A DNA stretch of 47,967 bases from Candidatus Galligastranaerophilus intestinavium (GTDB lineage: Bacteria > Cyanobacteriota > Vampirovibrionia > Gastranaerophilales > Gastranaerophilaceae). The stretch spans positions 1 through 47,967 of the forward strand of contig DVJQ01000040.1 of NCBI GenBank assembly GCA_018716625.1, read 5' to 3'. Position numbers and translations under genes: made by a program. The notes below the pieces were generated by a model. It ran no database searches, was not told the origin of the DNA, and saw only the letters and a program-made list of their open reading frames with translations. This document shows, in pieces, positions 1 to 47,967 of this stretch (its first letter is position 1; each line of letters opens with the position of its first letter).

Positions 1-311
1 ATTGTGGCTGATCATCCTCTCAAACCAGCTACTGATCGTCGCCTTGGTAGTCCATTACACCACCAACTAGCTAATCAGGCACAGGCTCATCTTTAGGCGC
101 CGGAACTTTCAAGATTAGTATTTCAACTAAGCTCATATGGGGTATTAGCAGAAGTTTCCCTCTGTTGTCCCCCACCTAAAGGCAGATTTCCTATGTTGTA
201 CTCACCCGTCCGCCACTTTCCACAAGAGCAAGCTCCTGCTTCTCGTTCGACTTGCATGTATGAGGCACACCGCCAGCGTTTGTCCTGAGCCAGGATCAAA
301 CTCTCCGTTGT
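1..311 (-). rRNA. rrs: 16S ribosomal RNA, 5' part (gene continues beyond the window start)
   Basis: The minus strand contains the conserved 5' segment of small-subunit rRNA, including the universal AGAGTTTGATCCTGGCTCAG site (complement of 285-304), followed by the ACGCTGGCGG and ACATGCAAGTCGAACG blocks and the GGCGGACGGGTGAGTA block. By analogy with E. coli numbering the mature 5' end should lie near 311. Only about the first 310 bases are present; the rest lies to the left of the window. The anti-Shine-Dalgarno end is therefore not visible. The gene is transcribed away from ispE and has its own promoter. Confidence 0.97.
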
Positions 312-330
312 CAGAAATTTATGTCTGACA
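309..330 (-). other. Hairpin at the 16S rRNA 5' boundary
   Basis: The minus strand reads TGTCAGA, eight bases, then TCTGACA, a perfect 7-bp inverted repeat (324-330 with 309-315). Its 3' arm overlaps the expected mature 5' end of 16S rRNA. A role in precursor processing is an inference from position only. Confidence 0.5.
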
Positions 331-578
331 CTCATTAAGAGTGATTTGACTCAATTTTAAAGTTGTCATATTTTTAGAAATCAACAGGTATTTGTCGTTT
401 GTAAACCTACAATTAGTTAGGTTACTAATTGCATTTGCGTTATTCTATTTTCAATGTTCAGACTTAAATCTTTCGATAAACTTTCCAGTTAAATAATCAA
501 AGCTTTAAACCCGTAAGGGAAAATAAACTTTGAAGAACCATTCCAGTTTATTCAAGCGTTGTTAACGCCGTAGTTATT
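312..578 (-). other. 16S rRNA leader region, non-coding
   Basis: This stretch between the rRNA promoter and the 16S gene holds no credible reading frame. It contains several local inverted repeats: AATAAACT/AGTTTATT (522-529 with 545-552), a GCGTT/AACGC hairpin (556-560 with 564-568), and a short CCC/GGG hairpin near 510-519. The minus-strand segment TGGTTCTTCAAAGTTT (complement of about 526-541) loosely resembles an antitermination boxA followed by an AT-rich spacer, but I cannot assign boxA firmly. Confidence 0.55.
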
Positions 579-606
579 ATGTTATCACCTGAATTTTTAA
601 TGTCAA
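579..606 (-). promoter_or_regulatory. Main rRNA promoter
   Basis: The minus strand has a consensus -35 TTGACA (601-606), a 16-base spacer and TAACAT (579-584) as -10. Transcription would start near 572 and give a leader of about 260 bases before 16S. A perfect -35 in front of an rRNA gene is expected for strong rRNA transcription. Confidence 0.75.
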
Positions 607-655
607 GTGTTTTTTTCAAACTTTTTTTTAACTTCTTTATTCAAGTTAAAACCAG

Positions 656-712
656 AAGATTTCAGGAACGCTATGCTTGGTTCCGAAGGGTCTTTAGGGT
701 TTCCTGAATCTT
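656..712 (-). other. Structured element upstream of the rRNA promoter
   Basis: AAGATTTCAGGAA (656-668) and TTCCTGAATCTT (701-712) form a 12-bp inverted repeat with a single-base bulge. Inside it GGAAC (665-669) and GTTCC (680-684) can form an alternative shorter stem. The element lies between an upstream promoter-like sequence (740-767) and the main rRNA promoter. It could be a regulatory leader, an attenuator or a small RNA. There is only a weak run of T after it on the minus strand. Confidence 0.4.
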
Positions 713-739
713 TCAATGTGCGTTGCTTTGACTCTAATA

Positions 740-767
740 AATGTACATCATCAATATTTTTTTGCAA
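740..767 (-). promoter_or_regulatory. Possible upstream rRNA promoter
   Basis: On the minus strand TTGCAA (762-767), a 16-base spacer and TACATT (740-745) make a plausible -35/-10 pair. A transcript from about 733 would read through the inverted repeat at 656-712 and into the main promoter, so this may be the first of two tandem rRNA promoters. Confidence 0.4.
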
Positions 768-812
768 GTCTTTTTTTTAAACTCGTATTTACAAAAGTTA
801 ATAATATGGCAA

Positions 813-833
813 AAGCCTTGTATGACAAGGCTT
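813..833 (-). terminator. Intrinsic terminator after ispE
   Basis: AAGCCTTG (813-820) and CAAGGCTT (826-833) form an 8-bp stem with a five-base loop, 48 bases past the ispE stop. On the minus strand the stem ends in a short T run. It separates the ksgA-ispE unit from the rRNA region. The plus-strand side has a longer T run, but no plus-strand gene precedes it. Confidence 0.7.
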
Positions 834-880
834 TTTAATTTAGATTTAAAATCACGTATTTTGTTCCAAATAAACTTTTG

Positions 881-1657
881 CTATTGCATTTCTCTAACGC
901 CATGATTTATGGCATGCAAATTTTCAAAAACTAAATAATCATCGCCTAAATCTTTATCCGGCTTTGATTTTAGTGCAAAATAAGTCGGCCCGCTGCCTGA
1001 CATGGAAAAACCTAACTCATGCATTTTTTTTAATTGGGGATATTTTTTTATCATGGCAAATTCCAAATCATTTGGCATGTTCGATTCTTCCTCTAAATTA
1101 TCAAAACACTCGTACGCCTCTTTTGTAGATATTTTAAGATTTTTAGGCTTTACAAGGGTCAGTTCAAAATCACTAAATTCAAGTGGGGTTAAATCATCAC
1201 CCTTGCCTGTACAGAGCTGTTTTGAGCCTCTCATGCAAAAATTCAAATCAGAACCGAGATTAGCACAGATTTTGTGCATTTGATTTTCACTCAATATATT
1301 ATTGTTTAATTTATTTAAAGCAAAAAGCACTCCTGCGGCATTTGTGGAGCCTCCTGCAAGTCCTGCACAAACAGGGATGTTTTTTTCTATATATACATTT
1401 ACATCAAATTTTAAGCCTGACTCATCCATAAAAGCACATGCTGCTTTGTATACTATATTTTTCTCGTCGTAAGGAATTTCAGAGCTTGAACCGTCAAGAG
1501 TTATTTTGCCCATGCCTTTTTTTATTTCAACATCCAAATAATCAAAAAGACTTATTGTTTGCATTATGCTCTCAATCGGGTGAAAGCCGTCGGGGCGCCT
1601 TTTCCCAACTTTAAGAGTTAAATTTATTTTTGCAGGTGTCTCAACTCGCATTTTCAT
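881..1657 (-). CDS. ispE: 4-diphosphocytidyl-2-C-methyl-D-erythritol kinase
   Basis: IspE phosphorylates the 2-hydroxyl of CDP-methylerythritol with ATP in the non-mevalonate (MEP) isoprenoid pathway, in the cytoplasm. The 258-residue protein is of slightly short but normal length. It opens with the family PAKINLTL motif (residues 8-15, including Lys10) and has the GHMP-kinase glycine-rich loop with AGLAGGSTNAAG (about 98-109). The catalytic Asp lies in LGSDLNFC (about 134-141), and the C-terminal GHMP motif is SGSGPTYF (about 220-227). The start overlaps the ksgA stop by four bases (ATGA), indicating translational coupling. A pairing of ispE with ksgA is common in bacteria. The gene is followed by an intrinsic terminator. 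A start two codons later (second Met) is also possible. Confidence 0.95.
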   Translation of the reverse strand: MKMRVETPAKINLTLKVGKRRPDGFHPIESIMQTISLFDYLDVEIKKGMGKITLDGSSSEIPYDEKNIVYKAACAFMDESGLKFDVNVYIEKNIPVCAGLAGGSTNAAGVLFALNKLNNNILSENQMHKICANLGSDLNFCMRGSKQLCTGKGDDLTPLEFSDFELTLVKPKNLKISTKEAYECFDNLEEESNMPNDLEFAMIKKYPQLKKMHELGFSMSGSGPTYFALKSKPDKDLGDDYLVFENLHAINHGVREMQ

Positions 1658-2493
1658 TTGTTAAATTCCTCAAGCGCGCATGCCAGTTTATTGAAGTCCT
1701 CAATTGATAATTTTTCACCCCTTGTATTTATATCCATGCCAATTTTTAAAAGTGCATCCTGAACATTAAGCATGCCTGCAGCCAAAAGAGAATTTTTAAT
1801 ATTTTTTCTCCTTGTATTAAAAGCAGCTTTAATTGTCCTTTTTAAAAGAGGCGAGGGGTTTTGAATTCTTGCTTTATTATTGTTTTTTATTCTCACAAGT
1901 GCCGAATCTACCTTTGGAGAAGGATAAAAAGAGCGCTTTGAAACATGCCTTATAATTTCGGTATCACAAAAAAACTGTGACAAAATGGAGAGCATGCCGT
2001 ATTCTTTGTTTTGGGAATTTTCATTTGCACAAATTCTTTTTGCAACTTCTAACTGAACCATAAGAATAATTTCATCTATATGATGGCGATTTTTATTTTC
2101 AAAGTCATCAATTTCGCCCAGCAGGTGAAGCAAAATCGGACTTGTAATGTAGTATGGAATATTTGCAATGATTTTTATTTTTTTGTCTTTAGGATAAATA
2201 TCATCCAAATTTACTTTTAAAATGTCGTTTTCAATAAGGGTAAAATTTGTCTTGTCTGCAAGGTTATTGTTTAAAATTTTAATTGCGTCTTTGTCAATTT
2301 CCACAGCAATAACGTCTTTTGCGACATCAACAAGACGCTCTGTAACAAAACCAAGCCCCGGACCTATCTCAAAAACATAATCGGAACTATTAACGCATGA
2401 CAAAATATCGTTTATTACTTTTTCATCCACCAAAAAATTTTGCCCAAGGCGTTTTTTAGCTCTGAATTTTTTTGCACGATTAAAATAATCCAT
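1654..2493 (-). CDS. ksgA: 16S rRNA (adenine1518-N6/adenine1519-N6)-dimethyltransferase
   Basis: KsgA (RsmA) dimethylates two adjacent adenines in the 3' terminal helix of 16S rRNA during late small-subunit assembly, using S-adenosylmethionine. From the chosen start the protein has 279 residues, near the usual 270-290. Visible motifs are KKRLGQNFL (about 13-21), the SAM-binding FEIGPGLGFVT (about 41-51), the acidic EID (65-67) and the catalytic NIPYYI (111-116). The frame is open to a Met at 2529, but that codon lies inside the predicted -35 box. A TATAAT ends six bases before the Met at 2493, so I take 2493 as the start of a leaderless message. The gene is divergent from gshA and overlaps ispE by four bases. 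Confidence 0.95.
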   Translation of the reverse strand: MDYFNRAKKFRAKKRLGQNFLVDEKVINDILSCVNSSDYVFEIGPGLGFVTERLVDVAKDVIAVEIDKDAIKILNNNLADKTNFTLIENDILKVNLDDIYPKDKKIKIIANIPYYITSPILLHLLGEIDDFENKNRHHIDEIILMVQLEVAKRICANENSQNKEYGMLSILSQFFCDTEIIRHVSKRSFYPSPKVDSALVRIKNNNKARIQNPSPLLKRTIKAAFNTRRKNIKNSLLAAGMLNVQDALLKIGMDINTRGEKLSIEDFNKLACALEEFNK

Positions 2494-2499
2494 AGTTTT

Positions 2500-2529
2500 A
2501 TTATACATAAACAACAGACTAGGTGTCAT
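2500..2529 (-). promoter_or_regulatory. ksgA promoter, predicted leaderless
   Basis: The minus strand carries ATGACA (2524-2529), an 18-base spacer and a perfect TATAAT (2500-2505). Six bases separate the -10 from the ATG at 2493. The -35 overlaps a GTGTCA (2523-2528) that would serve the divergent gshA promoter. Confidence 0.65.
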
Positions 2530-2551
2530 TTATTTTTAGCTCTGGTAAAAT
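2523..2551 (+). promoter_or_regulatory. gshA promoter, predicted leaderless
   Basis: TAAAAT (2546-2551) is preceded by TGG (2543-2545), an extended -10, and followed by exactly six bases and the ATG at 2558. A weak -35 (GTGTCA, 2523-2528) lies 17 bases upstream and overlaps the ksgA -35. Confidence 0.55.
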
Positions 2552-2557
2552 AAAGTC

Positions 2558-3844
2558 ATGCTAAATACAAAAATAAATCATAAAATCTTAAAATATAATG
2601 ATATTCGGGAATATTACCAAAATTCCTGTAAAAATGATTTAAAATACGGGCTTGAATATGAAAGAGTTTCTATTTGTTCTTCTACTTTAAAAAGCGCGGA
2701 TTATGACAGCATTGAAAAAATAATTAAAAGTTTTGCGCAAATAAAAGGTTGGGGGCTTTTGTATGATGAAAAAACCTTGATCGGCACCTTGGGAGAAGGG
2801 TCGTCCATATCACTTGAGCCGGGGTGTCAAATGGAGCTTAGTTTAAAAGCGCAAGAAAATTTATATGACATCAAAAAATATACTCATGAGATAATCTCTC
2901 TTTTGGATAGAATTGCAAAGTTCTACAATGTAGAGTTTTTACCTTATGGCATAAGTCCCCTGTCAACTTATCAAAATATTGAAATAGTAAACAAGCAAAG
3001 ATATAAAATAATGGCGGATTATCTGCCCACATTTGGCAAATTTGCTCCCGTAATGATGAGAGAAACGGCCGGCGTGCAGCTTAACATTGACTACAAAAGC
3101 GAGTCTGATGCGATTAATAAAATCAAAATGTTAAACATTGTCATGCCTTTTATGACAGGCTTTTTTGCAAACTCGCCAATAAGAAACAATAAAATAACAA
3201 ATTACAAAAGTTTCAGAGCGCTTGCATGGAAATACACAGGCAAAAACAGGTGCGGAATTTTCTATGACAACATATCTTGTTTTGAAGATTATATAAATGC
3301 AATTTTAAATGTTCCAATGCTTTTTATAGAAAGAAACGGCGAAAAAATAAATATATCAGGCAAAATAACTTTTGGGGAATTTATGGAAAAAGGCTACAGT
3401 GGGCATTTTGCAACCATTGAAGATTATATCTTGCACTCCAGTTTGTGTTTTCCTGACATCAGACTCAAAAACTGCATTGAAATCAGAAACCATGACAGTC
3501 AAAATATGCAAATAACTCTTGCTATTTGCGCTTTTTACAAGGGGATACTTTGTGCCCAAATAAAAGAGCTTATGGAATATTTTAAAGATATTTCAATAAA
3601 TGATATTGAAAACATAGGCTTTCTGGCTGCAAAATACGGCATCGGTTTTGAATACAAAAATTACAAAGCTCAAGAGATTGTAAAAAAATTATTTGATATT
3701 GCATATAAAAACTTACAAGACAATGAAAAATGTTTTCTTGACCCTGCATTAGAAATGTTAAGCAATAAAGAAAGTCCTGCTGATAAAATTATTAAATTGA
3801 AAATTAAAAATGCCTGCGACCTTATAGCGTACTTGCGTAAATAA
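2558..3844 (+). CDS. gshA: Glutamate-cysteine ligase, plant/proteobacterial (GCS2) type
   Basis: The likely product joins glutamate and cysteine to gamma-glutamylcysteine, the first step of glutathione (or related thiol) synthesis. The 428-residue protein shows GCS2-family signatures: EYERV in the N-terminal strand (about 34-38), the SLEPGCQMELS motif (about 84-94), MRETAGVQLNID (about 167-178) and FFANSPIRNN followed by FRALAWKYTG. It has no Shine-Dalgarno site, and its -10 element ends six bases before the ATG. It is monocistronic or weakly linked to the kinase 46 bases downstream, with no clear terminator between them. No glutathione synthetase (gshB) is seen in the window. Substrate variants within the family, such as ergothioneine-pathway EgtA, cannot be excluded. 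Confidence 0.85.
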   Translation: MLNTKINHKILKYNDIREYYQNSCKNDLKYGLEYERVSICSSTLKSADYDSIEKIIKSFAQIKGWGLLYDEKTLIGTLGEGSSISLEPGCQMELSLKAQENLYDIKKYTHEIISLLDRIAKFYNVEFLPYGISPLSTYQNIEIVNKQRYKIMADYLPTFGKFAPVMMRETAGVQLNIDYKSESDAINKIKMLNIVMPFMTGFFANSPIRNNKITNYKSFRALAWKYTGKNRCGIFYDNISCFEDYINAILNVPMLFIERNGEKINISGKITFGEFMEKGYSGHFATIEDYILHSSLCFPDIRLKNCIEIRNHDSQNMQITLAICAFYKGILCAQIKELMEYFKDISINDIENIGFLAAKYGIGFEYKNYKAQEIVKKLFDIAYKNLQDNEKCFLDPALEMLSNKESPADKIIKLKIKNACDLIAYLRK

Positions 3845-3875
3845 ATGTTAAAAAGTAGCCCAGAACAGGCGTTTT

Positions 3876-3884
3876 TGCTAGAAT
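3876..3884 (+). promoter_or_regulatory. Extended -10 of the hybrid kinase gene, predicted leaderless
   Basis: TGC (3876-3878) precedes TAGAAT (3879-3884), and exactly six bases separate it from the ATG at 3891. No convincing -35 is present; the extended -10 may compensate. Confidence 0.5.
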
Positions 3885-3890
3885 TTAATT

Positions 3891-5912
3891 ATGTCTAAAG
3901 TTTTAATAATTTCACAGTTAACAAATTCATGCAGAGAAATTTTTGAAGAAATCAAAAAAAATGAGATAGAGTGCATGCTAAGCGAGCAAAATCCTGACAA
4001 CATTTTGTTGCAGGTTGAACAGTATTGCCCTGACATTGTGCTTATAGATACGGATTTTGAAAATTGCGAAATTATAACAAAGCAAGTCAGAACAAAAACC
4101 ATGCCGCAAAATGTTCAAGTTCTTCTGCTGCTTGAAAAAGACAAAAATATCGACTTTTTAAATTTTGCCGACGGGTACATTTCAACTCCTGTCTGCAAAA
4201 ACATACTCATTCATACAATAAATTCTCACATCAAAATTAAAAAATCTCTTGAGCAGTTGGGAGAAAATAACAGAGAGCTTGCAAGGAGCCTTTATCAATT
4301 AAATGTTTTATACAACACAAGTTCACAATTCGCAGGAACACTGGATAAAGACAAATTGTACAACATAATGCTTGAGGCACTTGAAAAAACGCTGAGTTTT
4401 GATATTTCATGCGCTCTTGTTTTTTCTGCCACAGGTAACAATAAAATATTTATAAACTCTCTTTGCGAACCTACCGAAAGTTTAAAAGAGGCACTTTCCC
4501 TCAGGGTTGCGCTTGAATATAAAAATATTTTTGAAAACCAGCCCCTGCCTTATAAAACAAATCTCGAGGGCATTGAAATTATACAAAATGTAAAACCTTC
4601 GCACATTCAAAATATTTTTGATTTACGCGCACTTAATTACGATTCGCTTTTTGCGCCAATAAAAGTCGGCGATCATTTCTTTGGGGTAATTGAACTGTTT
4701 AGGAACATTCCTTTTACAAAAGAAGATGTTACATGTTTTCAAACAATAGTGCATCAGGTGGCACTGCCGCTTAGAAGCGCAACATTGTATGAAGAAATAA
4801 AAAATACAAACGTAAAGCTTGAAAAATTAGAGAGATTAAAATCTGATTTTGTATCAATAGTATCTCATGAGCTAAGAACACCTCTGACACCCATAAACAA
4901 CTCTCTTGAAATTGTTTTAAGCGGTCAGGCGGGAGAGATTTCAGACGATGCCAAAAATTTTATCAATATGGCAAAAAGAAACGTGTCCAGATTATCAGGT
5001 ATTATTGAAGATTTACTGGACTTATCAAGAGTCCAAACAGGCAAATTAGACTATAAATATAAAATAACAAGTCTGACGCCATCACTGGAGTTGATACAAA
5101 AGACTTTTGAGCAAGTTGCGAGTGAAAAAAACATAAACGTGACATTAAATATACAAGATAATTTACCGGATGTTTATGCAGACTCTCACAGGATTGAGCA
5201 AATAATTTCCAACCTTGTAACAAACGCACTGAAATTTACCCCAAAGGGCGGCAAAATTGAAATCAGTGCAAATGTTGTAAATGATAGCGAAATTGACAAA
5301 AATCTGCTTGTCATGCCAATTTGTAAACCGAGCGGAAATTATATAAAAGTTTCGGTAAAAGACACAGGAATCGGAATTAAAAAAGAGGACATACCAAAAA
5401 TCTTTGAAAAATTTTCTCAAATTGAAAACTCCCTTACAAGGAACATTGGCGGAGTAGGGCTCGGGCTTTCCATAACAAAGCAACTGCTCGATGCACACTT
5501 GGGGGCAATAACCGTTTCAAGCAAAGAAAACGAAGGTTCTGATTTTTCTTTTTACATACCGCTTGTCGACAAGCAAAAAATGTTTATTATGGATGCAAAT
5601 CATGCCTTCAGCTCTTCCGATGAAACAGGAATTTTGCACATAAGAGAAAATTCGCCCTGCAACTTTATTGAAAAAATTTCACAGGATAACCTTATAAAAT
5701 TGACGAAAAAATCTAAAGAATTTAAAAGTGACAAAGATTATTATGCACTTTTACCAGAAACACCATTGAGCGCCCTTGATTTTATGGAGAAAACCATACT
5801 TGATGAATTTAAAAAGCCGCAGTGGCAAAATTGTGATATAGTATTAAAAAAGGCTCATTCTAAAGCTGACGGCAAAGAGCTTTCAAAAATTATAGAAAAA
5901 ATTAATATATAG
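3891..5912 (+). CDS. Histidine kinase with N-terminal pseudo-receiver and GAF domain
   Basis: A cytoplasmic sensor kinase of 673 residues without transmembrane segments. Residues 1-125 resemble a receiver domain, with the acceptor-like Asp53 in DIVLIDTD. The paired acidic residues after the first strand are replaced (IISQ), and the conserved Lys is missing (STPV), so it is probably a pseudo-receiver. Residues about 150-300 look like a GAF sensor domain. The HisKA H-box is SHELRTP with His326. The catalytic domain shows the N-box (SNLVTNALKFTPKGG) and glycine boxes DTGIGI and GGVGLGLSI. A further 100 or so C-terminal residues are unassigned. A one-domain response regulator follows 22 bases downstream and is the obvious partner. 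The signal is unknown. Confidence 0.9.
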   Translation: MSKVLIISQLTNSCREIFEEIKKNEIECMLSEQNPDNILLQVEQYCPDIVLIDTDFENCEIITKQVRTKTMPQNVQVLLLLEKDKNIDFLNFADGYISTPVCKNILIHTINSHIKIKKSLEQLGENNRELARSLYQLNVLYNTSSQFAGTLDKDKLYNIMLEALEKTLSFDISCALVFSATGNNKIFINSLCEPTESLKEALSLRVALEYKNIFENQPLPYKTNLEGIEIIQNVKPSHIQNIFDLRALNYDSLFAPIKVGDHFFGVIELFRNIPFTKEDVTCFQTIVHQVALPLRSATLYEEIKNTNVKLEKLERLKSDFVSIVSHELRTPLTPINNSLEIVLSGQAGEISDDAKNFINMAKRNVSRLSGIIEDLLDLSRVQTGKLDYKYKITSLTPSLELIQKTFEQVASEKNINVTLNIQDNLPDVYADSHRIEQIISNLVTNALKFTPKGGKIEISANVVNDSEIDKNLLVMPICKPSGNYIKVSVKDTGIGIKKEDIPKIFEKFSQIENSLTRNIGGVGLGLSITKQLLDAHLGAITVSSKENEGSDFSFYIPLVDKQKMFIMDANHAFSSSDETGILHIRENSPCNFIEKISQDNLIKLTKKSKEFKSDKDYYALLPETPLSALDFMEKTILDEFKKPQWQNCDIVLKKAHSKADGKELSKIIEKINI

Positions 5913-5934
5913 CCTCACCATTAAGGAAAACAAA

Positions 5935-6294
5935 ATGAAAAAAATTTTAATAGTTGATGATGAAAAAGATATAGTAGAAACGCTTGCTTTTATGCTAAAA
6001 ACAAAAGGTTTTGAGTGTATTTGCGCATACGACGGAGAAGAAGGGCTAAAGCTTGCAAAAGAATGCTCGCCAGATTTAATCATTCTTGATGTTATGATGC
6101 CAAAAATCAACGGTTACAAAATTTGCCGCTTGCTTAAATATGACAGCAAATATAAAAACATACCCATCATTATGGTAACGGCAAGAAGCCAAGAGGAGGA
6201 CAAAGTCATCGGCGAAGAAACAGGCGCCAATGAATATATTACAAAGCCTTTTGAATTTAGTGATATTATCGAAGCAATTAACAGGTATATATAA
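5935..6294 (+). CDS. Single-domain response regulator (CheY-like)
   Basis: A 119-residue receiver domain with no output domain. All phosphorylation residues are in place: Asp8-Asp9 acidic pocket, acceptor Asp52 in ILDVMMP, Thr82 and Lys104 in TKPF. It is preceded by a Shine-Dalgarno AAGGA and lies directly after the kinase. It is therefore likely phosphorylated by that kinase and acts through protein contact. Its stop is one base before the start of the PilB-like gene, so the three genes are probably one operon, and the ATPase-like protein is a candidate partner. Confidence 0.95.
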   Translation: MKKILIVDDEKDIVETLAFMLKTKGFECICAYDGEEGLKLAKECSPDLIILDVMMPKINGYKICRLLKYDSKYKNIPIIMVTARSQEEDKVIGEETGANEYITKPFEFSDIIEAINRYI

Positions 6295-6295
6295 A

Positions 6296-7687
6296 ATGTA
6301 TTCGGATACAAAAGTTGACAACAAAACAATTGACAAACTAAAATACGACCTTGTTCGCGACAATCTTGTAAGCTTTGAAGATATAGAGCATGCGCAAGAA
6401 ATGGCGAGCGCACAAAATACAAATCTTGGGCAGGTTTTGATTTCTTCATCCATGATAAGCGAAGAAAAACTTTTAAAATTTTTGCAAGATAAATTGCATA
6501 TACCCTATGTAAATCTTGATGACTATGAAATTGACAAAAAATGCCTCAGTTTTATAAGCTATCAGGAAGCACAGAACTACAAAATTCTTCCGCTTTTTTT
6601 AATAGAAGATACACTCTCTGTTGCCATGGCGGATCCTCTTGATTTGTTTGCGATAGATAAAATCATCGAGAGAACGGGCAAAAATATTGACCCTATCATA
6701 TCAAGTGAAAAAAGTATAATAAAAAAAATAAACGAATACTACGAAACAAAAGGCAAAGTTGCAGACATAAGCATTGAAAAAAACAAAAATTTTCACTGGC
6801 AAGATGAACTGCACAAAGAGGACTTAAGCGAAGAACACATAAGAGCGCTTTTTAGTGCAATATTAAAACAAGCAATTATTGACAATGTCCATGAATTATA
6901 TTTTGAATCAACTCAAGAAGGCTTGAGCGTATTTTTTAAACGCCCCGGAGAAGTGTTTCAAACAGGCACAATTCCCGAGCTTTTAATAAATCCTTTTATA
7001 CAGATTTTAAAAACATTGTGCGGCCTAGACCCAAATGTTTATGAAATACCCCAGCTTGGCAAACTGAATTTTAATGTTGACAACTGCGAACTTACAGCGA
7101 GCATTTCAGCTTTCCCGACAATTAACGGGGAGCGCATTTCACTTAAAATTTATCACCCACCCAAAAGCCTTACGGAACTTGGTATTTCACCCGATAAAAT
7201 AAACTCCTTACAGCTAAATCTAAACAAACCGGGAGTTATTTTAATTTGCGGTTCATCTTTAAGCGGCAAAACACATTTAATATATTCGATTTTATCATCA
7301 GGAATTATTCCGAAAAATAAAACCGTAATGTCGCTTGAATCCATTGCAAAATACAAACTTAACAATGTTTCTCAATGCGAACTGAATGAAAACATCGGAT
7401 TTAACCTTGATAAAGCAATGAGATTTATTGAGTTCCAAGGACCTGACATTATATATTTTGAAGGCATTTCAACAAAAGAAGGTCTGGACTTTTTTACATC
7501 ATTAACTCTTAAAAACAAAACTCTTATTACCGAATTTTTAGCGGATAATATGGGGGATTTGAGGCGAAAATTTGAATTTAGCGAGTTTTCAATGTTTAAA
7601 TCGGTCATCTCATGTCTTATTTTTATACATAATAAAGACAGTATTGAATTTTTTGGAAAAGAAGAGTTGGAGAAATACTTGCTATGA
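6296..7687 (+). CDS. Degenerate GspE/PilB-family ATPase with MshEN-like N-terminus
   Basis: The 463-residue protein has an N-terminal type II secretion E / MshEN-like region (about 15-140, with NLGQVLISSSMISEEKL) and a C-terminal ATPase-like core. The Walker A is retained as CGSSLSGKT. The Walker B region reads PDIIYFEGIST where active PilB has a GEIRD-type sequence, the His box (STLHTN in the family) is missing, and the four-cysteine zinc insertion is absent. It is shorter than PilB (about 560). It may bind nucleotide without normal hydrolysis. I chose the Met at 6296, one base after the regulator stop, rather than an in-frame Met at 6230 inside the regulator gene. It overlaps bioD by four bases. 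Confidence 0.8.
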   Translation: MYSDTKVDNKTIDKLKYDLVRDNLVSFEDIEHAQEMASAQNTNLGQVLISSSMISEEKLLKFLQDKLHIPYVNLDDYEIDKKCLSFISYQEAQNYKILPLFLIEDTLSVAMADPLDLFAIDKIIERTGKNIDPIISSEKSIIKKINEYYETKGKVADISIEKNKNFHWQDELHKEDLSEEHIRALFSAILKQAIIDNVHELYFESTQEGLSVFFKRPGEVFQTGTIPELLINPFIQILKTLCGLDPNVYEIPQLGKLNFNVDNCELTASISAFPTINGERISLKIYHPPKSLTELGISPDKINSLQLNLNKPGVILICGSSLSGKTHLIYSILSSGIIPKNKTVMSLESIAKYKLNNVSQCELNENIGFNLDKAMRFIEFQGPDIIYFEGISTKEGLDFFTSLTLKNKTLITEFLADNMGDLRRKFEFSEFSMFKSVISCLIFIHNKDSIEFFGKEELEKYLL

Positions 7688-8322
7688 ACTTTTTTGTGAC
7701 AGGAACAGACACAGACGTCGGCAAAAGTTATGTATGCAAATACCTTGCAAAAGAATTTTGCAAAACAGGCAAAAAAACAGGCTATCTAAAGCCATTCCAG
7801 AGCGGACTTGAACCAAATATTGATCCTGATGCAAAAGGCGTGGAAAAAACAGCGCCCAATGTTCTTGCAAAAAGCTCCTATGTAACAAACACACCCTGCA
7901 CACCGCTTATAAGCTCAAAAATTGCAAAGGTTGAATATGATCTCAGCAAGGTAAAAAAAGATTTTGAAGAACTGAAAAACTCTTGCGACATAACAATTGT
8001 TGAGGGCTCAGGCGGTTTATATGTCCCTGTTAAAAAAAATGTTTTAATGAGTGATGTTATAAAATTTTTAAATCTACCCATAATTATTGTTGCTCGAGCG
8101 AACTTAGGCACAATTAATCACACTTTAATGACAATAAAGTGTGCTCAGGCTGATAACATAGAAATACTTGGAGTTGTAATTTCAAACTATCCGAAAGAAA
8201 CAAGCGATCCTGCAACAATTTACGCAAAAGAAATGATTGAAGGTTTTTGCAGCGTAAAAGTTCTAGATGTAATTTATAACAATCAAACAGACTTTTCAAA
8301 TCTTGCGCAAAAACTAATTTAA
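7684..8322 (+). CDS. bioD: ATP-dependent dethiobiotin synthetase
   Basis: BioD forms the ureido ring of dethiobiotin from diaminopelargonic acid, CO2 and ATP, the penultimate step of biotin synthesis. The 212-residue protein has the family P-loop GTDTDVGKS (7-15), Lys in YLKPFQSG (about 36-43), and the EGSGGLYVPV motif (about 112-121). The start overlaps the PilB-like gene by four bases (ATGA), so translation is coupled to a signalling operon with no evident biotin link. No other bio gene lies in the window. The 3' end overlaps the convergent penicillin-binding protein gene by nine bases. Confidence 0.92.
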   Translation: MNFFVTGTDTDVGKSYVCKYLAKEFCKTGKKTGYLKPFQSGLEPNIDPDAKGVEKTAPNVLAKSSYVTNTPCTPLISSKIAKVEYDLSKVKKDFEELKNSCDITIVEGSGGLYVPVKKNVLMSDVIKFLNLPIIIVARANLGTINHTLMTIKCAQADNIEILGVVISNYPKETSDPATIYAKEMIEGFCSVKVLDVIYNNQTDFSNLAQKLI

Positions 8323-10440
8323 ACCGCCGGGCAGAGGCGCGCTACCTCCTGAACCCTGAGGCAGCGGAGCAGACACAGGCGGCTCGCTTACTTCAAAAGG
8401 TTTTTGAGGACTTTGAACCTGTATGTTTTGCGTATTATTTACACTATTGTACTCGCTACCAACATTTGAAGTCGGCTGTTGAGGTTGCTCATCTGAAAAA
8501 CCTTCTTGAATTTCTTCATACTTAATATCACTTTCATCCTGCAAGTTATCAGGAACCTCACCAATTTCTCTTGGCGCAGAATTTTGCGAACCGTCTAACT
8601 TGGGATAATCAAATACAGAATCAGCAAAATTTGTGATAGCAACCCTCATATAATCTGCCCAAACTTTTGCAGGTAAACCGCCACCGGTAATCCCCGGCAG
8701 TTTTGTATTATTATCATTTCCAAGCCATACACCCGTTACAATGTCAGGAGTATACCCCATAAACCAAGCGTCATGATAGTCGTCAGTTGTTCCTGTTTTA
8801 CCTGCCACTGCTTTTGCGATGTTTGCAGCTCTGCCTGTACCAACCTCAACTACCTTTCTTAACATATATGTCATACCTGCAGCAGTGTCAAAACTTATAA
8901 CCTTAACAATCTTAGGTCCGGGGTTTTCGTATATAACAACACCGCGAGAATTTTCTACCCTTTCAACCGCATAAGGCTTAACTCTAAAACCACCGTTTGC
9001 AAAAGCACCGTATGCAACAACCATATCATAAAGTTTAACGCCGTTTGAGCCAAGTGAAATTGTTAAATCATTTTGCAAGGGAGTTGTAATACCCATCTCG
9101 CGCGCGGTTGTTATAACCGCATCCGTCCCTGTTTTTTGTATAAGCCTAACCGCAGCAACGTTTGAAGAAATAGCCAAAGCTTTCCAAAGCGGCATTTTGC
9201 CACGATACTTGCTGCCATAATTTCTTGGGGACCAATTTTTAAACGAAATTGGGGAGTCATCTATAATATCATCCACGCCGATACCTTGCTGCAAAGCTAC
9301 AGTATACACAAAAGGCTTGAAGGCTGACCCTGGAGGCCTTATAGCGTTTACAATTCTGTCGTACTGGCTTTGTTCATAATTTTTTCCGCCAACATAAGCA
9401 TAAATCCTACCTGTTGTTGGAGAAAACGAAAAGAGTGCCATTTGAGTATTATTTGATTTTAAGCCATAAGCGTTCAAATCATTTACTATAGCATTCTGCG
9501 CAGCCTCTTGTGATTTCAAATCAAGAGTTGTGTATATCTTTAGTCCGCCTTGCGAAATTTCCTGCTCCTCAAAGCCCAATCTTTCCAGCTCATTTAAAAC
9601 AAAGTCTATAAAGTATGGTGCCTTGTTGAAAGAATACAGTCTTGGTTTTTTACTCAAATGCAACTCTTCTTTTTTAGCTGCTTCATACTGCTCTTTTGTT
9701 ATACACCCTGTTTTATACATTCTCTTTAATACCTGATTTCGCCTGTTAATAGCTGCATCAGGATTCTGGAACGGGGAATAAACACTCGGAGCTTGTGGCA
9801 AACCTGCAATCAGAGCCGTTTCCGCAAGTGTTAGTTCATCAAGCTCCTTGTCAAAATAGGTCTTAGATGCACTAAGTACACCATATGTACCCGAGCCTAG
9901 ATAAACAGAGTTTAAATACAACTCTAATATTTCATTTTTAGAAATCGTTTTTTCAATTCTGTGTGCTATGATAAGCTCTTTGATTTTTCTATCAAAAGTT
10001 CTTTCGTTTGACAAGAACAAGATTCGAGCTAATTGCTGAGTTATGGTGCTTGCACCCTGCTTTAATGAACCTGCTTTTATATTTGCAAATATTGAACGGA
10101 CAAGCCCGAATGTATCAAATCCTCTATGTCTGTAAAAGTTTTTGTCCTCAGTGGAAATTACAGCATTTTTTAAATCAGCAGGAATATCATCAATTGAAAC
10201 TTTTTCAAACCTGAAAACAGTAAAAGTTTTTATAACTTCACCGTCAAGTGAATATATACTTGTTACCGGATTGGGCTTTATATCATCAAAATTTGAAATA
10301 GGAGGTAATGACGCCAAATAAAGATTAAATGCGGCAACTGCTGCCAAAAAAGCAGACAGCATCATCATTACAAAGTAAAGAAAAAAGTTTCTCTTTTTAA
10401 CTCCTCGTTTTTTCGATTGTTTACGTACATTTCTAGCCAT
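8314..10440 (-). CDS. Class A penicillin-binding protein 1A (transglycosylase/transpeptidase)
   Basis: A 708-residue bifunctional peptidoglycan synthase. A basic N-tail and one membrane anchor (about 20-43) precede the GT51 domain, which has the catalytic Glu98 in STEDKNFYRHRGFD and the QGASTITQQLAR motif (about 128-139). The transpeptidase domain has SAFK (Ser372), SSN (425-427) and KTGT (548-551). The last 90 or so residues are a low-complexity tail rich in Gln, Pro, Ser and Gly. Translation has no Shine-Dalgarno site; TTGCAT-16-TAAAAT ends six bases before the ATG, predicting a leaderless message. The gene converges on bioD, with stop codons overlapping. Confidence 0.95.
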   Translation of the reverse strand: MARNVRKQSKKRGVKKRNFFLYFVMMMLSAFLAAVAAFNLYLASLPPISNFDDIKPNPVTSIYSLDGEVIKTFTVFRFEKVSIDDIPADLKNAVISTEDKNFYRHRGFDTFGLVRSIFANIKAGSLKQGASTITQQLARILFLSNERTFDRKIKELIIAHRIEKTISKNEILELYLNSVYLGSGTYGVLSASKTYFDKELDELTLAETALIAGLPQAPSVYSPFQNPDAAINRRNQVLKRMYKTGCITKEQYEAAKKEELHLSKKPRLYSFNKAPYFIDFVLNELERLGFEEQEISQGGLKIYTTLDLKSQEAAQNAIVNDLNAYGLKSNNTQMALFSFSPTTGRIYAYVGGKNYEQSQYDRIVNAIRPPGSAFKPFVYTVALQQGIGVDDIIDDSPISFKNWSPRNYGSKYRGKMPLWKALAISSNVAAVRLIQKTGTDAVITTAREMGITTPLQNDLTISLGSNGVKLYDMVVAYGAFANGGFRVKPYAVERVENSRGVVIYENPGPKIVKVISFDTAAGMTYMLRKVVEVGTGRAANIAKAVAGKTGTTDDYHDAWFMGYTPDIVTGVWLGNDNNTKLPGITGGGLPAKVWADYMRVAITNFADSVFDYPKLDGSQNSAPREIGEVPDNLQDESDIKYEEIQEGFSDEQPQQPTSNVGSEYNSVNNTQNIQVQSPQKPFEVSEPPVSAPLPQGSGGSAPLPGGLN

Positions 10441-10446
10441 GACAAT

Positions 10447-10474
10447 ATTTTATAAGAAATATATGATAATGCAA
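10447..10474 (-). promoter_or_regulatory. Promoter of the penicillin-binding protein gene, predicted leaderless
   Basis: TTGCAT (10469-10474), a 16-base spacer and TAAAAT (10447-10452) lie on the minus strand; six bases follow before the ATG at 10440. Confidence 0.65.
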
Positions 10475-10507
10475 ATTGTTACAAAAAAAGAACAAGTTCA
10501 ACATTAC

Positions 10508-10552
10508 ATATACAAATTCCCACAATCCAAAAGATAGCGGGAATTTGTATAT
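10508..10552. repeat. Long inverted repeat after rplR
   Basis: ATATACAAATTCCC (10508-10521) and GGGAATTTGTATAT (10539-10552) form a perfect 14-bp stem with a 17-base loop, extendable past a two-base bulge. It sits between rplR and the penicillin-binding protein promoter. No T run follows it on the minus strand, so it is not a textbook terminator; it may stabilise or process the 3' end of the ribosomal protein transcript. Confidence 0.6.
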
Positions 10553-10573
10553 ATGTATTATTTTTAGTAATGT

Positions 10574-10936
10574 CTAAAATTCAAGACCGTTTTCACGAGC
10601 AGCATCAGCTAAAGCGGCTACTCTACCATGGAACAAGAAACCGCCTCTGTCAAATACAACGCCCTTAATACCTTTTTCAAGAGCTTTTTTTGCAAGATCA
10701 GCACCAACTACTTTTGCAGACTCAATGTTACCACCATGTTTTAAACCAAGTTCTTTAACTTTTGATGAAGAAGAAACAAGTGTAACACCTTTTGTATCAT
10801 CAATAATTTGTGCATAAATATGCTTGATTGAGCGATAAACTGCCAATCTTGGATATTCTGCAGTTCCTTGAATTTTAAGTCTTACGCGTCTATGTCTTTT
10901 TTGAGTTTGTTCTTTTCTGTTTACCTGTTTTATCAT
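10574..10936 (-). CDS. rplR: 50S ribosomal protein L18
   Basis: L18 binds 5S rRNA and helps seat it in the large subunit. The 120-residue protein has the basic N-tail ([16 protein letters not shown]) and the family motifs [18 protein letters not shown] and [12 protein letters not shown] near the end. I start at the ATG at 10936, which has AAAGGA upstream at a good distance, rather than the upstream in-frame GTG at 10954. It is the last gene of this ribosomal cluster: no rpsE follows, which is unusual. Confidence 0.97.
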
Positions 10937-11000
10937 TTTCAATTTTCCTTTCACCAGAACCGCAATCTTATTTTAAGCTCGGTTCGTATTGGCTAACTTA

Positions 11001-11540
11001 CTATTTTTTACCTGCTTTACCGGCTTTTCTTCTTACAAATTCACCCTCATAACGAATACCCTTTCCTTTGTAAACTTCAGGAGGACGTTTTGAGCGTATT
11101 TGAGCCGCAACATCACCAACCATTTGCTTATTTGAGCCGGTTACGGTAATTTTTGTGTTTGCTTCAACGGCAATTTTAATACCTTGCGGAGGTTCAATAA
11201 CAATCGGGTGCGAATAACCCAGCTGCAAATTTATAGCGGTACCTTGCATTTGCGCTCTATAACCTACACCTTGTATTTCAAGCTTTTTCGTAAATCCTTC
11301 CTTAACACCTGTTACAACATTTTGAACAAGTGTTCTTGAAAGACCATGTAAAGAACGCGACTTTCTGTCATCATTTTTCCTTGTCAAAACAATTTCTTTA
11401 CCGTCGATTTTTACTTCAATTTCTTCTCTAATTTGTACAGATTCACTACCCATAGGACCTTTTGCACTAACAAGATTATTTTCAACCTTTACTTCAACTC
11501 CATCAGGTATATGAACCGGTAATTTTCCTATTCTGGACAT
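11001..11540 (-). CDS. rplF: 50S ribosomal protein L6
   Basis: L6 binds 23S rRNA near the sarcin-ricin loop. The 179-residue protein starts with MSRIGKLPVHIPDGVEV and carries the two-fold L6 repeat. The C-terminal rRNA-binding stretch has RPPEVYKGKGIRY. An AAAGGAGAA Shine-Dalgarno supports the start at 11540 rather than an upstream in-frame TTG. It lies between rpsH and rplR as in the standard spc order. Confidence 0.97.
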   Translation of the reverse strand: MSRIGKLPVHIPDGVEVKVENNLVSAKGPMGSESVQIREEIEVKIDGKEIVLTRKNDDRKSRSLHGLSRTLVQNVVTGVKEGFTKKLEIQGVGYRAQMQGTAINLQLGYSHPIVIEPPQGIKIAVEANTKITVTGSNKQMVGDVAAQIRSKRPPEVYKGKGIRYEGEFVRRKAGKAGKK

Positions 11541-11618
11541 ACATTTCTCCTTTTGCAATTAAGCGGGAACGCTTCGTTGTAAAAACAACAAATCAACCCA
11601 TAAGTGTAACAACGTTTA

Positions 11619-12014
11619 CTACCATACATAGCAAAGAACTTCGCCGCCAAGATTTTGATTGCGAGCTGCTTTATCAGTCATCAGGCCTTTGCTTGTAGAA
11701 ATGACTGCAATACCCATACCATCAAAAACTCTGGGCAAATTTTTTGCTTTTGAATAGGTCCTGAGACCCGGGGTAGAAACTCTTTTTAAATTTGTTATAA
11801 CAGGCTTTTTATTAAAATATTTTAAAGTTACATCTATCACTTTAAAGCCATTGTCTTCCTTAATTTCATAATCCTCAACGTAGCCTTCTTCTTTTAGGAG
11901 TTTAATAAGCTCAACTTTTAATTTTGAAGCGGGTATTAAAACGTTTGAGTGATTAACCTGGTTAGCATTTCTTATGCGAGTCAACGCATCAGCTATCGGA
12001 TCTGTAACTGTCAT
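11619..12014 (-). CDS. rpsH: 30S ribosomal protein S8
   Basis: S8 binds the central domain of 16S rRNA and is the autogenous repressor of the spc operon in E. coli. The 131-residue protein begins MTVTDPIADALTRIRNA and ends with the family VLCYVW. The chosen start has AAGGAAAC upstream. The 118-base gap before it holds three hairpins, unusual spacing inside this otherwise tight cluster. Confidence 0.97.
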   Translation of the reverse strand: MTVTDPIADALTRIRNANQVNHSNVLIPASKLKVELIKLLKEEGYVEDYEIKEDNGFKVIDVTLKYFNKKPVITNLKRVSTPGLRTYSKAKNLPRVFDGMGIAVISTSKGLMTDKAARNQNLGGEVLCYVW

Positions 12015-12032
12015 ATTTGTTTCCTTCCTACT

Positions 12033-12121
12033 TGCAAGCATCTCTTGCAGTTTAGTAACACACAGGCGCTAAGCGCCAAACATGATAATATAATAAAGGC
12101 ACAACTAAATCAAGTCGTGCC
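12033..12121 (-). promoter_or_regulatory. Hairpin-rich leader between rpsN and rpsH
   Basis: Three stems occur in order on the minus strand: a 9-bp stem GGCACGACT/AGTTGTGCC (arms 12113-12121 and 12098-12106, one G-U pair) followed by a T-rich tract; GGCGC/GCGCC (12073-12077 with 12065-12069); and TGCAAG/CTTGCA (12044-12049 with 12033-12038) just before the rpsH Shine-Dalgarno. The first may be an attenuator; the set may be an r-protein-responsive leader. Function is inferred. Confidence 0.5.
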
Positions 12122-12132
12122 AAAATTTATTA

Positions 12133-12339
12133 CTACCAAGAAGATTTTGTCACACCCGGCAGTAAACCGCGATGCGCAAACTGTCTAAGGCAGATTCTGC
12201 AAAGACCAAAATCTCTATGAAAACCATGCGGTCTGCCACAGATAGAACAACGATTATGAAGTCTTACTTTAGGATATTTTCCTTTTGCAGCAAGCATTTC
12301 TCTTGTTCTTTCTTTGTTTATCATTGCTTTTTTAGCCAT
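12133..12339 (-). CDS. rpsN: 30S ribosomal protein S14, zinc-binding type
   Basis: S14 is part of the head of the small subunit. The 68-residue short form carries a C-x2-C ... C-x2-C zinc ribbon ([20 protein letters not shown], about 31-50) and the C-terminal LPGVTKSSW. It is located between rplE and rpsH, as in Firmicutes. Zinc-type S14 is commonly placed here, whereas the long zinc-free form is often elsewhere. Confidence 0.97.
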
Positions 12340-12364
12340 TTTTATTGTTTCTCCTGTTGTTTAC

Positions 12365-12919
12365 TTATTTTTTAAACGGCATACCTAAAGCTGCAAGCAA
12401 GCTTCTTGCTTCGTCATCAGTAGTAGCTGTTGTGATTATTGAAATATTCATACCTTTTACAATGTCAACTTCTTCGTAATGAATTTCTGGGAATAGCGAT
12501 TGCTCTTTTAATCCAAAAGTATAATTGCCTCGACCATCAAAGGAATTTTTAGAAACACCTCTAAAGTCACGAATTCTGGGTAATACAACACATATCAGTT
12601 TTTGAAGAAAATCATACATTCTCTCGCCGCGAAGCGTAACCATAGAACCAACGGGCATTCCTTCTCTTAGTTTAAAAGCTGATATTGATTTTTTTGCTTT
12701 TGTTACAACAGCTCTTTGACCTGCAATTTTAGTTAACTGATTAACAATTGTTTCAGCAAGTTTTGAGTTGTGGCAAGCCTCACCAACACCCATATTAATA
12801 ACAATTTTGCTTAATTTCGGGATTTGAAGATCGTTTGCGTACTTAAATTCTTCTTTTAGTTTTGCTCGCACTTCATTATTGTATTTATCTTTTAGATTTT
12901 TTGTAACAGTTTTTGCCAT
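12365..12919 (-). CDS. rplE: 50S ribosomal protein L5
   Basis: L5 binds 5S rRNA and contacts S13 across the subunit bridge. The 184-residue protein shows [12 protein letters not shown] (about 39-50), [19 protein letters not shown] (about 74-92) and the C-terminal [17 protein letters not shown]. It is preceded by an 83-base gap with competing hairpins, between rplX and rplE, the location of the S8 operator in E. coli. Confidence 0.97.
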
Positions 12920-12936
12920 TTTACTATCCTTATCTT

Positions 12937-12973
12937 AGCCTTTGAGGCTTTGCTTGCGCCTGTTAAACCTCAA
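12937..12973 (-). promoter_or_regulatory. Competing hairpins in the rplE leader
   Basis: CCTCAA (12968-12973) can pair with TTGAGG (12942-12947), or AGCC/GGCT (12937-12940 with 12946-12949) can pair locally; the two structures exclude each other. The place corresponds to the S8 operator of the E. coli spc operon, but I see no convincing S8-site sequence match. Confidence 0.3.
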
Positions 12974-13002
12974 TGCCCCACTCTTATGTGGTACTATATA
13001 TC

Positions 13003-13350
13003 CTATATATCAATTACTTCGTTGCATTTTTTACAAACACGAACTTTTTTACCGTCTTTAATTTCATGTTTGATTCTCGTTGCTTTTTCACAAGACGGAC
13101 AAACAACCATAACTTTTGATGCATTAAGTGGTGCTTCGATTTTGTTTAAACCGCCCTGAATGCCAGCCATTGGATTTGCCTTCTGAGCTTTCGTCACAAT
13201 ATTAACACCTTCAACAAGCAACTTAGAATCTTTTGTGATAACTTCTTTAACGTTGCCCATTTTTCCTTTGTCTTTTCCTGACGTAACAACAACTCTGTCG
13301 CCAACTTTTGCGTGAATCGAAGTTTTTTTATCTGAATTGGTTTTTGACAT
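13003..13350 (-). CDS. rplX: 50S ribosomal protein L24 with C-terminal zinc ribbon
   Basis: L24 is an assembly initiator of the large subunit. The 115-residue protein has the KOW segment (GDRVVVTSGKDKGKMG, about 17-32). Unlike E. coli L24 it ends with a C-x2-C ... C-x2-C ribbon (CPSCEK ... CKKCNE), a form found in many bacteria. The position after rplN is standard. Confidence 0.96.
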   Translation of the reverse strand: MSKTNSDKKTSIHAKVGDRVVVTSGKDKGKMGNVKEVITKDSKLLVEGVNIVTKAQKANPMAGIQGGLNKIEAPLNASKVMVVCPSCEKATRIKHEIKDGKKVRVCKKCNEVIDI

Positions 13351-13378
13351 TTTTATATTTCCTATAGTTTAATTACTG

Positions 13379-13747
13379 CTAAATTACTTCCGGAGCGAGT
13401 GAAACTATTTTCATATAGTTTTTATCTCTTAACTCTCTTGCAACAGGTCCAAAAACACGAGTGCCTTTTGGGTTGCCGTCCTTGTTGATTATAACTGCAG
13501 CATTATCATCAAATCTAATAACCGAACCATCATTGCGTTTGATATCAGCTTTGGTTCTTACTATAACTGCACTTACAACATCTGATTTTTTAACCGCCAT
13601 ATTAGGAGTTGCAACCTTAACGGTAGCAACAACAACATCGCCTACTGATGCATATTTTTTATTTGAACTGCCCATAACACGGATTACCAAAAGTTCCTTA
13701 GCGCCTGTGTTATCTGCAACCTGTAATCTGGTTTCTTGTTGTATCAT
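13379..13747 (-). CDS. rplN: 50S ribosomal protein L14
   Basis: L14 lies at the subunit interface. The 122-residue protein has the full family length and motifs: [19 protein letters not shown] at the N-terminus, and [20 protein letters not shown] near the C-terminus. It sits between rpsQ and rplX, as expected. Confidence 0.98.
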
Positions 13748-13789
13748 ATCTTTATTACCTTATTATTATAAATTATTACGCCCTGAGTC

Positions 13790-14035
13790 TTATTTTGCTT
13801 CTTCAACTATTCTGTCCAATACAAAACGAACAGAAGATGAAAGCGGCCTTGATTCAACTATTGAAACTACATCGCCAACTTTTGATACGTTATTCTCATC
13901 ATGTACTTTGTAATTTTTAGTGAATACCATAGCTTTTTTATATTTTTTATGAGTCTTGTGTTCAGCGACTTGAACAACAACCGTCTTGTCCATTTTGTCA
14001 CTTACAACAGTACCTTGTTTTACTTTCTTGGGCAT
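13790..14035 (-). CDS. rpsQ: 30S ribosomal protein S17
   Basis: S17 binds 16S rRNA helices early in assembly. The 81-residue protein has the family [14 protein letters not shown] segment near the N-terminus (about 8-21), and HKKYKKA followed by the GDVV-x-I motif with RPLS. It is in standard order between rpmC and rplN. Confidence 0.97.
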
Positions 14036-14062
14036 TTTTATATTTCCTTTGTTATTATTAAC

Positions 14063-14260
14063 CTATACGTTCAATTCTTTTTGTCTTAAAACAGTTTTCA
14101 ATCTTGCAATAAGACGTTTTGTTTGTCTTATTTGCGCAGGATTTTCAAGTTGATTCATTTTATTATGCTTCATTCTCAAAGAGAACAATTCTTTTTTTGA
14201 ATTAATAATTAAATCCTTTAGCTCAGAAACTGTTTTTTCTTTTATTTCCTGAAGTTTCAT
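14063..14260 (-). CDS. rpmC: 50S ribosomal protein L29
   Basis: L29 lies at the polypeptide exit tunnel and is part of the signal recognition docking site. The 65-residue protein is a two-helix L29 with [20 protein letters not shown] and [21 protein letters not shown] prefer the ATG at 14260, which has AGGTGA at proper distance; an in-frame GTG at 14269 abuts the rplP stop. Confidence 0.96.
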
Positions 14261-14269
14261 ATTATTCAC

Positions 14270-14674
14270 CTATTTTTCTACCACTCTTACTTTGATTGGC
14301 AATTTTTGTGCAGCAAGCGTCAGTGCTTTTATTGCGTCTTCCCTTACAGAATATTCAATTTCAAACAACATTCTGCCCGGCTTTACAACAGCAACCCAAT
14401 ACTCAGGGTTACCCTTGCCTTTGCCCATACGAGTTTCAGCAGGTTTTGCAGTAATAGGTTTGTCAGGGAATATTTTAATCCAAACATTACCACCACGTTT
14501 TATTTGTCTTGTCATAGCACGACGCGCTGCTTCTATTTGTCTGCTGGTTATCCAAGCCGGCTCAAGTGACTGCAATCCATAGCTACCAAACTCAAGAGTA
14601 GTACCTCTTGTTTCAGTGCCCTTCATATTGCCCTTCATTTTTTTTCTAAATTTTGTTTTCTTAGGCATTAACAT
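14270..14674 (-). CDS. rplP: 50S ribosomal protein L16
   Basis: L16 lies near the A-site tRNA and is needed for peptidyl-transferase function. The 134-residue protein opens [15 protein letters not shown] and shows [18 protein letters not shown] (about 49-66) and [20 protein letters not shown] (about 81-100). It is preceded by AGGAG. Its stop directly precedes rpmC. Confidence 0.98.
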
Positions 14675-14701
14675 TTTGATTTGCTCCTATTTATAAAAGA
14701 C

Positions 14702-15448
14702 CTAGGCTTCAACCTTGTCTTGCTGTGTTTCATCATTGCGTTTTCTTCTGGATGTAAAACGCGCATTATCTTTATTTGTTGCTTTTTTTGTTTTTACATT
14801 CTGGTCGGCTTTTTCCCCGGGCATCAAATCACCTTTAAATACCCAAACTTTTACACCGATTTTGCCCATTACTGTATCTGCTTCCGCAAAACCATATTGA
14901 ACATCAGCTCTAAGTGTTTGCAGAGGAATTCTGCCTTCTTTTGCCCATTCTGAACGTGCAATTTCAGCACCGCCAAGACGACCTGAAACCATGACTTTGA
15001 TACCTTGAACACCTGCACGCATTGTTCTCTGCATTGCCTGTTTCATAGCACGCCTGAATGCTATACGTTTTTCTAATTGAAGAGCGATATTTTCTGCAAC
15101 CAATTGTGCATCTACATCAATTCTTGCAACTTCTACTACATCAATTGAAACATTCTTGTTGTTGATTAACTTTTGAACCGCAACTCTTAAGTCATCGATA
15201 CCTTGACCGCCTCTGCCCACAACAATACCGGGTTTAGCTGTAACAACAGTAATGTTAACATTTTGCGCTTTTCTAGCAATATTTATTCTGGATACACCTG
15301 CTGTGTACAATTTCTTTTTAACAAACTTTCTGATTTTTGCATCTTCAGCAATAAATTCAGCATATTTCTTTTTATTAGCAAACCATGTACTAACCCATGG
15401 CTCAATTATTCCGATTCTAAATCCGGTTGGATGTGTCTTTTGTCCCAA
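14702..15448 (-). CDS. rpsC: 30S ribosomal protein S3
   Basis: S3 lies at the mRNA entry pore. The 248-residue protein starts [14 protein letters not shown] and contains the KH domain with [13 protein letters not shown] (about 76-88) and the C-terminal [20 protein letters not shown] charged, Lys-rich extension of about 35 residues follows the conserved core. Confidence 0.98.
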
Positions 15449-15458
15449 AGTTCTTCTC

Positions 15459-15794
15459 CTAGTTTCTTGTTAACTTAACTGTTAAATGTGATGTTCTTTT
15501 AAATCTCTTGTACATTCTGCCTTGAGCACGAGGTCTGACTCTTTTGTAAGTAACGCTCTCGTCTGCAAAAATTTCAGAGATTTTTAATACGTCAGCTTTT
15601 GCACCGAACTTTTCAGATGCATTTGCAATAGCCGCGTTAAGGTTCTTTTCAACAACTCTTGCCGCAAAATAGGGCATAAATTTTAGCATCTTTTGAGCTT
15701 CAAGAGCGTTTTTACCTCTTACAAGATTAATTACTCTGCGTAACTTTCTTGCCGTCATTTTTATATTTGTTTGTTTAGCTGTCGCTTCTTGCAT
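15459..15794 (-). CDS. rplV: 50S ribosomal protein L22
   Basis: L22 contacts 23S rRNA and lines the exit tunnel. The 111-residue protein has [20 protein letters not shown] (about 14-33) and the tunnel hairpin followed by [20 protein letters not shown]. Standard position between rpsS and rpsC; the rpsC start is only 10 bases downstream. Confidence 0.97.
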
Positions 15795-15823
15795 TGTTAT
15801 ATTCCTTTTAGTTTATTTAAAAC

Positions 15824-16105
15824 TTATTTCCTTTTAGCTGTTTTATCTTGGCCGGCGTGACCTCTGAACGAACGAGTAGCTGCAAATTCACCGAGTTTGT
15901 GACCAACCATTTGTTCTGTAACATATACGGGAACATGAGTTTTACCGTTATGTACAGCAATTGTATGACCTAACATAGCAGGTACAATCATAGATGCTCT
16001 GGACCAAGTTTTAATCACTTTCTTTTCCTGAGTTTCATTTAGTTTATTTATTTTCTTTTCTAAAGATTCATGTACAAATGGACCTTTTTTTAACGAACGA
16101 GCCAT
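15824..16105 (-). CDS. rpsS: 30S ribosomal protein S19
   Basis: S19 is in the head of the small subunit beside S13. The 93-residue protein starts [15 protein letters not shown] and has [20 protein letters not shown] and the [13 protein letters not shown] signature. Standard order between rplB and rplV. Confidence 0.98.
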
Positions 16106-16129
16106 CTAGTCGTGTTCTCCTTACTTATT

Positions 16130-16957
16130 TTATTTTTTTCTTCTTCTTACAATTAATTTAGATGATGCTTTATTTGGGTTTCTGGTCTTTTGACCAAGTG
16201 CCGGACGACCCCAAGGAGTTTTAGGATTACCACCGGGACCGGTTTTACCTTCACCACCACCATGAGGGTGATCTACAGGGTTCATAGTAACACCACGAAC
16301 AGTAGGCCTTACGCCCAAGTAACGGGTTCTGCCTGCTTTACCGGTTGATAGGTTTTTGAATTCCGAATTACCAAGCGTGCCGACTGTCGCATAGCATTCT
16401 TTTCTCACCATTCTCATTTCTGAAGAGGGAAGTTTGAGGGTAACATAGTCACCTTCTTTTGCCATAAGCTGCGCGCTCATACCTGCCGAGCGAACCATTT
16501 TGCCGCCACGACCCGGGAACAATTCAATATTATGAACCATAGTACCAAGAGGTATAGCTTCTAGAGGAAGTGCGTTACCTGCTTTGATATCAACATCAGG
16601 TCCCGATATAACACTGTCACCTACATTTAAATTTTCAGGTGTCAAAATATATCTTTTATCACCGTCTGCGTATACAACAAGCGAAATGCGAACGTTTCTG
16701 TTTGGATCGTATTCAATAGTCTTAACAAAACCGACAACACCTACCTTATTTCTCTTAAAATCAATAACACGGTAAGCTTGTTTGTGTCCGCCGCCTTGGT
16801 GTCTTGTTGTTATTCTGCCTGTATTATTTCTTCCGCCTTTTTTTCTTAAAGGTCTCAAAAGCGATTTTTCAGGTGTACTTGTTGTAATTTCAGAAAAATC
16901 TGCTCTTGTCATGCCTCTTTGACCGGGGGAAGTTGGATTAATCTTACGAGTTGCCAT
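16130..16957 (-). CDS. rplB: 50S ribosomal protein L2
   Basis: L2 is essential for subunit association and peptidyl transfer. The 275-residue protein has the usual length. It contains [17 protein letters not shown] (about 44-60) and the catalytic-region [14 protein letters not shown] (about 225-238) with the key His, plus the basic C-tail ending in RRRKK. It follows rplW by six bases. Confidence 0.98.
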
Positions 16958-16963
16958 TGTTAT

Positions 16964-17272
16964 CTACACTCCTGTCAATTCTTCAATAGGATCGCCAACG
17001 ATTGTAACGATGGCTTTCTTACCTGATTGTGTTCTACCGAACTTTAAGCCCATTCTTTTTTGGTGAGAGGGCATATATACAGTCCTTACTTTCTTAACTT
17101 TGCGATTCGGATAAGCAAGTTCAATTGCTTGCGCAATCTCTACTTTTGAAGCAGTTTTTGCTACTTCAAAAGTGTATACGTTATTAGCTACATTAGCCAT
17201 GGACTTTTCAGTGATTATAGGCTTTTTAATAATATCGTATAATTTTTCTTTGTTGGTTCTTGTATTTGCCAT
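16964..17272 (-). CDS. rplW: 50S ribosomal protein L23
   Basis: L23 is the exit-tunnel docking site for trigger factor and the signal recognition particle. The 102-residue protein has DIIKKPIITEKSM (about 13-25), YTFEVAKTASKVEIAQAIE and the KVRTVYMPSHQKRMG stretch. Its start overlaps the rplD end by one base. Confidence 0.97.
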   Translation of the reverse strand: MANTRTNKEKLYDIIKKPIITEKSMANVANNVYTFEVAKTASKVEIAQAIELAYPNRKVKKVRTVYMPSHQKRMGLKFGRTQSGKKAIVTIVGDPIEELTGV

Positions 17273-17922
17273 TATTTCGCCAACCTTTCAGTTATTTCGT
17301 TGATTGCAGCTTCCGTAACTATCAAGCTGTTTGCTTCAATTAAATCTTTAACGTTTAAATTAGATGGCAATAACAACTTAACATTTGCCAAGTTCCTTGC
17401 GCTCAATTCAAGATTTTTATTTTCATCAGCTTTCAAGTCTGCAATAACTAAAATCTTGCCTGTAGCATTCAAATCTTTAAGGATTTTTGCCATTGCTTTT
17501 GTTTTTACTTCTTTTAGTTCAGAGAAGTCTTTTACAACAGTCATTGCCTCCAATTTAGCACTAAGTGCAGACTTTAGCGCAAGCTTTCTTGCCTTTTGGG
17601 GCATATTTGTTTCATAGCTTCTCGGTTTTGGTCCGAATACTACACCACCGCCTGCAAACAACGGTGAACGGATTGAACCTGCACGAGCTCTACCTGTACC
17701 TTTTTGTTTCCAAGGTTTTTTACCGCCGCCTGAAACTTCAGCTCTTGTTTTTGTACAAGCTGTGCCTCTGCGAGCATTATTTAGCTGTCTTTTAAGAGCT
17801 AAGTGCATAACGTGGATATTGGGTTCAACGCCAAACACTTTGCCGTCAAGACTCAATTCGCCAAGCTGGCTTCCTGAAGTGCTTAATAATTTTACTGTTT
17901 GAGTTTTTGTATTTTCAGTCAT
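17272..17922 (-). CDS. rplD: 50S ribosomal protein L4
   Basis: L4 reaches into the exit tunnel and, in E. coli, represses the S10 operon. The 216-residue protein has the tunnel loop segments RGTACTKTRAEVSGGGKKPW and QKGTGRARAGSIRSPLFAGG (about 51-92) and a normal C-terminal helix. The L4 regulator role here is only by analogy. Confidence 0.97.
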   Translation of the reverse strand: MTENTKTQTVKLLSTSGSQLGELSLDGKVFGVEPNIHVMHLALKRQLNNARRGTACTKTRAEVSGGGKKPWKQKGTGRARAGSIRSPLFAGGGVVFGPKPRSYETNMPQKARKLALKSALSAKLEAMTVVKDFSELKEVKTKAMAKILKDLNATGKILVIADLKADENKNLELSARNLANVKLLLPSNLNVKDLIEANSLIVTEAAINEITERLAK

Positions 17923-17931
17923 TTTATACCT

Positions 17932-18567
17932 CTAATTCCATTTTGTTCTTGAAGGTTTAACTGTGACCAATTTACCTTCAGGACCCGGAACTGAGCCCTT
18001 GATTAATAACAGATTTTTATCAGCATCAACTTTTACAACCGTAAGTTTTGAAACAGTAACTCTTTGATTGCCCATGTTGCCTGCCATTTTCTTACCCTTA
18101 ATTACACGACCGGGAGTAGTACCTGCACCGATAGAACCGGGTTCTCTGTGGTTTTTAGAACCATGAGCCATAGGTCCTCTGCCGAAGTTGTGTCTTTTAA
18201 CGGTACCTTGAAAACCTTTACCTATTGATTTACCTGTAATATCAACTTTTGCTACTTCAGATAAGACCGTTAAATCAATTTTTTGACCAACAGTATAATC
18301 TTGAGGATTATCTACTCTGAATTCTTGCAAATGTCTGAAGTTTTCAAGATTATTCTTTTTGAAATGACCAATTTGAGCCTTTGTTAAATGTTTTTCCTTA
18401 GCAGGAACCACGCCTACCTGAATAGCATTGTAACCGTCTGTTTCAACAGTTTTAACTTGAGTTACAACGGCAGGGTCAACTTTTATCACCGTAACTGGGA
18501 TGCAAAGTCCTTGCTCGTTATAAATTTGTGTCATTCCAAGTTTTTGTCCAATAACACCTAATGTCAT
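17932..18567 (-). CDS. rplC: 50S ribosomal protein L3
   Basis: L3 initiates large-subunit assembly and shapes the peptidyl-transferase centre. The 211-residue protein starts MTLGVIGQKLGMTQIY and has the HNFGRGPMAHGSKNHREPGS stretch (about 139-158) with the modified-Gln region. A Shine-Dalgarno AAAGGT precedes it. The 128-base gap upstream contains a TATAAT and a GNRA-loop hairpin. Confidence 0.97.
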   Translation of the reverse strand: MTLGVIGQKLGMTQIYNEQGLCIPVTVIKVDPAVVTQVKTVETDGYNAIQVGVVPAKEKHLTKAQIGHFKKNNLENFRHLQEFRVDNPQDYTVGQKIDLTVLSEVAKVDITGKSIGKGFQGTVKRHNFGRGPMAHGSKNHREPGSIGAGTTPGRVIKGKKMAGNMGNQRVTVSKLTVVKVDADKNLLLIKGSVPGPEGKLVTVKPSRTKWN

Positions 18568-18695
18568 TTTCTACCTTTCTGTTGTGAGAGCTTGCGTTCT
18601 CGGTTGTTTCACTTTTGGCTTTGTTTAAATTATAAACTCTGCCTAATTGCCAGATCACATTCAATATTCAATTTTGATTGTGCTAAAGCTTCTAA
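18568..18695 (-). promoter_or_regulatory. rpsJ-rplC leader with possible internal promoter
   Basis: On the minus strand a perfect TATAAT (18629-18634) lies inside the palindrome GTTTA-x5-TAAAC (18623-18637), about 60 bases before rplC. No good -35 is seen at the right distance. Downstream a GAGA/TCTC stem with a C-G-closed GCAA tetraloop precedes the rplC Shine-Dalgarno. This may give rplC onward its own expression control. Confidence 0.4.
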
Positions 18696-19016
18696 CTAAA
18701 GTTTAATTTCGATGTCCACGCCTGATGGCAAGTCCATTCTAGTCAATTCTTCAGTTGTTTGTTGTGTGGGATCATAGATATCTATGATTCTCTTGTGTGT
18801 TCTCATCTCAAAGTGTTCACGAGATTTTTTATCTACGTGAGGTGAGCGAAGAACACAGTATACTCTGCGCTTTGTAGGCAGAGGAATCGGACCTGATACG
18901 CTTGCTTCAGTTCTTTTTGCAGTGTCAACAATTTTTTGAGCACTTAAATCAATAAGCTGATGGTCGTAAGCTTTCAGGCATACTCTTATTCTTTGTCTTT
19001 TTGCTGTTGTAGTCAT
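18696..19016 (-). CDS. rpsJ: 30S ribosomal protein S10
   Basis: S10 is in the head of the small subunit and also serves as NusE in antitermination. The 106-residue protein has [15 protein letters not shown] near the start, the [20 protein letters not shown] segment and the [20 protein letters not shown] stretch. It leads the cluster, next to rplC as in the classic S10 operon, and is not fused to a tuf gene here. A TTGACG-17-TAAGTT promoter and AAGG ribosome site lie upstream. Confidence 0.98.
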
Positions 19017-19054
19017 ATTTGCCTTACTTCTTCTAGTTTCTTTCAGTATTCATA

Positions 19055-19083
19055 AACTTATTACAAACAAAATTTCTCGTCAA
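19055..19083 (-). promoter_or_regulatory. Promoter of the S10/spc ribosomal protein cluster
   Basis: The minus strand reads TTGACG (19078-19083), a 17-base spacer and TAAGTT (19055-19060). The start would be near 19048, about 32 bases before the rpsJ ATG, leaving room for an AAGTAAGG ribosome-binding site. This unit is thus leadered, unlike its divergent neighbour crcB. Confidence 0.65.
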
Positions 19084-19137
19084 CACTAAATTTTTAATGT
19101 TATAAATTTGTTACAATACTTCAAATTTCACAGATTA

Positions 19138-19146
19138 TGGTAGAAT
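19138..19146 (+). promoter_or_regulatory. crcB extended -10, predicted leaderless
   Basis: TGG (19138-19140) plus TAGAAT (19141-19146) ends exactly six bases before the crcB ATG at 19153. There is no Shine-Dalgarno and no room for a riboswitch. Confidence 0.55.
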
Positions 19147-19152
19147 ATTTAT

Positions 19153-19524
19153 ATGTTTAAATTTATTGCAATATTTATAGGAGGGGGACTTGGTGCAACA
19201 GGACGCTATTTAACGACTCTTGCGTGCTCAAAAATATGCGCTTGTTTTCCCTTGGGAACGCTTAGTGTCAACATAATCGGAAGTTTTATTATGGGATTCG
19301 GTTTTTTGCTGTTTATGGAAAAAATAAGCGTCCCAAATGAATTTAAACTGTTTTTAACCGTCGGATTTTGCGGCGGACTGACTACATTTTCAACCTTTTC
19401 GCTTGATGTTTGGAATATGTTTTTTGCGGGCGAATTTTTAAAAGCTGCTTTATATATATTATTGAGCATAATTTTGTCCTTAGGTGCTCTTTTTGCGGGG
19501 GTAATGGTTGCAAAACAATTCTAG
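19153..19524 (+). CDS. crcB: Fluoride exporter CrcB (Fluc channel)
   Basis: CrcB forms a small dual-topology fluoride channel in the inner membrane. The 123-residue protein has four hydrophobic segments (about 2-18, 32-54, 64-84, 96-119). The signature GGGLGATGRYL (about 9-19), GTLSVNIIGSFIMGF (about 35-49) and GFCGGLTTFSTFS (about 72-84, with the conserved TTFST) are all present. Its end overlaps the next gene by 17 bases. No fluoride riboswitch precedes it. Confidence 0.93.
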   Translation: MFKFIAIFIGGGLGATGRYLTTLACSKICACFPLGTLSVNIIGSFIMGFGFLLFMEKISVPNEFKLFLTVGFCGGLTTFSTFSLDVWNMFFAGEFLKAALYILLSIILSLGALFAGVMVAKQF

Positions 19525-20443
19525 AAAAATAAAAATAATTTTTTGCGGCATGCCCGATATGGCAACTGTGTGCCTAAACAATCTTGTGCAGAAAGATTTT
19601 GAAATTTCCGCGGTAATTCCTCCGCCAAATTCTAACCCGACATCAGGCGGGTTTATAAAATTTGCAAAAAGCCTTGCTCTTGAGGTGTTTGAATATGGCG
19701 AAAATCCAAATACAAAAGAGATGATTGAAAAAATAGCTGCAAAAAACGCCGATATAGGTGTAATATGCTCTTTTAATCACAAGCTGAGCAAAGATTTTTT
19801 AAATACAACAAAAATGGGGTACATCAACTGTCACCCTTCACTTTTGCCTATGTACAGAGGTGCAAACCCCTATTTTCACATAATCAATAACGGTGAGAAA
19901 ACAACAGGCGTAACCCTTCACTTTGCGGATGAAAATTTTGACACAGGAGAAATTATAGCTCAAAAGGGTTTTCTTGTGGGCGAAAAAGAAACAATTGGAA
20001 CACTTTTTAACAGGTCAAATTTTATGATAGCCGACATGTTGGTTAATGTTTTAAACATGTTTCAAGACACAGGCAAAATGAACTCAAAACCGCAACCTGA
20101 AGGAGAATATAAAAAAGCACCAAAAGTACAAAACGAAATAAAAATAAACTTAGAGAGCGGAGTTGTCGCAACAGAAAGACTCATAAGAGCTGCAAACCCT
20201 TTTTACAATGCATATTTAAACTTTAGAAACTCACCTGCAAGAATTTTATGCACTGACTACAAAATTCAAAAACACGACCTTGAAACAGGTATTATAACAA
20301 AAGTAACACAGGAGATGATTGAAATATCCGCAAAGGACGGATTTATATACCCAAAATGCATACAATGCGGTAGTTGGGGCATTTTTGACGCGCCGGATTT
20401 TATAAAAGTTTTCAGACCTAACATGGGAGAATTTTTTAACTAA
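19508..20443 (+). CDS. fmt: Methionyl-tRNA formyltransferase-like protein
   Basis: The 311-residue protein has the formyltransferase fold: FCGMPDMATVCLNNL at the start, the catalytic Asn and His within INCHPSLLPMYRGANP (about 115-130), and the Asp in ENFDTGEIIA (about 152-161). The C-terminal domain with APKVQNEIKINLE matches the OB-fold region of Fmt. It would formylate Met-tRNA for initiation with N10-formyl-tetrahydrofolate. I start at the TTG at 19508, which has GGGGG upstream. No peptide deformylase is adjacent. It could instead be a sugar-amine formyltransferase, so the symbol is tentative. Confidence 0.7.
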   Translation: MQNNSRKIKIIFCGMPDMATVCLNNLVQKDFEISAVIPPPNSNPTSGGFIKFAKSLALEVFEYGENPNTKEMIEKIAAKNADIGVICSFNHKLSKDFLNTTKMGYINCHPSLLPMYRGANPYFHIINNGEKTTGVTLHFADENFDTGEIIAQKGFLVGEKETIGTLFNRSNFMIADMLVNVLNMFQDTGKMNSKPQPEGEYKKAPKVQNEIKINLESGVVATERLIRAANPFYNAYLNFRNSPARILCTDYKIQKHDLETGIITKVTQEMIEISAKDGFIYPKCIQCGSWGIFDAPDFIKVFRPNMGEFFN

Positions 20444-21264
20444 TGGATAAGTTGAATTTTTTGACAGCCGGAATACCAACCATTGCAAAAGACTACTCTG
20501 ACGCTTTTTCAAAGCTCAGAGAAATAAAACTGGACGGGCTTGAGATTGAATTTGTTCATGGGGTCAGAATGAGTGAGAAAACTCAGGATATTGTCCTAAA
20601 AAACAAACAGGATTTAATTTTAACCTCCCATGGACCATATTACATTAATCTTAATTCCAAAGAGGAAGAAAAGAAAGATGCAAGCGTTGTAAGGATTTTA
20701 GACACAGCAAGAATGGCAAACAAGCTTGGGGCTTATTCAATAGTCTATCATGCCGGTTTTTATATGGGTGATAGCAAAGAAAAAACCTTTAAAACAATTC
20801 TTGAGGGACACAATAAAATAGTTGAAATTCTTGAAAAAGAAAATAATAACATCTGGATAAGGCCTGAAACAACGGGAAAAGCTACACAGTGGGGCGACAT
20901 TGACGAAATCATTGAACTTTGCAAAAACTTTAAAAATGTATTGCCCTGTGTAGATTTTGCACATATTCACGCCCGTACAAACGGACTTTTTAACACTTAT
21001 GATGAATTTTGCCATATTTTTGAAAAAATTGCAAAAGGGCTGGGAGATAAGGCGCTTAAAAACTTTCATGCACACATGGCAGGAATTGCTTACTCTCAAA
21101 AAGGCGAAAAACATCATCTGATTTTTGAAGAAAGTGATTTTAATTACAAAGATTTACTGAAAGCTTTTAAAACTTTTGATGTAAAAGGGGTTATAATCTG
21201 CGAAAGTCCAAATATCGAGGTTGATTGTAAAATTTTAAAAGACTACTGGCAATCAATTAATTAG
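20443..21264 (+). CDS. nfo: Endonuclease IV-like AP endonuclease (TIM barrel)
   Basis: The 273-residue TIM barrel fits family-2 AP endonucleases, which nick DNA at abasic sites using zinc ions. Metal ligands are in family positions: SHGPYY (about 62-67), YHAGFY (about 102-107), RPETTG (Glu, about 140-145), CVDFAHIHAR (Asp and His, about 170-179), FHAHMAG (about 208-214) and CESP (about 251-254). The length is near 280. The ATG overlaps the previous stop (TAATG), implying coupling. A related sugar-phosphate isomerase role cannot be excluded, but the metal set favours Nfo. Confidence 0.8.
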   Translation: MDKLNFLTAGIPTIAKDYSDAFSKLREIKLDGLEIEFVHGVRMSEKTQDIVLKNKQDLILTSHGPYYINLNSKEEEKKDASVVRILDTARMANKLGAYSIVYHAGFYMGDSKEKTFKTILEGHNKIVEILEKENNNIWIRPETTGKATQWGDIDEIIELCKNFKNVLPCVDFAHIHARTNGLFNTYDEFCHIFEKIAKGLGDKALKNFHAHMAGIAYSQKGEKHHLIFEESDFNYKDLLKAFKTFDVKGVIICESPNIEVDCKILKDYWQSIN

Positions 21265-21281
21265 ACAAAAAAAATTGTTTG

Positions 21282-21310
21282 TGGTATAAATTCTCATTAT
21301 AAAATAAGGA
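21282..21310 (+). promoter_or_regulatory. secG promoter and ribosome-binding site
   Basis: TGG (21282-21284) plus TATAAA (21285-21290) is an extended -10. The start would be near 21297, leaving a 21-base leader with AAGGA (21306-21310) seven bases before the ATG. This is the leadered counterpart of the leaderless promoters in the window. Confidence 0.55.
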
Positions 21311-21317
21311 TTTAACA

Positions 21318-21542
21318 ATGGTAACATTTTTCTATGTAGTTCAAATAATTTCAGCGCTTTTACTTATCGTACTTGTACTTTTGCATTCTCCAAAGGGCGA
21401 CGGAATAGCTTCAATTGGTTCGGCAAGTCAACTTTTTTCATCACAAAAAAGTGCAGAGAAAGGCTTAAATAAAGTAACATACATTGTCGGCGGGATTTTT
21501 ATTCTAACGACTCTGCTTTTAGGTTTTGGCATAATAAGATAG
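21318..21542 (+). CDS. secG: Preprotein translocase subunit SecG
   Basis: SecG is the small third subunit of the SecYEG channel. The 74-residue protein has two transmembrane helices (about 4-22 and 52-71) with the family segment HSPKGDGIASIGSASQLFSS between them (about 23-42). Shine-Dalgarno AAGGA lies seven bases upstream. It is monocistronic and followed by an intrinsic terminator. secY is not in its usual spc position in this window. Confidence 0.93.
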   Translation: MVTFFYVVQIISALLLIVLVLLHSPKGDGIASIGSASQLFSSQKSAEKGLNKVTYIVGGIFILTTLLLGFGIIR

Positions 21543-21560
21543 ATTATCAATCAAACAAAA

Positions 21561-21584
21561 ATGAAAGGTTTTTTAACCTTTCAT
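21561..21584. terminator. Bidirectional terminator between secG and yqeG
   Basis: ATGAAAGGTT (21561-21570), loop TTTT and AACCTTTCAT (21575-21584) form a perfect 10-bp stem flanked by A and T runs, serving as terminator on both strands. The yqeG stop codon lies within the right arm. Confidence 0.85.
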
Positions 21585-22060
21585 TTTTTTATGCTCAAAC
21601 GCTCCAAAAACCTTACAAATCTTACTATTTTTTTCTCGCTGTCAGCTGAAATTGAATCTACCAAAATCGAGAACATACCTGCACGCTTGGCACACAAAAT
21701 ATCTGTTAAAGGTCTGTCCCCAACAAAGGCACAGTTAGATGGCTTAACATTAAAATCTTTGCAAACTTGCAAAAGCGCTTTTACATCCGGCTTTTTTGCA
21801 CCTCCCACAACGGGGAAAATTACCTGAGATTGTGCTTTTTTGATATATTCATCGTTTTTATTATTTGAAATAATTGCAACTTTAAAGTGATTATTCAGCA
21901 TATTTAAAAAATCAAGTGTTTGTTTGTCAAAAATACCGCTTTTTGAACGCATTACAGTTGAATCCAAATCAAAAAAGACTGCTTCAATCTCGCAAGCTTT
22001 TAAATTAAAAACATTTATGTCAAAAATTGATTTTATATTTACGTTAGGTTTCAATCTCAT
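21581..22060 (-). CDS. YqeG-family HAD IIIA phosphatase
   Basis: A 159-residue HAD-superfamily protein of the YqeG type. The nucleophile motif is FFDLDSTVM (about 30-38, Asp-x-Asp), the second motif is IISNN (about 62-66), the Lys motif is GGAKKPD and the acidic motif is FVGDRPLTD. The substrate is unknown. I start at the ATG at 22060 (MRLKPNVNIKS); a longer frame runs back to 22084 inside the U32 gene. It overlaps the U32 gene by 17 bases, so the two are co-transcribed. Confidence 0.85.
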   Translation of the reverse strand: MRLKPNVNIKSIFDINVFNLKACEIEAVFFDLDSTVMRSKSGIFDKQTLDFLNMLNNHFKVAIISNNKNDEYIKKAQSQVIFPVVGGAKKPDVKALLQVCKDFNVKPSNCAFVGDRPLTDILCAKRAGMFSILVDSISADSEKKIVRFVRFLERLSIKK

Positions 22061-23273
22061 TTTTAATACCCAATGTCCTTCCAAGCGCCCACTGCCACTG
22101 ACTTTGCCAGTCGCCTTGAGCTATAAGTTCCATCCAAACTTCATCATTTGTATTTGCAACATCAGTTTTTACGCCATCTTTGTTTGTTATGGAAACAACT
22201 TTTGCACGCGCGCAATAATCAGGCGTAATTATCTCAAACTCATCTCCCAAGAGCATTTTATTTTTAATTACAACTTTAAATAAATTATCTTTTTTATCCA
22301 AGAAAATACAGAGAAAATCTGCTCCTGCAAGCCCTTTTGAAATTTCATAACTGTAGCTTGAGGAGTTGTTATCCCCCATAAAAAACCCTTCCGTAAAGCC
22401 GCGATTGCCGACTTTTTTCAGTTCGCAAAATGCATTCTCGCTGTCAAGTTTACCGTCCATAACGGCACGATAAGCCTTTGTAACAGCGCTTACATAATAC
22501 AGGCTTTTTGTTCTGCCTTCTACTTTAAATGAATCAACCCCTATATTTTGCAAATCTTTGATATATCTTACAAGGCATAAATCTTTTGGAGATAATATGT
22601 GCGAACCTCTTTCGTCCTGAACTATTTCATAATATTCCCCCGGGCGCGTTTCTTCCAAAAGCTTATAACTCCATCTGCAAGGCTGCGCGCAGCCCCCATG
22701 GTTCGCCTTTCTTTCGCCTTTTGTCATATAATCGCTCAAAAGGCAGCGACCTGAATAAGACATACATTGCGACCCATGGACAAAAATTTCAACTTCAATA
22801 TCGGGGACTGCTTTTTTAATTGCTTCAATTTGTTTTAAAGATAGCTCTCTTGCAAGTATAACCCTTGTTGCTCCCATATCGCGCCAGAATTTTACCGCCT
22901 CAATATTTAAAATGTTTGTCTGGGTTGAAATATGCAAGTCAATATCGGGCATATACTTTCTAACCGTTCGATAAACACCGAAATCGCTTAAAATAATCGC
23001 ATGCGGATTTGCATTTTTTATAATCTCTATACTTTCTTCCAAACTTTTAATATCTTCATCGTAGGCAAAAATATTCAAAGTCAGATAAGCCTTTTTGTTT
23101 AAAGCGCGAGCAGCATCTGTTGCATACTTTAAATTTTCCCTTGTGATTAGCTCGCCTTTTCGCATAGTCCTTAATGAAAAGTCTACAAGACCCAAATAAC
23201 AAGCATCCGCACCATAGGCGTATGCATATTTCATTTTTTCTATATTGCCTGCAGGCATTAAAAGTTCACTCAT
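22044..23273 (-). CDS. U32-family peptidase-like protein, probable tRNA hydroxylation factor
   Basis: The 409-residue protein begins SELLMPAGNIEKMKYAYAYG and carries the U32 signature EIFVHGSQCMSYSGRCLLSD (about 161-180). Additional cysteines, as in GGCAQPC (about 193-199), suit an iron-sulfur site. Members of this group (TrhP/YrrO) make 5-hydroxyuridine at tRNA position 34 with prephenate; others are RlhA-like 23S rRNA hydroxylation factors. I cannot decide between them. The message is predicted leaderless: TGT-TAGTAT ends six bases before the ATG, straight after a terminator. Confidence 0.85.
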   Translation of the reverse strand: MSELLMPAGNIEKMKYAYAYGADACYLGLVDFSLRTMRKGELITRENLKYATDAARALNKKAYLTLNIFAYDEDIKSLEESIEIIKNANPHAIILSDFGVYRTVRKYMPDIDLHISTQTNILNIEAVKFWRDMGATRVILARELSLKQIEAIKKAVPDIEVEIFVHGSQCMSYSGRCLLSDYMTKGERKANHGGCAQPCRWSYKLLEETRPGEYYEIVQDERGSHILSPKDLCLVRYIKDLQNIGVDSFKVEGRTKSLYYVSAVTKAYRAVMDGKLDSENAFCELKKVGNRGFTEGFFMGDNNSSSYSYEISKGLAGADFLCIFLDKKDNLFKVVIKNKMLLGDEFEIITPDYCARAKVVSITNKDGVKTDVANTNDEVWMELIAQGDWQSQWQWALGRTLGIKNEIET

Positions 23274-23279
23274 AAAGAT

Positions 23280-23288
23280 ATACTAACA
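23280..23288 (-). promoter_or_regulatory. U32 gene extended -10, predicted leaderless
   Basis: On the minus strand TGT (23286-23288) and TAGTAT (23280-23285) precede the ATG at 23273 by exactly six bases. The -10 matches the consensus at only four of six positions. Confidence 0.4.
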
Positions 23289-23294
23289 CAAAAA

Positions 23295-23316
23295 AAGGGC
23301 TTTTTAAAAAGCCCTT
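23295..23316 (-). terminator. Intrinsic terminator after the Cys-rich gene
   Basis: AAGGGCTTTTT and AAAAAGCCCTT (23295-23316) form a long stem with little or no loop, followed by a run of seven T on the minus strand. It ends the 23323-23586 unit. Confidence 0.8.
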
Positions 23317-23322
23317 CAAAAA

Positions 23323-23586
23323 TTATCTTACACAACATTTAAGTGTAAAACCTACAATTTTAGAGGATGGTATATTCAACCATTTATACTCTCTGAATTG
23401 ACAACCGTCAGGATGGTTGCAATCCTCTACTACTGCATCTTGCAGCGTTACTATATCTTCTATGCATTTTCCGTCATCACAAGTATAAAGTCTGCCCGAA
23501 ATCTTTTTTAGACCCACCCATAAAACAATAGAATCAGAATCCATATGTTTTGCAAGTTTATTTATACCTTCAAAAGTTTTACACAT
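23323..23586 (-). CDS. Small cysteine-rich protein of unknown function
   Basis: I do not recognise this 87-residue protein. It begins MCKTFEGINKLAKHMDSDSI. It has seven Cys: position 2, two in YTCDDGKC, two in DCNHPDGCQ and two in the final KCC. The paired cysteines suggest metal binding or disulfides. The reading frame is open back to 23751, but a strong AAAGGAGTTAGAA ribosome site directly precedes the Met at 23586. An extended -10 (TGA-TACAAA, 23633-23641) lies further up. It is monocistronic with its own terminator. Signal peptide and membrane segments are absent. Confidence 0.7.
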   Translation of the reverse strand: MCKTFEGINKLAKHMDSDSIVLWVGLKKISGRLYTCDDGKCIEDIVTLQDAVVEDCNHPDGCQFREYKWLNIPSSKIVGFTLKCCVR

Positions 23587-23632
23587 TTCTAACTCCTTTC
23601 TTATAAAGGCATTTTGGACAAAATTTTGGTAT

Positions 23633-23641
23633 TTTGTATCA
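23633..23641 (-). promoter_or_regulatory. Possible extended -10 for the Cys-rich gene
   Basis: TGA-TACAAA on the minus strand (23633-23641) would start transcription near 23626, giving a 40-base leader with a strong Shine-Dalgarno. Confidence 0.35.
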
Positions 23642-23708
23642 GACATAAAACTAAACATGTTAACAATTATTAATAATTTTAAAATATGATGCTTGAAAAA
23701 TTTTTTTA

Positions 23709-23743
23709 TGGTATACTGAACACCTAATCTTAAAATAAGAGGA
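23709..23743 (+). promoter_or_regulatory. Promoter and ribosome site of the 151-residue gene
   Basis: TGG-TATACT (23709-23717) is an extended -10. AGAGGA (23738-23743) lies seven bases before a TTG start at 23751, and it decides the start because the first ATG is five codons later without such a site. Confidence 0.5.
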
Positions 23744-23750
23744 TAAAACA

Positions 23751-24206
23751 TTGGAACAAAGCTTTATGCGAGTTAGCTTAAACTCGAGTAAACCACCAAT
23801 CACATTTAGGAGTAAAAACCATTCGGTTAATGTCACAAGCACAGGGCCGATAAATTCTTGGGAGTCAAATGCTATAGTGCAAGATATACTCCGAGCGAAA
23901 ATGCCAAAAAGAAGCGATAACAAAATTGCGCTTGACACATCGAAAAGTGATGTCTTTATACTTAGAGGCGAGAATGCCCAGAGCGCAAAAATATCTCAGG
24001 AAAGTTGCGACACTTTGCGCCATAGTGATGAGGAAAAACACAATTTAACACAAATATTATTGCAGCCTAAAAAAGCAAAAAGACAGGCTGCAATTTATTT
24101 TGACGGCACATCACTAGAGGGCAAAAAATTATCCGTCGTAAACATTGACAAGTCGCAAAAAGGCAGAATAAAAGTAAGAATTAAAGCTCTTGATGTAATG
24201 GCATAA
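23751..24206 (+). CDS. Hypothetical protein
   Basis: An unrecognised 151-residue, hydrophilic, Lys/Ser-rich protein with no signal peptide or membrane segment. The C-terminal half (KKAKRQAAIYFDGTSLEGKK to the end) has a regular alternating pattern suggesting beta strands. It is flanked by a promoter with a good ribosome site (TTG start) and by a strong bidirectional terminator, so it is a transcription unit of its own. Its 5' region is divergent from the Cys-rich gene. Confidence 0.65.
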   Translation: MEQSFMRVSLNSSKPPITFRSKNHSVNVTSTGPINSWESNAIVQDILRAKMPKRSDNKIALDTSKSDVFILRGENAQSAKISQESCDTLRHSDEEKHNLTQILLQPKKAKRQAAIYFDGTSLEGKKLSVVNIDKSQKGRIKVRIKALDVMA

Positions 24207-24214
24207 AAAAATTT

Positions 24215-24240
24215 AAAACGCGCCTTGTGTGGCGCGTTTT
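24215..24240. terminator. Bidirectional terminator between the unknown gene and uvrA
   Basis: AAAACGCGCC (24215-24224), loop TTGTGT and GGCGCGTTTT (24231-24240) form a strong GC-rich stem with T runs on both strands. It touches the uvrA stop codon, ending both genes. Confidence 0.9.
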
Positions 24241-27069
24241 TTAATTCAAAAGTCTTTTTAAATACTTGCCGGTATAGGATTTTTCACACTTTGCCACCTG
24301 CTCCGGCGTACCTTTAGCAACAATTGTGCCACCGCCTTCGCCACCTTCGGGTCCAAGGTCAATAATGTAGTCTGCACACTTTATAATGTCTAAATTGTGC
24401 TCAATAATTAAAACCGTATTCCCGCTGTCTGCAAGCTGATGAAGAATTTTAACAAGTTTATCTATATCCCACCAGTGAAGCCCGACCGAGGGTTCATCCA
24501 TTAAATAAAGGGTCTTGCCCGTTGCACGCTTGTTTAACTCAAGCGCAAGCTTCACTCTTTGAGCCTCACCACCCGAGAGAGTTGTGGCGCTTTGCCCGAG
24601 TTTTATATAATCAAGACCAACGTCATAGAGTGTTTGCAGCCTGCTTGCTATTCTCGGCACGTTTTTAAAAAATTCTAAAGCCTCACCTACCGTCATATCA
24701 AGTACATCAGCTATACTTTTACCTTTATATTTGACCTCAAGGGTTTCTTGATTGTATCTTTTGCCCTTGCATACGTCGCATTTTACATAGACATCAGATA
24801 AAAAGTTCATCTCAATTTTTAAAACGCCGTCACCCTTACATTTTTCACATCTTCCGCCCTTAACGTTAAAGGAAAATCTACCTTGCTTGTATCCCCTGAC
24901 TTTTGCCTCGTTTGTCTGAGCAAAAAGGTCGCGAATATAGGTAAAAACATCTGTGTATGTTGCAGGGTTTGAGCGCGGAGTTCTGCCAATCGGGCTTTGA
25001 TCAACACAAACAATTTTGTCGATATTTTCAAAGCCCTTTATTTCATCCACCCCCTGAGGTTTCGGACGATTTGAGCGCAGAGAATGCATTGCATATTCGT
25101 TAATTAAATCTTGCACAAGAGTAGATTTACCGCTGCCTGAAACGCCGGTTACGGCAACAATTTTACCTAAAGGGATGTTAACATCGATATTTTTCAAGTT
25201 ATTCAAGTGAGCATTTTTAACTTCCAAAAAATTACCGTTACCAAGGCGTCTTTCTTTTGGGACAGGTATTTCAAGCTCCCCGCTTAAATATTTACCGGTA
25301 ATTGACTCTTTTGAATTCTCAATGTCTTTTTGAGTGCCGAAAGCTACGACATGCCCGCCTTCAACACCTGCCTTGGGTCCAATGTCGACGATATAATCAG
25401 CAGCTTTTATGGTATCCTCATCATGCTCAACCACAATCAAAGTATTACCGAGATTTCTAAGTTTTACAAGGGTACTAATGAGCATATCATTATCCCTTTG
25501 ATGAAGTCCTATTGAAGGCTCATCCAAAACATAGAGCACTCCTGATAAACCTGAACCTATTTGAGTTGCAAGTCTTATTCGCTGAGCTTCCCCACCCGAG
25601 AGCGTTCCTGCACTTCTTGCAAGATTCAAATACCCCAAACCAACGTCAATCAAGAATTTTAAACGCAAACGTATTTCATCCAGTATTTGTTTTGCAATTG
25701 TTAATTTAAAATCATCCAAATTCAAATAAACTTCCTGAATAAAATCATAAGCTTTTGTGACAGACAAAAGACAAAACTCATGTATGTTTTTATCCATAAT
25801 CGTAACAGCCAACGCAAAAGGATTTAAGCGTGCGCCGTTACATGCTTTGCAAGGAATTGAGGTCATATATTTTTGGATTTCGCCGCGAATTAAATCAGAA
25901 TCGGAACCCTCGTAACGCTTTGTCAAAAAAGGTATTACGCCTAAATAGGCCATATAGTGGGTGTGGTAATTTTTAGTACCAAAATCCGCATAGCGCATTT
26001 TAATTTTTTCATCACCATTACCATATAAAATTATACCTTTTTGCGAAGGGGTCAAACTTTTAAACGGTGTATCAGGGTTAATTCCATAATGTTCACACAC
26101 ACAGTTTAAAATATCATAATAATACTGATTGCCCGTCTTTGCCCAAGGATAAATTGCACCTTCGTTAATTGATTTTGAAGGGTCGGGCACAACAAGCTCG
26201 GGGGTTATTTCAAAGTGCGCCCCTAAACCGTTACAAACTTTGCAAGCGCCGTAAGGGTTATTAAAACTCAACATTCTTGGTGTCAACTCTTCAAAACTCA
26301 AGTTGCATTTTGGACAAGCCAACTTTTCGGAAAAAATTTGTTCCCCTTGTCCTACTACATCAAGCACCATAAGCCCGTCAGAGCGCTGCAGAGCAACTTG
26401 CGAACTGTCAAAAATACGTGATTTTGCCGACTCTTTGACAACAATTCTGTCTATTACAACATCAATTGTATGTTTTTTTGTCTTATCAAGTTCAATTTCA
26501 TCCTCATCAAGATTATATATTTGCCCGTCTACTCTTAAACGCACAAAACCTTCGGACTTTAGCCCTTGAATTGTCTGAACAAATTCACCCTTTTTGCCGC
26601 GAATAATCGGGGCAATTATTTGAATTTTAGTCCCCTCGCCAAGCGCCATAATTTTTGCAACAATTTCATCAATTGTCTGCGGGACAATAAGTTCGCCGCA
26701 CTGAGGGCAATGAGGCGTGCCTACACGAGCATATAAAAGTCTTAAATAGTCGTAAATCTCTGTAATTGTACCAACAGTTGAGCGCGGGTTATTTGTGGTT
26801 GATTTTTGATCAATTGAAATAGCAGGCGAAAGCCCGTCAATATGCTCAACATCAGGCTTATCCATCTGCCCCAAAAACTGGCGCGCATAAGTTGAAAGGC
26901 TCTCTACATAACGTCTTTGCCCTTCCGCGAAAATAGTATCAAATGCAAGTGAACTCTTACCCGACCCTGATACGCCCGTAAAAACAATAAGTTCGTTTTT
27001 AGGTAACTCCAGTGAAACATTTTTTAAGTTGTGCTCTCTTGCACCTTTTATAACAATTTTATCGCTCAT
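24241..27069 (-). CDS. uvrA: Excinuclease ABC subunit A
   Basis: UvrA finds DNA lesions in nucleotide excision repair and loads UvrB. The 942-residue protein has two ABC ATPase halves with Walker A GVSGSGKSSLAFDTI (about 32-46) and GVSGSGKSTLVQDL, each with LSGGEAQR signatures. Both zinc fingers are intact (CPKCNLSF ... CKVC and CEKCKGDG ... CDVC). No SOS-type LexA box was recognised upstream. The message is predicted leaderless: TGA-CATAAT ends six bases before the ATG. Confidence 0.98.
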   Translation of the reverse strand: MSDKIVIKGAREHNLKNVSLELPKNELIVFTGVSGSGKSSLAFDTIFAEGQRRYVESLSTYARQFLGQMDKPDVEHIDGLSPAISIDQKSTTNNPRSTVGTITEIYDYLRLLYARVGTPHCPQCGELIVPQTIDEIVAKIMALGEGTKIQIIAPIIRGKKGEFVQTIQGLKSEGFVRLRVDGQIYNLDEDEIELDKTKKHTIDVVIDRIVVKESAKSRIFDSSQVALQRSDGLMVLDVVGQGEQIFSEKLACPKCNLSFEELTPRMLSFNNPYGACKVCNGLGAHFEITPELVVPDPSKSINEGAIYPWAKTGNQYYYDILNCVCEHYGINPDTPFKSLTPSQKGIILYGNGDEKIKMRYADFGTKNYHTHYMAYLGVIPFLTKRYEGSDSDLIRGEIQKYMTSIPCKACNGARLNPFALAVTIMDKNIHEFCLLSVTKAYDFIQEVYLNLDDFKLTIAKQILDEIRLRLKFLIDVGLGYLNLARSAGTLSGGEAQRIRLATQIGSGLSGVLYVLDEPSIGLHQRDNDMLISTLVKLRNLGNTLIVVEHDEDTIKAADYIVDIGPKAGVEGGHVVAFGTQKDIENSKESITGKYLSGELEIPVPKERRLGNGNFLEVKNAHLNNLKNIDVNIPLGKIVAVTGVSGSGKSTLVQDLINEYAMHSLRSNRPKPQGVDEIKGFENIDKIVCVDQSPIGRTPRSNPATYTDVFTYIRDLFAQTNEAKVRGYKQGRFSFNVKGGRCEKCKGDGVLKIEMNFLSDVYVKCDVCKGKRYNQETLEVKYKGKSIADVLDMTVGEALEFFKNVPRIASRLQTLYDVGLDYIKLGQSATTLSGGEAQRVKLALELNKRATGKTLYLMDEPSVGLHWWDIDKLVKILHQLADSGNTVLIIEHNLDIIKCADYIIDLGPEGGEGGGTIVAKGTPEQVAKCEKSYTGKYLKRLLN

Positions 27070-27075
27070 GCCTAT

Positions 27076-27084
27076 ATTATGTCA
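27076..27084 (-). promoter_or_regulatory. uvrA extended -10, predicted leaderless
   Basis: On the minus strand TGA (27082-27084) plus CATAAT (27076-27081) precedes the uvrA ATG at 27069 by exactly six bases. No good -35 is present. Confidence 0.5.
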
Positions 27085-27093
27085 CAAAAAAAA

Positions 27094-27124
27094 TTGCAAT
27101 AAATTTATGTATATATGTTATATA
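27094..27124 (+). promoter_or_regulatory. Promoter of the candidate small RNA
   Basis: TTGCAA (27094-27099) and TATATA (27119-27124), the latter preceded by TGT (27116-27118), form a promoter with a 19-base spacer and an extended -10. The predicted +1 is 27131, the base before the first RNA stem. Confidence 0.45.
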
Positions 27125-27130
27125 TTTTCA

Positions 27131-27230
27131 ATATATGGAATTATAATAATAGATTAGTTCTTCTCTTTCCACTCCTTCCTCCATATACAAATTTTTATTC
27201 TCGGTCGCCCCAATAAGGCGGCTTTTTTTT
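27131..27230 (+). ncRNA. Candidate small RNA with anti-Shine-Dalgarno-like loop
   Basis: TATATGGA (27132-27139) pairs perfectly with TCCATATA (27180-27187) around a 40-base loop. The loop contains CTTCTCTTTCC followed by ACTCCTTCC (27160-27179), complementary to purine-rich ribosome-binding sites. A terminator follows: GTCGCC (27204-27209), loop CCAATAA, GGCGGC (27217-27222, one G-U pair) and eight T (27223-27230). No plus-strand gene lies upstream for it to terminate. The ACTCCT core recalls cyanobacterial Yfr1, but the rest differs and homology is not claimed. Length would be about 100 bases. Confidence 0.55.
27204..27230 (+). terminator. Intrinsic terminator of the candidate small RNA
   Basis: Six-base-pair GC-rich stem (27204-27209 with 27217-27222) followed by T8 on the plus strand. 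Since no plus-strand coding gene ends nearby, it suggests a non-coding plus-strand transcript. Confidence 0.75.
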
Positions 27231-27326
27231 GCACTATTTCGGTAAAACCGCAATAGTAAAACATATTTGGAATAGTAAAAACGCAACAAAAATAAAGCGC
27301 AAGTAAACAAAGACAAGTTATAAAAA
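27231..27326. other. Intergenic region downstream of aroE
   Basis: AT-rich, with a small CGG/CCG hairpin (27240-27250) and a direct repeat of AATAGTAAAA (twice within 27251-27280). No gene, promoter or terminator for aroE is clear here. Confidence 0.4.
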
Positions 27327-28187
27327 TTACTGCGCCAAGCTCTCAAGTGCCGCTATTTTCATAGCTTTTGTATCGGGTGTTTGACCTGTCCAAATCTCAA
27401 AAGCCTTTTGTGCTTGGAAAACAAGCATATCAAGCCCGCCTGTATATCTTTTATTGCATTCCTGTGCATATTTTATCAATCTTGTTTTAATCGGGTTATA
27501 AACAATATCGTAAATAAAAGCATCATCATCAAGTGTTTTTATAGCCTGAAAATCGACAGGAGAAACACCTTCGAGAAAGTTTTTCATACCGACAGGTGTC
27601 GTATTAACAAGTATTTTATTGCCTGCTAAAGTATCCAAAAGCGTGTACGGCTTTAATTCTATTTTAATCTTCGGAAACTTTTGGCGCAAAATTTCAACAT
27701 GATTATGAGAGTCTATAACATTTCTTGAATAAAAAGTAATTTTTGAAACACCAAGACTTACAAGACCTGCACATATTGCGCGAGCCGCACCGCCTGTACC
27801 TAAAACGGTTGCATAATTATCCCTTAAATTTGCCTTAACGTCATCTGGAATAGGCTTTACAAAGCCGTATATATCAGTGTTTGAACCTTCAAGATTTTTG
27901 TCTTCGGTAATTTTTACGGTATTAACCGAACCGATTAAATCAGCATTTGTATCAAATTTTGACAAAAAAAGAGTAATCGGAACTTTGTGAGGAATTGTAA
28001 CATTAAACCCACTATAACCCTCAACTTTTAGGCGTTTAATTCTTGTAACGAGATTCTCCGGTTCTGTCGGCAATATATCGTAACTTCCGCTAAGTCCGCA
28101 GGTTTTAAGCGCGGCTTCATGAATAACCTTGCTTAATGAGTGTGAGAGCGGGTAGCCTATTATTGCAAGTTTATAATTGTCCGTCAT
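27327..28187 (-). CDS. aroE: Shikimate dehydrogenase
   Basis: AroE reduces 3-dehydroshikimate to shikimate with NADPH in aromatic amino acid synthesis. The 286-residue protein has the shikimate-binding GYPLSHSLSK (11-20), catalytic Lys68 in NVTIPHK and Asp105 in SNTDIYGF. The nucleotide-binding loop is LGTGGAARA (about 124-132) and the C-terminal GLDMLVFQA is also typical. Its start overlaps the topA stop by four bases (ATGA), so it is the tail of the long fixC-aroE unit. Confidence 0.95.
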   Translation of the reverse strand: MTDNYKLAIIGYPLSHSLSKVIHEAALKTCGLSGSYDILPTEPENLVTRIKRLKVEGYSGFNVTIPHKVPITLFLSKFDTNADLIGSVNTVKITEDKNLEGSNTDIYGFVKPIPDDVKANLRDNYATVLGTGGAARAICAGLVSLGVSKITFYSRNVIDSHNHVEILRQKFPKIKIELKPYTLLDTLAGNKILVNTTPVGMKNFLEGVSPVDFQAIKTLDDDAFIYDIVYNPIKTRLIKYAQECNKRYTGGLDMLVFQAQKAFEIWTGQTPDTKAMKIAALESLAQ

Positions 28188-30463
28188 TGTTCATCCTCTC
28201 TCATATCGCGCGAGTATTTGCATTCTTTGTTTGAACAAGCTATTTTATTACCCTTTTTAAGGAATTTTTTAACCAGCAAACTGCCGCAATCGGGGCATTT
28301 TTCCCCTGTAGGCTCTGACCAAACAACAAAAGTACAATCAGGATACTTTGAACAACCCCAGAAGAGTTTTCCATAGCGAGATTTTCTCTGTATTAATTCA
28401 CCATCGCGACCTTCTTTTTCGCAAACAGGACACTTAACCCCTGATGAAATAACAATACCTTTTCTTGCTTTGCAATTTTCATTCAAACATTGGTAATATT
28501 TACCGTAGGGCCCTGTTTTTATAACTGTTTCCCCGCCGCATTTTTCGCACTTATAATCGGTAGGTTCATCAGCTACAGGCTCTTTTGCCTGACCATCTAG
28601 CGGCAGAGCCGTTTTGCACTCGGGATATCCTGAGCATGCCAAAAACTGCTTGCCAAATCTGCTTGTTTTAACAACCATCTTGCGACCGCAATTAGGACAA
28701 TTAACTTCCGATTCTATGACAACATTTTCCATATTTTCTTTTGCATCATTTACGGTTTTTGAAAAAGGCTGCCAAAATTCTTTCAAAACTTTTACCGATT
28801 CTGCTTTATCCTCGGCTATTTCATCCAGTTTTAACTCCATGCCCGCAGTAAATTTATAGTCCATAATATCGCTAAAATGTTTTACCAACTGAGAACACAC
28901 TGTTCTACCTAAGATTGTGGGTTTTAGGGCTTTTTCAAGCTTTTCCACATAACCGCGCTGCTGAATTTTTGTAATAATGGGCGCATAAGTTGAAGGTCTG
29001 CCGATACCGTACTCCTCAAGCGCTTTTACAAGGCTTGCCTCGGAGTATCTTGGCGGCGGTTGGGTAAAATGCTGCTCGGGATTTAATTTAACAAGCTCAA
29101 GTTCATCTCCCACTTCAAGTTCGGGGAATTTTTGGATAACTTCTTCCTCATCATCCTGATAAACCTTTAAAAAGCCGTCAAAAACAACTTTTGATGAGCC
29201 AATTTTGAAAATATAATCTCCTGCTGCAATATCAACCGTTAAGTTTTTAACTTGCGCATTAGACATTTGAGAGGCCATAAACCTTGACCAAATAAGCTTG
29301 TAAAGTCTGTACTGCTCTGATGTTAAATATTTTTTTATGCTCTCAGGGGTTTTTTCAACATAAGAGGGACGAATTGCCTCGTGAGCATCCTGAACATTTT
29401 TCTTTTTGGTTTTTGCATAATCATTTGGCGTTTTGGGATAATATTTCTCACCAAAATTATAAGTAATAAACTCTTTTGCCGCTGCTTGCGCATCGTCTGA
29501 AATTCTTGTAGAGTCTGTTCTCATATAGGTAATTAAACCGACAGCACCGTCCTCGCCAAGTTCAATACCCTCGTACAATTTTTGTGCTATTTGCATGGTT
29601 TTTGAAACGCCGTATCCAAGCTTTGAACTTGCTTCTCTTTGCAGAGTTGATGTTATAAAAGGCGCTTGGGGTTTTCTTTGAGAATCTCTCGGGGTAATTT
29701 TTGCAACTTTATACTTTGCCCCTTCAAGCTCTTTTAAGATTTTATCGATTTCATCTTTATTTTTTATTTCAAGTTTTTCGTCTTTATCATTTTCATTTAC
29801 TTTGCGAGCAAGCATAGCCTCAAATTCAAAGTTATTTTTTGATAAAATTGCGCCCAAGCTCCAGTATTCAACGGGTACAAAAGCTTCAATTTCGTCCTCT
29901 CTCTCGCAAATCATCCTAAGTGCGACAGACTGCACTCTGCCTGCAGAGAGTCTGTAATTCCTGAGTTTTTCCCATAAAATAGGACTTATTTTAAAACCTA
30001 CAAGTTTGTCTAAAATCTGTCTTGTTTGTTGAGCTTTAACTTTTAACATGTCAATTTGACCGTAATGCTCGACAGCCTCTTTTATTGCCTTTGGAGTTAT
30101 TTCATTAAAGACAATTCTAAAGACCCTGTTCTCGGGCACTTTTAAAACTTGGCTGACATGCCATGCTATTGCTTCACCTTCTCTATCAGGGTCGGATGCA
30201 AGATAAACTCTGTCAACCGTTTTAGCTATTTTATTAAGGTTATCCACAACTTTTTTCTTCTCGGGAATAATTTCAAAAGTCGGTTTAAAATCGTTATCAA
30301 TATCAAAACCCAAGCCCTTTGAAGGCAAATCACGTATGTGACCCATTGAGGCTTCAATTATAAAATCATTTCCAAGAATTTTTTTGATAGTTTTTGACTT
30401 TGCGGGAGATTCCACTATTACCAGTGATTTTCCGCTAGTTTTTTTTGCTGTTTTTGCGGGCAT
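28184..30463 (-). CDS. topA: DNA topoisomerase I
   Basis: Type IA topoisomerase that relaxes negative supercoils. The 759-residue protein has the TOPRIM domain with SLVIVESPAKSKTI (13-26) and DPDREGE (91-97), the catalytic Tyr313 in TYMRTDS and the HEAIRPS motif. Three or more C-terminal four-cysteine zinc ribbons follow (starting with CPNCGRKMVV and CEKCGGETV). Gene order dprA-topA is widespread in bacteria. An AGAGAG lies just before the ATG. Confidence 0.98.
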   Translation of the reverse strand: MPAKTAKKTSGKSLVIVESPAKSKTIKKILGNDFIIEASMGHIRDLPSKGLGFDIDNDFKPTFEIIPEKKKVVDNLNKIAKTVDRVYLASDPDREGEAIAWHVSQVLKVPENRVFRIVFNEITPKAIKEAVEHYGQIDMLKVKAQQTRQILDKLVGFKISPILWEKLRNYRLSAGRVQSVALRMICEREDEIEAFVPVEYWSLGAILSKNNFEFEAMLARKVNENDKDEKLEIKNKDEIDKILKELEGAKYKVAKITPRDSQRKPQAPFITSTLQREASSKLGYGVSKTMQIAQKLYEGIELGEDGAVGLITYMRTDSTRISDDAQAAAKEFITYNFGEKYYPKTPNDYAKTKKKNVQDAHEAIRPSYVEKTPESIKKYLTSEQYRLYKLIWSRFMASQMSNAQVKNLTVDIAAGDYIFKIGSSKVVFDGFLKVYQDDEEEVIQKFPELEVGDELELVKLNPEQHFTQPPPRYSEASLVKALEEYGIGRPSTYAPIITKIQQRGYVEKLEKALKPTILGRTVCSQLVKHFSDIMDYKFTAGMELKLDEIAEDKAESVKVLKEFWQPFSKTVNDAKENMENVVIESEVNCPNCGRKMVVKTSRFGKQFLACSGYPECKTALPLDGQAKEPVADEPTDYKCEKCGGETVIKTGPYGKYYQCLNENCKARKGIVISSGVKCPVCEKEGRDGELIQRKSRYGKLFWGCSKYPDCTFVVWSEPTGEKCPDCGSLLVKKFLKKGNKIACSNKECKYSRDMREDEQ

Positions 30464-30474
30464 TATTCTCTCTT

Positions 30475-31581
30475 TTAGTTTGAAACGTAGTACTTAGCGT
30501 TAATTTGTTTAATTAAACCCTTTAATTCCATTCCTGTCAAGCACACCATAAGCTCGCCAGATTGAATATTAAGTTTTGAACAAAGAGCGTCAAAACTCAA
30601 GGGTTCAATTTGTATTGTATCAAAAACATTTTTTTCGACACCTTCCAATTTAATTTTTTTGTCATTTTGTTCAAGAGTCCAGTTAAGACAGTCATAAATA
30701 TCGTTTGCGCAAGTAACAATTGAGGCACCGTTTTTAATTAAATAATAAATTCCTTCGCAATTCGGATTTGATATAAGCCCCGGCATACACATAAGTTCTC
30801 TTGCTTGTTCAAGAGTCAAATTAGCACTAATCATAGCGCCGCTTTTAAGTGCAGCCTCCGCAACAAGAGTACCGTAAGACATGCCTGTAACTATCCTGTT
30901 TCTTTGCGGAAAATTTTGTGCCATAGGGGCAATTGATGGGGCAAATTCGCTCAAAATAACTCCTGAGCCTTCTTCGATTTGTTTATATAAATTTTTATTT
31001 GATGACGGGTATTCAAAATCAAGACCCGAACCTATTACACCTATTGTTTTAAGATTATTTTTAATTGCGCAAGCATGAGCTGTAGCATCTATTCCGTACG
31101 CAAGACCGGAAACAATTGTTACATCCGTATTTTGCATTTGCGAAATAATTTTTGCCAAAGACTCCTTAGCATTCTCGCTTGCTTTTCTTGAACCGACAAT
31201 TGCAAGAGTACGATTTAAGTTTATCCCCTCAAAACTTCCTTTATAATACATTGCAAGAGGATAATCAGGAATTTGTTTTAAAAGCTTGGGATAATTTTCA
31301 TCCTCAAAAGTTAATATATTATATCCTTTTTTAATTGCACTTTCATATTCAAAATCAGGGTTTATTTTTTCTTTTTTTGATAAAAAACTTTTTGGAATGC
31401 TCACATCAGGGTTATCAAGGGAAAATTCTTGCAATTGAGCCTTTTTACATTCCCAAAAAGATTGAATATCGTAATCAAAAAATTCAAAAAGCTTGGCTTT
31501 AAAATAATTAGAAACTCCCAAAAGAGCAATTGCTGCCGCATAGTACTTGTTTTTGTCTTGACTAATCAACCTTTGCTGCAT
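30475..31581 (-). CDS. dprA: DNA-processing protein DprA
   Basis: DprA protects incoming single-stranded DNA and loads RecA in natural transformation. The 368-residue protein has the Rossmann-like core: LAIVGSRKAS, SGLAYGIDATAHACAI, GVIGSGLDFEYPSSN, FPQRNRIVTGMS and a short C-terminal winged-helix region. I start at the Met at 31581 (MQQRLISQDKNKYY), with GGGG upstream; an in-frame start lies at 31620. It overlaps the TPR gene by 20 bases, so it is translated from the same transcript. Confidence 0.92.
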   Translation of the reverse strand: MQQRLISQDKNKYYAAAIALLGVSNYFKAKLFEFFDYDIQSFWECKKAQLQEFSLDNPDVSIPKSFLSKKEKINPDFEYESAIKKGYNILTFEDENYPKLLKQIPDYPLAMYYKGSFEGINLNRTLAIVGSRKASENAKESLAKIISQMQNTDVTIVSGLAYGIDATAHACAIKNNLKTIGVIGSGLDFEYPSSNKNLYKQIEEGSGVILSEFAPSIAPMAQNFPQRNRIVTGMSYGTLVAEAALKSGAMISANLTLEQARELMCMPGLISNPNCEGIYYLIKNGASIVTCANDIYDCLNWTLEQNDKKIKLEGVEKNVFDTIQIEPLSFDALCSKLNIQSGELMVCLTGMELKGLIKQINAKYYVSN

Positions 31582-32515
31582 TTTTTTGACCCCTTTTGAA
31601 AAGCATAAGCTCTTTTTCAAGTGCTTTTACATTGTATGTAAGAGTTGATGGAGATTTAATTGCTTTTGTAAGATTTTTCTCATACAATTCATAATTTTGA
31701 GCTTTTTCATACACTTTTGCAGCAAGATAGTAAAAGTCCCCTTGGCTCCCAAACTGTTTTAAAACAGCAGCAATAAACCTTAGTGCCTGTTTTTCATCCC
31801 CTGTATTTATATATATTTTTGCCAGCAACTTGCAGGCATCAATGTCTTTTTTATTTTTCTCTATTGCTTTTCTTAACATTAAAATAGAGTTTTTTACGTC
31901 ATTATTCTCCCAGTATATTTGTGCGATGTTATAATAAGCCCAAGAATAATCAGGCGAAAGCTCTATTACTTTTGAATATTCCTCAAAAGCCTTCTGAGTA
32001 TCCCCTTCTTTTTTATACTCCTGAGCAAGGTGAAAATGCGCAAAATAATCACCGTAATTGTTTTCTATAGCCTTTTTAAAACACTTTATGGCATTTTGCG
32101 ACTCACCTTTTTTGGCATACAAAACACCGATTGAAAAAAATGCATTTGAATCGTCATTATTAATGCAAATTACCTTTTTGAAATTCAGCATAGCCTCATC
32201 ATCCATGCCGTTTGCCTCATAAGCAAGCGCAAGGTTGTATAAAAAATCAGGATCATCGCCCTTCAACTCAACTGCTTTTTTATAGGCATTTAGAGCATAC
32301 TTTGGATGTTTTAACTTTTCCCAACAAATTCCGGCGTTAAAATACAAATTGGCATCATTCGGGAAAACCCCTAAAAGATAGCTTAGATGCTTCATTGCAG
32401 CCTGATCAAACCCTAAATCCATGCACAAAACGGCAAGCTCACGTCTTGCCTGAAAATTCGCAGGGTCATTCTCAATGGTTTTTTTTAAACTCTCAAACCT
32501 TTGAATTTCGTTCAT
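31562..32515 (-). CDS. Tetratricopeptide-repeat protein
   Basis: The 317-residue protein is made of about eight TPR-type helix pairs, e.g. NLYFNAGICWEKLKHPKYAL, FLYNLALAYEANGMDDEAML, AFFSIGVLYAKKGESQNAI and WAYYNIAQIYWENNDVKNSI. There is no signal peptide or catalytic domain; it should act as a scaffold. It overlaps the preceding 155-residue gene by four bases (ATGA) and dprA by 20, so it is part of one transcript; partner unknown. Confidence 0.85.
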   Translation of the reverse strand: MNEIQRFESLKKTIENDPANFQARRELAVLCMDLGFDQAAMKHLSYLLGVFPNDANLYFNAGICWEKLKHPKYALNAYKKAVELKGDDPDFLYNLALAYEANGMDDEAMLNFKKVICINNDDSNAFFSIGVLYAKKGESQNAIKCFKKAIENNYGDYFAHFHLAQEYKKEGDTQKAFEEYSKVIELSPDYSWAYYNIAQIYWENNDVKNSILMLRKAIEKNKKDIDACKLLAKIYINTGDEKQALRFIAAVLKQFGSQGDFYYLAAKVYEKAQNYELYEKNLTKAIKSPSTLTYNVKALEKELMLFKRGQKNAAKVD

Positions 32516-32976
32516 TTCCAGTCTGATTCTTCAGCATCCAAATCAAGTATTGTAGAACCGTCCTCATCAGTTGTAATAACAGGCTTTTTAGCTACAACAC
32601 TTTCTTTTAATTCGCTTTCAAGTTCGTCATCATCAACATCTTGGATAATTTTTTCAATAACAAGTTGTGCCATATCAAGCGCCACTTTTTGTTTTGTTTC
32701 AGGTGAACACTTTTCGAGCATTTGTATTGCGGTTCTGACAGTTGATTCTATATCGTACCAACGTCTTTGCCCTCTTTGTATTCTGCCGTCTTCAACAGCA
32801 TTCATAATGTCTTCCACATTCTCGTACTTATGATCATTAATGTTGTGTTCTATAATTACTTTAATTAAATTGAGTGCAACTGCTATCTGACTTGGTTCAT
32901 CAGATGTTGACAGGGTACGCATAGACATGGAAAGGACGGGATCCTTGTCATACCAACGTTGAAAATATTCGTTCAT
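32512..32976 (-). CDS. Conserved-looking hypothetical protein
   Basis: An unrecognised 154-residue soluble protein starting MNEYFQRWYDKDPVLSMSM, helical in character and ending in an acidic tail (TTDEDGSTILDLDAEESDWK). AAGGAG sits five bases before this ATG, closer to ideal than for the directly preceding ATG. It follows fixX by 16 bases and overlaps the TPR gene by four, so it is translated in the same unit. No domain assigned. Confidence 0.7.
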   Translation of the reverse strand: MNEYFQRWYDKDPVLSMSMRTLSTSDEPSQIAVALNLIKVIIEHNINDHKYENVEDIMNAVEDGRIQRGQRRWYDIESTVRTAIQMLEKCSPETKQKVALDMAQLVIEKIIQDVDDDELESELKESVVAKKPVITTDEDGSTILDLDAEESDWK

Positions 32977-32992
32977 CATCTCTCCTTTTATA

Positions 32993-33292
32993 CTAACTTT
33001 GCTTATAAATTACACCACAGCCTGCTTTTGGATAGTTCCACTCAATTGCATTATATGGGCAAGCCACACGACATGCACCGCACTCAAGGCAATTTTCGTA
33101 TTCTACATTAATAATATTTTTGCTCTCATCATATGTATATACACCGGCGGGGCAAATATATGTGCAACAACGATTTTCGCAGTTGCGACACTTTTGCTCA
33201 TCCACTATAAGATGTGGTTCACAGTCACAATTATACTTGATTGTTGTCAATTTGTCCTCAATTGATTTTTTCTTAATATTTTCTTCGCTCAT
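32993..33292 (-). CDS. fixX: FixX-type ferredoxin-like protein
   Basis: The 99-residue protein has two cysteine clusters, CRNCENRCCTYICPAG (about 36-51) and CLECGACRVACPYNA (about 68-82), and the C-terminal GCGVIYKQS that is typical of FixX. It would carry electrons with FixC to a quinone. Start at the ATG at 33292, overlapping the fixC stop by four bases (ATGA); the frame extends further up inside fixC. FixA/FixB are not in the window. Confidence 0.88.
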   Translation of the reverse strand: MSEENIKKKSIEDKLTTIKYNCDCEPHLIVDEQKCRNCENRCCTYICPAGVYTYDESKNIINVEYENCLECGACRVACPYNAIEWNYPKAGCGVIYKQS

Positions 33293-34605
33293 TTTAAAAC
33301 TCCAAAAATACAACTCAAAAACGCCTTTATGTCCCAAAACAGCTCTTTTAGGCTTCTGCCTCTAATAAAATCAATTATAAGCCCTCTAAACTCGTCGCGT
33401 TTTGGTACACAATTTGCACCGCAAAAAATCTTAAAAAATTCACTTGCAAACTCAGGGTAATAATTCATAAGCGAATTTGTCCTCAAATAAAGATTTTCCA
33501 TAACATTTTGATAAGATTTTAAATCTTTTAATATAAAAGATTTTTCAAGCTTTTTCCCGTAAAGACTCAGGGTTTTTTTGGAATAATCTTTTATTTTAAC
33601 AGCATATGCAGCTGTTTCACCTGCGAATTTACCGCTTATTAGTGCATAATTTGTACCTTCAAAATGAATGCCGTTTACAAAACCGGCAGCATCACCAACC
33701 AGCAAAACCCCGTTTTTGTATAGTTTTGGCAGTTTTTTGTATCCGCCCTCGGGAATTAAGTGTGCGCTGTATTCCAAAAGCTCACCGCCTTGAATAAGAG
33801 GGCTTACAACAGGGTGTTCTTTCAATTTTTCAAGCAAATCAGAAGGGTTAAGCTCGTATTTTGTTAAATCTTCAAGATTTAATCCTAATCCCAAAGATAC
33901 GCAATCGTCATAAGTATACATAAAACCAAGACCGAAAGGGGCATCTTTAAGTCCTAAACCGCCTAAAAAATTCCTTGCCGCACCGTTTTTTGAGCCGTTT
34001 TTAATATTAAAGCGCTCCTCCAGTGTTTCTTTTGAAAGCTTAATTGTTTCTTTTATGCTCAATACCATATCTTTTGGTTCATAGTCTTTTCTTAAACCCG
34101 TTTGTCTTGCAAGGAGAGAATTTACACCATCAGCCAAAATAACCACACTTGCCTCGATTTTCTCAAGCTCGGTTTGAACTCCGCATACACAATCTTCTTT
34201 TATTATTAAATTTTTCACAAGGGTCGACGGGGCAAAATAAACCCCTTCCTCTTTTGCTTTTTCAACAAGCCACAAGTCAAACTTGGAGCGATAAATACTT
34301 GCGCTTTTTTTTGCCTCCGGAAAATCACAAGAAACATCAACACTTGAGTTATCCGTCAAAAGCGACCAAGTGTGCTTATTTATATAACGTTCAATCGGAG
34401 CTTGCTCCCAAGAATCCGGAAAAATCTCTTTAAGAGCAGTTAAAAAAACGGCACCGCCAATCATGTTTTTTGTGCCTACATGACCTGAGCGCTCGACAAG
34501 CAAGGTTTTTGCACCGCACCTTTTTGCACTGAGTGCGGCACTAACGCCGGCAGGGCCTGCGCCTACAACAATTACATCAAACTTTTGTACCTCTGTATCC
34601 TCCAT
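33289..34605 (-). CDS. fixC: FixC-type flavoprotein (electron transfer flavoprotein-quinone oxidoreductase family)
   Basis: The 438-residue FAD protein has a dinucleotide-binding VVGAGPAGVSAA (about 12-23), ADGVNSLLA and GDAAGFVNGIHFEGTNYAL, typical of FixC and geranylgeranyl-reductase-like flavoproteins. Adjacency to fixX supports FixC. The reading frame opens at 34632, but TTGTCA-17-TATAAT places the start six bases before the Met at 34605 (MEDTEVQKFDVI), again leaderless. The FixAB partner must be elsewhere if this is a working bifurcating complex. Confidence 0.85.
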   Translation of the reverse strand: MEDTEVQKFDVIVVGAGPAGVSAALSAKRCGAKTLLVERSGHVGTKNMIGGAVFLTALKEIFPDSWEQAPIERYINKHTWSLLTDNSSVDVSCDFPEAKKSASIYRSKFDLWLVEKAKEEGVYFAPSTLVKNLIIKEDCVCGVQTELEKIEASVVILADGVNSLLARQTGLRKDYEPKDMVLSIKETIKLSKETLEERFNIKNGSKNGAARNFLGGLGLKDAPFGLGFMYTYDDCVSLGLGLNLEDLTKYELNPSDLLEKLKEHPVVSPLIQGGELLEYSAHLIPEGGYKKLPKLYKNGVLLVGDAAGFVNGIHFEGTNYALISGKFAGETAAYAVKIKDYSKKTLSLYGKKLEKSFILKDLKSYQNVMENLYLRTNSLMNYYPEFASEFFKIFCGANCVPKRDEFRGLIIDFIRGRSLKELFWDIKAFLSCIFGVLK

Positions 34606-34611
34606 AAAATA

Positions 34612-34640
34612 ATTATACAAGCTATTTTGCACAATGACAA
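34612..34640 (-). promoter_or_regulatory. fixC promoter, predicted leaderless
   Basis: On the minus strand TTGTCA (34635-34640), a 17-base spacer and TATAAT (34612-34617) end six bases before the ATG at 34605. This is the clearest of the leaderless promoters; the upstream in-frame start (34632) lies inside the spacer. Confidence 0.75.
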
Positions 34641-34703
34641 CGATTTTAATAAGTAAATCAAGAGAGTAATTTACTTTTTTAACTTTTTTATTTTTTTTGT
34701 TTG

Positions 34704-34712
34704 TGCTAAATT
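34704..34712 (+). promoter_or_regulatory. alaS extended -10
   Basis: TGC-TAAATT (34704-34712) would start transcription near 34719, three bases before the ATG at 34722 chosen for alaS. Nearly leaderless. The upstream ATG at 34713 directly abuts the -10 and would not be included in the mRNA. Confidence 0.4.
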
Positions 34713-34721
34713 ATGCGTATT

Positions 34722-37343
34722 ATGAAAACTGCTGATGAAATTAGAGAAGAATTTTTAAGCTTTTTTGAAAAAAAGCACAACTCAAAAAGGGTAAAAAGCT
34801 CGTCGCTTATACCCGATAACCCTACAATTTTACTTACAACCGCAGGTATGGTGCAATTTATACCGTACTTTTTAGGTTTGGAAAAATTCCCTTATGACCC
34901 GCCAAGAGCAACATCTTGTCAAAAATGTGCAAGGGCAGGCGGAAAAGACTCCGACATTGAAAATGTAGGCAGAACGCCAAGACACCATACATTTTTTGAA
35001 ATGCTCGGCAATTTCAGCTTTGGAGATTATTTCAAAGAGGAAGTAATACCTTGGTCTTGGGATTTTGTAACAAATTATTTAAAATTAGATAAAAATCGCC
35101 TTTGGATTACTATTTATGAAGATGACGACGAAGCAGGCGAAATTTGGCAAAAAGCAGGTGTACCCAAGGAAAGAATTATTAAAAAAGGCAAAAAGGACAA
35201 CTTCTGGGGCCCTGTCGGCATCTCGGGTTCATGTGGTCCTTGCAGCGAAATACACTACGACTTGGGCGAACATTTAAAATGTTCCGATGATTGTTCAATC
35301 GCAACTTGTGAATGCAACAGATGGGTTGAAATTTGGAACCTTGTATTTACTGAGCTTTTCCAAGATGAAGAAGGCAACCTTACACCCCTTGAAAAGAAAA
35401 ATGTTGATACCGGTATGGGGCTTGAGCGCATTGCAATGGTATGCCAAGGAGTAGACTCTACATTTGAAACGGATTTGCTAAAACAAATTTTAGATAAAGT
35501 TTGTGAAATTACAGGCAAAAAATACAAAGAAAACGACAAAACGGACATTTCACTCAGAATAATAACAGACCATGCCCGCTGTGTAAGTTTTATGATAGCA
35601 GACGGTATTTTACCTTCGAATGAAGGCAGAGGCTATGTTTTGAGGATGATACTTCGTCGAGCATTGCGCCATGGCTACATTTTGGGTCTTGAATTACCTT
35701 TTATGCAACCTGTTATTGATAAAGTAATTGATATATACAAAGGTGCATATCCCGAGCTCAAGGAAAACAGAGCAAAAATTCAAGACACAATTAAAAAAGA
35801 GGAAGAAAGGTTTAATCTGACACTAAAGCGCGGCTGGACGCACATAGAAGAATTGATCAAAAAGATTAAATCGGAAAATAAAAATGAAATCTCCGGCGAA
35901 GAAGCTTTTAAACTTTATGATACATACGGTTTCCCGCTTGAGTTAACAAAAGAAATTGCGGATGAAAATTCGCTAAAAGTTAACGAAGAAGATTTTCAAA
36001 AAAACATGCAAGAACAAAAAGACCGCGCAAGAGCGTCGGTTCAAAAAATCAGTCTTGTAGACGACCTTGTATATGTTAATAATCCCGCAACAGAGTTTTT
36101 GGGATACGAGCAAAACTCTTGCAGGGCAACGGTTATAAATGTCATAGAAAATGATGATACGCTGGATATAATTCTGGATAAAACCGTGTTTTATGCACAA
36201 AGCGGCGGCCAAGTAGGCGATGTTGGCGTTATTATGAAATCCGACTGTGACACAAAAATTGAGGTAATCGAAACATTTAAAGTGCAAGACGTTTTTGTAC
36301 ACAGAGTCAAAAAAGATGCGCAAATCAAAAAAGGCGACCAAGTTTTGGCACTTATTGACTTTAAAAGAAGGCGAGAAATTGAAAAACATCACTCTTTAGC
36401 ACACTTGCTACAGGCTGCACTTATAAAAGAGCTTGGAGATGAAGTTCATCAGGCAGGTTCACAAGTGGAAGAAAACCGCACCAGATACGACTTTTCACTT
36501 TCACGCGCTATGAGCAAAGATGAAATTAAAAATGTTGAAAATACAATAAATGACTGGATAAACCAAGGAATTGAGCGCAAAACGGAAGTTATGCCGATTG
36601 AAGAAGCAAGGCTGACAGGCGCTATGGCTCTTTTTGGTGAAAAATACGGTGATATGGTACGCGTAGTAAGCTTCGGAGAAGAAAAATGCATCTCAAAAGA
36701 ACTCTGCGGAGGTTGTCACGTTAAAAACACAAAAGATTTACGACTTGCAAAAATAGTATCGGAAAGCGCTATTGCAGCAGGTGTAAGGCGTATTGAGATT
36801 TTGTGTTCAAATTCTGCTTTTGACTATTTAAGTGAAAAAGCAAGTATTATCGATGAAATTGCGCACAAAAACAAAATTCCCTACACCCAAATTGAGGATA
36901 AAATTGAAAAAATTGAAGCTCAAAACCGCGAATTAAGCGCAAAAGTAGGCGAACTGGAATCAAAAATAGCGCAATCAAGCTTTGCCTCATTTATTTCAAA
37001 AGCCCAAGACATTGAAGGCGGAAAGCTTTTCATATCAAAAATCGAAGACTTTGCACCCAATGCAATTAAAACAGGCATTGAATTATTCGCTAAAAAGCTC
37101 GGCGAGAGCATTATAGTTCTGTGCTCGATAAAAGAGGACGGAAGCGCTTTTGTAATTGCAAAAGTCAGCGATTCTTTTGTTAAAAAAGGAATTCAAGCCG
37201 GTAAAATAGTTGGAGAAATAACCAAGAAAATGGGCGGAGGCGGCGGAGGCAGACCTCAAATGGCTCAAGGGGCAGGAAAAGACGCTACCAAGGTTGATGA
37301 AATTCTTGCAGATATTGAAAATTCAATAAAATCAAGTCTATAA
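34722..37343 (+). CDS. alaS: Alanyl-tRNA synthetase
   Basis: AlaRS charges tRNA-Ala and edits mischarged Ser/Gly. The 873-residue protein starts MKTADEIREEFLSFFEKK, the usual family start, and this favours the second ATG over the one at 34713. Catalytic motifs include TTAGMVQFIPYFLG and FEMLGNFSFGDYFK. The editing domain has HHSLAHLLQAAL and CGGCHV. The C-terminal domain includes a glycine-rich GGGGGGRPQMAQG. Its 3' end overlaps the convergent rsmI by six bases. Confidence 0.98.
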   Translation: MKTADEIREEFLSFFEKKHNSKRVKSSSLIPDNPTILLTTAGMVQFIPYFLGLEKFPYDPPRATSCQKCARAGGKDSDIENVGRTPRHHTFFEMLGNFSFGDYFKEEVIPWSWDFVTNYLKLDKNRLWITIYEDDDEAGEIWQKAGVPKERIIKKGKKDNFWGPVGISGSCGPCSEIHYDLGEHLKCSDDCSIATCECNRWVEIWNLVFTELFQDEEGNLTPLEKKNVDTGMGLERIAMVCQGVDSTFETDLLKQILDKVCEITGKKYKENDKTDISLRIITDHARCVSFMIADGILPSNEGRGYVLRMILRRALRHGYILGLELPFMQPVIDKVIDIYKGAYPELKENRAKIQDTIKKEEERFNLTLKRGWTHIEELIKKIKSENKNEISGEEAFKLYDTYGFPLELTKEIADENSLKVNEEDFQKNMQEQKDRARASVQKISLVDDLVYVNNPATEFLGYEQNSCRATVINVIENDDTLDIILDKTVFYAQSGGQVGDVGVIMKSDCDTKIEVIETFKVQDVFVHRVKKDAQIKKGDQVLALIDFKRRREIEKHHSLAHLLQAALIKELGDEVHQAGSQVEENRTRYDFSLSRAMSKDEIKNVENTINDWINQGIERKTEVMPIEEARLTGAMALFGEKYGDMVRVVSFGEEKCISKELCGGCHVKNTKDLRLAKIVSESAIAAGVRRIEILCSNSAFDYLSEKASIIDEIAHKNKIPYTQIEDKIEKIEAQNRELSAKVGELESKIAQSSFASFISKAQDIEGGKLFISKIEDFAPNAIKTGIELFAKKLGESIIVLCSIKEDGSAFVIAKVSDSFVKKGIQAGKIVGEITKKMGGGGGGRPQMAQGAGKDATKVDEILADIENSIKSSL

Positions 37344-38150
37344 CTTGTAAAGAATTTCTTTGACTTTATTCTTTGGAAAATCAAAAAAAGCACATAATAC
37401 ATTGATTATATCTTTATCGCAAAGCCTTAAACTCTTTAGAGTTGAGGCTTTTTCAATTATTTGACTTTCAATGTCAAAATTTTGCTCAAAATGTACCATG
37501 CACACAAATTCACCCTTTTGCGTGAGATTTTCCAAAACCTCTTTAACAGGAGCAGTTTTTATTTCTTCAAATTTTTTTGTTAATTCGCGCCCATAGCTCA
37601 AAACAGCCTGCGGACGAAGTTTTGCAAGAATTTTTAGTGTTTCTTCCATCCTGTTTGGACTTTGATAAAAAACAAGATTTTCTGCTTTATTTTTTAAAAA
37701 AATTTCTTCAATCTGTCCCTTAACTCTGGGTAAAAAACCGACAAACTTAAAGTTTTCACCCATCCTTTGTACAGACTGTAAAAGGGCAATAACCGCACTT
37801 GCGCCGCATATTGGAATAACTCTAAAGCCTGCCTCAACAACACTTTTTACAAGTATTTCGCCCGGGTCTGAAACAAGGGGAGTTCCGGCATCAGACACAA
37901 GTGCAACACTTTTGCCCTCTTTTAAATATCCCAAAAACAGCTCAGTACGCTTATTTTCACTAAACTTATGATAACTTATAAGCCGAGTCTTAATGTCGTA
38001 TTTTTCGCAAAGTCTTGATGTAATTCTTGTGTCCTCGCAAGCAATGACATCGACACTTTTTAGCACTTCAAGCGCGCGAAAGGTAATATCGCCAAGGTTA
38101 CCAATGGGTGTAGCAACGGTATAAAGCGCTGTTTCTATTTCACCTGCCAA
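37338..38150 (-). CDS. rsmI: 16S rRNA (cytidine1402-2'-O)-methyltransferase
   Basis: RsmI methylates the ribose of C1402 in 16S rRNA. The 270-residue protein has LYTVATPIGNLGDITFRA at the N-terminus, ACEDTR, LVSDAGTPLVSDPG and YQSPNRMEETL, all diagnostic. I prefer a TTG at 38150 (AGAAGG upstream, near the conserved N-terminus) over an in-frame ATG at 38189. It overlaps cysS by 16 bases. Together with ksgA, two 16S methyltransferases are in the window. Confidence 0.93.
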   Translation of the reverse strand: MAGEIETALYTVATPIGNLGDITFRALEVLKSVDVIACEDTRITSRLCEKYDIKTRLISYHKFSENKRTELFLGYLKEGKSVALVSDAGTPLVSDPGEILVKSVVEAGFRVIPICGASAVIALLQSVQRMGENFKFVGFLPRVKGQIEEIFLKNKAENLVFYQSPNRMEETLKILAKLRPQAVLSYGRELTKKFEEIKTAPVKEVLENLTQKGEFVCMVHFEQNFDIESQIIEKASTLKSLRLCDKDIINVLCAFFDFPKNKVKEILYKL

Positions 38151-39541
38151 GTTGTACCTTCTTTTGAATCTTTGAGCAATATGCCGCACTTGTCAAACTC
38201 ATCGCGGATTAAATCTGATTTTGCCCAGTCTTTATTATCTCTTGCAGCTTTTCTTATTGAAATAATTTTCTCTATTGCCTCATTGGCGCAAATATTTTCA
38301 TCAATTTCAAAAGTTTTGTACAACGGTAAAATCATTTCTCTAAGTTCACTTTCGCACACTTCTTTCTTTGCAAGTGAAAAATCAAATCCCAAAACTTCGC
38401 CAAGAGTAATGAGTGTACTTGCATAGAGCCTTGCTTCTTTTTCATCCGAGGCTTTTTTAACCTTATCCGCCACAGCAAACAATACGGCAAGAGCCTTTGA
38501 CGTGTTTAAATCATCATCCATTGCAAGCTTAAAGGCATTAACTGACTCCTCGTCGACTTCATCTGTTTTATTGTAACCACAAGCAGCGCCTATCAGTCTT
38601 TTTGCACCTGCAGCAGCAGAATTAAGCGCCTCGTCGTTAAATTCTACAGGCATTCTGTAGTGATTTGTCAAAATAAAAAACCTTATAGCATTTGAGTCAT
38701 ATTTTTTCAATAAATCATCAATTGTTAAAAAGTTGTTCAAAGACTTTGACATTTTTTCTTTATTTATTGTCACAAATCCGTTATGCAGCCAATAATTTAC
38801 AAATTTACATCCGTTAGCACACTCGCTCTGGGCAAGTTCGTTTTCATGGTGCGGAAAAGTTAAGTCAGCTCCACCTGCGTGGATGTCTATACTGTCACCC
38901 AAGAATTTTTTACTCATAGCCGAGCATTCAATGTGCCACCCCGGACGACCCAAGCCCCAAGGGCTTTTATAGCCATGCTTTTCGTCTTTTTTCCACAGGG
39001 CAAAATCAAGCGGCGATTTTTTCTTCTCGTCAGTGTCAACTCTTGCACCTGCCATCAAATCATCAATAGGTTGTTTTGAAAGTTGCCCGTATTTTTTATA
39101 TTTTTCAACTTCAAAGTATACATCACCGTCAACAGGGTAGGCAAAACCGTTATCTATGAGTTTTTTAACCATAGCAATCATCTCGCCTATTGTCTTTGTA
39201 GCACGCGGCTCTACATCAGGTTTAAGACAATTTAAGCCCTTCATGGAATTCTCAAAAGATGCATAAAATTCTTTTGTAATGTCTTCAGGCAAAACTCCCT
39301 GCATGTCGGCTTTTTTGAGAATTTTATCATCGACATCGGTTACGTTTCTGCAGTATGTGGTATTATAACCTAAGAACTTTAAGTAACGGTATAATACATC
39401 CCAAGTTATATAACACCTTGCATGTCCCAAGTGAGCCTTATCGTATACGGTAGGCCCGCAGACATACATTTTTACTTTTTTATCCTCAAGCGGGATAAAT
39501 TCTTCCAATTTGTTTGATAATGAATTATAAAATTTAAGCAT
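38135..39541 (-). CDS. cysS: Cysteinyl-tRNA synthetase
   Basis: CysRS charges tRNA-Cys. The 468-residue protein has the zinc Cys in YVCGPTVYD (about 26-34), the HIGH variant HLGHARCY, the second zinc site WHIECSAMS, HHENELAQSE and KEKMSKSLNNF. I use the ATG at 39541, since TAGAAT ends six bases upstream; another ATG lies two codons earlier. It overlaps rsmI, giving a cysS-rsmI unit. Confidence 0.97.
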   Translation of the reverse strand: MLKFYNSLSNKLEEFIPLEDKKVKMYVCGPTVYDKAHLGHARCYITWDVLYRYLKFLGYNTTYCRNVTDVDDKILKKADMQGVLPEDITKEFYASFENSMKGLNCLKPDVEPRATKTIGEMIAMVKKLIDNGFAYPVDGDVYFEVEKYKKYGQLSKQPIDDLMAGARVDTDEKKKSPLDFALWKKDEKHGYKSPWGLGRPGWHIECSAMSKKFLGDSIDIHAGGADLTFPHHENELAQSECANGCKFVNYWLHNGFVTINKEKMSKSLNNFLTIDDLLKKYDSNAIRFFILTNHYRMPVEFNDEALNSAAAGAKRLIGAACGYNKTDEVDEESVNAFKLAMDDDLNTSKALAVLFAVADKVKKASDEKEARLYASTLITLGEVLGFDFSLAKKEVCESELREMILPLYKTFEIDENICANEAIEKIISIRKAARDNKDWAKSDLIRDEFDKCGILLKDSKEGTTWQVK

Positions 39542-39547
39542 AGACAT

Positions 39548-39553
39548 ATTCTA
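39548..39553 (-). promoter_or_regulatory. cysS -10, predicted leaderless
   Basis: TAGAAT on the minus strand (39548-39553) ends exactly six bases before the ATG at 39541. No TGN extension and no convincing -35 were found. Confidence 0.4.
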
Positions 39554-39608
39554 ATATAAACAATTTTATATTAAAATAGCAAGTGAGATTATAGTTTTTG
39601 GAGTAAGT

Positions 39609-40898
39609 ATGAAAAACACTGTTGTTGTTGGAGCGCAATTCGGCGATGAAGGAAAGGCTAAAATAACCGACCTTCTTGCTCATCAAGCCGATTTTATTAT
39701 CCGTTATCAGGGCGGATCAAACGCGGGACACACCGTTGTGGTAGATGACAAAAAATACAAATTTCACCTAATCCCCTCGGGCATTTTATATCCTGATAAA
39801 ATCTGCTTTATGGGAGCAGGAGTTGTTATTTGCCCCGAGGACTTCAAAAAAGAAGTTGATGAAATAATTTCTCAAGGGGTAAGTTTTGATCAAATAAGAA
39901 AAGCTTTGAGAATCAGCCCCTTAGCACACATAACAATGCCTTATCACAGAGCAATTGACGGTTGGTGCGAAACAGATTTGGGCGAAAAGAAAATAGGCAC
40001 AACAAAAAAAGGTATAGGTCCGACATACACAGACAAATATGCTCGTTGCGGCATAAGGGTAGAGGATTTGTTTGACGAAAATCTTTTATCAGACAAGCTT
40101 GATGTAATTTTGCCAATGAAAAACAAAGAATTACAAAATGTATACGGACTTAAAACATACACTAAAGAAGAAATTTTAAAAATCTGCAAAGAGTACAAAG
40201 AAATTTTTACGCCTTATGTTTGCTTTAACTGGCAAGAGGTGATAGCTGACGCCAAGAAAAACAAGACCATACTTTTTGAAGGCGCACAAGGAGTAATGCT
40301 TGATATTGACTATGGCACATATCCTTATGTTACAAGCTCAAACCCTGTTGCAGGAGGAGCAGCCATAGGCGGGTCAATGGGTCCTTTGGTTATCCAAGAA
40401 GTAATTGGGGTATTTAAAGCATACACGACTCGTGTCGGTGAAGGGCCTTTTGTAACCGAGCTTACGGATGAAACAGGCAAAACAATACAGCAAACAGGGG
40501 CAGAATACGGCACAACAACAGGCAGGGCAAGACGTTGCGGTTGGTTTGACGCGGTATTTGGAAAATACAGCGTACTTGTCGGGGGTATAAGCTCTGCTGC
40601 AATTACAAAGTTGGATGTTTTTGACAAATTTGATGAAATTAAAATATGCACAGGATACAAAAACAAAAAGACTTGCGAAATTATCAAACAATATCCGACA
40701 AAAGTGGCTACGCACTACAATTACGAGCCTGTTTACGAAAGGTTTAGAGGCTGGAAAACAGACATTTCAAACATAAGGAAGTTTGAAGATTTACCTGAAG
40801 CTGCTAAAGTTTACATAGAAAAAATTGAAGAACTCTTGGGAGTTCCGGTAAAAATCATCAGTGTTGGTCCAAACAGAGATCAAACAATATTCAAATAA
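39609..40898 (+). CDS. purA: Adenylosuccinate synthetase
   Basis: PurA couples IMP and aspartate with GTP in AMP synthesis. The 429-residue protein has the P-loop GAQFGDEGKAK (about 8-18), RYQGGSNAGHTV (about 33-44), FEGAQGVMLDIDYGTYPYVT and the TTTGRARRCGWFDAV motif. GGAG lies a few bases upstream, so this unit has a Shine-Dalgarno leader. Its end overlaps the convergent TPR gene by eight bases. Confidence 0.98.
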   Translation: MKNTVVVGAQFGDEGKAKITDLLAHQADFIIRYQGGSNAGHTVVVDDKKYKFHLIPSGILYPDKICFMGAGVVICPEDFKKEVDEIISQGVSFDQIRKALRISPLAHITMPYHRAIDGWCETDLGEKKIGTTKKGIGPTYTDKYARCGIRVEDLFDENLLSDKLDVILPMKNKELQNVYGLKTYTKEEILKICKEYKEIFTPYVCFNWQEVIADAKKNKTILFEGAQGVMLDIDYGTYPYVTSSNPVAGGAAIGGSMGPLVIQEVIGVFKAYTTRVGEGPFVTELTDETGKTIQQTGAEYGTTTGRARRCGWFDAVFGKYSVLVGGISSAAITKLDVFDKFDEIKICTGYKNKKTCEIIKQYPTKVATHYNYEPVYERFRGWKTDISNIRKFEDLPEAAKVYIEKIEELLGVPVKIISVGPNRDQTIFK

Positions 40899-41484
40899 AC
40901 TGATAATTTGCTAAAAGACGCTTAACATCGGAAGTTATAATTAAATCGGGGTTTTGCACACAAAAATCGTCAAGTATTGTAACTGCAGCCCCGATTTTAT
41001 TTTGTTTCAAATAAATTAAACCCAGAATAATGGCACTATAGGGATTTTTATCCTTTTGTGAAAGATGATATGTAACTTTTGAGTTTAAAATCCCTCTTGC
41101 TTCGTACACATTTACGAGATTTTTATAATAAACAAAATTCATGCAATCACCCAAAAGTGCCTGTTCAAAACATTTTTGAGCCCACATTGGAAAAAGTTTA
41201 TTGTTATTTAGGGCATACATTCTCATATACACCTGCCCTAAATTGTTATAATAAACGCTTGTTGCTTGAACGTTAGGATTTAGCGCAATGGCAATTTTAA
41301 ACTCTTTCATTGCAGCCTCCAAATCGCCCTCTTTCATAAAAATTACACCCTGATTGTTATGTTGCTTAGCGTTTCTTGTTGCATCGATTGTTGAAATTTC
41401 ACTGATTGCAACATTAAAAGAGGACATAAAAACAACAAAGAGAATAAAAATTCTACAGTATAATTTCCATACCTTCTTTAGCAA
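40891..41484 (-). CDS. Secreted TPR-like protein
   Basis: A 197-residue protein with a signal-peptide-like N-terminus (LKKVWKLYCRIFILFVVFMS, then FNVAIS) and TPR-type segments: AKQHNNQGVIFMKEGDLEAA, VYYNNLGQVYMRMYAL and SAIILGLIYLKQNKIGAAVT. Likely periplasmic. The start is a TTG at 41484 that keeps the signal peptide; a Met at 41427 would remove it. It overlaps the MBL gene by 32 bases and closes a five-gene operon. Confidence 0.75.
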   Translation of the reverse strand: MLKKVWKLYCRIFILFVVFMSSFNVAISEISTIDATRNAKQHNNQGVIFMKEGDLEAAMKEFKIAIALNPNVQATSVYYNNLGQVYMRMYALNNNKLFPMWAQKCFEQALLGDCMNFVYYKNLVNVYEARGILNSKVTYHLSQKDKNPYSAIILGLIYLKQNKIGAAVTILDDFCVQNPDLIITSDVKRLLANYQFI

Positions 41485-42385
41485 ATTCTATTCCGTTCAT
41501 TTTGTTTGAAAACTCTTTTTCAAGCATTTCAAGTGTAGTATCATCATAATTTGGGTCATAATGGAAAAAGAACAGTCTTTTTGCTTTTGCCAACTTCGCA
41601 CTCTCAAGCGCCATTTGATAAGTCGAATGTCCATAACCCTGCTTTGGCGCAACAGGAGAAACATAGTCCTGATGAGTATATTGTGCATCATGAATTAATA
41701 CGTCACAGCCGTAGGCAAATTCAATAAAGCGCTTATCCGAACCTACATAACTTTCCTTATCGGTTGCATACACCAACACTTTATTATTATAAGAAATTTT
41801 CATACAAAGACAACCGTTCTTAGGATGCGCTTGAGTTTTATAAAAACTTACCACAATATCATCTGTGCTATAGTCACTTGGACAAAAATCACTCAAATCA
41901 ATAATTTTTGCCTTTTCGCCTTTTTTTATAACCACAACTTTGGAATCATTCAAATTCTCTATATTAAATGTACATTTAACATCATCAATCCCAAGCGGGA
42001 AAACCCTGTCAAAAAGAACATCTTGCAGAGTGTCTTTTAAATCTTCGTTACTTACATTCAAACCAAAGACGTTAATTTTTGAACCGCGCACAAATACAGG
42101 TTTAAAAAACTGCAAACCCTGAATATGGTCTTGGTGAACATGGCTCAAAAGTATTGTAGCTTCAATGGTTTTTCTGTCATTCTGCTGCTGCGAGCTTAAA
42201 ATATGCTCTCGCACAAGTTCATTGCCTAAATCAACAATACCTGTACCGGCGTCTAAAACCAACAAATTCTCACCCAAGCCAACTTCAACACAAGATGTGT
42301 TGCCGCCAAACCTTAGAAAATTTGCTCTCGGAGTGGGGTAAGAACCTCTTACACCTCTGAATTTTACCTTAAAATCTTGCTCCAC
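41453..42385 (-). CDS. MBL-fold metallohydrolase
   Basis: The 310-residue protein has RGVRGSYPTP (about 10-19), FGGNTSCVEV, LDAGTGIVDLG and the zinc motif SHVHQDHIQG (His-x-His-x-Asp-His, 82-87). A later Asp and His fall in VYATDKESYVG, DVLIHDAQYTHQDY and FFFHYDPNYDD. This resembles PhnP/phosphodiesterase-like MBL proteins; the substrate is unknown. The start is a GTG overlapping the preceding stop by one base (TAGTG). Confidence 0.85.
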   Translation of the reverse strand: MEQDFKVKFRGVRGSYPTPRANFLRFGGNTSCVEVGLGENLLVLDAGTGIVDLGNELVREHILSSQQQNDRKTIEATILLSHVHQDHIQGLQFFKPVFVRGSKINVFGLNVSNEDLKDTLQDVLFDRVFPLGIDDVKCTFNIENLNDSKVVVIKKGEKAKIIDLSDFCPSDYSTDDIVVSFYKTQAHPKNGCLCMKISYNNKVLVYATDKESYVGSDKRFIEFAYGCDVLIHDAQYTHQDYVSPVAPKQGYGHSTYQMALESAKLAKAKRLFFFHYDPNYDDTTLEMLEKEFSNKMNGIEFAKEGMEIIL

Positions 42386-43692
42386 TACAGCATATCCTCA
42401 TTAAATTCTTCAATGCGCTCTTTTAATATTTCATTGGCAATATCGCTTGCCGTAGTATCATTTTCCTGTTGCGGCAAATTCTCATTCTCATCTTGAGCGT
42501 TACTCTCTACATCCCCTACGGGAACTTCATCGGGCATATATTCGCCTTGTTGCTGTTCTATAACTTCTTGATTGTCTTTTTTAGACCTTTGCCACCAGTG
42601 TTTTTTCTTTTTTGGTTTTACCTGCTCAACATCTTGCTCATCAAGATTCTGTTCGAGGGTTTCATCCTTGTTAACTTTCTCCTTTTTCACTTTTTCTTTT
42701 TTTAAGGGTTTTACATAAGGCTTTCTTAATGTAAAGTTTAAATCTCTGTCCTTATGAGTGCCGGAAAATGTAGTTGCAGCAATTGTACTTGCCTTTGCAC
42801 GCTCAACAACATCTAACAAATTTGTTTGGTGAAAGGTGATTTTAAAATCTGTCCTATCTCTGTAATTGGTAATTTTAATCTGCCTAAATGCATTAGGATA
42901 GCTGACTAAAGAGGGTGAGTTTATAAAGATTATGTTCTTCTCCCTGACTATTTTTGTTGCATGATAATGTCCCGATAAAATTACTATAGGGTTTTTATAT
43001 TTTTTTAAAATATCAAGATACGCTTGAGCATTTACAATACTGTGGTCATCACTTTTAAAAGGTTCAAGTGGAGGATGATGTTGAAAAATAACAACGACCT
43101 TGTCTTGGTTTTGGGCAAGTTCATTATCTAAAAAAGCAAGCTGCTCATCGCTTATATAACCGTTTGCCGTCACTTCATTTCTTATGACAGGATCCAGAAC
43201 TATAATCCTGTAATCTGTTTTTGGACTAAAGGCGTAAAATGTGCCATCAAACATATAGTTTCTGTTGCATTTTTTTACAAAATCCAAAACCTCATTTATT
43301 TTCATACCCGAAGAACACTCATCACTATCGGATAAACATACCGCACTGTCATGATTACCAAAAGTAACAAGTGAAGGGTAATTCAAATCAGACAATATTG
43401 TAAAAAAATCTTTGTAATTTTCAAGCGTAGGAATATCAACCATATCACCCGTAAACATAACAAAATCGAGCCCTGCGATTTTGTTAACGGATAAAATTGC
43501 ATCCTTTAAAAGTTCACGAGAAGAAGATAACATCTTGTATGATGTGTCTTCTCTATCCGCTATGTGAGCGTCACTTATTTGAACAATATTAAGTGTCATA
43601 TTTCTAAACGAAAATGCACTTGAGGGCATAACGTTTAGAAATATCAAAAACACTATTAAAACTAAATTCCTGACAGTTTGTTTAAAATTCAT
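42385..43692 (-). CDS. Exported calcineurin-like metallophosphoesterase
   Basis: The 435-residue protein has a signal peptide (about 1-27, ending in PSSAFS) and the five metal motifs: SDAHIAD (Asp41, His43), TGDMVD, FGNHDS, HHPP and SGHYHATK. Residues from about 310 on form a charged, Lys-rich then acidic/Gln-rich low-complexity tail, possibly a cell-wall contact. Substrate unknown. It follows malQ with three bases between and is overlapped by the MBL gene. Confidence 0.85.
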   Translation of the reverse strand: MNFKQTVRNLVLIVFLIFLNVMPSSAFSFRNMTLNIVQISDAHIADREDTSYKMLSSSRELLKDAILSVNKIAGLDFVMFTGDMVDIPTLENYKDFFTILSDLNYPSLVTFGNHDSAVCLSDSDECSSGMKINEVLDFVKKCNRNYMFDGTFYAFSPKTDYRIIVLDPVIRNEVTANGYISDEQLAFLDNELAQNQDKVVVIFQHHPPLEPFKSDDHSIVNAQAYLDILKKYKNPIVILSGHYHATKIVREKNIIFINSPSLVSYPNAFRQIKITNYRDRTDFKITFHQTNLLDVVERAKASTIAATTFSGTHKDRDLNFTLRKPYVKPLKKEKVKKEKVNKDETLEQNLDEQDVEQVKPKKKKHWWQRSKKDNQEVIEQQQGEYMPDEVPVGDVESNAQDENENLPQQENDTTASDIANEILKERIEEFNEDML

Positions 43693-43695
43693 ATT

Positions 43696-45582
43696 CTAAA
43701 TCAACTTTTCCAATCTTTGAATTAAATCAGCATTTTGTGAAGCAAAATCTCTTCCGCGAGCCTTTATCGCATATACAAGCGCAAGCGGCAAATTAAGCGC
43801 ATCACCTGATTTTACTTTTTCAAAATAAAACTCTTCAAAATTATCCGGAAGCCTTAGTGTCCAGTTGGGATCGCCCGATGTGCCCGGGACATTGTATACT
43901 TCATTAATTCCAAAGAAATCCGTAAAGAAAATTTGCAAATTCTGCGCTTTTGAGGCAAAAATTTCGACAAGCTTTGAAAAAGCAAGGAATTTTTCATCAG
44001 TATATAATTTATGCCTAATCATATCCTGACCGTCAAATTCATTGTACAAATCTTCCATTAAATTGCGAACATGCGGGTGCATTTTATCGGTATTAACCAT
44101 TTTTGAAGCCCACATCCTAATAGGTTCATTATCATGTGTTCCAACCATTGCCCAAGAATTTGGAACAATATTTTTGCAACGGTAAGGATGATCTTCTTCC
44201 TCAGCCACAACAAATTGAACAAGTTTCATGCCTTGAAGTCCGTACTGCTTCATAACCTGCTCTACAGGATAAGTAAGCGTACCCAAGTCCTCTGCAACAA
44301 TTGCGTCTTTATTTAAACCGCACTCATTTGCAGCAGCAATAACGATTTTTTCTATCATCGCACCATAAGACTTTATCTGCTCATCGCTCAATTGCTTTAT
44401 CCATTTTTCCTCATCAGGTTTAAATTCGTTATCAATATCATCAAGCGTTGCAATTGAGTATTTTTTCAGCTCCTGATGCTGAGGTGAAGAATAGAGTCTG
44501 CCCGCGCCTTCTTCTATTTTTGGAAGCGCACCTTTTTTGTACACCCAAGGGTCAATAAGCCCTACCGTATGGTCGATTCTTACGCCACCGGGATTTTCTT
44601 TAAACATTTTTAAATATAACTTATATAAAAGTTCACCCGCAGGACCTAATGAGCCGTCTTTGTTAAAAAGTTTTTCAGGATCCACAACACTAAAGCCCCA
44701 AGCCTGTCCGTCTTTAGAGAAATAATCAGGCGGACAACCCAAGGACCAGCCCTCTTTAAATAAAGCCTGATAAGCCCAGTTATCTCTGTCTGAAAAAGCG
44801 ACTTGCCTGTCGGCAATGAGCTTTATGCCCTTGTTTTGTGCATATTTTAGAGTTTGCTCACCCTGGATGGCTACTATGAACTGAGCTAGTTTATATTTTT
44901 CAATGGTATCTTTATATTTTTTTGAAATTTCTTCGATTCGCTTCTTTGTCTCTTTTGTATTTTGAGCAAGCACAACTTTATCTGTTTCATTTTGCCACTG
45001 GGGCCAATAGTCGGAATTATTTTCTATGCAAAATGCTTCATAAAGTGCATCGTTATTGAGCCAAAAAGCATTTTCTTTCTTAAACTTATCAAACTTTTTT
45101 TTCAAGTTTGATGAAGCTTTTTTTATAAATTTTTTGTAAACTTCATCCATGGCAGCTTCAACGCGTTCAATTGTGTATACATACGATGCCCTGTTTGTAC
45201 CTTTTGAGGGATTATTTTCAACAATATTGTTTAAAGTTTCTTTGCTCAGTAAATTTTCCCACTCACCTGTAGTTAAAGCTTGCAGGTTGATAAATAGAGG
45301 ATTTTTGGAAAAAACCGTACCGCAATACGGAGAGGGGTCCGACATTTTTGTTTTTCCTGCAGGACCTAACTGCAGTGCATTAAAAACACCGCTCATAAAA
45401 TCAAAAACACGTTTTGCACCTTGAGAATTATATGTACCAAAACCCGTATTTTCACCATCTGATGAAGGGAAACTTACACCATGCAATATAAGTGCAAGAT
45501 TTTTTTTATCCAATACCTTTAGAGCTTCACTAATTGTTTCTTTATACTCTTGTGACAATTCAAAATTTTCTTTACACAACAT
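43696..45582 (-). CDS. malQ: 4-alpha-glucanotransferase (amylomaltase)
   Basis: MalQ disproportionates maltodextrins, here probably in glycogen or starch-oligosaccharide use. The 628-residue protein is longer than typical (about 500), with extra sequence before the core. Motifs are GVRIDHTVGL (catalytic Asp), IVAEDLGTLTYPVE (Glu) and GTHDNEPIRMW (Asp), all intact. I start at the ATG at 45582 with AAAGG upstream; an in-frame TTG lies six bases earlier. It is the second gene of the sigma-factor operon. Confidence 0.92.
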   Translation of the reverse strand: MLCKENFELSQEYKETISEALKVLDKKNLALILHGVSFPSSDGENTGFGTYNSQGAKRVFDFMSGVFNALQLGPAGKTKMSDPSPYCGTVFSKNPLFINLQALTTGEWENLLSKETLNNIVENNPSKGTNRASYVYTIERVEAAMDEVYKKFIKKASSNLKKKFDKFKKENAFWLNNDALYEAFCIENNSDYWPQWQNETDKVVLAQNTKETKKRIEEISKKYKDTIEKYKLAQFIVAIQGEQTLKYAQNKGIKLIADRQVAFSDRDNWAYQALFKEGWSLGCPPDYFSKDGQAWGFSVVDPEKLFNKDGSLGPAGELLYKLYLKMFKENPGGVRIDHTVGLIDPWVYKKGALPKIEEGAGRLYSSPQHQELKKYSIATLDDIDNEFKPDEEKWIKQLSDEQIKSYGAMIEKIVIAAANECGLNKDAIVAEDLGTLTYPVEQVMKQYGLQGMKLVQFVVAEEEDHPYRCKNIVPNSWAMVGTHDNEPIRMWASKMVNTDKMHPHVRNLMEDLYNEFDGQDMIRHKLYTDEKFLAFSKLVEIFASKAQNLQIFFTDFFGINEVYNVPGTSGDPNWTLRLPDNFEEFYFEKVKSGDALNLPLALVYAIKARGRDFASQNADLIQRLEKLI

Positions 45583-45610
45583 TTTCAACCTTTCTTCCCA
45601 AATATTTTTT

Positions 45611-46282
45611 TTAATAACTTGTCATACCCCGCTTTTGTAAATATTCTCTTACACAGTTCAGTGAACTTTGAACAATACGGGTTATTCTGGAGCTTGACAA
45701 ACCTACTTGTGCCGCAATTTGTTTTACTTGCATATTGCGATAAAACCTGTACTCCATAATAGTCCTATCCTTTTGAGGAAGTGTCGCAATTGCCTCTCTT
45801 ATAAGTTTGCCCAACTCTGAAATTTCAGCTTTTTCATCCGGAGTTGCAGAGTTATCCTTTATAAAATCAAAAGGAGAATCGTTGTCAGAAGACGCCGCAG
45901 CAATCGAGTCTATAGACAAAATTGTTTCATAAATTGCTTCTCTGACCTTATTTGGGGAGACATCCAGACTTGAGTTATCATTTGTTTGATACTCATCCTC
46001 ATCACTTTCTTCTCGTTTATGTTTAAGTGTATACCACTTATAGCGATTTCTCAGTTCATTTCTTATTGCCCAACGGACTGCAGTTGCGATATATGATGTA
46101 TTATACCTTTGCAACTGCTCGGGGGTTTTATTTTTAATAAGGGCTTGTATCGCAATAATACCGATAGAAACAAGCTCCTCGCACTCCACCATGTGCGATG
46201 GTATCCTCTTGTATTCTACCCGTGCTACTTTTTGGATAATATCTATGTAGTCATTAAGATTTGATTGCAATGTTGGAGCCAT
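45611..46282 (-). CDS. Sigma-70 family RNA polymerase sigma factor (FliA-like)
   Basis: A 223-residue sigma factor with region 2 (ECEELVSIGIIAIQALIKN, then TAVRWAIRNELRNRYKW) and region 4 (LPQKDRTIMEYRFYRNMQVK, then QIAAQVGLSSSRITRIVQSS). The middle is an acidic linker (about 90-150). Size and layout recall FliA, and its neighbour is flhB, but the linker is unlike classic region 3. TTGCAT-17-TAAAAT lies upstream; no Shine-Dalgarno is seen. Which promoters it reads is unknown. Confidence 0.85.
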   Translation of the reverse strand: MAPTLQSNLNDYIDIIQKVARVEYKRIPSHMVECEELVSIGIIAIQALIKNKTPEQLQRYNTSYIATAVRWAIRNELRNRYKWYTLKHKREESDEDEYQTNDNSSLDVSPNKVREAIYETILSIDSIAAASSDNDSPFDFIKDNSATPDEKAEISELGKLIREAIATLPQKDRTIMEYRFYRNMQVKQIAAQVGLSSSRITRIVQSSLNCVREYLQKRGMTSY

Positions 46283-46310
46283 CTTTTACTAATTACAATT
46301 TTATAAGTAA

Positions 46311-46339
46311 ATTTTACTATCTTTTAGCCATAAATGCAA
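46311..46339 (-). promoter_or_regulatory. Promoter of the sigma-malQ operon
   Basis: On the minus strand TTGCAT (46334-46339), a 17-base spacer and TAAAAT (46311-46316) lie just after the flhB stop. The start would be near 46304, about 22 bases before the ATG. Confidence 0.6.
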
Positions 46340-46342
46340 ACT

Positions 46343-47446
46343 CTACACTTTATCTGTAGGAGTATTGTCATCTGTTTTAATGTTCTGTACCTTTTTCTTT
46401 TTAAGATTGTAAACAAATATAAGAATTTCAGCAACAGCCTTGTATAAATCAGGAGGAATTTCCTGATCAATTTCCACAAAACGAAATATTGCACGAGCAA
46501 CCGGCGGATTTTCTATAACAGGAACACCATGCTTTTGTGCTATTTCTTTTATCCTTTTTGCAAAAAGCTCGCTGCCCTTTGCAACCAACTTTGGCGAACG
46601 CATTGTTTTTTGGTCATATTTTAGGGCGCATGCAATATGGGTCGGGTTTGTAACAACAAAATCAGCGTCAGGCACAGCATCCATCATCTTTTTTTGCAAA
46701 AGCTGTTGACGTCTTTGCCTTAGTGCTGCTTTAACATGGGGGTCACCTTCCGTATTTTTATATTCATCTTTTACTTCTTTAAAAGACATTTTTTGGTCTT
46801 GCAAAAATTTCCACTTTGTAACACCGTAGTCAGCAGCAGCAATTATCAAAAAAACAATGCCTGCTTTTATAACAAAATCAACCACCAACTTACCAAATTC
46901 AATTAAAACCGCAAATTGGTTGTCAATGGCAGCAAGCATAATAATTGCCTCAAAATGGTCCATATAGACAATGTAACCTACAATACCCAAAATCAAAACT
47001 TTTACAATATTTTTAACAAGTTCAAATAATGTTTTCGGACTCATAAGGTTTTTAAAATATTTTGTAGGATTAAGTTTATCAAACTTTGGAGAAAGCGGAG
47101 CCATGGTAAATAACGGCCCTACTTGAATCAAATCACCCATAATTCCCACAAACCATGCCAACAAAAGTATGGGTAGAATTATAAGTGCGGTGGGGACTGC
47201 CGTTATAAAAAGCAAATAACCATAGCCTATTTTATCAAGGTGTGCAGTAGGAATTTGTTCGTAAATAAGGGTAAAAAGTCCGCTTACTTGCGACCATATA
47301 AAAGGTGCAAGAGCGTATATTCCGCTAAACATCACAATCAAACCAATGGCAACCGAAAAGTCTTTAGACTTTACAACTTGTCCTTCTTTCCTTGCTTTAT
47401 TAAGCTTCTGTTGCGAAGCTTCAAACTGCTTGTCTTCATCAGCCAT
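46343..47446 (-). CDS. flhB: Flagellar biosynthesis protein FlhB
   Basis: FlhB is the substrate-specificity switch of the flagellar type III export apparatus. The 367-residue protein has four transmembrane segments (about 30-62, 76-103, 145-162, 186-206) and the cytoplasmic domain with the self-cleavage site NPTH (267-270). The C-terminal PVIENPPVARA is typical. No other flagellar gene is adjacent except the FliA-like sigma factor, so this is an isolated flagellar gene. The message is predicted leaderless. Confidence 0.93.
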   Translation of the reverse strand: MADEDKQFEASQQKLNKARKEGQVVKSKDFSVAIGLIVMFSGIYALAPFIWSQVSGLFTLIYEQIPTAHLDKIGYGYLLFITAVPTALIILPILLLAWFVGIMGDLIQVGPLFTMAPLSPKFDKLNPTKYFKNLMSPKTLFELVKNIVKVLILGIVGYIVYMDHFEAIIMLAAIDNQFAVLIEFGKLVVDFVIKAGIVFLIIAAADYGVTKWKFLQDQKMSFKEVKDEYKNTEGDPHVKAALRQRRQQLLQKKMMDAVPDADFVVTNPTHIACALKYDQKTMRSPKLVAKGSELFAKRIKEIAQKHGVPVIENPPVARAIFRFVEIDQEIPPDLYKAVAEILIFVYNLKKKKVQNIKTDDNTPTDKV

Positions 47447-47452
47447 AGTTTA

Positions 47453-47458
47453 ATTATA
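47453..47458 (-). promoter_or_regulatory. flhB -10, predicted leaderless
   Basis: A perfect TATAAT on the minus strand (47453-47458) ends exactly six bases before the flhB ATG at 47446. No good -35 is seen at 16-18 bases. Confidence 0.5.
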
Positions 47459-47480
47459 ACCCATGCGATTTTTGCGGGCA

Positions 47481-47966
47481 TTAATATTTTACAAGTGAGC
47501 TAACTTTTATATTTTCAGGAAGCTTTTTTCTGCCTTCCAAATCTTCCAACTCTATTACAAAAGCAACTCCCACAACATCTGCAACACTTTGCACCAGCTT
47601 AACGGCAGCCGCCGCAGTTCCGCCTGTTGCAAGTAAATCATCCACAATAAGCACTCTATCACCTTTTTTAAGTGCGTCTTTGTGCATTTCAATTTTGTCT
47701 GTACCATATTCAAGAGTGTATTCTTGAGAAATTGTTTGTGCCGGCAATTTACCGGGTTTTCTAATCGGAATAAAACCGCAACCTAATTTATAGGCAATTG
47801 GCATGCCAAAAATAAATCCGCGAGATTCAATCCCTGCAACATAGTCAATTTTTTCGTTTTCATATTCTTTTGCCATTAAATCAACAATTTTATGCATAGT
47901 TTGCGCGTCTTTAACAGCGGTTGTAATATCCCTGAACATAATACCTTTTTTTGGAAAATCAGGAAC
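47481..47966 (-). CDS. apt: Adenine phosphoribosyltransferase, 5'-truncated by the window end
   Basis: Apt salvages adenine to AMP with PRPP. The visible part has the N-terminal [36 protein letters not shown] and the PRPP loop [17 protein letters not shown]. The frame continues without stop to the window edge and lacks its own start, so the true start is beyond 47967. The 34 bases before flhB hold the flhB -10. Confidence 0.95.
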
Positions 47967-47967
47967 A

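Follow-up and report, generated by a model that had tools for sequence, protein, structure and literature searches.

A predicted small-RNA family of Candidatus Gastranaerophilales with a nearly invariant CU-rich, anti-Shine-Dalgarno-like core

What transcript would end at a plus-strand intrinsic terminator that sits between two minus-strand genes? The question is raised by a 47,967-nt stretch of Candidatus Galligastranaerophilus intestinavium DNA (contig DVJQ01000040.1; hereafter, the window), part of a 1.76-Mb genome in 76 contigs. The host is a gut melainabacterium, and its phylum is shared with the cyanobacteria. The 257-base gap from the uvrA start (27069) to the aroE end (27327) holds no plus-strand gene, and no plus-strand gene needs a terminator there. 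A first-pass annotation had proposed that this gap encodes a non-coding plus-strand RNA of about 100 nt with its own promoter and terminator, arguing that no plus-strand protein gene precedes the terminator. The two minus-strand flanking genes bear out that argument, and all of the proposed parts (promoter, +1, stem, loop, hairpin and T8) are present where it had placed them. The features of the locus are as follows.

24241-27069, minus strand: uvrA, a neighbour divergent from the small RNA and not part of the RNA gene
27108-27113, plus strand: TATATA-like element, conserved, one helical turn upstream of the -10
27116-27124, plus strand: extended -10 (TG-T-TATATA), from the sequence, with a predicted +1 at about 27131
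27119-27124, plus strand: -10 box TATATA, within the invariant GTTATATA (27117-27124) and with TG ahead
27131-27230, plus strand: predicted small RNA of about 100 nt, called from conservation in genus and family, no Rfam match and no conserved ORF
27132-27139, plus strand: 5' arm TATATGGA of an 8-bp stem, invariant in the genus, without covariation across 49 homologues
27156-27184, plus strand: pyrimidine-rich ultraconserved segment AGTTCTTCTCTTTCCACTCCTTCCTCCAT, the presumed interaction site, 99.6% mean identity in the genus
27180-27187, plus strand: 3' arm TCCATATA of the 8-bp stem, overlapping the conserved core
27203-27230, plus strand: Rho-independent terminator, a 7-bp hairpin (27203-27209 with 27217-27223), then T8 (27223-27230)
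27327-28187, minus strand: aroE, a neighbour convergent with the small RNA and not part of the RNA gene

The 8-bp stem encloses a loop of 40 nt that contains CTTCTCTTTCC and ACTCCTTCC, and the terminator hairpin (27203-27223) is GC-rich. In the window sequence alone, consensus promoters and terminators are about as numerous as in shuffles, and the folding of the candidate RNA alone is unremarkable (z = -1.8). Elsewhere on the contig, its end (1-311, minus strand) falls within a 16S rRNA gene and matches positions 1-314 of the Rfam model.

A BLAST search with 27100-27230 finds matches of 88-93% identity in 14 of 15 genus genomes; the genome without a match is 75% complete. In the genus alignment of 14 sequences, conservation covers the transcript and the -10, with both flanks diverging. 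Mean pairwise identity reaches 99.6% for a 33-nt stretch around the core and 94% for the -10, but drops to 64% for the spacer upstream and to 29% for the 60 nt downstream. The fourfold-degenerate sites of the adjacent uvrA are 51% identical in the same genus, which argues for strong purifying selection on the core. The first-pass annotation had staked the RNA on stem and loop being conserved in close relatives, and both are: the loop is 99.6% identical, and the stem is invariant as well. On the minus strand, a conserved TTTTTTGTGNNATAATAT-type block lies immediately 5' of the uvrA start codon (27069-27090) in 14 of 14 genus genomes, all of which also have a -10-like hexamer a few bases 5' of the uvrA ATG; uvrA may have a leaderless transcript.

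Beyond the genus, 383 family, 286 order and 292 phylum genomes were searched with a covariance model of 14 sequences (R1) and a sequence-only model of 49 (R2). Matches with E < 1e-8 occur in 52 of the 383 family genomes and 5 of 41 genera, all of them Candidatus Gastranaerophilales (Melainabacteria), and everything else has E > 1e-4. The weak matches in other genera (E from 1e-4 to 0.05) that were inspected are pieces of other sequence or belong to a separate repeat, and they lack the core, or lack a -10 at the right place. That repeat, ATGTATGGGTCTTTTYTTGCACTYAAGTACTC...TTGCACTCTTTTGCACTCC, occurs in other family genera (L224, L226, L228 and L230-L234) with conserved flanks, and resembles the end of a mobile element or some other conserved repeat. 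Among the other cyanobacterial genomes sampled (phylum set, 292 genomes), R2 detects no homologue. An exact-pattern scan of the GTDB species genomes gives 60 matches, about 50 of them from Gastranaerophilales or gut bacteria, and the nearest relatives of the element there are Candidatus Gastranaerophilales, including Candidatus Galligastranaerophilus. We discarded eight GTDB matches outside Gastranaerophilales, a number close to chance and with the -10 absent, as well as a single match in viral contigs without the -10. Across the five genera, CACTCCTTCCTCCAT (27170-27184) is identical in 49 of 49 aligned members, in which it is preceded by a TTCTYTTTTC-like run. Rfam has no match for the candidate RNA at gathering or at permissive thresholds; the best covariance-model scores, for rseX (E = 3.4) and MicA (E = 5.4), are far below gathering and are attributed to chance.

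The homologues also retain the signals that would start and stop a transcript. GTTATATA lies 52-53 nt upstream of the core in nearly all of them (46 nt in genus g55), and is replaced by GTTATTTT or GTTAATAA in two. A -35-like hexamer at a spacing of 16-18 nt is found in 37 of 47 homologues and in 6 of 47 shuffles. Lying some 11 nt upstream of the -10, the TATATA-like element keeps a thymine at both -7 and -5 in 47/47 homologues; combined with the -10, it shows no enrichment elsewhere in 385 kb of the genus genome G014. A dedicated regulator or sigma factor may bind there. An intrinsic terminator is present in 49 of 50 distinct homologues, compared with 8% of shuffles and none of the 50 on the minus strand. 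The terminator hairpin sequences are unrelated from genus to genus; that the function is kept without the sequence is the best evidence for a transcript ending there.

Could this conserved block instead belong to a neighbouring gene, or be a gene for a protein? A cis role on uvrA or aroE, whether as leader, attenuator or antisense RNA, would suit the position of the RNA in the uvrA/aroE gap in its own genus and near the same genes in g53. That reading is largely refuted by the changing gene neighbourhood. The flanks are uvrA/aroE in g1, ilvC-like and other genes in g38, an alaS-like gene in g43, and clpB- and etfB-like genes in g55 (gene names taken from protein starts, without a family search), which argues against a leader or attenuator of any one neighbour; in g53, aroE and uvrA again flank the RNA, whose orientation to uvrA is reversed there. 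The RNA is on the plus strand with its own terminator and no plus-strand gene downstream, and overlaps the coding sequence of neither uvrA nor aroE, which leaves a cis role very improbable. Neither strand has a conserved ORF. Plus-strand ORFs share no frame among the homologues, and the number of T in the loop goes from three in g1 to four in g38 and g43, a shift of frame between genera that, together with the missing common frame, excludes a plus-strand peptide. On the minus strand, a 72-aa open frame (27128-27346) does span the conserved block in the window, but a single-base indel within that block breaks the frame between genera, its stop is not conserved in the genus, and promoter and terminator face the opposite way; we regard this ORF as refuted, with next to no chance of being a gene.

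The -10, the terminator and the conservation among homologues thus support what the first-pass annotation had claimed, an RNA of about 100 nt with its own promoter and terminator, and the Shine-Dalgarno-complementary pyrimidine stretch that it had pointed out is present and conserved in all aligned members. As judged from the alignments, the element would be a trans-encoded small RNA, having a promoter and terminator of its own and being independent of its neighbours. We hold it firmly, with little doubt, to be a real small-RNA gene. The comparisons fix its predicted boundaries and strand, its conservation, its standalone nature and its clade limits, and they define a previously unlisted small-RNA family, limited to one clade, with a nearly invariant core of the CU-rich, anti-Shine-Dalgarno-like kind.

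The fold fared differently. The 8-bp stem had been put forward as the defining fold, to be examined for compensatory changes. Within the genus the stem is invariant, so the genus alignment speaks neither for nor against it. Over the 49 homologues, 88% of cells pair and there are no double changes; the covariation score equals that of shuffles, one central pair is broken in 16 of 49, the stem is often broken outside the genus, and RNAalifold predicts no pairs on the homologue alignment. In g43, the predicted partner of the same 5' GTGGAA is a different one, TTCCAC. With no covariation in its support, we reject the stem as a conserved structure. Most predicted folds leave the larger part of the core unpaired, though less of it in g43. 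What the aligned sequences indicate as the conserved feature is the pyrimidine-rich segment, not the stem.

How does the RNA compare with known small RNAs that carry such a segment? The first-pass annotation had been reminded of cyanobacterial Yfr1. The ACTCCT that prompted this is indeed common to both RNAs, each of which has a nearly invariant unpaired pyrimidine-rich motif starting with ACUCCU, is trans-encoded in the same phylum, has an intrinsic terminator and presumably pairs with mRNAs. The likeness ends there. Yfr1 is 54-69 nt long, with two stem-loops around 16-20 nt that contain ACUCCUCACAC, and usually adjoins guaB/trxA (PMC2190773). In contrast, the new RNA is about 100 nt long, with ACUCCUUCCUCC in one large open loop of 40 nt plus the terminator; it lacks the undecanucleotide ACUCCUCACAC, its core being ACUCCUUCCUC in all members; and it lies by uvrA/aroE (by ilvC-, alaS- or clpB/etfB-like genes elsewhere) and is limited to five genera. 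Identity with Yfr1 is therefore rejected on undecamer, size, architecture and location. The Yfr1 undecamer ACTCCTCACAC is at background level in Gastranaerophilaceae and frequent in most other cyanobacterial genomes sampled.

Two other groups are similar in manner. The alpha-r14/"cuckoo" RNAs (NfeR1) of alphaproteobacteria also have an ultraconserved unpaired anti-Shine-Dalgarno motif, free-standing genes and stems variable in sequence. They have three hairpins with CCUCCUCCC in each (PMC10746234), a motif absent from the new RNA sequence, whereas the new RNA carries a single uninterrupted segment, CACUCCUUCCUCC, and, the terminator aside, none of its hairpins is conserved. LhrC and the CU-rich small RNAs of low-GC Gram-positive bacteria (RsaE, FsrA) share CU-rich single-stranded sites and repeated C-rich seeds that block Shine-Dalgarno sites; they differ in phylum and have no sequence relation to the new RNA, their UCCC motif is absent from the new core, and LhrC is multicopy whereas the new RNA is single-copy. 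As far as the predicted folds go, the new RNA has the conserved, accessible Shine-Dalgarno-complementary segment that marks CU-rich anti-Shine-Dalgarno small RNAs, a functional class and not a homology family, and at most by analogy it would work as they do.

The segment CACUCCUUCCUCC contains overlapping complements of AAGGAG and GGAGG, which makes occlusion of ribosome-binding sites its natural reading, and there is precedent for small RNAs that block Shine-Dalgarno sites in LhrC (PMC4132741) and NfeR1 (PMC10746234). In the mechanism that we propose, the RNA would be transcribed from its own promoter (+1 at about 27131), end at the intrinsic terminator (27230), and act in trans as a regulator of Candidatus Gastranaerophilales through a CU-rich, largely single-stranded segment, UUCUUCUCUUUCCACUCCUUCCUCCAU, carrying overlapping anti-Shine-Dalgarno-like seeds (ACUCC, UUCC and CCUCC). 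In its own genus the 8-bp stem would present this segment as an open loop, with a looser fold elsewhere. Short seeds of about 7-11 nt would most likely pair with several mRNAs, at their purine-rich ribosome-binding sites or start regions, and pairing would block translation, probably without Hfq. Hfq is dispensable for LhrC (PMC4132741), and no Hfq-domain protein (PF17209) is found in 39 relatives, a search that a divergent Hfq could escape. Shine-Dalgarno blocking is plausible, and a free-standing trans-acting RNA repressing mRNAs by short seeds is the reading we favour with some reserve; its expression, pairing, targets and repression are what we infer.

The target searches are neutral towards this reading or count against it, and they single out no target. 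No 18-nt near-complement exists in the RNA's own genome. A perfect complement (GGRRGGRGTGG, with G-U allowed) occurs only at the RNA gene itself in the five genus genomes searched, and once or twice per genome in g38 and g43 genomes. A search for 16-nt complements with mismatches yields only slightly more than a reversed control. For the G014 scan, which covered genome stretches of 385 kb with 355 gene starts, complements of 7-11 nt at these starts do not exceed those of shuffled cores, and the best duplex energies surpass those of the controls by a narrow margin. Some individual sites provide leads. AAGGAGTG recurs ahead of the start in a few sets of genus orthologues, including those of a small exported protein, of a 242-aa protein and of a response regulator, and a 139-aa exported protein, with AAGGAGTG ahead of its start in G000, G008 and G014, is a candidate. 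Short-seed candidates in G014 are an M29-like aminopeptidase (AUGGAGGAAGG), a signal-peptidase-like gene with AAAGAGAAGAA at its start, and an HU-like gene (GGAAGGAGU).

Conservation over about 29 nt exceeds the need of a simple seed and counts against the short-seed reading. It would suit a CU-rich core that binds an RNA-binding or ribosomal protein, or serves as its decoy, and is not an antisense seed: those 29 nt are kept almost letter for letter between genera, complementary sites at gene starts show no excess, long targets are absent, and the Yfr1 study brought up this option for its own motif (PMC2190773). There is, however, no candidate protein, and the single-stranded CU-rich cores of known small RNAs usually pair with Shine-Dalgarno sites (PMC4132741, PMC10746234); we consider protein binding unlikely, if a serious contender. 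A sponge, pairing mainly with another small RNA that bears a purine-rich motif, has a proposed precedent in Yfr1/Yfr2 (PMC6778093); the genus genomes have no perfect 11-nt complement except the gene itself, which speaks against it, although a second RNA of shorter complementarity may exist, and we rate the sponge improbable. More speculatively, and rather doubtfully, the RNA might be a regulator specific to this lineage, with its own type of promoter element (TATATA-N4-GTTATATA-like) and the almost invariant 29-nt core, that without Hfq controls either a ribosome-associated protein or how many mRNAs are translated. It would then occupy, in the non-photosynthetic Melainabacteria, the position of Yfr1 in photosynthetic cyanobacteria.

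Gastranaerophilales are gut bacteria known mostly from genomes. We found no small regulatory RNA of Melainabacteria/Gastranaerophilales in Rfam, and nothing relevant in the open-access literature searched. A small-RNA family with fixed boundaries is a probe for gut metatranscriptomes. The contrast to Yfr1 would place in sister lineages of one phylum two different, nearly invariant Shine-Dalgarno-complementary small RNAs. In one genome (G007, contig C1, 272000-286000; L296), a 5.8-kb block that includes uvrA, the small-RNA gene and aroE occurs twice in tandem at 99.9% identity, and the second copy of the RNA is either a recent duplication or an assembly artefact.
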